Shown here: positions 1-30,011 of the stretch, one piece after another
Position numbering within the stretch: position 1 is the first letter of the stretch
How the letters are laid out: the number at the start of each line of letters is the position of its first letter
IMG/VR virus record: IMGVR_UViG_3300027739_000155
Location: 1-30,011 of that record
Length of the DNA: 30,011 nt
DNA from: a virus
Direction: 5' to 3' (one strand)
Program-made: the position numbers and the translations under genes
The notes under the pieces: model-generated
Told to the model about the DNA's origin: nothing
Databases searched by the model: none
What the model saw: only the letters and a program-made list of their open reading frames with translations

Positions 1-165
1 AGAGCCAACCTCTACAGAGCCAACCTCGACGGAGCCAACCTCGACGGAGCCAACCTCGTCAGAGCCAACCTCTACGGAGCCAACCTCGACGGAGCCAACC
101 TCGTCAGAGCCAACCTCTACAGAGCCAACCTCGACGGAGCCAACCTCGACGGAGCCAACCTCCGA
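1..165 (+). repeat. Tandem 15-bp repeats encoding the pentapeptides (11 units visible)
   Basis: Eleven consecutive 15-bp units start with AGA or GGA and carry the invariant core GCCAACCTC. They differ almost only in the last codon (TAC, GAC, GTC, finally CGA). The order of last residues is Y-D-D-V, Y-D-V, Y-D-D-R, so there is a higher-order repeat of 60 bp with one 45-bp version missing a unit. The array continues left of the window. The lack of synonymous change points to recent slippage or unequal recombination. Confidence 0.95.
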
Positions 166-420
166 AATACAACGGGAAACGGCAGGCATATCAAGAGCTT
201 GCAGACAAACCTTTGGTCAGTGGTCTACACGGCCACTGACATGCAAATAGGGTGCCAGCAGCACAAGATAGACGAGTGGTGGATGTTTGACGATGCGCAG
301 ATTGCCAGTATGGACCGTCGTGCTCCCGATTGGTGGCGTGTGTGGAAACCTATACTGCAGCAGATAATTGCTGTCAGCCCGGCGGAACCGACAAGGAAAG
401 AGGCGACCGAGGAAAAATAG
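1..420 (+). CDS. Pentapeptide-repeat protein, 3' end only
   Basis: The frame is open from base 1 to the TAG at 418-420, so the start lies outside the window and at least 139 residues are present. The first 55 residues are eleven uninterrupted pentapeptides of the type (R/G)ANL(Y/D/V), the A(N/D)LXX pattern that folds as a right-handed quadrilateral beta-helix. A non-repeat tail of about 85 residues follows, with a tryptophan-rich segment (DEWWMF, DWWRVW). I associate this type of tail with pentapeptide-repeat proteins encoded by phages. The function is unknown. Some pentapeptide proteins mimic DNA and bind gyrase, but nothing here shows that. The repeat codons are almost identical at the DNA level, unlike the rest of the gene, which suggests recent expansion. 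The family call is firm and the role is open. Confidence 0.85.
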
Positions 421-458
421 ACAGAACAATCGAAACCCGAATTTTTGGAGGACAGAAC

Positions 459-614
459 ATGGGAGAATATGCAGTAGCGTTTGGGCAGGTGCTGAACAGC
501 CTTGTTCCGTGGATGGTTTTTGCTTTTGGTGCGGCGGTAACGATAATGGGAACCGTCTCATGCCAACGAGCCCGGTACAACAGCAGGAAAAACAGATGGA
601 AAGTAGAGCCTTGA
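459..614 (+). CDS. Small single-span membrane protein (51 aa), unknown
   Basis: The start at 459 is chosen because GGAGG (447-451) lies seven bases upstream. A longer version starting at 330 would overlap the previous gene in another frame and has no such site. The 51-residue product has one hydrophobic segment (about residues 13-31, VPWMVFAFGAAVTIMG) and a short basic tail (RARYNSRKNRWK), as in a single-pass inner membrane protein with its positive end in the cytoplasm. It sits between the pentapeptide gene and the recombination genes. No family is recognised. It could be a superinfection-exclusion or regulatory membrane peptide, but that is only a guess from its size and place. Confidence 0.6.
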   Translation: MGEYAVAFGQVLNSLVPWMVFAFGAAVTIMGTVSCQRARYNSRKNRWKVEP

Positions 615-672
615 AGGCTGGCACCAACAAGGCTCTGAATCAACATATCAACAACTCAAGATAGCAAAAAAA

Positions 673-2634
673 ATGAACATCAAACTGCAGAGACTCGCCC
701 TCAAGAACTTCAAGGGTATCCGCGAGTTCACCTTTGAACCGCACGGCCAAGGATCTCTCATCCATGGCCCGAACGGCACGGGAAAGAGCACCATCGCCGA
801 CGGGCTCATGTGGCTGCTCTTCGGAAAAAACCAGGCAGGCGACTCGTCATTCTCGATCAAGACCCTCGACGGTGACGGGCAGGAGATCCACAACCTCGAA
901 CATTCCGTTGAGGCGGTGCTTGGTATCGAGCAGCTCCTTGACAGGACGAGCGGTCCTGAGCGGAACCGCAGGGTCTTGCTCCGCAAGGTCATGACCGAGA
1001 GGTACGCGCAGAAGCGAGGGAGCAAGAGCGCTCCGGCAGAGTTTACCGGTCATGAGACGGTCTATTTCATCGACGAGGTACCGAAGAAAGAAAGCGAGTT
1101 CAAGGCATACGTCTCGGGGCTGGTTCGCGAGGATCTGTTCAGGATGCTCACATCCATCACCCACTTCAATGCGATGAAATGGCAGGACTGCCGCCGGATT
1201 CTGCTTGAGGTGGCCGGCGACATCATCGACGCTGACGTGATCGATATGAATGGCGACAAGTTCGCTTCGCTCCCGAGCATCATGGAAGGACGCTCCTTCG
1301 ACGACACGTTGAAGATGCTGAAGGCGCAGCGGACGAAGATCAACGACGAGCTGGACAAGCTGCCGGTGCGAATCGACGAGGCCAAGAGATCGAAGCCGAG
1401 TGATGCCGACTGCGTTCCGCCGGAGGGCCTGAGCTACGCCGATCTGACCGCAAGACTTTCCTTCCTGCAGAACGTCCGGGCTTCCTTGTTGGCCGGAGAC
1501 ACATCCGACATCCAGGCGAAGATCAACGAGAAGCGCGAGGAGATCGATCGCGTCGCGACGGAGCACCGCGGCAATGTCATGGATGCCGAAGGCGAGCGGA
1601 TCAAGGTCGAGAACCGTGCGTCTGAGAAAAAGATTCGCATGGCGCAGATCAATGCAGAATTAGGGCTCATCACCAAAGAGCGCGGCAGGCTTATGGCTGA
1701 GAATGATAAGCTCCGCCCTGAGTATGCGGAGCTTATCTCGCATAAAAAGGCTGGGCGCACCTGCTGCCCGACCTGTGCCCAGGATCTCCCGAGCGACAAC
1801 AGCGCCGCCGCCGACCTGCGCAAGAAGATCGAGTCGAACCTCGACGCGAAGATCGAGAGCAACAAGGCAGCAGGGACAGCAAACAAGGCGCGCATCGACG
1901 AGATCGGCGCGAAGATCGATGAACTGGACAAAGAGCGAAGTGCTATCAACACCGAGCTTGAAAGTCTGCGGGTCGAGTGGGAGGCCGTCCAGTTGCCGGA
2001 GAAGCCGGACATGACCAAGCTCAACGCCGAGATCGAAGGCCTTCAGGGCGAGCTTTCGGAACCGAAGGGAGCAGATACCTCCGCCATTGACGCCGAGATT
2101 GAGCAGGTAAAAGCCACAATAAGGCGGCACGACGAGGCCGCGGCAAGCAACCGGTCTGCCGCGCAGGCCGAGACGCGAGTATCCGAGCTGAAGGCCGACC
2201 AGAAGCGCCTCGGGCAGGAGATCGACGAGATCGACCGGAAGATCATTCTTTGTGAAGGCTTCATCCGTGCGAAGGTGGGGATGCTTGAGGAGCGTGTCGC
2301 CGAGAAGTTCTCGCCGCTGAGCTTCAAGCTTTTCACCGGTCAGATCAACGGCGGGCTTTCGGAGACGTGCGAGACACTTGTCCCCAGCCCCGAGGGCGCG
2401 ATGGTGCCGTGGAGCGACGCCAACACCGGCGCGAAGATCATCGCCGGGCTGAAGATCATCGAGGTGCTGGGCGGCCATTACGGAATCCATTGCCCGGTAT
2501 TCGTCGATAACGCCGAGAGCCTGACCATCCTGATGCCGGAAATGGAGAGCCAGATCATCCGGCTTGTAGCGGTTGACGACGGCAAGATCAAAGGTCTTCG
2601 GGTCGTCGTGCAGGAAGAATCAGCAACAGCATAA
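673..2634 (+). CDS. Rad50/SbcC-like AAA ATPase (phage recombination ATPase)
   Basis: This 653-residue SMC/Rad50-type ATPase probably acts in DNA end processing next to RecT. The N-terminal lobe carries the RecF/Rad50 opening (LKNFKGIREF) and a Walker A GPNGTGKST at residues 32-40. Residues about 210-350 and 375-540 are charged, coiled-coil-like arms. Between them is a short CPTC zinc-hook-like motif (Cys365, Cys368). The C-terminal lobe has a Walker B-like VFVDNAES (609-616, Asp612). The usual LSGGE signature is absent; NTGAK stands at the matching place, as I recall for phage members of this family. It is much shorter than SbcC (about 1,000 residues). No SbcD-type nuclease is adjacent. The ATG at 673 follows an A-run with no clear Shine-Dalgarno site. 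Confidence 0.85.
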   Translation: MNIKLQRLALKNFKGIREFTFEPHGQGSLIHGPNGTGKSTIADGLMWLLFGKNQAGDSSFSIKTLDGDGQEIHNLEHSVEAVLGIEQLLDRTSGPERNRRVLLRKVMTERYAQKRGSKSAPAEFTGHETVYFIDEVPKKESEFKAYVSGLVREDLFRMLTSITHFNAMKWQDCRRILLEVAGDIIDADVIDMNGDKFASLPSIMEGRSFDDTLKMLKAQRTKINDELDKLPVRIDEAKRSKPSDADCVPPEGLSYADLTARLSFLQNVRASLLAGDTSDIQAKINEKREEIDRVATEHRGNVMDAEGERIKVENRASEKKIRMAQINAELGLITKERGRLMAENDKLRPEYAELISHKKAGRTCCPTCAQDLPSDNSAAADLRKKIESNLDAKIESNKAAGTANKARIDEIGAKIDELDKERSAINTELESLRVEWEAVQLPEKPDMTKLNAEIEGLQGELSEPKGADTSAIDAEIEQVKATIRRHDEAAASNRSAAQAETRVSELKADQKRLGQEIDEIDRKIILCEGFIRAKVGMLEERVAEKFSPLSFKLFTGQINGGLSETCETLVPSPEGAMVPWSDANTGAKIIAGLKIIEVLGGHYGIHCPVFVDNAESLTILMPEMESQIIRLVAVDDGKIKGLRVVVQEESATA

Positions 2635-2657
2635 CCACCACAACAAGGAGCTACACC

Positions 2658-3020
2658 ATGGAACAGCCAAAGATCGAAATAACGAAAGACGCTCTTGTCG
2701 GCATGCTGATTGACGGAGTTGTCGAAGTGGAGTTTATAAAAGCCGACGGTAGCCAGCGGGTGATGAAGTGCACCCTGAGCCCTGATTACCTGCCAGAGGC
2801 TACGGAAGAAGAGGTTCAGGCGTACGATGCGAAGCCAAAGAGACAGGTAACCTTGAAGCCTGACCAGGTGAGAGTCTATGACATTGAAGCGCAGGGTTAC
2901 CGCACGGTCACGCTGTCGAAGCTTATCCGAGAACCGATTCCGGTTCAGTCTTCTGAGCTTCCCGGATGCGGCGGAGAATGCCCCGGATGTCAAGGACAAT
3001 GCCAAGGCGATATCTACTGA
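2658..3020 (+). CDS. Sm/SH3-like beta-barrel small protein with Cys-rich tail
   Basis: This 120-residue protein has an AAGGAG site just before its ATG. Residues about 20-95 read VEVEFIKADGSQRVMKCTLSP... followed by KPDQVRVYDIEAQGYR. I recognise this layout from the WYL_2/Sm-like SH3 beta-barrel proteins of phages (T4/T7-like and Bacteroidota phages). Their role is not well defined; nucleic-acid or replisome binding is often assumed. The C-terminus is unusual: residues 101-117 contain Cys104, Cys108, Cys111 and Cys115 in a glycine-rich C-x3-C-x2-C-x3-C pattern that could bind a metal. It lies between the ATPase and recT in the same transcription unit, so a DNA-recombination accessory role is the natural inference. 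Confidence 0.6.
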   Translation: MEQPKIEITKDALVGMLIDGVVEVEFIKADGSQRVMKCTLSPDYLPEATEEEVQAYDAKPKRQVTLKPDQVRVYDIEAQGYRTVTLSKLIREPIPVQSSELPGCGGECPGCQGQCQGDIY

Positions 3021-3047
3021 TCATAATCAACAACGGAGAACACAATC

Positions 3048-3917
3048 ATGTCACAGAACGGAAATTCACAGGCGCTCACGCCATCCGGCCGGATGAAAAA
3101 CATACTTGGGTCTGCCGCCGTGACGGACCTCATAAAGGGAACGCTGAAGGACAAGGCCGAGCTGTTCACTGCCTCGATCCTTGAGGTGTTCAGCGCCGAC
3201 GGATACCTGCAGAAGTGCGACCCGGCCGCCGTGATCAAGGAGTGTATGAAGGCCGCAACGCTGAACCTCCCGCTGAGCAAGGCATTGGGCTTTGCCTGGG
3301 TGGTGCCTTTCAGCGACCACGGCACGCCGAAGCCTCAGTTTCAGATCGGATGGAAAGGCTACGTGCAGCTTGCGCAGCGCACCGGGCAGTACCGGTTTAT
3401 CAATGCCGGACCGGTGTTCGAAGGAGAGCTAAGGAAGGTGTCAAAGCTTACCGGAGAGGTCGATATCGATGGCGAGCCCGTGAGCGATACGGTCATCGGG
3501 TTCTTTGCCCACATCGAGCTGACCAACGGATACAGCAAGTCGCTGTACTGGAAGGTCGAGAAGATGCAGGCCCACGCCATCAAGTACAACCAGCAGTGCA
3601 AGAAGGCGCAGAAGCTGGCCGGAGTGTGGGCATCGGACTTCGAAGCTATGGGCACGAAGACCGTGCTTGCGACCCTGATCCGCAGGTATGGCATCATGTC
3701 CACGGAGATGCTTGGGGCGGTACGCGAGGACGAGGACGCCGAGGAGAGGGCAAGACGTGAGATCGGAGAGCATGCCAACGGCGAGGTGATCGGATTCACC
3801 GCCGAGGTTGTTCCCGACGCCGAAACGGGCGACAAGTTTGACAATGCGACCGGAGAGGTATTCGAGGATGATCAGACCGCACCGGCAGCGCCCGACGACG
3901 ACGGCCCAGGGTATTGA
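3048..3917 (+). CDS. recT: RecT-family single-strand annealing recombinase
   Basis: This 289-residue protein closely resembles RecT. Residues about 50-110 have the family pattern: an SILEVFSADGYLQKCDP segment, then CMKAATLNLPLSKALGFAWVVPF and FQIGWKGYVQLAQRTGQY. A conserved KTVLATLIRRYG segment lies around residue 205. RecT proteins coat single-stranded DNA and anneal complementary strands, and normally work with a 5'-3' exonuclease. The C-terminal 60 residues are acidic and probably disordered. A GGAG site precedes the ATG at 3048. The usual partner (RecE, lambda Exo or YqaJ type) is not seen nearby; the metallo-beta-lactamase protein two genes down is the best candidate. The family call is confident. 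Confidence 0.93.
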   Translation: MSQNGNSQALTPSGRMKNILGSAAVTDLIKGTLKDKAELFTASILEVFSADGYLQKCDPAAVIKECMKAATLNLPLSKALGFAWVVPFSDHGTPKPQFQIGWKGYVQLAQRTGQYRFINAGPVFEGELRKVSKLTGEVDIDGEPVSDTVIGFFAHIELTNGYSKSLYWKVEKMQAHAIKYNQQCKKAQKLAGVWASDFEAMGTKTVLATLIRRYGIMSTEMLGAVREDEDAEERARREIGEHANGEVIGFTAEVVPDAETGDKFDNATGEVFEDDQTAPAAPDDDGPGY

Positions 3918-4018
3918 CGAGGCGCCCTGCGGTGGTTCCAGCCTGGCAGCCGCAGGAGTGCTGGCGTTTGGAGTGCGCCGGGCCGGAGTTCGACGCCCCG
4001 CTGCGGCCAAAGCAGTAA
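3914..4018 (+). CDS. Possible 34-residue protein overlapping the recT stop
   Basis: A short frame starts with TTG at 3914, overlapping the recT stop as TTGA, and ends with TAA at 4016-4018. It fills most of the 143-base gap before the next gene. The product has a non-random look, with Trp, Cys and Pro residues (AWQPQECWRLECAGPEF) and a basic end (RPKQ). A GTG at 3932 is an alternative start. The overlap would allow translational coupling. No family is recognised and the length is too short for certainty; it could be non-coding spacer. Confidence 0.35.
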   Translation: MTRRPAVVPAWQPQECWRLECAGPEFDAPLRPKQ

Positions 4019-4060
4019 ACCGCACCGGCCGGATGCCGGGAAAACAACCGAAGAAGCACC

Positions 4061-4696
4061 ATGATCGACCTGAAAAAAATCCAGTTCAACACCGACAAGG
4101 GGACCGCCGTAAAGTTCAAATTCGTTGCCCCGCCGCCACTTGACCTTTCGGCAGAAATGCAGCTTTCAACCTTCGACATGAATCCGGGCGACCGCTATCA
4201 TTTCGCACTTGGCAAGGTGCGAGAGGGTATCGAAAAGATCGTTTTCGGACCAGCCCACGCCGCCCGCCGCGCCATGACACTCCGCCAGGATGGGGCCGAG
4301 CTATCCGACGCCATCGTAATTGGACTTGACGCCATCACCTTCGGCAGCGACGACGAAGGATATTTCGCCACATTCTCCATGGCAACCGGCCTGAAGAACT
4401 TTGACGAAGCCGGGACGATGAAGCTCCCGAAAGCCTACTATGACCGGGACGAGCGCAACTTCAACCTTTTCCCCGCCGAAGATCACGAGGACCTTGCCGT
4501 GCTCAAAGCCGAGTCCGAAGCCATGATCGGAAACTATCTCCGCAAGATCGGCAGCGTATACTCGAGAATGATAATTGAAGCCATGGGGAAGGACGCCGCC
4601 GACGCACTCGACCGACTGCGCGACGCCGCCCCGGCAGCACCTTCGAAATCATCCTCCGGCGTCGTCATCCTCAACATGGAGGGGACCGAAGCATGA
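4061..4696 (+). CDS. Unknown protein (211 aa) in the recombination operon
   Basis: I do not recognise this protein. It is soluble, with no signal peptide or membrane segment. Residues 1-115 alternate hydrophobic and polar residues as in a beta-rich fold. Residues 140-185 (EDLAVLKAESEAMIGNYLRKIGSVYSRMIIEAM) look like long helices, and a low-complexity Ala/Pro/Ser linker precedes the end ILNMEGTEA. The stop overlaps the next ATG by four bases (4693-4696), so it is coupled to the metallo-beta-lactamase-fold gene. Position between recT and a putative nuclease suggests a single-strand DNA or recombination accessory role, possibly replacing an SSB, but the acidic C-terminal tip of SSB is missing. 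The gene call is secure; the function is unknown. Confidence 0.8.
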   Translation: MIDLKKIQFNTDKGTAVKFKFVAPPPLDLSAEMQLSTFDMNPGDRYHFALGKVREGIEKIVFGPAHAARRAMTLRQDGAELSDAIVIGLDAITFGSDDEGYFATFSMATGLKNFDEAGTMKLPKAYYDRDERNFNLFPAEDHEDLAVLKAESEAMIGNYLRKIGSVYSRMIIEAMGKDAADALDRLRDAAPAAPSKSSSGVVILNMEGTEA

Positions 4697-5349
4697 AGTT
4701 CAAGCCCTACGCCAGCGGATCGTCCGGCAACCTCTACACTCTGGACGACGGGCACACCTCCATCATCATCGAGTGCGGATTGCCGTACCGAGAGATTGCC
4801 AGGCTTCTGCCGAAGGCACCGACGAGCTACGACGCATGCCTGATTTCGCATGAGCATGGTGATCACTGTAACGCCAAAACGGCCGAGACGCTGTTTAATC
4901 GCGGGATGTCGGTAATGCTTGGTGGATCACTGCAGAATAGTCTCAACATCGGAACGATCCGCGCCCAGAGCTTTGAGGTCAAACACGACGTCCCGAACTG
5001 GGGGTACATGTCCCGAGGATGTACCGGAGAGACCTGTGTGTTCCTGATTGACACTTTCTACTGCCCGGTTGTTCCGGACTTCAGCCCGACGATCGTAGCG
5101 ATTGAGTGCAACTACGCCCGCGACTTGATGACGCCCGGTGACAGCATCAACGACCGCCTGTTTGCGTCGCACATGTCGCTTGAGCAGTGCATCAGCACGC
5201 TGAAGGCATGGGATCTGAGCAAGACGCGGGAAATATGGCTCTTGCACCTGAGCGACGACCGCAGTGATGAGGCGCGGTTTATCGCCGAGGTGCAAGCTGC
5301 GACAGGTGTGCCGACATGGGCGGCGCAGGCTTACGGGAGGGGAAGATGA
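4693..5349 (+). CDS. MBL-fold metallohydrolase (putative nuclease)
   Basis: This 218-residue protein has the metallo-beta-lactamase hallmark HEHGDH at residues 53-58. It is preceded by the opening beta-strands (ASGSSGNLYTL, the start typical of YycJ/VicX-like members). Further metal-ligand candidates are the His and Asp residues in EVKHDVPN and FLIDTFY. The closing region (SHMSLEQ, LLHLSDDRSD) also fits this subgroup. YycJ-like and SNM1-like members are associated with DNA 5' exonuclease activity. Next to recT this protein is a good candidate for the strand-resecting partner, although the activity is not proven by sequence. Both ends overlap the neighbouring genes by four bases, indicating one tightly coupled operon. 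Confidence 0.85.
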   Translation: MKFKPYASGSSGNLYTLDDGHTSIIIECGLPYREIARLLPKAPTSYDACLISHEHGDHCNAKTAETLFNRGMSVMLGGSLQNSLNIGTIRAQSFEVKHDVPNWGYMSRGCTGETCVFLIDTFYCPVVPDFSPTIVAIECNYARDLMTPGDSINDRLFASHMSLEQCISTLKAWDLSKTREIWLLHLSDDRSDEARFIAEVQAATGVPTWAAQAYGRGR

Positions 5350-7901
5350 ACTACACCGATTTTCTCAAAGCTAAAATTCCGCTCGCAACATTCGACGGGT
5401 ATGAATGCCAAGCCGAGGATGTGAACCCGCTGCTTCGTCCGCATCAGATCGCCATTGTTCAGTGGGCGGTCAAGGGTGGCAACCGGGCGCTATTCGAGGC
5501 GTTTGGCCTTGGAAAGACGCCGCAGCAGATTGAAATCGTCCGCCTGACGCAGCGATATGCCGGCGGCAAGGCGTTGATTGTGTGTCCGCTTGGCGTCCGT
5601 CAGGAGTTTCGTCGTGATGGTATGTTGATCGGTGAGCAGTGGGAGACTCGAGCGCAGAACATTGGCCTTGATATTGAGGATATTCGGCGCGAGTTTGGTG
5701 TTGAGTTTCGGTTTATCCGGCGCAGTGATGAGGTTGTCGATGGGCATGACTATTATCTGACCAACTATGAGAGCATTAGGGACGGGAAGCTGGATCCTGC
5801 GTTGTTCACGGTCGTGAGCCTCGATGAAGCGAGCGTTCTTCGCTCTTACGGCAGCAAAACGTTTCAGGAGTTTTTGCCGCTTTTCAGGTCGGTAAAACAT
5901 AAGTTCGTTGCCACGGCAACACCGAGCCCGAACCGGTTCAAGGAGCTGATACATTACGCAGGATTCCTGGGAATCATGGATACCGGGCAGGCTCTGACCC
6001 GCTTCTTCCAGCGTGACAGCACGCAGGCCAACAACCTGACGCTGTACCCGCACAAGGAGCGCGAGTTCTGGTTTTGGCTGAACAGCTGGTCCATCTTCCT
6101 GCAGTCCCCGGCTGACCTTGGCTTTGACGCTACCGGATACGACCTTCCGGATATGGAGGTGATCTATCACGAGGTACCGACGGATCATGCTATGGCCGGA
6201 ACGGAGAAGAATGGACAGGGCTTGCTGTTCAAGAATTCAGCAGCAGGCCTGCAGGCGGCCAGCCGGGAAAAGCGCGACAGCCTTTGCCGGCGCATCGACC
6301 AGATGCAGACGATTCTTCAGGAGGATCCGGACAGCCACTACATCATCTGGCACGACCTCGAAGATGAACGCCATGCGATCACTGCCGCGGTCCCGTCATC
6401 GGTGGCCGTCTACGGCAGCAAAGACCTCGAAAAGAGAGAACAGGACATCATCGACTTTTCTGACGGCCAGTTCCAATATCTGGCGGCAAAGCCGGTCATC
6501 GCCGGTAGTGGGTGCAACTTTCAGCGCCATTGCCACAAGGCGATTTTCTTGGGTGTCGGCTACAAGTTCAACGACTTCATTCAGGCCGTGCACCGGATTC
6601 ACCGGTTCCTGCAAAAGGAGCAAGTCGAGATTCACATCATTCACAGTGAGGCCGAACGCGAAATCCTGCGAGCACTGCAGGAGAAGTGGGCCCAGCACGA
6701 AAAACTTGTTGCCAACATGACTGAAATCATCAAATCGCACGGATTGAATCACCTGAGCATCGGAGACGTGCTCAGCAGAACCATCGGATGTGAGAGGATT
6801 CAGATAGATGGAGAGCGTTTCTCTGTCGCAAATAACGATTGCGTTCTCGAAGCTGAGCGCCAGCCTATGAACCATGTCGATCTGATTGTCACATCGATTC
6901 CCTTCTCGAACCATTATGAGTACACCCCGAGCTACAACGACTTCGGCCACACGGACGGAAATGATCACTTCTGGGATCAGATGGATTACCTGACCCCGGA
7001 GTTATGGCGGATTCTGAAGCCGGGCAGAATCTACGCTTGCCACGTCAAAGACCGGATCCTGTTTGGAAATGTCACTGGTGCGGGAATTCCGACCGTGTCT
7101 CCGTTCCACTGCGAGGCAATCATGCATGGATTAAAGCACGGATTTGACTACATGGGCATGATTACCGTTGTAACCGATGTCGTCCGTGAGAACAACCAAA
7201 CCTACCGCCTTGGCTGGTCTGAGCAGTGCAAAGACGGCACAAAGATGGGGGTAGGTTCTCCGGAGTACGTGCTGTTGTTCCATAAGCCTCAGACGGATAG
7301 GAATCGTGGTTATGCAGATATCCCGGTTCGCAAGGAGAAATCTGAATACACCAGGGCTCGGTGGCAGGTCGATGCACATGCGTTTTGGAAAAGCAGTGGT
7401 AACCGGTTATTGACACCCGAAGACCTTGAAGGTGTTGGGCCCGGAGACATGGCGACACTTTTCACCGAGTACACCCAAAGCCATGTTTATGATTACGATT
7501 ATCACATAAAAATAGGTGAGGCTCTTGAAGTGAAAGGAAAACTCCCGGCAAGTTTTATGTCTATTGCTCCAGGTAGTTGGTCGCCTGAAGTGTGGACTGA
7601 CGTAAACCGGATGATCACTTTGAACTCTGCACAGAGCCAGAAGCGCGCTATGCTCCATGTGTGTCCATTGCAGTTTGATATCGTTGACCGGCTGATCACC
7701 AGATACAGCAACGAGGGAGATCTGGTCTATGATCCATTCTGCGGACTTGGCACTGTTCCATATCGGGCGATCAAGCTTGGGAGGCGCGGCCAGGGAAGCG
7801 AGCTGAACACACAGTATTTCCTCGACAGTGTCCAGTACCTGCAGGCCATGGAACGGGAAATCACTATGCCGAGCCTGTTCGATATGATGGGGGCATTATA
7901 A
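5346..7901 (+). CDS. SF2 helicase fused to N6-A/N4-C DNA methyltransferase
   Basis: This 851-residue two-part protein starts at 5346 because a GGGAGGGG site precedes the ATG, which overlaps the upstream stop. Residues 1-470 are a superfamily 2/SNF2-like ATPase: RPHQ at 31-34, Walker A FGLGKT at 53-58, DEAS box at 160-163, TATPSPNR at 190-197 and motif VI QAVHRIHR at 413-420. Residues 490-851 are a beta-type amino-methyltransferase with motif IV first (TSIPF, 516-520) and the SAM-binding motif I later (DPFCGLGT, 796-803). TSIPF replaces the usual (D/N/S)PP(Y/F), so the first proline is Ile. The protein probably methylates phage DNA while translocating, either for restriction avoidance or for replication marking. 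The helicase-plus-methylase layout recalls P1 DarB, which has a different order and size. Confidence 0.88.
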   Translation: MNYTDFLKAKIPLATFDGYECQAEDVNPLLRPHQIAIVQWAVKGGNRALFEAFGLGKTPQQIEIVRLTQRYAGGKALIVCPLGVRQEFRRDGMLIGEQWETRAQNIGLDIEDIRREFGVEFRFIRRSDEVVDGHDYYLTNYESIRDGKLDPALFTVVSLDEASVLRSYGSKTFQEFLPLFRSVKHKFVATATPSPNRFKELIHYAGFLGIMDTGQALTRFFQRDSTQANNLTLYPHKEREFWFWLNSWSIFLQSPADLGFDATGYDLPDMEVIYHEVPTDHAMAGTEKNGQGLLFKNSAAGLQAASREKRDSLCRRIDQMQTILQEDPDSHYIIWHDLEDERHAITAAVPSSVAVYGSKDLEKREQDIIDFSDGQFQYLAAKPVIAGSGCNFQRHCHKAIFLGVGYKFNDFIQAVHRIHRFLQKEQVEIHIIHSEAEREILRALQEKWAQHEKLVANMTEIIKSHGLNHLSIGDVLSRTIGCERIQIDGERFSVANNDCVLEAERQPMNHVDLIVTSIPFSNHYEYTPSYNDFGHTDGNDHFWDQMDYLTPELWRILKPGRIYACHVKDRILFGNVTGAGIPTVSPFHCEAIMHGLKHGFDYMGMITVVTDVVRENNQTYRLGWSEQCKDGTKMGVGSPEYVLLFHKPQTDRNRGYADIPVRKEKSEYTRARWQVDAHAFWKSSGNRLLTPEDLEGVGPGDMATLFTEYTQSHVYDYDYHIKIGEALEVKGKLPASFMSIAPGSWSPEVWTDVNRMITLNSAQSQKRAMLHVCPLQFDIVDRLITRYSNEGDLVYDPFCGLGTVPYRAIKLGRRGQGSELNTQYFLDSVQYLQAMEREITMPSLFDMMGAL

Positions 7902-7912
7902 ACACAGTATCA

Positions 7913-8431
7913 ATGGGACGGAAAACAAAAATGAGATCACACAGAAAACCGATACTCGCTATCGATCCGGGGAATATTCACTCTGCGTACATCGCGTACC
8001 TCAACGGGGAAATTGTTGCGATGGGAAAGATCGCAAACGACGAGATGCTGCAGCTGCTCATGAATGAGCTTTCCCCTTCGGATTACGACGTTTTGGTGAT
8101 AGAGATGATCGCGAGCTACGGGATGCCTGTTGGAAAAGAGGTCTTCGAAACATGCGTCTGGATAGGACGATTTTTACAGGCATGGAATGGACGATGCGAG
8201 TTCATCTACCGCAAGGACATCAAGTTGCATCTCTGCGGGACGTCCAGAGCAAAAGACCCAAATGTGCGACAGGCGCTTTTAGATCGATTTCCTGCAACAG
8301 GCGGGGGTAAACTGCCGCAGGTAGGCACGAAGTCGTCACCAGGGCCCCTCTATGGTATTCATAATGATATCTGGTCAGCGCTTGCGGTCGCGGTTTACGC
8401 TTACGATAACGAAGTCTCAAAAGCGGTGTAA
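7913..8431 (+). CDS. RuvC-like Holliday junction resolvase
   Basis: This 172-residue RNase H-fold protein probably resolves branched recombination or replication DNA before packaging. The acidic catalytic positions are visible: Asp18 in the first strand (LAIDPGNIHSAY), Glu64 at the end of another strand (DVLVIEMIASYG) and Asp152 at the start of the last helix (HNDIWSALAVAVYAYD). Its length matches RuvC (about 170 residues). The chosen ATG at 7913 lacks a clear ribosome site. The ATG at 7931 (residue 7), with GGGACGG upstream, is an equally plausible start and keeps all motifs. It lies between the helicase-methylase and the replication initiator, as expected in a replication and recombination block. 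Confidence 0.8.
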   Translation: MGRKTKMRSHRKPILAIDPGNIHSAYIAYLNGEIVAMGKIANDEMLQLLMNELSPSDYDVLVIEMIASYGMPVGKEVFETCVWIGRFLQAWNGRCEFIYRKDIKLHLCGTSRAKDPNVRQALLDRFPATGGGKLPQVGTKSSPGPLYGIHNDIWSALAVAVYAYDNEVSKAV

Positions 8432-8433
8432 CA

Positions 8434-9201
8434 ATGGCAGTAAACGACAACGGTTTTGTGACCATTCACCGGAAGATCATGCAGTGGGAATGGTACACCG
8501 ACGGCAACACCATGAGGCTATTTGTGCACCTCCTGTTGCTTGCCAATCACCGTGACACCAAGTGGCGCGGAGAGGTCATTCGTAGGGGACAAGTACTTAC
8601 CGGGCTTGACAAGTTGTCGAAGGAACTCGGGCTTTCGGTGAAGAAAATACGCGTCGCTCTTGAACACCTAATTTCGACAAGCGAAGTGGCAAACAGATCG
8701 ACAAACAAATATCGTGTTATAACGATAAATAATTACGCCTCTTATCAGGATAAGAAAGAGTGTAAAGGGCAAGCTGAAGGGCAAGCTAAAGGGCAATCAA
8801 AGGGCAATCAAAGGGCAGCATCCAACAATGATAACAATGATAACAAGAATACTCTCTCTTACGAGAGAGAGGCGCGCCAGCTGAAAAAGGCATCATTTTC
8901 CCCGCCTTCACTTGAAGAGTCGGTCGATCACTTTGCCTCGAAGGGCTGGCCGGTGACCGAGGCTGAGAAGTTCTGGCATCACTTCAATTCGAACGGGTGG
9001 AAGGTCGGAGGGAAGGCTCCGATGAGGTCATGGGAGTCTGCAGCACATAACTGGATGAAAAACGCGAAAACTTACGGAGGACACAATGGCGCAGGTATCA
9101 ACGGCTATCGAAACGGAACTCTCGCGCATCAGCAGCCACTCACACCTGAGTGTTTGCCTGGAATCATGCAGCGCATCGCAGACGATCCTCGATACACCTG
9201 A
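8434..9201 (+). CDS. Phage replication initiator (O/DnaD-like winged helix)
   Basis: The N-terminal 100 residues (GFVTIHRKIMQWEWY, then LFVHLLLLANH, and TGLDKLSKELGLSVKKIRVALEHL) form the winged helix-turn-helix pattern of phage replication proteins that bind the origin. A hydrophilic linker (about residues 108-150) with K-G-Q and N-N-D repeats follows. The C-terminal domain (about 160-235: SVDHFASKGWPVTEAEKFWHHFNSNGW..., SWESAAHNWM) is seen in many such initiators. It should recruit the helicase loader and helicase. The linker-coding DNA carries repeats that behave like iterons, as in lambda O. The next gene overlaps its 3' end by 116 bases. Confidence 0.82.
   Translation: MAVNDNGFVTIHRKIMQWEWYTDGNTMRLFVHLLLLANHRDTKWRGEVIRRGQVLTGLDKLSKELGLSVKKIRVALEHLISTSEVANRSTNKYRVITINNYASYQDKKECKGQAEGQAKGQSKGNQRAASNNDNNDNKNTLSYEREARQLKKASFSPPSLEESVDHFASKGWPVTEAEKFWHHFNSNGWKVGGKAPMRSWESAAHNWMKNAKTYGGHNGAGINGYRNGTLAHQQPLTPECLPGIMQRIADDPRYT
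8764..8820. repeat. Five iteron-like repeats: candidate replication origin
   Basis: Five direct repeats of AAAGGGCAA-type DNA lie head to tail at 8764-8775, 8776-8787, 8788-8798, 8799-8809 and 8810-8820. The spacing is 12, 12, 11 and 11 bases. The last two steps are not multiples of three, yet the DNA motif persists while its reading phase changes (KGQ, then KGN, then RA). This argues for selection on DNA rather than protein. The flanks are AT-rich: a dyad TATCGT/ACGATA at 8710-8727 on one side and AACAATGAT repeats at 8824-8841 on the other. The spacing of about one helical turn suits an initiator array. Confidence 0.6.
8852..8871. other. Eight-base-pair hairpin beside the iterons
   Basis: CTCTCTCT and AGAGAGAG are separated by TACG and form a perfect 8-bp stem with a four-base loop. 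It lies 31 bases after the iteron array and just after an AT-rich segment (8821-8850). It is inside the initiator gene and has no following T-run, so a terminator is unlikely. A structural element of the origin is the more natural reading, but this is unproven. Confidence 0.4.
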
Positions 9202-9667
9202 CGGATCATGCGTTTCGGTTTCAGTCTACTCGGGAGAACGGACGAAGCGGGGTGTGGCGACCGCAATAGCGATGATTGGTAAAGCTTTTCCCGGATGGAG
9301 CGAGGAGCAGGGTGATGTGCTTCGTGATCGGTTCGCTGAAAACGGATTCTCAGACGATCGGATGATTGATTCGGTAAAGCATGTCATCGACACCTATGAA
9401 GGATACGGACGCATACCGAACGTCGCCAACTTTATCAGTTTTGACCGGAAAATGAAGCTCTACACCTATCGGCAGATGGATGATTGTGTTCGATCAGGGA
9501 AGGCGTCTGAGAACGATTTCTCCATTGCCATCATCGACCGGGTCAGTGGGTGCCGCTCAGCAGAAGAGCAGGAAAAGAGCGGCCCATACTGGATCATGAA
9601 GGTCGAGGCCAGGAGAATGAAAATCAGGACGATTGAGTGCAAGCCATCAACAGGGTGGCCGGACTGA
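9086..9667 (+). CDS. Unknown protein in the helicase-loader position
   Basis: This is a 193-residue soluble protein. The ATG at 9086 is supported by GGAGG at 9076-9080 and gives an unusual 116-base overlap with the initiator gene. The next in-frame Met is residue 63. The first 45 residues look less protein-like because of the overlap. The core (GKAFPGWSEEQGDVLRDRFAENGFSD, IDTYEGYGRIPNVANFISF, KMKLYTYRQM) is predicted mostly helical. I do not recognise a named family. A gene directly after an O/DnaD-like initiator is commonly a helicase loader (lambda P or DnaC role), but no Walker A motif is visible, so an AAA+ DnaC-type loader is unlikely. A P-like adaptor remains possible. Confidence 0.75.
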   Translation: MAQVSTAIETELSRISSHSHLSVCLESCSASQTILDTPDGSCVSVSVYSGERTKRGVATAIAMIGKAFPGWSEEQGDVLRDRFAENGFSDDRMIDSVKHVIDTYEGYGRIPNVANFISFDRKMKLYTYRQMDDCVRSGKASENDFSIAIIDRVSGCRSAEEQEKSGPYWIMKVEARRMKIRTIECKPSTGWPD

Positions 9668-9671
9668 AACC

Positions 9672-10274
9672 ATGAGTACCACAATGAAAAACGACAAACA
9701 GAAGCTGACCATAAAACAGGAGGCATTCGCTCAGGAAGTTTTCCGCATTGGTAACCAGGCGGAGGCGTACCGGGTCGTTTACCATCATTCGATGAAGTGG
9801 AAAGACGAAACAGTATGGCAAAAGGCGTCTCGGCTCATGGGCAAGGTTGGGGCAAGGGTTGCTGAACTTCAGGGTGCCGCCGCAGAAAAGGCGGTGATCA
9901 CGAGGACGCAGTGGCTCGATGAGTGGAAGGCCTTGGCGTTCACCAACCTTCCGGGAATCGTCAACTTTGAGAAAGGCAAGATGACGATCACAGAGTTCGC
10001 TGAGCTGACCGAGGATCAACGGAAGTGCATCCAGAGCTTCAAGGTGAAGACTGAGAGCGAAATGCAGTGGGATGAGACGGAAGGGAAGATGATACCGGTA
10101 CCAGTGCAGTACGTCGAGGTCAAGCTGTACAGTAAGATTGAGGCGCTGGTCAACATCGGAAAGGCCTTGGGCTTTGACAAGCCTCAAACCCCGGGGGATG
10201 ATGAGGATGGCGCGCCGGTGTACATCGGGTTCCAACAGAACGTTCAAATCAACAATTATGGAGATCAGCGGTGA
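9672..10274 (+). CDS. terS: Terminase small subunit
   Basis: This 200-residue protein is the DNA-recognition subunit of the packaging motor. The N-terminus (KLTIKQEAFAQEVFRIGNQAEAYRVVY, then WQKASRLMGKVGARVAELQ) is the XtmA-type helix-turn-helix pattern, often read as LTxKQexFxxxyxxxGNaxeAYrxay. A middle segment (TRTQWLDEWKALAFTNLPGIVNF) and the end with NVQINNY are also typical. The start at 9672 is chosen over 9633, which would extend into the previous gene. The ATG at 9684 is an alternative. It ends in a GTGA overlap with the cytosine methyltransferase gene that separates it from the large subunit. Confidence 0.87.
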   Translation: MSTTMKNDKQKLTIKQEAFAQEVFRIGNQAEAYRVVYHHSMKWKDETVWQKASRLMGKVGARVAELQGAAAEKAVITRTQWLDEWKALAFTNLPGIVNFEKGKMTITEFAELTEDQRKCIQSFKVKTESEMQWDETEGKMIPVPVQYVEVKLYSKIEALVNIGKALGFDKPQTPGDDEDGAPVYIGFQQNVQINNYGDQR

Positions 10275-11785
10275 AGCAGTTGCAGTTGGATGTATTTCCT
10301 GAGATCATCGTGGACCTGTTTGCCGGCGGCGGAGGAGCGTCGGTGGGCATTGAAGCCGCTCTCGGTCGAAGGGTTACGGTAGCAATAAACCACGATCCGG
10401 AAGCTGTAGCTATGCATTCCGCCAATCACCCGGAAACAGAGCATTACTGCCAGAGTGTCTGGGAGGTAGATCCGCGCACCGTGAAGCCTGGTCGCCCGAT
10501 TGGCCTTCTATGGTTGTCGCCTGACTGTAAGCATTTTTCAAAAGCGAAGGGAGGAAAGCCGGTTGAGAAGAAGATTCGCTCTTTGGCATGGGTCGCCTTG
10601 AGATGGGCAGCTATTCGGCAGCCGCGGGTAATAATGCTGGAGAATGTCGAAGAGTTTATCACATGGGGGCCCCTGCATGACGGCAAGCCATGTAAAAAGC
10701 GTAAAGGCCAAGAGTTTAAATCTTTCATAAATGCCTTAAAGGCGCATGGATACTGCATTGAGTGGCGAGAATTAAGGGCTTGCGATTACGGAGCCCCTAC
10801 TATTCGAAAGCGTCTGTTCCTGATCGCCCGGCGCGATGGACAGCCGATTGTCTGGCCTGAACCGACTCACGGCCATGGATTGAAGCCGTATCGCACGGCA
10901 GCGGAGTGCATAGACTGGTCATTACCTTGTCCGTCCATTTTCGAGCGGCAGAGGCCTCTTGCTGAAGCTACTTGCCGCAGGATAGCAAAGGGCATCATGC
11001 GGTACGTGGTCAATGCTGCAGAGCCTTTTATCATCAATACCCGCAACGGGGAGAAGAGCGGGCAAAAGCCAAGAGTCCGAAGCATTCATGATCCGGCATG
11101 GACAATAACTGCTCAAGGGTCTCAAGGCGCGCTTGTAGCTCCCGTTTTTACGGAGTGCGCGAATGCCAGCAGTCCGAGGTGTATGACAGCCGGTGAGCCG
11201 CTGCGGACTATTTGCGCTCAAACGAAAGGAGGGCATCATGCTCTTGTCACGGCGTTTCTTGCAAAGCACTATTCCGGAGTGGTTGGTTCCGAACTGGAAC
11301 AGCCAATCGGGACTGTGACCAGTGTTGACCATCACAGTCTTGTGACAAGCAACCTGATTAAGCTCCGTGGTGATAACGTTGGGCAGCCGACGGATGAGCC
11401 GTTACACACCATCAGCGCCCAGGGAACACACTTTGCAGAAGTACGGGCGTTCTTGGTCGCTTATTATGGGAGCGAGACCGAAGGACAGGGGATAACTACC
11501 CCAATGCGGACCGTGGTTTCCCGCGACCGGTTTGGGCTTGTCACCGTCTCCGGCCAAGAGTACGAGATTGCCGATATCGGTCTTCGGATGCTTGCGCCGA
11601 GGGAACTTTTCAAGGCTCAAGGGTTTCCGGATGACTACATAATCGGCGACCGTCCGGAGCAAGGGTTGATTTTGACGAAAACCGCTCAGGTGCGAATGGT
11701 GGGGAATTCGGTATGTCCGCCACTTTCTCGGGCATTGGCGGCCGCAAATGTGCCTGAAATGGCAATTAAGAGGGCTGTTGCATGA
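10271..11785 (+). CDS. C5 cytosine DNA methyltransferase
   Basis: This 504-residue protein transfers a methyl group from SAM to carbon 5 of cytosine. Motif I is LFAGGGGAS (about 16-24). The catalytic loop is SPDCKHFS (83-90), where Cys86 is the nucleophile in a PDC rather than the classic PCQ context. Motif VI is ENVEEF (124-129), motif VIII RKRLFLIARR (about 178-187), and the closing motifs are RELFKAQGFPDDY and VGNSVCPP. The roughly 230-residue region between motifs VIII and IX holds the target-recognition domain with repeated HTISAQG/RTICAQT-like segments. The GTG start overlaps the small terminase stop, and its own stop overlaps the large terminase ATG. It probably protects phage DNA from restriction. 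Confidence 0.93.
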   Translation: MKQLQLDVFPEIIVDLFAGGGGASVGIEAALGRRVTVAINHDPEAVAMHSANHPETEHYCQSVWEVDPRTVKPGRPIGLLWLSPDCKHFSKAKGGKPVEKKIRSLAWVALRWAAIRQPRVIMLENVEEFITWGPLHDGKPCKKRKGQEFKSFINALKAHGYCIEWRELRACDYGAPTIRKRLFLIARRDGQPIVWPEPTHGHGLKPYRTAAECIDWSLPCPSIFERQRPLAEATCRRIAKGIMRYVVNAAEPFIINTRNGEKSGQKPRVRSIHDPAWTITAQGSQGALVAPVFTECANASSPRCMTAGEPLRTICAQTKGGHHALVTAFLAKHYSGVVGSELEQPIGTVTSVDHHSLVTSNLIKLRGDNVGQPTDEPLHTISAQGTHFAEVRAFLVAYYGSETEGQGITTPMRTVVSRDRFGLVTVSGQEYEIADIGLRMLAPRELFKAQGFPDDYIIGDRPEQGLILTKTAQVRMVGNSVCPPLSRALAAANVPEMAIKRAVA

Positions 11786-13131
11786 CAATTCGCCGTCCCC
11801 TATCGAAGCAGGCGCGGTTCATCTTCAACACCGAGGCTTTCAACCCGGCCTACATGCCGCTGATGTTTGCGGTGGCCGGTGTTGCGGCCGGAAATCCTGA
11901 GGCTGAGCAGTGGCTGAAGCGATTCCTGCTGATGTACGGCGGGCGCGGATCCGGGAAATCGAGGGCTGCAGCTCAAGCGGTCGTCATCCTTATGCTGTCC
12001 GGACGGTACCGGGTGGCCCTGGTGCGTAAGGTGCTGGACTCGATCAGGGATTCGCAGTACCAGGAAATCATCGACGTGATTCAGTATTGGGGTCTCGAGC
12101 GCTTTTTTACGTGGACAAGCAACCCGCTCAAGATCACCTGCACAAAGACCGGCTCGACGTGTATTGCGAAAGGATTCGACAGGGCAGAAAAGATCAAGTC
12201 CTTGGCTTCAATTGATTTCGTGTGGGTCGAGGAGATCACCGAACTCACCCGTAACGACTGGAACCAGCTCCGGTTCACCATTCGCGGCCGGGGATATCGA
12301 GGACGGGCACGCCAGATCCTTGGGACGTTCAATCCGATCAACCCCGAGCACTGGATCAAGGCTGAGTTCTGGGACGATTCGGACAAGGTGCTTCGCCCAG
12401 AGGCCGTAACCGCCCTGCATACGACCTATCTGGACAACAACTTCCTTGATGGGGCATTCATCGCTGACTTGGAGCACCTCAAGCAGACGGATCGCGACCT
12501 GTACCGAATCATCACCTTGGGCCTGTGGACAAAGATCAAGGGGCTCATCTTCCCGGACGTGACCAAGATCGGCGAGTTCCCGGCCCTGCCGACCGGGTAC
12601 TATGGCCTTGACTTCGGTTTCAGCGAGAGTTCGCCGGCGGCACTGGTAAAGGTTGGTGCTGAAGTGGCCGGAAACGAGAAGCGGATATACGCTGATGAGC
12701 GTCTGTATATGCCACACCTGAGCCCGTCTGAGCTACTGGAGCAGATGGGCCTTGTGATCCCTGAGACGGACAAGCACCTACCGATCTACTGCGACGATGC
12801 ACGGCCCGAGACCATCAAGGAGTTGAGGAAGGGCGGGTATAATGCGATCCCGTGGAAGAAGGGTAAGAGCAGTGTTTTCGAGGGCCTTCAGTTGACGAAG
12901 ATGTTCAAACTCCACGTCACAGAGCGGAGTGTGAATTTCCTTCGCGAGCTGGCGCTCTACAAATGGCGCGAGGACAGTCGCGGGAACCAGCTCCCGGAGC
13001 CGGTAAAGGCAAACGACCATTGCCCTGATGCGGTGCGTGGAGTGGTCTATACGGCCCTTGGATATCTCACAACGCCGAGGACAGGGCAAGAGACGCAGAC
13101 AGCAGAATATCAACAATCCGTACCAATGTAA
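11782..13131 (+). CDS. terL: Terminase large subunit (ATPase-nuclease)
   Basis: This 449-residue packaging motor is of the PBSX/XtmB kind. Walker A is GGRGSGKS (53-60). Walker B is FVWVEEITELT with Glu150/Glu151, and GTFNPINPEHW is the coupling segment. The C-terminal RNase H-like nuclease has Asp277 in YGLDFGFSESSPAAL, Asp338/Asp339 in CDDARPETIKEL, and Asp412/Asp416 in ANDHCPDAVRG. All key residues are present. The protein translocates DNA into the prohead through the portal and cuts concatemers. Its portal partner is encoded on the opposite strand at 16575-17966, which is unusual. Confidence 0.95.
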   Translation: MTIRRPLSKQARFIFNTEAFNPAYMPLMFAVAGVAAGNPEAEQWLKRFLLMYGGRGSGKSRAAAQAVVILMLSGRYRVALVRKVLDSIRDSQYQEIIDVIQYWGLERFFTWTSNPLKITCTKTGSTCIAKGFDRAEKIKSLASIDFVWVEEITELTRNDWNQLRFTIRGRGYRGRARQILGTFNPINPEHWIKAEFWDDSDKVLRPEAVTALHTTYLDNNFLDGAFIADLEHLKQTDRDLYRIITLGLWTKIKGLIFPDVTKIGEFPALPTGYYGLDFGFSESSPAALVKVGAEVAGNEKRIYADERLYMPHLSPSELLEQMGLVIPETDKHLPIYCDDARPETIKELRKGGYNAIPWKKGKSSVFEGLQLTKMFKLHVTERSVNFLRELALYKWREDSRGNQLPEPVKANDHCPDAVRGVVYTALGYLTTPRTGQETQTAEYQQSVPM

Positions 13132-13144
13132 CCATTATTACCCC

Positions 13145-13366
13145 ATGACACATCGAGAAATCTACGAGCACAGAAAACTGCTTTTTGCAGCCGGGAAATG
13201 CCCGCATTGCGAGCGCACCGCTAATTTCACGCAGACCGGAACTCGGCAGGTTGATCAGGTGAAACAGAGGACGTTGCGGTGTCCTCATTGCGGGACGGCT
13301 TTCAGAGTAAATGTCAGGGTGGAGGTGTTCTTCAGCAAGATTACTCGTGAGGGGCAGCCGTCATGA
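13145..13366 (+). CDS. Small zinc-ribbon protein (73 aa)
   Basis: The product has two CPHC knuckles, Cys19/Cys22 and Cys46/Cys49, spaced as in a zinc ribbon, with basic residues around them. The ATG at 13145 is used because a longer frame from 13028 would lie inside terL. The stop overlaps the next start as ATGA, linking it to the minor head protein. Small zinc-ribbon proteins next to terminase genes occur in many phages. Possible roles are DNA binding in packaging or transcription control, but the sequence alone does not decide. Confidence 0.75.
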   Translation: MTHREIYEHRKLLFAAGKCPHCERTANFTQTGTRQVDQVKQRTLRCPHCGTAFRVNVRVEVFFSKITREGQPS

Positions 13367-14796
13367 GCGCAATCCAGAGCGAATACGACATCCTGCAGGA
13401 CAAAATCACGGAGCTACTGCAGCTGCACCAGCAGCGGAATGGTGTTCTATCGGCGATCTATCAGCGCGCCATCACCGAGGATGTATTGGCCATGATTGAT
13501 TCCGGACTGATCAACGAGAGCGACATCGAGGGCGCGATAATCGACCTTGAACGGAAGCTGCAGCGGGTGACCGATAACGTGGCGTACCAAGTACTAAACC
13601 GTGCTCAGGACCTGATCAAGGTGCAGCAATACTTCTGGCAGCGGCACGGCTACGCTCTCGATCTGGCAAAGGAGTACGAGCGGTTGCGGGCAATCCAAGC
13701 CAACACGTTTGACGCCTTTGCCGGCATTCCTCCATCGACCAGCCGGCACATCCGCGATATGCTCCGCGATAACGAGATCATGGGAAAGGGGAAAGCAGCC
13801 GTCAACGACGAGATTCGGCGCATAACGGGCGTTACGGCATCAAGAGCCCAACTTATCAGCGGGACGAGCGAGTTTCTCTATATCGGGCAGTTCAACGCCA
13901 ACAAGGCCGCCGATCTCGGGGTGCAGAGGTTCCGGTACAAGCCGGGGTTCGTCATACCGACATCAAGGCCCTTCAGCCGGTGGGCGGTCGATCATGGCGA
14001 CTTCACCAGGGAAGAGATCGACGCCATTGACCGGCACGACTGGAAGTCGGTTCCAGGACTCCCGCTGGACAAGACCGGGAATGGGTGGCAGGGGATGATT
14101 CCGGGGGTCCCGGTGCTGGTCCAGGGCGGCGGGTACAATTCGATCCACCGCTTTGCGATGGTGTTCATGGACGGACCGGCGAAGAAGGTCACTCAGCCGT
14201 TGCCGCTTGAGCGCTGGAACATGCCGAAGGTCACGATAGACCGCGGGGAGGTCCCGGTTCCGGACAATGATGTCGTCGCGAGGATGCGAAAGCAGACCGT
14301 CAGCGATGACGTCAAGGCACAGAGGATCAGGATGAGCGAGGACGCCATCAGACACCGGGATTACGAGACGCTGATCATCTTTGACGCCGACGGCAACGAG
14401 GTGCGCAACATCAGGGGCGAAAAGAGGTCGGTCAACCTGCCGCCTGACGCGGAAAGCCTGCTACCAGGGTCGATAGTGACGCATAACCATCCGGGAGGGA
14501 CATCGTTCTCTCCGCAGGACTTGATGGCTGCCAAGGTGTACGGCGTCAAAGAGATGCGCGTCGCGTCAGCCAGGCACGACTACTCGGCGACGATCACCGA
14601 TGCAGGCATGGCAATGTCGGAGCGTGACTTCAACGGGCTTGCCTACGACACGTCAGCCCGGTACAACGTCGAGTATCATCGCAAGTATGCCGCAGGGGAA
14701 ATGAGCGCCGACGATGTAAATCATCTTCTCTGGCATTCGGTATGGGAGGATTTTCGTAACTTGGGATTGATCAACTACACCAAAACGGAGAGGTGA
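13363..14796 (+). CDS. Minor-head-type protein with C-terminal JAB/JAMM-like domain
   Basis: This 477-residue protein follows terL in the place of a portal or head-morphogenesis gene. Residues 1-130 are helical. Residues 130-260 (RRITGVTASRAQLISGTSEFLYIGQFNANKAADLG, PTSRPFSRWAVDHGDFTREEIDAI) resemble the MuF/SPP1 gp7-like head-morphogenesis region, a weaker call. Residues about 340-430 form a JAB/RadC-like domain: HNHPGG at 374-379 followed by S383 and D386, close to the JAMM zinc-protease motif H-x-H...S-x-x-D. A preceding strand (ETLIIFDADGNEVRNIRGEK) is also typical. It may be an ejected or processing protease carried in the virion. Coupled by ATGA to the zinc-ribbon gene. Confidence 0.72.
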   Translation: MSAIQSEYDILQDKITELLQLHQQRNGVLSAIYQRAITEDVLAMIDSGLINESDIEGAIIDLERKLQRVTDNVAYQVLNRAQDLIKVQQYFWQRHGYALDLAKEYERLRAIQANTFDAFAGIPPSTSRHIRDMLRDNEIMGKGKAAVNDEIRRITGVTASRAQLISGTSEFLYIGQFNANKAADLGVQRFRYKPGFVIPTSRPFSRWAVDHGDFTREEIDAIDRHDWKSVPGLPLDKTGNGWQGMIPGVPVLVQGGGYNSIHRFAMVFMDGPAKKVTQPLPLERWNMPKVTIDRGEVPVPDNDVVARMRKQTVSDDVKAQRIRMSEDAIRHRDYETLIIFDADGNEVRNIRGEKRSVNLPPDAESLLPGSIVTHNHPGGTSFSPQDLMAAKVYGVKEMRVASARHDYSATITDAGMAMSERDFNGLAYDTSARYNVEYHRKYAAGEMSADDVNHLLWHSVWEDFRNLGLINYTKTER

Positions 14797-14800
14797 CACG

Positions 14801-15052
14801 ATGGATATTGATGATACGATTTTCGGTCTTCCGGTAATCAGTCCGGTGTGCTCGGTATGCAAGCACTACAACCCGAGGGAGACGCGGCTAAAGAAATGCA
14901 CGGCATTCCCTGACGGGATACCGAAAGATATCTGGATGGGAAGGAATAGCCACACGGAGCCGTATGAAGGTGACCACGGGATTCAGTTCGAGCCGAGGCG
15001 TGACGCGGTTTCTCACCGGCTTCCTCCACCCCAGTCAAAGCCGCAAGGTTAA
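14801..15052 (+). CDS. Small Cys-containing phage protein (83 aa)
   Basis: This 83-residue protein has Cys17, Cys20 and Cys33 and the segment AFPDGIPKDIWMGRNSHTEPYEGDHGIQFEP. I recognise this arrangement (CxxC...C, FPxGIP, H, GDxGIxF) as a recurrent small protein encoded after head-morphogenesis genes in phages and prophages. Its function is not known; the Cys and His residues could bind a metal. A GGAGAGGTG site precedes the ATG. Its stop overlaps the stop of the convergent gene on the other strand within a shared TTAA, so no terminator fits between them. It is the last rightward gene before the inverted block. Confidence 0.8.
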   Translation: MDIDDTIFGLPVISPVCSVCKHYNPRETRLKKCTAFPDGIPKDIWMGRNSHTEPYEGDHGIQFEPRRDAVSHRLPPPQSKPQG

Positions 15053-15291
15053 TCGCCGAGCAATTTGCGTTTACGTCCAGGGGTGGCCGCTTTTTTGTGC
15101 TCGTTGATCCAGTCAATAGCCTCAGCGGAGTACATGACACCCCCGTTGCTTTGCTTGATGTAGTGCACCCTCTCGATGAGTATCGCTGCCTCTTTTCTGG
15201 CAGGGTTTCCATTGCGGAAGTGGCGCTGACGCTCACGGGTGTACCCTGTGGCGTCGCAGACTTGGGCGATGGATATGGTAAAAATTGGCAT
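15049..15291 (-). CDS. Putative small helix-turn-helix DNA-binding protein
   Basis: This 80-residue, basic protein has a MerR/excisionase-like layout: a helix-turn-helix-type start (ISIAQVCDATGYTRERQRHFRNG), a wing-like middle (HYIKQSNGGVMYSAEAIDWINEHKK) and a basic tail (PGRKRKLLGD). It is the last gene of the leftward block. Its ATG shares one base with the stop of the gene before it. A regulatory role, for example at the operator-like palindromes at 19031-19064, is possible but speculative. The family assignment comes from pattern only. Confidence 0.6.
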   Translation of the reverse strand: MPIFTISIAQVCDATGYTRERQRHFRNGNPARKEAAILIERVHYIKQSNGGVMYSAEAIDWINEHKKAATPGRKRKLLGD

Positions 15292-15674
15292 CAGTTATCT
15301 CCGCCTTTTTGATGAGCGCGCAGTTCCGCTTCTGCGGTGAGCGATCCTTTGGTTATGAGGCGATCAAGCGCTGTTTGCGCTTTGCGGTCGTCTCTCATTA
15401 CTTGCAACTTGAGCTTGAGGACTTCCGTAAAATAGCGGTCGGTCGGAAATGCTCTTGCTTCTTGGGCGGACATAAGCAATCCATGAATTTCGGCATCGTG
15501 CTTTTTGCCGTCTGGCCAGAGATCATAATCTGCAACGTCTTCGTCAAGATCAATATTGTCGAGGTCGTCAAGCCAATTTATTCCGGACAACTCTTTTTTA
15601 AGCGAGTCGATTACTTCTGAAAATTTTCCGGTTTCGGAAAGCTTGATCAGTGCGGTAATCATTTGGTAGGTCAT
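15291..15674 (-). CDS. Unknown acidic-centre protein (127 aa)
   Basis: I do not recognise a family. The protein is soluble. It has an N-terminal helix (MTYQMITALIKLSETGKFSEVIDSLKKE), a strongly acidic middle (residues about 35-52, rich in Asp) and helical C-terminal segments ending KGGDN. There is no signal peptide or membrane segment. It sits in the middle of three small leftward genes and overlaps the following one by a single base (TGATG), so both are probably translated together. Accessory (moron-like) genes of this type often serve host interaction, but nothing shows that here. Confidence 0.65.
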   Translation of the reverse strand: MTYQMITALIKLSETGKFSEVIDSLKKELSGINWLDDLDNIDLDEDVADYDLWPDGKKHDAEIHGLLMSAQEARAFPTDRYFTEVLKLKLQVMRDDRKAQTALDRLITKGSLTAEAELRAHQKGGDN

Positions 15675-15730
15675 TGCTTCAATTTTTGCGCGCCCTGTGT
15701 TGCAGCGCGCTGGTTTTGTTGATTTATTTC

Positions 15731-15970
15731 TTACTTGCTCATTTGGGCGATTGCCTCAGGGTATTTGGCACATATCTGCTTGAGTATGTCGGTTTCACCA
15801 TATCCACGGTGCTCAATCCACCACTCGGCAGATGTCTCAAGGTGCAGGACAGCCTCTACCGCATCGGGGTTTCCAAAACGAGGGCGCAAAAGGCCGATAA
15901 TTTCGGATTTAATGTCAGTCGCCCACTTGATCTGTTTTTCGGTGCCTTCCATTTTTGTTTTCAGTGTCAT
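15731..15970 (-). CDS. Unknown small protein (79 aa), first of a leftward trio
   Basis: The product begins MTLKTKMEGTEKQIKWATDIKSEI and has a Trp-containing middle (SAEWWIEHRGYGETDILKQI). The TEKQIKWA start is a recurrent feature of small phage and plasmid proteins, but I cannot name a function. No Shine-Dalgarno site is visible; the leader is A-rich. The 170-base AT-rich spacer upstream may hold its own promoter, which would allow separate expression from the portal operon. Confidence 0.6.
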   Translation of the reverse strand: MTLKTKMEGTEKQIKWATDIKSEIIGLLRPRFGNPDAVEAVLHLETSAEWWIEHRGYGETDILKQICAKYPEAIAQMSK

Positions 15971-16140
15971 GGCTGTTTTTCGTTTTGTTGTTGATTACTG
16001 CCTTCTGATATAAATGTACGGAATGTTTGGCAAAGCACAAAACAAATAGACAAAAAAAACAGAGGGAATGATATTTTTTTTTGATTGTGCGATGATTTTT
16101 TGTGTCTTCCGCCAGAAAGAAAAAGACAAGATCTCGATTA
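15971..16140 (-). promoter_or_regulatory. AT-rich spacer with possible leftward promoter and long inverted repeat
   Basis: This 170-base gap between leftward genes is much richer in A and T than its surroundings. On the minus strand, TTTGTG and TACATTTATATC (around 16007-16041) could serve as promoter elements for the three small genes. An imperfect inverted repeat is present: GCACAA at 16035-16040 pairs with TTGTGC at 16085-16090, and inside it A8 (16052-16059) faces T9 (16074-16082). It could terminate the portal operon or act as a regulatory structure. None of this is certain. Confidence 0.35.
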
Positions 16141-16578
16141 TTATTTCCCACCCCAGTCGAACGACTGAAACACACGGTCGGCGATCTGGCCGACCGGTTC
16201 TTCTCGGGCACCTCCGAACGAAAACCAGTTGTACCGCCCACGCCACTTTAATGTTTTCGCTGCTGCATCTCCGGTGATCCTGATGGTGTACCGGGTATCG
16301 GTCACGCTCGAGGTCATCGTGTTGATCGTGTTCGGGTGCGAGAACCCGAAGAAATCCACGTGTCCACGAAACCGTCCGGAAGCTCGCTTCCGCTTCTCAT
16401 ACTCCTTCCAACGATACTGAAACGGGCCGCCATTGGCGAAGCGGCCTTCGAGCGTCTCGTCGTAGATGAACTCCTTTGCCTCGTTGCCTACGATCTCAAG
16501 AAACCGCCTGATCTGGCCGCGGTCGATGATCCGGACGAGGTAGTCGCGGACGTTACCCTGATTTCCAACGATGTTCAC
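16141..16578 (-). CDS. Mu gpG-like virion morphogenesis / tail completion protein
   Basis: This 145-residue protein has the layout of phage virion morphogenesis proteins (Mu gpG/P2 gpS group). It has a helical N-terminus (VRDYLVRIIDRGQIRRFLEIVGNEAKEFIYDE), a GGPFQYRWKEYEKRKRASGR segment typical of the family's W...Y...R/K region, and beta strands ending in a Gly-rich tail. It probably acts at the head-tail joint. Its ATG overlaps the portal stop as ATGA on the minus strand. It is the last gene of the four-gene connector operon. Confidence 0.7.
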   Translation of the reverse strand: MNIVGNQGNVRDYLVRIIDRGQIRRFLEIVGNEAKEFIYDETLEGRFANGGPFQYRWKEYEKRKRASGRFRGHVDFFGFSHPNTINTMTSSVTDTRYTIRITGDAAAKTLKWRGRYNWFSFGGAREEPVGQIADRVFQSFDWGGK

Positions 16579-17966
16579 AGTCTGAACGGGTTATTTTTCG
16601 AAAGCCCTGGCAGAATCATGTTTTCCCGATCTGAATTCACCGGCAACCGGTAGAGATTTGCGACCTCGCCTTCGGTAAACTCAGCGCCCATTGACGAGGC
16701 GGATTCGACCAGGCGGATAACCTCGGGGGCTTTGAATTCCTCGGGAAGCTTGGTGCAAAAATGGACAGGGTAGCGCTTTCCTTCTGGGAAATTGAGGTCA
16801 CGGATCGGGATGAGCAGCTGATCGGCGAGGATCTGGTCTCGGATAGCGCACACCGACGAAAGCATCTCGTCATCATAGGCCATGCCGGTTGCTGATGTGG
16901 CCCTTGTGCTGTCCTTCTCGGTGCTCATATCCTGACCTTTCAGTCCTTTCGTGGCCTCGCTGTTGTGCGTGTCGAGGTCATCGCGGAACACTGATGTGGT
17001 GCTGACGGCATCGGCGCCGATATAATCGACCGTAACCGTTGACGGATGCTTGATGCTTCTGAGTTTGCCGTTGGCGTTGTAGGCTCCGTAGATGGTTGCT
17101 GCATCGGCTGCGTTGTTCGGGTCCTGATTGTCGTACGAAACATCAAGTGTCGGCTCGGCAAACCGGTTTCGGTACTTCCTGCCGTCTACCCGAGTGTACA
17201 CTTTATCTACCCAGGTATCAAAAACCCGCTTCTGGCTGCCAATCTCGGTAAATGGCACCGGCTTGATCATGAGCTGATCGGCATCGGCCGGATCGATGGC
17301 AAAAATGAATTGCGTCGGCCTGTCGCTGATGTTCATGGCCTGCGCTCCGTCCTGGATGTAAAGCAGGTTGCCTTCCGCATCTGATTGCAGGTAGATGTTC
17401 GGTAACTGCCTGATCTCAACCGGCACCACCGGCGTGAATCCCGGAATTCCGTTACCGGAATACTCATCACGTATGGATTGAGATGCTTCCCCCCATACGA
17501 TCTCCTGCAGCGTCGGCCAGAATGTCCCCCATGCGGCGCGCTCTCGAACGGCATTGAAGTTTATCGAATGCAGGACCATAGACAAAAACTTTACCTGTGC
17601 TTGTGCATCCGGATCGTCCTTGATCTCATCTGGCAGCTCAATCTCAAACGGATAGGCTACTGTGCGGCGCATGAGGTCTGAAGTAGTGCCTCCGATGTGG
17701 CCGTCACGCAGTACGCCTTTCTGGATGTACCGGTAATAGGTCATCGGAAGCCCGGAATCCGCCTGCTGTTTTGCGTTCCTTATGGCCGCGTCGCTCAACT
17801 CGAGGCCGCTGAAATCCTTCATGTCGCGCTGAATCCCCGCCATGGCGCTGTTGATGGCCAAGCGGTCGATAGGGGCACTTACGGGATGGACCGTCTGCTC
17901 TGTCGGCATTGAGTCAGGTTTTGCGGAGCGATTGCGACGGAAAAGATCGAGTATGCTCATGGTCAA
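16575..17966 (-). CDS. Portal protein, DUF935/Mu gp29-like
   Basis: This 463-residue protein forms the ring at the capsid vertex through which DNA is packaged. The segment SGLPMTYYRYIQKGVLRDGHIGGTTSDLMRRTVAYPFEIELPD (residues about 70-112) is characteristic of DUF935 portals. So are the following WPTLQEIVWG, QFIFAIDPADADQLMIKPVPF and FDTWVDKVYTRVDGRKYRNRFAEP-type segments. Length fits the family (450-520). It lies on the opposite strand to both terL and the capsid gene, although these three must act together. ATGA overlaps at both ends place it in one operon with the connector genes. Confidence 0.82.
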   Translation of the reverse strand: MTMSILDLFRRNRSAKPDSMPTEQTVHPVSAPIDRLAINSAMAGIQRDMKDFSGLELSDAAIRNAKQQADSGLPMTYYRYIQKGVLRDGHIGGTTSDLMRRTVAYPFEIELPDEIKDDPDAQAQVKFLSMVLHSINFNAVRERAAWGTFWPTLQEIVWGEASQSIRDEYSGNGIPGFTPVVPVEIRQLPNIYLQSDAEGNLLYIQDGAQAMNISDRPTQFIFAIDPADADQLMIKPVPFTEIGSQKRVFDTWVDKVYTRVDGRKYRNRFAEPTLDVSYDNQDPNNAADAATIYGAYNANGKLRSIKHPSTVTVDYIGADAVSTTSVFRDDLDTHNSEATKGLKGQDMSTEKDSTRATSATGMAYDDEMLSSVCAIRDQILADQLLIPIRDLNFPEGKRYPVHFCTKLPEEFKAPEVIRLVESASSMGAEFTEGEVANLYRLPVNSDRENMILPGLSKNNPFRL

Positions 17967-18388
17967 GCGTTGATAGTTGCAATAGTGAAGTCTATCCGGA
18001 TTCCAAGGACGCCAATGTTCGGGAACGGGCTTGGTCCGTCTGCCCTGGTCAACTGACCAAGGCCCGACACGGTACGGTCGTTAAGCTTTTCGACGAAATC
18101 ATCAGCATGTTGCAGAGCACGAATGTAATCGTCGTCCGTTCGCGCCTCAGGATAGGTGAGCAGTGTCTGCATGGAGAGTCGATAGACATAGTGCTCGAAA
18201 GGTCCATCTCCCTGCAGGAAGAATCCGCATTTGTTGACCGCTTGATTCGGAGACTTGCGTAAAGCCTCTTCAAGCGCAGGAGCATACATAATCTGTCCGG
18301 CCTGAGGAAAGAACTTTTTGCCGGACGTTCTTTCGAGTGAAAGCAAGAACGTCCGCACCGTCTGATGCGCTGATGCAAGCCCTATCAT
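17963..18388 (-). CDS. Head-tail connector / tail-terminator-like protein
   Basis: This 141-residue protein lies between the gp36-like gene and the portal, overlapping both by four bases. It has helical segments (QTVRTFLLSLERTSGKKFF, DDYIRALQHADDFVEKL) and a beta-rich end (NIGVLGIRIDFTIATINA) like small joining proteins that cap the tail tube (Mu gp37 position). I rely mainly on gene order for the role, since no single motif is decisive. It might instead be a minor tail or neck protein. Confidence 0.6.
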   Translation of the reverse strand: MIGLASAHQTVRTFLLSLERTSGKKFFPQAGQIMYAPALEEALRKSPNQAVNKCGFFLQGDGPFEHYVYRLSMQTLLTYPEARTDDDYIRALQHADDFVEKLNDRTVSGLGQLTRADGPSPFPNIGVLGIRIDFTIATINA

Positions 18389-18969
18389 ATCATCACCCCA
18401 TTATCATTCGTTCGGATGGTTTCTGCAAAAGCAGAACCGTAATCGGAGCCTGACGCGCTGACTGTCGGCGCATCAGCCCCTGTCGCGATCGCTTCGGCGG
18501 CGCTCATATCAAGATCATCCTGTGATTTTGCAACCCGATCCAGCTCTTCCTTGCATTCGTCGTAGTGCATCATGAGGAAAGTCCGCTGCCCCTGCTCGAG
18601 CTTGCTTCCCGGACGGTTGAGCAGCTCCTGTGCAGCAAAGGCGACAGCCCAGCGCTTCAGCGTCTCAGTCGTGTCGTCCTCGTGGTCAGGATCAAATGAG
18701 AATGGGATCTTGTGAGATGCGCCATATCGCGGCCGCAGCGCCCGGTTGATTTTTGTGCAGGCGCTTTTTATCAGGTCTTCGAGCAGCTCCTGCTTTTCAG
18801 GATCCGAGAGATCGGCAAAAAGCTGGGCGGTTGCCCCATCTGGGTTGTCTGGGATTTCGATGCCATTGACGTCTTGTCCGGGCTCTTCCTGTTGAGTGAG
18901 TGTCTGCAGGCTTGAGTAAGAGAAGTGCCTCTGCAGGTCGCGAACTGTGGCGTAGACGGTATATGCCAT
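18385..18969 (-). CDS. DUF1320 / Mu gp36-like head-tail connector
   Basis: This 194-residue protein is the first gene of the leftward operon. A GGAG site lies just before its ATG. The start (MAYTVYATVRDLQRHF) and the middle (LLEDLIKSACTKINRALRPRYG, ETLKRWAVAFAAQELL) match the DUF1320/gp36 pattern of adaptor proteins that sit under the portal. The C-terminal 50 residues are Ala/Ser/Asp-rich and probably disordered. It is transcribed away from acb2 across a 159-base divergent control region that contains two operator-like palindromes. Confidence 0.78.
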   Translation of the reverse strand: MAYTVYATVRDLQRHFSYSSLQTLTQQEEPGQDVNGIEIPDNPDGATAQLFADLSDPEKQELLEDLIKSACTKINRALRPRYGASHKIPFSFDPDHEDDTTETLKRWAVAFAAQELLNRPGSKLEQGQRTFLMMHYDECKEELDRVAKSQDDLDMSAAEAIATGADAPTVSASGSDYGSAFAETIRTNDNGVMI

Positions 18970-19030
18970 ATGGTGATCTCCGGTTTTCCTGAATGATACC
19001 CTGATAGACTTGGCCGGTTGTCGTGCATAA

Positions 19031-19064
19031 GTGCCAATTTCGGCACATCTGCCAAAATTGGCAG
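19031..19064. promoter_or_regulatory. Two tandem operator-like palindromes in the divergent region
   Basis: GTGCCAATTTCGGCAC (19031-19046) and CTGCCAAAATTGGCAG (19049-19064) are inverted repeats with 5-bp and 7-bp arms. Both fit one consensus, TGCCAA-N4-GGCA, and their centres are 18 bases apart, on similar faces of the helix. They lie between divergent genes starting at 18969 and 19129. TTGGCA inside the second site could also act as a -35 element in either direction, so a bound repressor would block promoters. The binding protein is not identified; the small helix-turn-helix protein at 15049-15291 or a repressor outside the window are candidates. Confidence 0.6.
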
Positions 19065-19128
19065 CAAATGACGTGTAAAAATGTTTGTGCGTGGGTAACT
19101 ATCCGGAAACACACGCGCACAGAAAAAC

Positions 19129-19353
19129 ATGGACAACCAGCACAGAAAGATTTCCGGGTACAGAGAACTATCTCAAGATGAGATAGACATGATGAACCGC
19201 GTCAAGTTGGCAGGAAAAGCACTTGCCGACCTGATTCGCGAAATCGAAAAAAGCGGCGCTGCAGATGGCAGGTGGCTTTCGATTGGCAAAACGGATCTGC
19301 AGAAAGGTCTTATGGCTGTAACTCGCTCCATAGCAACGCCGGAGTTTTTCTGA
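19129..19353 (+). CDS. acb2: Acb2-type cyclic-nucleotide sponge (anti-CBASS)
   Basis: This 74-residue protein fits the Acb2 family (Acb2/Tad1 hairpin domain). It has the pattern HRKISGYRELSQDEIDMMNRVK at the N-terminus, a long helical hairpin, and the ending RWLSIGKTDLQKGLMAVTRSIATPEFF. Acb2 forms hexamers that bind cyclic di- and trinucleotides such as 3',3'-cGAMP and thereby prevent activation of CBASS effectors. Tyr11 and Lys26 stand at the positions I remember as ligand contacts in the Pseudomonas phage PaMx33 protein. It is the first rightward gene after the divergent region. Its stop shares one base with the ATG of the capsid protease gene (TGATG), so it would be co-expressed with head genes. 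The leader is A-rich without a Shine-Dalgarno site. Confidence 0.8.
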   Translation: MDNQHRKISGYRELSQDEIDMMNRVKLAGKALADLIREIEKSGAADGRWLSIGKTDLQKGLMAVTRSIATPEFF

Positions 19354-20447
19354 TGAACACAGTCTTCGTTTCAGCCACCGGAAAATACCTGCAGGGGGAT
19401 CTTACCCCTCAACTGTTCCGCGATCTCGTCGAGAGCTACGACCCGGTAGTCTACGAAGCTGGCGCATTTGTGGCGCACTCGACAAAGTGGGCTGAGGCGG
19501 GCATCACTGAGCCGCCGAGGCTTGCGGCCGTGAAAAGCCTGTCAGACAGCATGATCGATAGCTCCGGGCGGGTGTACCTTTCTGCCGGAATTGAAGAGAC
19601 GGCGGACTACTCCGAGGCGCAGCAGTATTTTCCGCACAAGTCTATCGAGTTCTGGGACGGAAATGACCCCCGGAACCCGCTGAACCAGCCTCACATCCCT
19701 GCCGAAAAGCAGGGTAAACCGTATCTCCGTGGCTTCGCCCTGCTTGGGGATTCCCCGGCCGCAAAGTTGCCGGCCGCCATAACAAGATTTTTCGGGCCGC
19801 TGACCGACGAGAAACGTCAGGAGCTGTCACGGTATGCAGATGCGGCAGCCGGCCTGTATTGCTACGATGACAGCTTACGAACCAAAACCATCAACACTAT
19901 GAAGAAGATCGCTCAGGCCTGTGGCCTTGCCGATGATGCATCCGAAGATCAGATCATTGTCTCGGTCAAACAGTACCAGGACGAAAACGCGGCGCTCAAG
20001 ACCAAGGTCGAGACGCTCGAAAAATCGGCCGGTGACGGCGTCAAGGAGTACAGCGACAAGCTGACCGTTGCCGAGACGGCCATCTTATCGCTTCGCACTG
20101 CCCTGCACACCGAGAAAGTTTCCGGATTTGTCCGCGACGCTCAGGCAAAGAACCTTACCATCGGAGCCGAAAAGCTCGAACGGCTGAAGACCTATGCCGA
20201 CCGCGATTACCGCGACGGTGACGAGACGTACACTTTAGCTACCGCCTACCTGGCTGACATCCCGGCCGTACAGCAGATGCACGTCGGAAAAGTTGCTGGC
20301 GCAGCCGACCCGAACGCCGAAGATCTGAAGAAAGTCAAATGCTTCGCAGATCTGGCTTCTGACGCAGACCTCAGATCGCGATACGCAGAGGCGTTCCCGG
20401 AACAGTATGACAAGCTGGTACAGAACCCCGGCCTGAAGCTGGCCTGA
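19353..20447 (+). CDS. Prohead protease with C-terminal scaffold (Mu gpI-like)
   Basis: This 364-residue protein is the capsid maturation protease and scaffold. The ATG at 19353 overlaps the acb2 stop. The N-terminal half has the Mu I-type features: DLVESYDPVVYEAGAFVAHSTKWAEAGITEPPRLAAVKSL, a GRVYLSAGIEET strand, FPHKSIEFW and LRGFALLGDSPAA(K)LP. The Ser in LGDSPA and the His in PHKS are candidate catalytic residues. From about residue 190 the chain becomes helical and charged (QDENAALKTKVETLEKSAGD), as in a scaffold domain. The protein should build the prohead with the next gene's product and then degrade the scaffold. Confidence 0.83.
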   Translation: MNTVFVSATGKYLQGDLTPQLFRDLVESYDPVVYEAGAFVAHSTKWAEAGITEPPRLAAVKSLSDSMIDSSGRVYLSAGIEETADYSEAQQYFPHKSIEFWDGNDPRNPLNQPHIPAEKQGKPYLRGFALLGDSPAAKLPAAITRFFGPLTDEKRQELSRYADAAAGLYCYDDSLRTKTINTMKKIAQACGLADDASEDQIIVSVKQYQDENAALKTKVETLEKSAGDGVKEYSDKLTVAETAILSLRTALHTEKVSGFVRDAQAKNLTIGAEKLERLKTYADRDYRDGDETYTLATAYLADIPAVQQMHVGKVAGAADPNAEDLKKVKCFADLASDADLRSRYAEAFPEQYDKLVQNPGLKLA

Positions 20448-20483
20448 CATTATCAAATCACGTAATCAAGGAGACTATCTATC

Positions 20484-21455
20484 ATGGCAACTCAGGTAAC
20501 CGCAACAGGCGCGATACTCTTCAGCTCTCTGGTGCAGACTGCGCTTTTGGAGCAGCCCGAACTGGACATGTTCAGCTCGGAGACTGACCAGAAGGTCGAA
20601 CGTGTGAACGGCAACTGGCCGTCCAGCGTGAAGTTTCTTCGTCTGGGAACTCCGACCGTTGGCGACCTGACCGGGACTTATCCTGTGCTCGGGGCAAATG
20701 CAGGCGACACTCTCGCCCGTACCGAGATCGAGATGAAGCTCAAGAAGGGCGGAATCTCGGGCGCAAACTCCATCCGGGTGCAGAACGTGGAAGAGAAACT
20801 GCACGGCATGACCATCAAGAGCGCACTGGTGCAGACCGCGAAGGATGCGGTTATGAACTATGTGCTGAAGGACATGTTTACCCGCATGATCCGCCAGAAA
20901 GACATCGGAAATGTCGATTACGGCGGCGAGGCTCTTGCATCCGGGCAGCACACGGCATGGGCTACCGCCGGCACCGTCGCGAACGCCGACTTCCTGACGG
21001 CTCGCGCGTTCCTGAACAAGGCGCAGGTTCCGACCGGAAACCGGCACATGGCTTTCTTCACCGACGAATATTCTGATTTCATGGCCGACGCGACGCTAAA
21101 ACCCTGGTTCCAGTACAACAACTTGGCATTTGCCAACGGTGACATGCCGAAAAAAGTGCACGGGTTCCAGATGGTAGAAACCACAGCAATCCCGCTCATC
21201 AAGCCTTCGACCGGCGTTCCTTCGGCAGCGGCAGCGACGTTTACCGGCGAGACATCTGCCAACGACACCCGGAACTCAATGCTGGCATGGGCCAAGGAAA
21301 TGGTCGGCCTGCTGATCGCCGGAATCGAGACGGTTATCAACCCGATCCCCGGCGGTGGCGGCGACTATGCTCTTGAGCTGTTTATCTACTACTATGGTGG
21401 CGTCCTCCGTAAGGATGGAGTGTACCACCTGTACGACAGCACCGCCAACAGCTGA
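20484..21455 (+). CDS. Major capsid protein
   Basis: This 323-residue protein directly follows the protease/scaffold gene and has a good AAGGAG site. It begins MATQVTATGAILFSSLVQTALLEQPELDMFSS. Later segments are HK97-fold-like: the E-loop region rich in Gly and Lys, a helical spine (LHGMTIKSALVQTAKDAVMNYVLKDMFTRM), a domain with RHMAFFTDEYSDFMADATLKPWFQY, and a closing strand (YALELFIYYYGGVLRKDGVYHLYD). No cleavable N-terminal delta domain is obvious, which agrees with a separate scaffold. Position and length make the assignment strong, although I cannot name the exact capsid subfamily. Confidence 0.78.
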   Translation: MATQVTATGAILFSSLVQTALLEQPELDMFSSETDQKVERVNGNWPSSVKFLRLGTPTVGDLTGTYPVLGANAGDTLARTEIEMKLKKGGISGANSIRVQNVEEKLHGMTIKSALVQTAKDAVMNYVLKDMFTRMIRQKDIGNVDYGGEALASGQHTAWATAGTVANADFLTARAFLNKAQVPTGNRHMAFFTDEYSDFMADATLKPWFQYNNLAFANGDMPKKVHGFQMVETTAIPLIKPSTGVPSAAAATFTGETSANDTRNSMLAWAKEMVGLLIAGIETVINPIPGGGGDYALELFIYYYGGVLRKDGVYHLYDSTANS

Positions 21456-21476
21456 CCGTAGGGGAAACGAAACGAT

Positions 21477-21500
21477 GAGGGCGGCATAGCGTCCGCCCTC
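21477..21500 (+). terminator. Strong hairpin after the capsid gene (terminator or attenuator)
   Basis: GAGGGCGG (21477-21484) and CCGCCCTC (21493-21500) form a perfect, GC-rich 8-bp stem with an 8-base loop, 21 bases after the capsid stop. No T-run follows (AAATCATC), so it is a weak intrinsic terminator, an attenuator or an mRNA 3' stabiliser. Such an element would let the capsid message exceed that of the tail genes. Confidence 0.6.
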
Positions 21501-21514
21501 AAATCATCAACACC

Positions 21515-21697
21515 ATGGCAGAAAAAGACGCATTTGTGACGCTGATCAATCCGCAGGGGAAGGCTGTTCCCGTGTGGGATTACGCAGACGGGCAGCATGT
21601 GAATAACTTGCTTGCCGTCGGCTGGAAGCGTCCTGTCGAAAAGAAACAAAAACCGGCCGTCACCGAAGAGGCCACAACCACCGATAAGGAGGCCTGA
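21515..21697 (+). CDS. Unknown small protein (60 aa) between capsid and tail genes
   Basis: The product begins MAEKDAFVTLINPQGKAVPVWDY and has a basic, then acidic and threonine-rich tail (EKKQKPAVTEEATTTDKEA). The first 40 residues look like a small beta unit (VTLINPQG, GWKRP). Small genes in this place often encode head-joining or capsid accessory proteins, but no family is recognised. It is followed two bases later by the next ATG. Confidence 0.6.
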   Translation: MAEKDAFVTLINPQGKAVPVWDYADGQHVNNLLAVGWKRPVEKKQKPAVTEEATTTDKEA

Positions 21698-21699
21698 AT

Positions 21700-22116
21700 A
21701 TGCCCATCCTTGGGAATTCCGCGAAGTTCGGCATCGGGGCCACCCCGAACTACGTCGCGCACGGGAAAAACATCACTTGGGACCCCGGAAAGCGCAACCT
21801 GCCAAAATCCGAAGACCTCAGCGAAGAAGTGCCGACGCTCTATAATGGAAGCCGCTCGAACGCTCAGGTCACGCTGACCGTGGCTCATGACAAGGCCGAT
21901 ACAAACGGTCAGGTGGCGCTCAACACGGCTTTCAAGTCGGGCACGACCGTGGCCTGCACGCTTGCGCCAGAAGGAACCACTGTCGGAAACGAGAAAATCA
22001 CCGGCACGGCACGGGTCGAAAGCATCGGCAGCATGTCGATGGATAAAGACCAGATTGTCATGCGCAACGTAGTGCTGATCGTGTCCGGCGACTACACGGA
22101 GGGCGTGTTCTCATGA
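21700..22116 (+). CDS. Major tail tube protein
   Basis: This 138-residue, beta-rich protein starts after a strong AAGGAGG site, as expected for a highly expressed virion component. The segments YVAHGKNITWDPGKRNLPKSEDLSEEV, NAQVTLTVAHD and GTARVESIGSMSMDKDQIVMRNVVLIVSGDYTEGVFS resemble the tail tube proteins of siphoviruses. Gene order (before the chaperone and tape measure genes) supports the call. It polymerises around the tape measure protein to form the tail tube. Confidence 0.75.
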   Translation: MPILGNSAKFGIGATPNYVAHGKNITWDPGKRNLPKSEDLSEEVPTLYNGSRSNAQVTLTVAHDKADTNGQVALNTAFKSGTTVACTLAPEGTTVGNEKITGTARVESIGSMSMDKDQIVMRNVVLIVSGDYTEGVFS

Positions 22117-22439
22117 GGTTGATTGAGAAGATTAAGGCCGAGTACGCTGACGCCGCAAAGCAGAGTATCCATGTCCCAGAGTGGGACGCGGATATCCATT
22201 TCAAGCGCATCACAACTGAAGAGCTTGACGTTTCGACGGCGGAGACTCCTGATGGCGTGAGCGCAACGCACAGCAACGCCCGTCTTGTCGTACTGAAAGC
22301 GCTGGACGAGAACGGAAAGCGCCTGTTTTCCAACGAGGACGCTGATGCGCTCGTTTCCTCAGCCGATCCGAAAGTGATTAACCGGATCGCCACCGAGATG
22401 GTGAAGGTTCGGGGCGTTGACGAAAAAAAAGACAGCTGA
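22113..22439 (+). CDS. Tail assembly chaperone (G-like, unshifted form)
   Basis: This 108-residue protein overlaps the tube gene by four bases (ATGA) and precedes the tape measure gene. The segment DADIHFKRITTEELDVS... GKRLFSNEDADALVSSADPKVINRIATEMV fits the tail assembly chaperone pattern, in which the protein coats the tape measure chain during tail assembly. The last codons contain an A8 run that could cause a -1 frameshift into the downstream frame, producing a longer GT-like protein of 157 residues. Frameshift-made long and short forms are typical of this family. Confidence 0.78.
   Translation: MRLIEKIKAEYADAAKQSIHVPEWDADIHFKRITTEELDVSTAETPDGVSATHSNARLVVLKALDENGKRLFSNEDADALVSSADPKVINRIATEMVKVRGVDEKKDS
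22424..22430 (+). promoter_or_regulatory. Probable -1 ribosomal frameshift site (A AAA AAA)
   Basis: An uninterrupted run of eight A (22423-22430) falls in the zero frame as GAA AAA AAA, giving an X XXY YYZ heptamer three codons before the stop TGA at 22437-22439. Slipping back one base reads on as AGA CAG CTG and stays open to TAG at 22583-22585. Only a weak downstream hairpin (CTGA/TCAG near 22440) is seen. Frameshift sites of this kind are common in tail chaperone genes. Efficiency is unknown. Confidence 0.7.
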
Positions 22440-22585
22440 CTGATTCCGGTTCAGAAATGGCCTGGTACGACATTGCCGAAATGCTGGGAGGCCGAACGGT
22501 AGAAGAGTGGAAAAGCATCATGTCCATCGACGAGTTCCATGGATGGATTGCCCGGAGTGAGATCAAGAGAGAGAATAAACAATAG
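22430..22585 (+). CDS. Frameshift extension of the tail assembly chaperone (T part)
   Basis: This frame has no good start of its own at the left end, but continues the chaperone after a -1 shift. It adds 51 residues: RQLTDSGSE, then MAWYDIAEMLGGRTVEEWKS, then IMSIDEFHGWIARSEIKREN-KQ. The D/E-W-K and EF-x-GWIA pattern is typical for the T region of tail chaperones. An ATG at 22457 could give a separate 42-residue protein, but no ribosome site precedes it. The frame ends 18 bases before the tape measure gene, filling what would otherwise be a 164-base gap. Confidence 0.72.
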   Translation, partial: RQLTDSGSEMAWYDIAEMLGGRTVEEWKSIMSIDEFHGWIARSEIKRENKQ

Positions 22586-22603
22586 CCCTTGTACTGACTG
22601 GCC

Positions 22604-25417
22604 ATGAGCAACGATCTGAACATCAACATCATTGCAAAAGACCAGACAGCACCGGGGCTTTCCTCTGTTGATCATGGCCTGCAGCAGACCGGAGGAGAAG
22701 CTGAAAAGCTGATCGACAAGATTCAGCGCGTCAAAACCGAGGCTGATAAGGTCGGAACCACAACCGGGTTTAAGGCTATTGCATCCGAGGCAGATCAGGC
22801 TGGCCGGCACGTCGACCAGCTCAACAAGAAGATGGGCGAAGGCGCAAAGCAGAACACGCTTGTCCTGCAAAACCTCGGGCGCGTGATTTCGGATATGCCG
22901 TATGGCGTGATGGGCGTGGCCAACAACATTGAGCAGCTCGCCGGATCGTGGGGATCTGCTACGGCAGCTGCCGGCGGAACCCGCGCAGCAATCAATGGGA
23001 TCATCGGAGCAATGTCCGGCCCTGCCGGGCTGCTGATGGTCGGAATTCCAGTGGTGACGGCGCTGGCTGTTGCCTTCGGCGACGATCTCGTTAAAGCGGT
23101 TTCGTCCGGATCGGAGAGCGTCGAGCAGCTCAAACAAAAGCTCGAAGGCATCCAGCAGTATAAAGATTTTGACCTGTCGATCAGGATCGCCGGTCTTGAA
23201 GGCATCGCAAGGCTCAAGGCGGAGCTTGATATGCTCATTGCGAAAAAGGCTTATCTCGAGGGGTCGCAGCGAGTAGATAAAGCCGTGACCGATGCGCCGC
23301 GATGGAACATTGTATCGGCAATGACAAACCCGCTTGGTTATGCATTGTTGACACAAGGAGCAGAGCGCGAACGACAGAAAGCAAGAACAAGCCAAGCTAC
23401 CTATTACACGTCTGCTGCTCAGCGGATTGCAGCAGGGAAACTGGATCTCGGCGAAGATGAGAACGTGCGCTACCTGACTCAGTACCTGCGGATGAGCGAG
23501 ACTGCAGCGCGAAATAAGCTTGCTCGGAATGAAGTCAACTGGTCTATTTCGGAAAAAAACGCTCAGATCGGACTTGCGCAGACCAAGGAGGATACAAAGG
23601 GATCGAAATCAGGAGCATCAGGAGCATCAGCAGCAAGCAAGATACAGCGCGAGGCTGAGCAGGTGCAGCGCGAGAACGAGCGCCTGCTCGAGCAGTTTGA
23701 TACCCTTGTCGCCAGTGGTGACGAACTGGCGAAGATCAACGAGCAGTACGGCGATAATCTTGCTCTGATTGACAAGGTTATGCGGCGCGGCCTGATCTCC
23801 GCGGCACAGTACGCAAATGGCTTGAAGGCTATTGAGCAGGTCAAAGCTGACGCAATATTGAGAGCAGCAAAATCAAATAAAGCGCTCAATGAAGAACTCG
23901 ACAGCCTGTTTAATGGTAAGGCAGGCGTATCAATGTTTGGGCTGAGCGACAGAGAAATCCAGCAGCGTGACAAGGATCGACAGGACAGGATGGTTACCGG
24001 AATCCAAAGCGTCGGCTCAATCCTGCAGGATCAAGGAATCAAAATTCGTGGTTTTGACCAGTTCGCCGGGGCGTACACATCGTTTTCCAAGGTGACGCAG
24101 CTCCTGGACGACAAATCGACCGACACGGCAAGCATAACGCTCAATAGGATTACCGGATATGCTCAACTGGCATCGGGCATAGGCGAGATGATCGGCGGAG
24201 GGATCGGCAGCGCAATCAGCTCAACAGCAGGAATGGCCGCAACCGGAGCAACGATTGGGACGGCTCTTGCTGCTGGCGGTGGCCCGATTGGGGCGATCAT
24301 TGGAGGCGTTGTCGGGTTGGCGTCGGCGATTTTTGGAGGCGGAAGCAACGAGAAAGAGGCAAAAGCCAACCGGGACAATATGCGCCACCAGCTTTATGAT
24401 GAAATGGTCAAGAGTGCGCTTTCCGGCGGCACAGAATCGCTCAAGCTGCTCCGTGCAGGAAATTACGATTATGATAAAGTAAAAAACCTGAGTGATCCCG
24501 GATATAAGGGGATCAAGAGAGACACGTCTGAAAGACTTTTTGAGGATCGAGGAGTGGATGAACTGAATGATTTGCAAGAGGTGCTTGGCGTCCTCGATCA
24601 GGCTGGTCAGACTATAAGCGAGTTTGCAAGCCCGTCCGTGCTGCGAGACCTCGAAAAGGCCTCTGTGCTCATGGAGTACTCTATCGCGCAGGTCGGAAAC
24701 CTTGCTGACATCACAACAGCATACTGGGCATCCGTGATAACTACCGTGACCGGCATCAATGCCGACAGCGTGGCTAAAATGATCGATGCCTCCCTTTCCT
24801 CATCGACAAGCGGAGCGCAGGCCGGCAGGGTGTTTGCGGAGACGTTCGAAGAGCAGGTTATTTCAGCTATCAAGTCTATGGCGATATCCTCAGCCGTCAA
24901 TGACGCCATCATGCCGTACCTGCAGCCAGTCATGCAGACGCTGGTAGCCGGGATGATCGGCGGGACAATGAGCGCGGCTGACATGGCCGGGCTGGTGAGT
25001 CAGGTGAAAACCATTGCCGCGAACGTGGCCCCGGCAGTGTCTGCACTGTACGATGCCTTTGGAGCTGCTGGTATCTCCAGCTACAGCTACGCCGGTCAGG
25101 CCGACGCAACCAGCCCCGTCACGCTCGAAGCTCGAGCATCAGGCGGTCCGGTTGTTTCCGGAAGATCGTACATCGTCGGAGAGCGCAGGCCGGAGATTTT
25201 CACGCCGTCGTCATCTGGTTACATCAGCCCTTCCGTTCCGGACATGACCGAAATCGCGCGCCTGCTTGCCGAGATGAAAGCTATGGCATCGACATCACAG
25301 GAAGTCACCGTCACGATCGACGGGCAGCAGTTCCTCGCGTGGATGGAGAAAAACCGTTTGCAGACTGAGAACCGGATCGCGGCGGGGTATTCCAGAACCT
25401 CAAGGCAGGTGATTTGA
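22604..25417 (+). CDS. Tail tape measure protein
   Basis: This 937-residue protein is the longest in the tail region and sets tail length. It starts with SNDLNINIIAKDQTAPGLSSVDHGLQQTG, the usual tape measure opening. It has extended helical, Gln/Glu/Lys-rich coils (about 210-470) and hydrophobic segments: AGLLMVGIPVVTALAVAFG near residue 140 and a long glycine-alanine stretch (GGGIGSAISSTAGMAATG..., about 528-585) that could insert into the host membrane. A C-terminal region has SGGPVVSGRSYIVGERRPEIFTP, a widespread tape measure ending motif. No peptidase or lysozyme domain is visible. By the usual rule of 1.5 angstrom per residue the tail would be about 140 nm. Confidence 0.9.
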   Translation: MSNDLNINIIAKDQTAPGLSSVDHGLQQTGGEAEKLIDKIQRVKTEADKVGTTTGFKAIASEADQAGRHVDQLNKKMGEGAKQNTLVLQNLGRVISDMPYGVMGVANNIEQLAGSWGSATAAAGGTRAAINGIIGAMSGPAGLLMVGIPVVTALAVAFGDDLVKAVSSGSESVEQLKQKLEGIQQYKDFDLSIRIAGLEGIARLKAELDMLIAKKAYLEGSQRVDKAVTDAPRWNIVSAMTNPLGYALLTQGAERERQKARTSQATYYTSAAQRIAAGKLDLGEDENVRYLTQYLRMSETAARNKLARNEVNWSISEKNAQIGLAQTKEDTKGSKSGASGASAASKIQREAEQVQRENERLLEQFDTLVASGDELAKINEQYGDNLALIDKVMRRGLISAAQYANGLKAIEQVKADAILRAAKSNKALNEELDSLFNGKAGVSMFGLSDREIQQRDKDRQDRMVTGIQSVGSILQDQGIKIRGFDQFAGAYTSFSKVTQLLDDKSTDTASITLNRITGYAQLASGIGEMIGGGIGSAISSTAGMAATGATIGTALAAGGGPIGAIIGGVVGLASAIFGGGSNEKEAKANRDNMRHQLYDEMVKSALSGGTESLKLLRAGNYDYDKVKNLSDPGYKGIKRDTSERLFEDRGVDELNDLQEVLGVLDQAGQTISEFASPSVLRDLEKASVLMEYSIAQVGNLADITTAYWASVITTVTGINADSVAKMIDASLSSSTSGAQAGRVFAETFEEQVISAIKSMAISSAVNDAIMPYLQPVMQTLVAGMIGGTMSAADMAGLVSQVKTIAANVAPAVSALYDAFGAAGISSYSYAGQADATSPVTLEARASGGPVVSGRSYIVGERRPEIFTPSSSGYISPSVPDMTEIARLLAEMKAMASTSQEVTVTIDGQQFLAWMEKNRLQTENRIAAGYSRTSRQVI

Positions 25418-26562
25418 TGCTGTTACTTACCATGACATACGGCGGAAAACTGCTGAGATGCTCAACTCGAACCGAGGCGCTCGAACACCAGTGGCACGGC
25501 ATGGTGCAGCGTATCGACCCGATCCAGATCAGGAGCGCAAAAGAATACGGCGGCTGGCTGCAAGTCAATGCGCCAACGGTTGTCTTTTCTCCAGAACTGT
25601 GCGACCCGGTGATCGGTCTGATTGCGACCTATCCGCCACCTCGGCAAATACAGTGCACCGTACAGGGTACCGCGACAACCGAAGCGGCAGCGGTCACATT
25701 GTGCTCTGGGGTGTTGGTGCTGAAGTCAATCAGTGAAACCGGTATCGAGTATGATCTGTACTCTGACCCGTATTTGCCGACTCCATCTTTCGGCCAGACG
25801 CTGGCCGTGCAGCACAGTTTCAATGCCTCAGACTGGCACAACTCCTATCAGGATGGAGACCGGTTCCTTCGTGCTTCGCTTGACGGCGGATCTGCATGGG
25901 GAAGCGCAGTGCAGTACCTCATGCCAGGGGGGACATCGTTGGCCTCGTGGGCGCCATCTGCGCATCTGGTGAGCGGATTTTTTACCCAACTTGCCTCTGT
26001 GCTCGGCCTGACGCTCGATGCATCGCTGGCGTCAGAAGTAGACCCACTCATTTCCGGGACGATCAGCTCAGACAGTATGATCCTTTCTGTTGCTGATTCC
26101 GTGGCAGCCTATTTCGGGCATTATTTCATGATTGAGAACAGCATTTTACACCTCATCGATGCGAACGCCGACGCAGGCGATCCGCACAGTTTCGGAATCT
26201 GGGATTATGTCCGTGGCCCCAAATACAACTGGCAGGCCCCAGTGAACGCCGTATACGACTCAGAAGGGAAAACTGCAATTGTCGGGAACACGCTTTTCGG
26301 GCAGCGCATCAACGCTGGAGCCGCCCACTACGCTCCGGATGCCATGTACCTCCGGCAGATCGCCGATTACTCGGAAATGCCACAGATTGATCTTACGGTA
26401 ATGGACTGGTATGGTCAGTTTCGCGTTGGCCGTCACGCACTTTGGATTGATGACCGACACGCCCAGGACATCGCAGTAGAGCTGGTCATGAGGGCTGTGC
26501 AGTACGAGTTTGGGACGACTGGAGATAAAATGACGGTGTCCGGAGAGGGGGTAATTGCATGA
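25417..26562 (+). CDS. Tail tip protein, unknown type
   Basis: This 381-residue protein follows the tape measure gene and overlaps its stop by one base (TGATG). Distal tail or baseplate hub proteins are expected here. The N-terminal 130 residues are beta-rich (TYGGKLLRCSTRTEALEHQWHGM..., IQCTVQGTATTEAAAVTLCSGVLVLKSI). The C-terminal half includes FGIWDYVRGPKYNWQAPVNAVYDSE and GQFRVGRHALWIDDRHAQDIAVELVMRAV. The latter resembles the end of hub-type proteins that bind the tail tube. I cannot assign a named family. Note several Trp-rich loops. Confidence 0.65.
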   Translation: MLLLTMTYGGKLLRCSTRTEALEHQWHGMVQRIDPIQIRSAKEYGGWLQVNAPTVVFSPELCDPVIGLIATYPPPRQIQCTVQGTATTEAAAVTLCSGVLVLKSISETGIEYDLYSDPYLPTPSFGQTLAVQHSFNASDWHNSYQDGDRFLRASLDGGSAWGSAVQYLMPGGTSLASWAPSAHLVSGFFTQLASVLGLTLDASLASEVDPLISGTISSDSMILSVADSVAAYFGHYFMIENSILHLIDANADAGDPHSFGIWDYVRGPKYNWQAPVNAVYDSEGKTAIVGNTLFGQRINAGAAHYAPDAMYLRQIADYSEMPQIDLTVMDWYGQFRVGRHALWIDDRHAQDIAVELVMRAVQYEFGTTGDKMTVSGEGVIA

Positions 26563-27398
26563 GCAGGGTGATATACAAGGACACCGTCTCCATGATCACG
26601 TTGATAAGCGGGACGGAAAACCCGGAATATCCGCTGTCAAATCTGCGTGACGAGCATCCAAGAAAGCCTTTTCGGACGACTGGGAACACTTGCACGTTGC
26701 GCGTGTCTGATAACGGAGAGGCTTCGGCGGTCGCGTTTGTCATGACCAACGCTGTCGATATTGAGCTGACAAGCGTCTTGTCTGTGGTTTACGCTTGGGG
26801 TGAGGCGTCTGACGGGACGACGCTCGCTGCGGGTGAAGGCGCAGACGGGGAGGCGATTGCTTGGGTAGACGACACTGCAGCCGAATATTTTGACCCTGTC
26901 CAATACGTCAATTATGATGGCGCAAACGGGATTGCATTTGTCAGTTTCGAGCCCGTACAATGGGGACGCGAGATTGATGTCATGCTGACTGCGCTCGATG
27001 CCGAGTATGTCAGCATAGGTTTGCTGGTTGCTGGCAAGACGATGCATTTCCGCGATTTTGAGCGGTCGAGCTTCCAGATCACGAGCACGGACACCAGCAC
27101 GCAAGTAGCTCTCAACGACGGAGGGATATGGTACAAGCCGGGGAGGGTTCTCCGCCAGCCGTCGGGCTACATCGTCATGCACGCCGACCCTACAACAGGA
27201 GACCCGGACGGTCTAAACAGCTACGATGATTTTATGGATAACCTGTGGTTGCCTTTCGGAAAAACAGCTATGGTATGGGCTCTTTCTGAAAGCGGGAAAG
27301 AACGGTCAATTTACGCAGGCATTGAGCAGCCTCCGGTGGCGGTGATGCATGGCATGACGGCAAAAATGGTTTCGATAAATCTTAAAGAGCAAGTATAG
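26559..27398 (+). CDS. Tail tip protein with discoidin-like segment
   Basis: This 279-residue protein has a GGAGAGGGGG site and an ATGA overlap with the previous gene. The N-terminal region (YPLSNLRDEHPRKPFRTTGNT..., ASAVAFVMTNAVDIELTS) matches the start of the galactose-binding/discoidin-like domains found in phage tail tips, where NLxxxxPxxxWR precedes a beta-sandwich. The remainder is beta-rich (GREIDVMLTALDAEYVSIGLLVAG, RSSFQITSTDT) and ends in VSINLKEQV. It may help receptor binding. It could instead be a hub component, so the domain call is moderate. Confidence 0.6.
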   Translation: MSRVIYKDTVSMITLISGTENPEYPLSNLRDEHPRKPFRTTGNTCTLRVSDNGEASAVAFVMTNAVDIELTSVLSVVYAWGEASDGTTLAAGEGADGEAIAWVDDTAAEYFDPVQYVNYDGANGIAFVSFEPVQWGREIDVMLTALDAEYVSIGLLVAGKTMHFRDFERSSFQITSTDTSTQVALNDGGIWYKPGRVLRQPSGYIVMHADPTTGDPDGLNSYDDFMDNLWLPFGKTAMVWALSESGKERSIYAGIEQPPVAVMHGMTAKMVSINLKEQV

Positions 27399-28258
27399 TG
27401 GCGAACCTGAACATAAAAACTGCACTTACCGGCGGAACCGTCAATTGCGTAGACAGAAACTCCGCCGGGATGAAAATCGACGGTAGCGTCTGCTTTGCGC
27501 TGATCGTCGGGTCGCCGAACACGCTGCGAGCATACAAATATTCGGCATCATCGACAGCGACGGCAAACGGTGACGCTGTCATCATCCCATACGGTCAGAG
27601 CGGAGGAACGTCCGGGCGGTGGCTGCTGTATGGCATTAAGTATTTGGCGGATCCTGTCGTCCAGGGGAACCTCACATTCGATAGCGCTGCCGACGGCATC
27701 GTTTTCGGCGACGGGTCTCAAATGAGGCCGAGCGCGACGCATGGTCTCTGGATTTACCAAGGTGATGACTCAAAGCCGCCGGTTGTACGTAATGCGGCAA
27801 ATACTGCAACGTTGCTAGCGCTCAGCCCCGCAACCTCGGCGGAGCATATTGCTGGTACGGCTGACAACAAGCCTGCCACTCCGGCGGGTGTAGCAGCTGC
27901 TGTCGGCGCGGCAAACTCGCCGTTTGTGAAATCAGCGCTCAACGCGAGCGGGGAAGCCCCGATTTTCGCTCCTCGGGCATGGGTAAGTTTTAACGGCTCC
28001 GGGACAGTGGCGATTTTAGGGGCCGGTAACGTAACCAGCATTACCGACCGAGGAGTAGGGCTGTACACAGCAAATCTGGCAGTTGCGCTGCCTGACACCA
28101 ACGCCGCCGCGATTGCTGGGTGTCGCGGCGATGGAGGCGAAGCTGATCGGTGTCCGACAAGTTACATAGCCTCGACATCACAGGTTTTTATCTGCACCGC
28201 AAATTCCGGCGCAAGCAAGCAGGACGTCGGTTATGTGACACTTATCATTACAGCGTGA
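27398..28258 (+). CDS. Tail fibre protein
   Basis: This 286-residue protein starts with GTG at 27398, overlapping the previous TAG. It is rich in Gly, Ala, Ser and Thr with short beta segments. A middle stretch (SAEHIAGTADNKPATPAGVAAAVGAA) is typical of the joint in fibre proteins. The C-terminal part (APRAWVSFNGSGTVAILGAGNVTSITDRGVGLYTANLAVALPD) is a well-known tail fibre head domain. It probably recognises the host surface. The following gene looks like its assembly chaperone. Confidence 0.8.
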   Translation: MANLNIKTALTGGTVNCVDRNSAGMKIDGSVCFALIVGSPNTLRAYKYSASSTATANGDAVIIPYGQSGGTSGRWLLYGIKYLADPVVQGNLTFDSAADGIVFGDGSQMRPSATHGLWIYQGDDSKPPVVRNAANTATLLALSPATSAEHIAGTADNKPATPAGVAAAVGAANSPFVKSALNASGEAPIFAPRAWVSFNGSGTVAILGAGNVTSITDRGVGLYTANLAVALPDTNAAAIAGCRGDGGEADRCPTSYIASTSQVFICTANSGASKQDVGYVTLIITA

Positions 28259-28268
28259 AAACTAAACT

Positions 28269-28862
28269 ATGAAAATTATTTACCCAACACAAAGCGGTAT
28301 TGCAGTCATCACCCCAACAGGCATTATTCCCGTCATACAGACTGCGTTATCTGACGTCCCGGCGGGCGTCCCGTTTTGCATCGTCCAGGACGAGGCGGTA
28401 CCGGTAGATCGGTCAAACCGTGAGGCATGGGAATGTGACTTTTCCCATCCTGACGGCTACGGGGCGAACTACGGAGCAGGAAGCGAGTACGGCGTATACT
28501 TGAGAGATAAATCGGGAAATGCCCGCTGCATAAAGAATCCAGCCGGGGATGAACTGGTAATATCTACGGCGCAAGCCCGCAATTCTGTTGCCGGAATAAC
28601 CTGCACTGGCGGCGCTGAAATAACCATTAACCTTGAAAAGGCGCGGGAGATCGCCCACGACATCCGCCGCCGGATGCGTGATGCCGAATTCGCCCCGCTC
28701 GACGAGGCGATAATGAAGCAAATCCCCGGCACCGATTTTGCAGCCATCGAGTCCCAGCGGGAGACCGTGAGGCAAAAGTATGCCGACATGCAAATTGCGA
28801 TTGATGCCGCTGAAACAGTTGAGGATCTCTCCGGAATAATCGGGAGGAAGAGTGCCTCATAG
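28269..28862 (+). CDS. Putative tail fibre assembly protein
   Basis: This 197-residue protein directly follows the fibre gene. The C-terminal part (RRMRDAEFAPLDEAIMKQIPGTDFAAIESQRETVRQKYADMQIAIDAAETVEDLSGII) has the PLD-x2-x-QIP...R...KY...ID.A pattern of fibre-associated proteins of phages. The N-terminal part (PTQSGIAVITPTGIIPVIQTALSDVPAGVPFCIV) fits too. It probably helps fold or trimerise the fibre; a structural role cannot be excluded. The next gene starts inside its last codons. Confidence 0.7.
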   Translation: MKIIYPTQSGIAVITPTGIIPVIQTALSDVPAGVPFCIVQDEAVPVDRSNREAWECDFSHPDGYGANYGAGSEYGVYLRDKSGNARCIKNPAGDELVISTAQARNSVAGITCTGGAEITINLEKAREIAHDIRRRMRDAEFAPLDEAIMKQIPGTDFAAIESQRETVRQKYADMQIAIDAAETVEDLSGIIGRKSAS

Positions 28863-29184
28863 GGTTTTACACGGCCTCGGCCAGGTTGTTGATATTGGCA
28901 TTTTCGGGGCAGCCTTTGCTGTGATAGCGGGCAGTATTTTGGGGCTGAGTGTTTCCGATGCTGGCGCGATCATGACCGGTTTTGCTGCATTGCTTATTGC
29001 GATCGGGCGTTCGGTGAAGTATTTCGCTGATGCGAGGCTTACTGTTGCTGAGGCAAAGGTCAAAGAAACTTTTGTGCAGCCAGAAGTTTATCAGATGCTC
29101 GCAAATCTGAAGTGCTGGAATGCACCAGATTGTCCGAATCGAGAGATTTTTAAACCAGATGATAAGGAGGAAATGGATGGCTGA
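28852..29184 (+). CDS. Holin-like membrane protein
   Basis: This 110-residue protein starts at GTG 28852, supported by GGGAGG at 28842-28847. It has two hydrophobic segments (about residues 14-32 and 38-55, separated by a short SVSD turn) followed by a charged C-terminal tail with Cys88 and Cys93. Together with the muramidase gene it overlaps by eight bases, this fits a two-span holin that makes pores to release the lysozyme. The exact holin class is not recognisable. Confidence 0.65.
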   Translation: MPHRVLHGLGQVVDIGIFGAAFAVIAGSILGLSVSDAGAIMTGFAALLIAIGRSVKYFADARLTVAEAKVKETFVQPEVYQMLANLKCWNAPDCPNREIFKPDDKEEMDG

Positions 29185-29749
29185 TTTTCTGAGGATACTC
29201 CCTCGTGTGATTGAATCCGAGGGAGGGTACAAACTGCACAAGGTTTCCGGAGATAAAGGCGGGTGGACATTCGCCGGCATTGCCCGGAATTACCACAAGG
29301 ACTGGGCAGGATGGTCCCTGGTTGATGCAGGTAAGGGATGTTCCGCTGAATGCAAGGCGCTTGTAGAGGATTTCTACAGGGAAAAGTTCTGGGCCCCTGT
29401 TCGTGGCGACGAGATCGAGAGCCTGGCAGTAGCCGAAGCGATCTTCGATTTCGGCATGAACACCAGCCCAAGCCGGTCGATCATTTTTGCACAGTACTGC
29501 CTTGACTGTACTCCGGACGGTCATCTCGGCCCCGTCACTCTGGCAGTTTTTAACGTGCTCAAGCAAGGATCCATCGAAGAGGAGTTGTTTCTCTCTCAAT
29601 TTGCCCTTATGAGAATCGGGTATCGATGCAAACGGTGTGATGATGCCGCGGTGAACAAGAAATTCCTGCACGGATGGACAGAGCGCGACGTGCGGGTGGT
29701 TGATAGCGTTCTGAACGTAACCGGCTTTTTTGGCCTCAATAAACGATAA
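29177..29749 (+). CDS. Endolysin, GH108-type N-acetylmuramidase
   Basis: This 190-residue protein cuts peptidoglycan glycan chains. The start at 29177 is fixed by AAGGAGG (29164-29170). The N-terminal catalytic motif IESEGGY (12-18, Glu15 the likely acid) leads into GDKGGWTFAGI, the GH108 layout. The later part has an FDFGMNTSPSRSIIFAQ segment and DGHLGPVTLAVFNVL, as in the PG-binding_3 domain common in these enzymes, ending with WTERDVRVV. There is no signal peptide, so release depends on a holin. Length matches the family (about 170-200). Confidence 0.88.
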   Translation: MADFLRILPRVIESEGGYKLHKVSGDKGGWTFAGIARNYHKDWAGWSLVDAGKGCSAECKALVEDFYREKFWAPVRGDEIESLAVAEAIFDFGMNTSPSRSIIFAQYCLDCTPDGHLGPVTLAVFNVLKQGSIEEELFLSQFALMRIGYRCKRCDDAAVNKKFLHGWTERDVRVVDSVLNVTGFFGLNKR

Positions 29750-29762
29750 GGAGAAAATCATC

Positions 29763-30011
29763 ATGGATTTCGGAAAACTCATCATGGACAACATCGGGAT
29801 GCTCAGTTCGTTCGTGCTCGGGATCGGCGCTGTGTCCGGAGTGTGGGCGACTGCCAAGGCCGTGCTTGCCAAAGTGTATGCGCTGATCGGAGTAGTTGTC
29901 GGCGCGATGGACGACAACCGGCTCACCGCGCCTGAAGTTGAAAGCATTCTGGCCACAGGTGGCGACGTTGCGGGTGCGCTGAAAAAAGCCATCGCCGGAA
30001 GCAAGAAATAA
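29763..30011 (+). CDS. Small membrane protein of the lysis cassette (82 aa)
   Basis: This 82-residue protein has AAGGAG at 29748-29753 and starts at 29763. One long hydrophobic segment (about 10-49: IGMLSSFVLGIGAVSG..., AVLAKVYALIGVVVGAM) could form one or two membrane spans. A hydrophilic tail with DDNRLTAPEVESILA and KKAIAGSKK follows. It may be a second holin or a holin regulator. No spanin-type lipoprotein is seen in the window, and the window ends at this gene's stop codon. Confidence 0.6.
   Translation: MDFGKLIMDNIGMLSSFVLGIGAVSGVWATAKAVLAKVYALIGVVVGAMDDNRLTAPEVESILATGGDVAGALKKAIAGSKK

Follow-up and report, generated by a model that had tools for sequence, protein, structure and literature searches.

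A predicted phage replication origin within the linker-coding DNA of its initiator gene, with iterons that covary with two residues of the initiator's DNA-binding domain

Does a tandem repeat that slips out of the reading frame in the middle of a phage gene serve the protein that the gene encodes, or does it serve the DNA itself? The question is raised by a 30,011-nt stretch of viral DNA (hereafter the window; IMG/VR record IMGVR_UViG_3300027739_000155), in which five AAAGGGCAA-type copies lie on the plus strand within the gene at 8434-9201. The copies span 8764-8772, 8776-8784, 8788-8796, 8799-8807 and 8810-8818, which bears out the spacing of 12, 12, 11 and 11 bases given by an earlier, sequence-only reading of this DNA, and each has a GGCA core (at 8768-8771, 8780-8783, 8792-8795, 8803-8806 and 8814-8817); the fifth adjoins an AT-rich element. 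The same reading held that the repeats ignore the reading frame. This is true of the 11-bp steps that lead to copies 4 and 5 but not of copies 1 to 3, which are in frame: the codon phases run 0, 0, 0, 2, 1, copy 4 being the first to leave the frame. Since copies 4 and 5 are each shifted by 11 bp, the same DNA is translated as KGQ, KGN and QRA (KGQ-EGQ-KGQ-(S)KGN-(Q)RA). No second cluster of the iteron motif occurs elsewhere in the 30-kb window.

It is conceivable that the stretch is simply a low-complexity, KGQ-type protein linker that grew by slippage and whose DNA has no function, as it does encode a predicted disordered linker and its first three copies are in frame. However, a period of 11 is not a multiple of three. 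When the gene was recoded synonymously with the phage's own codon usage, none of 20,000 recodings yielded five copies and none of 20,000 reproduced the 19-nt exact run at lag 11. Thus, protein coding fails to account for the iterons, as the sequence-only reading had argued, and the synonymous nulls reject the protein-repeat explanation. The array is built with the phage's rarer codons CAA and AAA, the genome preferring CAG (133:29) and AAG (178:66). Two further observations detailed below, that the repeat motif tracks residues of the helix-turn-helix and that an array in one relative persists beyond the stop codon of the open reading frame (ORF), also speak against slippage, to which we give next to no credence.

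What kind of protein is encoded here? The product of 255 residues is a DnaD-like or lambda-O-like initiator by PHROG, tblastn and AlphaFold2, consisting of an N-terminal winged helix-turn-helix domain (wHTH), a disordered linker and a small helical C-terminal domain. It belongs to the DnaD and phage replisome organizer family by its match to PHROG 2514, 'DnaD-like helicase loader' (E 1.7e-28), while its match to Pfam PF09681 (Phage_rep_org_N) has an E of 0.054, under the gathering score. It is also homologous to O proteins: in tblastn the wHTH alone matches those of HK022, Sf6 (gp43), phage L and the P22-like ST160 (gp18) at E ~1e-7, along with DnaD-like loaders of Staphylococcus, Bacillus and Listeria phages and proteins of Vibrio and Cellulophaga phages, and a BFVD match is the O protein of phage ECP1 (rmsd 1.4 over 81 columns). 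AlphaFold2, run with a 50-row alignment of relatives, places the winged helix at residues ~12-107 with pLDDT ~95 (coding part of the domain 8452-8754, plus strand, residues ~7-107; the predicted reader of the iterons) and gives residues 112-136 low confidence, consistent with a disordered linker. The iterons and the AT-rich repeat fall in the DNA that encodes this linker, so that, as in lambdoid-type origins, iterons lie inside the initiator gene directly behind the DNA-binding domain, with an AT-rich element beside them. A sequence search of the PDB with the wHTH profile returned only weak transcription-factor matches. By structure (VIA-align), the best matches of the wHTH include the RepA_N initiators 4pql, 4pt7 and 5kbj (Z 8.1-8.7 over ~96-108 residues), with CRP-type wHTHs scoring equally. 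The RepA_N plasmid initiators (pSK41, pTZ2162; 4pt7 and the iteron-bound 5kbj) may have a similar wHTH fold, but at 9-11% identity, at a Z level with CRP-type wHTHs and with a different C-terminal domain.

If the repeats matter as DNA, they should be retained in relatives irrespective of what they encode. In a first set of 66 non-redundant genes, partly selected on the peptide NNDNNDNK, the stretch from the wHTH to the NNDNNDN codons contains 665 exact 7-nt matches at lag 11 among the matches listed, as compared with 36 +/- 10 in synonymous shuffles, and lags of 22, 33 and 44 are likewise elevated. Because this set is biased towards the peptide, the lag-11 test was repeated on 128 non-redundant genes found by the wHTH alone, those of known phages included. 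Lag-11 runs of at least 8 nt occur behind the wHTH in 92 of these 128 genes among the matches listed (null mean 12.5, maximum 21), whereas control stretches of equal length from the same genes give one run within the wHTH region and none further downstream. The motif itself varies among phages (AACAAACAAAT, GACCAACAACC, ACGACACAGAA and others), and in the Cellulophaga phage phi18:3 the motif of the window, AAAGGGCAAGC, recurs with a period of exactly 11 bp. When 131 genes among the matches listed are aligned on the AATG element, C peaks at -15, -26, -37 and -48, and all motif classes with an AAnAATGnn element share a single register of the array relative to the AT-rich 9-bp repeat (AACAATGAT in the window). 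In the Solobacterium phage SMO_1P (L291, 601-987), the replisome organizer ORF ends within the iteron array, and array and AT-rich tract run on into non-coding DNA past the stop, implying that the C-terminal half is missing or encoded elsewhere. In the nearest wHTH relative among the matches listed (L299), a GC-rich gene, the array is degraded. Overall, the alignment of relatives that the sequence-only reading had proposed as a check came out in its favour: the DNA repeats are kept while the residues, and even the repeat motif, vary.

Why should the motif vary? An answer emerges when wHTH and iteron columns are compared for covariation across 69 non-redundant genes, among the matches listed, of the subfamily to which the window's initiator belongs. 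The two strongest links join domain column 57 to iteron base 4 (z 17.7) and column 69 to base 1 (z 13.6; both z values are without full correction for phylogeny). In the window, these columns correspond to L58, where the first HTH helix begins (codon 8605-8607, plus strand), and K70, in the recognition helix (codon 8641-8643, plus strand). Residues K, Q and R at position 70 go with GGC, AAC and GAC, respectively, and R at position 58 is accompanied by C at base 4, any other residue there by A. Among the matches listed, Q70 occurs with AAC in 22 of 23 genes, R70 with GAC in 11 of 12 and K70 with GGC in 9 of 13, two more K70 genes having GGC out of register or GGGC; R58 accompanies C in 20 of 21 genes and a non-R residue accompanies A in 47 of 48, by residue table. 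Pairing of Lys with GG, Gln with A and Arg with G is chemically plausible. The window's own K70 and L58 call for GGCA, consistent with the rule, and a sister gene (L300) with the same scaffold and C-terminal tail but with R70 and R58 has a GACC array.

Since the wHTH proteins are related, these counts are not fully independent events. However, relatedness fails as an explanation because both matched pairs and switches follow the residue: among gene pairs with 50-60% identity outside the HTH, 84% of those with the same residue 70 also share the first two iteron bases, as against 4% of those in which it differs, and in nearest-neighbour switches the iteron tracks the gene's own residue 70 in 17 of 21 cases among the matches listed. 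On 37 held-out genes among the matches listed, all less than 80% identical both to one another and to the training set, the rule gave the repeated tetramer correctly for 33 and missed four (shuffled mean 7.8, maximum 18 in 10,000); six of the 33 successes, all of them K, had come in through a search for the iteron DNA pattern. These tests cover the subfamily of the window; in the 'W' subfamily the links are weaker and involve neighbouring positions. The repeats are under selection at the DNA level, they hold a fixed register to the neighbouring element, and their bases covary with residues of the protein.

Which elements flank the array, and which of them belong to it? The AT-rich 9-bp repeats noted earlier are present at 8824-8846 (plus strand) as 2.6 copies, AACAATGAT AACAATGAT AACAA, and form a predicted DNA unwinding element. 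The GC content of 8821-8851 is 26%, as compared with 55% for the whole window, and the element is among the ~20 least stable of the window's 29,971 40-mers. In an unbiased pattern scan for all synonyms of NNDNNDN, AAT stands at codons 2 and 5 in 28 of 28 initiator genes, as compared with 22 of 58 other places; elsewhere in initiator genes, 60% of Asn codons are AAT. The exact AATAATGATAATAATGAT seemed invariant in the first gene set, itself partly selected on NNDNNDNK. We reject it as a universal feature: among the matches listed, the strict form AAYAATGAYAA is found in 37 of the 128 wHTH-selected genes and a looser form in ~86, the rest having other A-rich tracts. On its bottom strand, the AT-rich element has a T every three bases, reminiscent of the oriC target of Bacillus DnaD, the 5'-TnnT-3' element (PMC10201434), a likeness that we offer as a lead only.

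A perfect 8-bp hairpin, CTCTCTC-TTAC-GAGAGAG, is likewise present where it had been described, at 8852-8871 (plus strand). Its existence makes it possible to imagine that the repeats act in the mRNA, through structure or translation control, together with this hairpin, whose TNAC loop is common to some relatives. Yet the repeats are head to tail without a pairing partner, their 11-bp period and their covariation with the HTH fit duplex DNA, and the hairpin is absent from most relatives, a stem of at least 8 being found in 9 of 128 among the matches listed (1.8 expected). An mRNA role therefore seems very unlikely to us. On the same count we rejected the hairpin as a general part of the origin; at most it characterises some of the relatives. 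Hairpins with a C(TNAC)G loop and otherwise unrelated stems lie 3' of the AT-rich element in the window and in L300, L282, L286, L288, L294 and L467, the carriers including HK022 and Sf6; in HK022/Sf6 and Klebsiella phi13.1 the differences between stems are paired changes. The third proposed flank, a dyad at 8710-8727 (TATCGT-GTTATA-ACGATA, 6-bp arms around a 6-bp centre), did not survive comparison: it is conserved in one of 181 genes among the matches listed, the window's own. We reject it as an origin part; probably it is a by-product of the sequence that encodes a conserved wing (VITINNY).

What, then, does the array do? The iterons very probably are docking sites for the phage's own replication starter protein. 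It is highly likely, judging from sequence comparison, that 8764-8871 is an origin of theta replication inside the linker-coding part of the initiator gene, read by the initiator's wHTH. The likeness to the lambda origin, with a different motif, that the sequence-only reading had drawn is supported, the dyad excepted, by the homology to O proteins, the persistence of the repeats and the covariation with the HTH. We infer binding, melting, helicase loading and origin firing in the window phage as follows. On the five GGCA-centred iterons, wHTH protomers would line up head to tail along a single face of the DNA, each occupying one helical turn, and K70 and L58 would be among the residues responsible for specificity. 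The bound array, at its fixed distance from the AACAATGAT repeat, would stress and open that repeat, and the opened strand together with the C-terminal part of the initiator, perhaps also with the product of the next gene, may load the replicative helicase. Some observations weigh against this reading: GC skew across the 30-kb window, examined as an origin marker, shows no clear switch at 8.8 kb, the array of L299 is degraded, and the strict AT-rich motif is confined to a minority of the wHTH-selected genes.

Alternatively, the array could be an operator, the initiator binding repeats in its own gene to regulate transcription or dosage by autoregulation or handcuffing, all the more so as covariation with the HTH speaks to the specificity of binding and not to its consequence. 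However, the array lies deep in the gene, far past any promoter, its register relative to a strand-unstable AT-rich element does not vary, and the homologous or analogous sites of SPP1 and lambda are origins (PMC6316719, PMC7466680). We consider an operator unlikely and favour the origin.

An origin inside an initiator gene is of a kind already known, from the putative iterons of phage L and the proven oriL of SPP1. In phage L, six 11-bp repeats, TGTCCAACGGA, lie within gene 18 and are the likely origin according to its authors, who also remark that every related initiator seems to have iterons of its own (PMC8022706). In the database records of Sf6 and phage L, the depositors mark a putative origin at the corresponding position. 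Salmonella phage L gene 18 and Shigella phage Sf6 gene 43 share with the window a homologous wHTH (tblastn E ~1e-7), 11-bp iterons (TGTCCAACGGA) directly behind the domain and then an AT-rich stretch, which in Sf6 is also followed by a hairpin, with a C(TGAC)G loop. They differ in their iteron motif, in a two-cluster array and in having no AATGAT repeat, and their origin is likewise predicted only. In SPP1, gp38 (G38P) binds direct repeats inside gene 38 beside an AT-rich unwinding element, and theta replication from oriL has been reconstituted in vitro (PMC6316719). The window resembles oriL in having direct repeats and an AT-rich unwinding element within the initiator gene, SPP1 being proven experimentally and the window predicted; G38P is likened to the window's initiator by origin layout. 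SPP1 also possesses another origin, oriR; in the 30 kb of the window no further array is seen. Lambda-type O proteins bind iterons and the single-stranded DNA of an AT-rich tract (PMC7466680). Both the order of iterons and AT-rich tract in mid gene and the wHTH-linker-C-terminal domain layout recur in the window, but lambda has four iterons of ~20 bp, while those of the window are 9-11 bp cores spaced one helical turn apart.

More generally, a large family of initiators with a DnaD-like or O-like wHTH in phages of Proteobacteria, Firmicutes and Bacteroidetes probably has its origin in its own linker DNA, with 11-bp iterons whose sequence is set by residues 58 and 70. We found no report of an 11-bp rule across Gram-negative, Gram-positive and Bacteroidetes phages, nor of a fixed register or a two-residue code, in the papers searched, a literature with few subscription papers and without older work on phages of lactic acid bacteria. 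Since the iteron sequence would be set by two HTH residues, protein and origin could switch specificity together within one gene, and the family would offer many natural cases in which a single coding sequence holds both a DNA-binding protein and its site and the two change in step. Most phage replication origins are unmapped; if the origin reading is true, those of many uncharacterised phages could be read from sequence alone, and if the 11-bp rule and the code hold, both origin and specificity become predictable for a family whose annotation goes no further than 'DnaD-like helicase loader' or 'replisome organizer'. The two-residue code is directly testable by swaps of one or two residues.

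The surroundings of the array offer some minor observations. The gene at 9086-9667 overlaps the 3' end of the initiator gene and has no match in Pfam or PHROG; by position, its product could be a helicase loader. The C-terminal tail of the initiator, NGTLxxQQPxxxxLPGIMQxIADDxR (window 9120-9201), is common to L300 and to gene 12 of the Chlorobiaceae phage CV-1-33 (L293, 1972-2712), where it is preceded by a DUF1376-annotated N-terminus and where no 11-bp array is seen; compared at the sequence level, the two genes point to an exchange of the half that binds DNA. The contig opens (window 2-162) with 10.7 tandem copies of a 15-bp unit, GAGCCAACCTCGACG.

Follow-up and report, generated by a model that had tools for sequence, protein, structure and literature searches.

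An Acb2-type cyclic-oligonucleotide sponge predicted at the head of the capsid operon of a divergent phage

The open reading frame at 19129-19353 of the window (the whole stretch of viral DNA analysed here, 30,011 nucleotides) encodes a protein of 74 residues that, judged by its sequence and modelled fold, is a genuine Acb2-type protein. The family, the fold, the conserved residues and the order of the surrounding genes together make it highly probable that this is an Acb2 sponge encoded first in a late head operon, its gene probably being coupled to that of a capsid protease. The protein is a new but ordinary member of its family, found at an uncommon address in a divergent phage contig. The genes on either side are as follows.

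19129-19353, forward strand: acb2, predicted cyclic-oligonucleotide sponge, 74 aa (PF24729, PDB 8h2j/8ixz, structure model, Y11/K26)
19353-20447, forward strand: capsid scaffold/protease-like gene, 364 aa (phrog_73, E 7.1e-6; PF05929, E 6e-5)
20484-21455, forward strand: major head protein (phrog_267, E 4.7e-8; phrog_283, E 2.1e-7)
18385-18969, reverse strand: Mu gp36-like gene, first gene of the leftward operon (PF07030, E 1.7e-7)
16575-17966, reverse strand: Mu-type portal protein (PF06074, E 7.2e-25)

The acb2 reading frame lies on the forward strand, opens with ATG and closes with TGA. Residues 10-69 of its product match the profile PF24729 (Acb2_Tad1_hairpin) with an E-value of 2e-18 and 66.8 bits, against a Pfam cut-off of 27 bits. 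Two PHROGs families, phrog_717 and phrog_29522, match as well, neither with an assigned function. The best PDB matches are two sequences named p26, those of 8h2j (E 5.9e-22) and 8ixz (E 2.9e-21); two further entries reach only E 0.8-0.9. The title of 8h2j describes Acb2 with 3',3'-cGAMP. At E 0.01 no NCBIfam profile matched Acb2, the protease-like protein, the head protein or the portal. Tyr11 and Lys26, which the original prediction had singled out and which we take to be ligand contacts in PaMx33 Acb2, are both present, and they are among the 15 invariant columns of an alignment of 39 sequences (the 74-residue protein and 38 relatives hand-picked from 92 loci), being retained in all 39. In T4 Acb2, the mutation Y8A is reported to disrupt cyclic dinucleotide binding (PMC12657218). 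The three-residue offset between the structural alignment ranges suggests that Y8 of the T4 protein is equivalent to Y11 here.

The predicted structure agrees with the sequence matches. The AlphaFold2 single-chain model, built from 35 sequences, has a mean pLDDT of 87.2 and consists of helices at residues 16-42 and 47-69, arranged in an antiparallel two-helix hairpin like that of solved Acb2. The first six Foldseek ranks are all Acb2 chains (8h2j with E 1.5e-5 and a TM-score of 0.77 by query), followed by T4 Vs.4 with E 0.03-0.09. In VIA-align the model superposes on 8h2j with Z 8.4 and an rmsd of 2.6 over 72 residues, and on 7uq2 (T4 Vs.4) with Z 8.1 and 24% identity, the next, unrelated row reaching Z 7.1. 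A Z of about 8 is weak for helical proteins and proves little alone, so the case for Acb2 rests on sequence and fold jointly. The profile, the 8h2j sequence and the two-helix model thus bear out the Acb2 pattern first read from the letters, and the helical hairpin is seen in the predicted fold.

The closest known relatives are of the PaMx33 type (8h2j, 8h2x), which have in common with the 74-residue protein the MDNQH start, Y11, K26 and the hairpin fold, at 47.3% tblastn identity. PaMx33 Acb2 has 93 residues and carries an extension between the helices that is absent from the shorter protein. T4 Acb2, Vs.4 (7uq2), is alike in fold and distant in sequence. The hairpin of Tad1 belongs to the same Pfam family (PF24729). 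Tad1 is described as having an N-terminal beta-sheet ahead of its two helices (PMC12043709), a domain absent from the 74-residue protein, whose model contains two helices only. Relatives of acb2 were found by tblastn in 232 of 50,697 phage records, and additional ones at nine genome loci and in two sets of at least 80 viral loci, with some contigs in common; forms of 74 residues are frequent among the relatives listed. At the DNA level the region 18385-22440 matches 20 records only, each over 2% of the stretch and at the start of acb2.

The acb2 gene runs directly into the gene that follows. Its stop codon TGA (19351-19353) and the next ATG (19353-19355) have one base in common in the string TGATG, and a GGAG motif lies inside the end of acb2, eight bases upstream of that ATG. 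This overlap and motif have the usual look of translational coupling, and acb2 is probably coupled in this way to the protease-like gene. The identity of the second gene is less firm than the overlap. Its 364-residue product matches phrog_73 at the E-value given above and PF05929 with 23.2 bits, under the cut-off of 33.6 (both queries carried one extra N-terminal residue). BLASTP against P2 gpO gave a non-significant E-value of 0.51. A forced pairwise alignment places a His and a Ser near those of P2 by eye, to which we attach little weight, and a single-sequence structure model was unusable (pLDDT 38). The protein weakly resembles phage scaffold/protease proteins by sequence, and its protease label is somewhat uncertain. 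The original prediction that acb2 shares a base with the ATG of a capsid protease therefore holds for the overlap and is weakly supported for the protease. The placement of acb2 at the head of a capsid operon stands, with the scaffold/protease-like gene and then the major head protein downstream; the latter has no Pfam match.

The head genes of the window are divergent from those on record. With the limits applied, tblastn matched neither portal, protease-like protein nor head protein to any of the 50,697 phage records, and a search of viral contigs for relatives of the protease, the head protein and TerL confirmed none. TerL has distant relatives in 1531 phage records, the best at 37.8% identity. 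The head module at 11782-18969 is mixed, with the terminase reading rightward (11782-13131) and the portal and gp36-like genes leftward (16575-18969), and Mu-like and P2-like parts occur together in it. A helicase/methylase fusion at 5316-7901 (forward strand) shares, along 99% of its length, 62.9% identity with an Arthrobacter phage; set against the portal, protease and head protein without tblastn matches in phages, this indicates strong mosaicism. The occurrence of acb2 in this contig adds to the range of Acb2 a phage in which portal, protease and head protein all lack such a match.

The leftward and rightward operons diverge from a common intergenic region, which contains a pair of palindromes.

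18970-19128, no strand assigned: divergent intergenic region with leader hairpins, 159 bp
19032-19063, no strand assigned: palindrome pair, possible shared regulator site (19032-19045 and 19050-19063)

The window contains three copies of the form TGCC-N6-GGCA where 0.61 would be expected, and only one of 100 shuffles reached that number. Two of the three are adjacent, at 19032-19045 and 19050-19063, with starts 18 bases apart. A longer form of the palindrome, allowing up to two mismatches, is less striking (four found against 1.51 expected; 7 of 100 shuffles gave at least four). The centre of the pair, at 19047.5, lies 1.5 bp from the midpoint of the gap at 19049. The paired operators of the original prediction are thus present as a palindrome pair, and their role as operators is putative. 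Words around the palindromes gave 0 matches in a test of mirror symmetry. The activator site of P2 has the form TGT-N12-ACA; this form was not found in 18901-19200. The RNA leader of acb2 folds better than shuffled sequences (z -3.4, with 3 of 200 shuffles equally good), in part because tandem palindromes form a long hairpin on one strand in any case. Two leader hairpins precede the gene, at 19032-19063 and 19084-19123. Together with the lack of a visible Shine-Dalgarno sequence in the 22 bases before acb2, the hairpins make post-transcriptional control of the gene possible.

A similar plan is found in the late region of P2, where divergent head and packaging operons start from pP and pO with one annotated activator site between them for both promoters. 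The leftward operon of P2 carries terminase and portal, and the rightward one the O scaffold gene followed by the N head protein. The window differs from P2 in having acb2 ahead of the O-like gene and in palindromes that are not the P2 activator site. By analogy with pP/pO, the gap may well be a late divergent promoter pair, and late co-expression of acb2 with the head genes appears the likeliest reading. Against it stand the promoter scan, which lists no consensus sigma-70 site in the gap, and the lack of a visible Shine-Dalgarno sequence before acb2. Transcription of the rightward operon would start in the divergent region with its centred palindrome pair, and acb2 would be the promoter-proximal gene, followed by the scaffold/protease and the major head protein. 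The sponge would be made alongside the head proteins and slightly ahead of them. Like its solved relatives it would form a hexamer, and it would tightly bind cyclic di- and trinucleotides, keeping the alarm molecules of CBASS from their effectors. The phage would then disarm its host while new particles are being built, which is where the benefit of acb2 would lie.

An early-needed blocker in a late operon had been presented as a puzzle in the original prediction. The position of the gene is as described, and the puzzle is weakened by the precedent of JBD67 and PM105 (Beetrevirus). In these phages acb2 lies within the run of head genes, downstream of the major head protein with a single small gene in between, rather than before a protease. 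It encodes a protein of 108 residues there, and its DNA is about 77% identical along a stretch of 78 bases. Deletion of acb2 in JBD67 is reported to be partly rescued by expression of Acb2 (PMC13083879, citing Huiting et al.), and this rescue, with the location of the gene among head genes, indicates that an acb2 gene in a head operon can work. Acb2 is also described as active in induction and not in lysogenic maintenance (PMC12043709), and it is itself sensed by Panoptes (PMC12409349, PMC12657218). The prohead protease has been reported as a CBASS activator (PMC12409349); on the other side, the wild-type capsid gene alone is described as causing no CBASS-dependent toxicity (PMC10419184). If proteins of the head module trigger CBASS, a sponge made together with them would arrive soon enough, without any need for early expression or for delivery in the particle.

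The original prediction had proposed either early expression from the divergent promoter or late delivery to protect particle assembly; no sign of early expression was found, and nothing calls for delivery in the particle. In the early-expression account, a promoter of its own within the divergent region would drive transcription of acb2 ahead of that of the head genes, and the overlap of acb2 with the protease-like gene would be incidental. The well-folded leader could hold such a separate control. The acb2 gene of PaMx33 is the last in a series that includes MazG, primase and DNA polymerase genes, a series that heads towards structural genes encoded on the opposite strand. We nevertheless think early expression unlikely, given the TGATG overlap, the structural genes flanking acb2 on both sides, the centring of the palindromes between two operons and a consensus sigma-70 promoter scan that found none between 18970 and 19128. 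The sponge might also serve mainly against a cyclic-nucleotide signal other than that of CBASS, for example in type III CRISPR. Acb2 is reported to bind cyclic trinucleotides such as cA3, which are common to type III CRISPR and CBASS (PMC12043709), and the 74-residue protein has less sequence between its helices than PaMx33 Acb2 (93 residues). No SMODS cyclase was detected in any of the nine genomes with related acb2 genes, compared with 3 of 14 control genomes, which also speaks for another target; none of the nine is known as a host of this phage, however, and since SMODS covers part of the cyclases only, little follows from this count. With the conservation of residues across the family also speaking against it, a target mainly outside CBASS seems rather improbable. 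That the protein is a head accessory or scaffold protein with only the hairpin fold in common is scarcely credible. Helical hairpins are common and the gene opens the run of head genes, but the curated family matches at E 2e-18, an Acb2 of the PDB at E 6e-22, and relatives also adjoin genes of DNA metabolism.

Late co-expression leaves the question of whether the address beside a head protease is meaningful in itself. As the prohead protease is a reported activator of CBASS, a sponge made just before the trigger is attractive, and acb2 might be coupled to the protease because the protease or the head protein triggers CBASS, so that antidote and trigger would always be produced as a pair, the antidote first. 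We regard this trigger-coupled order as possible but doubtful. Similar arrangements exist in other phages. At one locus (L031, 4125-5512) acb2 directly precedes a head protease of phrog_3778 with a four-base overlap, and in another group (L014/L099; positions 6001-7619 of L099) it lies 58-59 bases upstream of a head protease of phrog_53; both lineages are separate from that of the window, and the protease families differ. A preference of acb2 for the position before a head protease was rejected on counts. The pair was seen at 2 of 98 dereplicated loci (L031 and L099), or 3 of 99 with the window, in iterated searches seeded with four proteases, from which divergent proteases may escape. By the binomial distribution, at least three such pairs would arise by chance with a probability rising from 0.13 with 80 genes per genome to 0.45 with 40. 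Phage Statler is a reported counter-example, with its protease at gp24 and Acb2 at gp57 (PMC13348362). In the literature, none of the titles and abstracts among the matches listed concerned acb2 beside a protease, which is no proof of absence.

The neighbours of acb2 are diverse. The gene adjoins terminase at two loci (L013, L069) and portal at two others (L014, L056), more weakly at a third (L049), and lies near a major head protein at L092. Elsewhere it is found beside DNA-metabolism genes: an exonuclease (L024), a single-strand binding protein (L040) and an RNA ligase (L074). An initial tally took in 116 of the 118 ORFs next to acb2 at 62 loci (two very long ORFs were left out), several of these loci being near relatives; the families that it showed most often included those of portal, head, terminase and protease proteins. 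A general association with head genes was rejected by a stricter tally, which showed no enrichment: head, packaging and connector matches numbered 8 near acb2 and 19 far from it. The near set comprised the 120 nearest ORFs of at least 110 aa within 300 bases on either strand at the 98 dereplicated loci, and the far set ORFs more than 3.5 kb away at the same loci (120 of 148 drawn were used, the last 28 being left out); the comparison is rough, covering the best 25 of 165 and 127 families, and one protein can match several. With protease pairs at chance level, 3 of 99, and without enrichment of head genes, acb2 behaves as an accessory gene that roves from place to place, and the trigger-coupled order is offered as a hypothesis that the counts do not raise above chance. 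The pair of acb2 and protease nonetheless lends itself well to asking whether a gene for counter-defence is linked to the gene that triggers the defence. If such coupling were true, the order of phage genes would give clues to what is sensed by bacterial immunity.

The window contains a second gene that may bear on cyclic nucleotides. The product of 4693-5349 (forward strand) is a protein of metallo-beta-lactamase fold with weak NCBIfam matches far under their cut-offs. One of these, at E 0.005, is to a cyclic-nucleotide-degrading phosphodiesterase and is probably generic; if the protein were a phosphodiesterase, it would be a second signal-removing enzyme. A tRNA-Ser (gga) gene is located at 3936-4008 on the forward strand.
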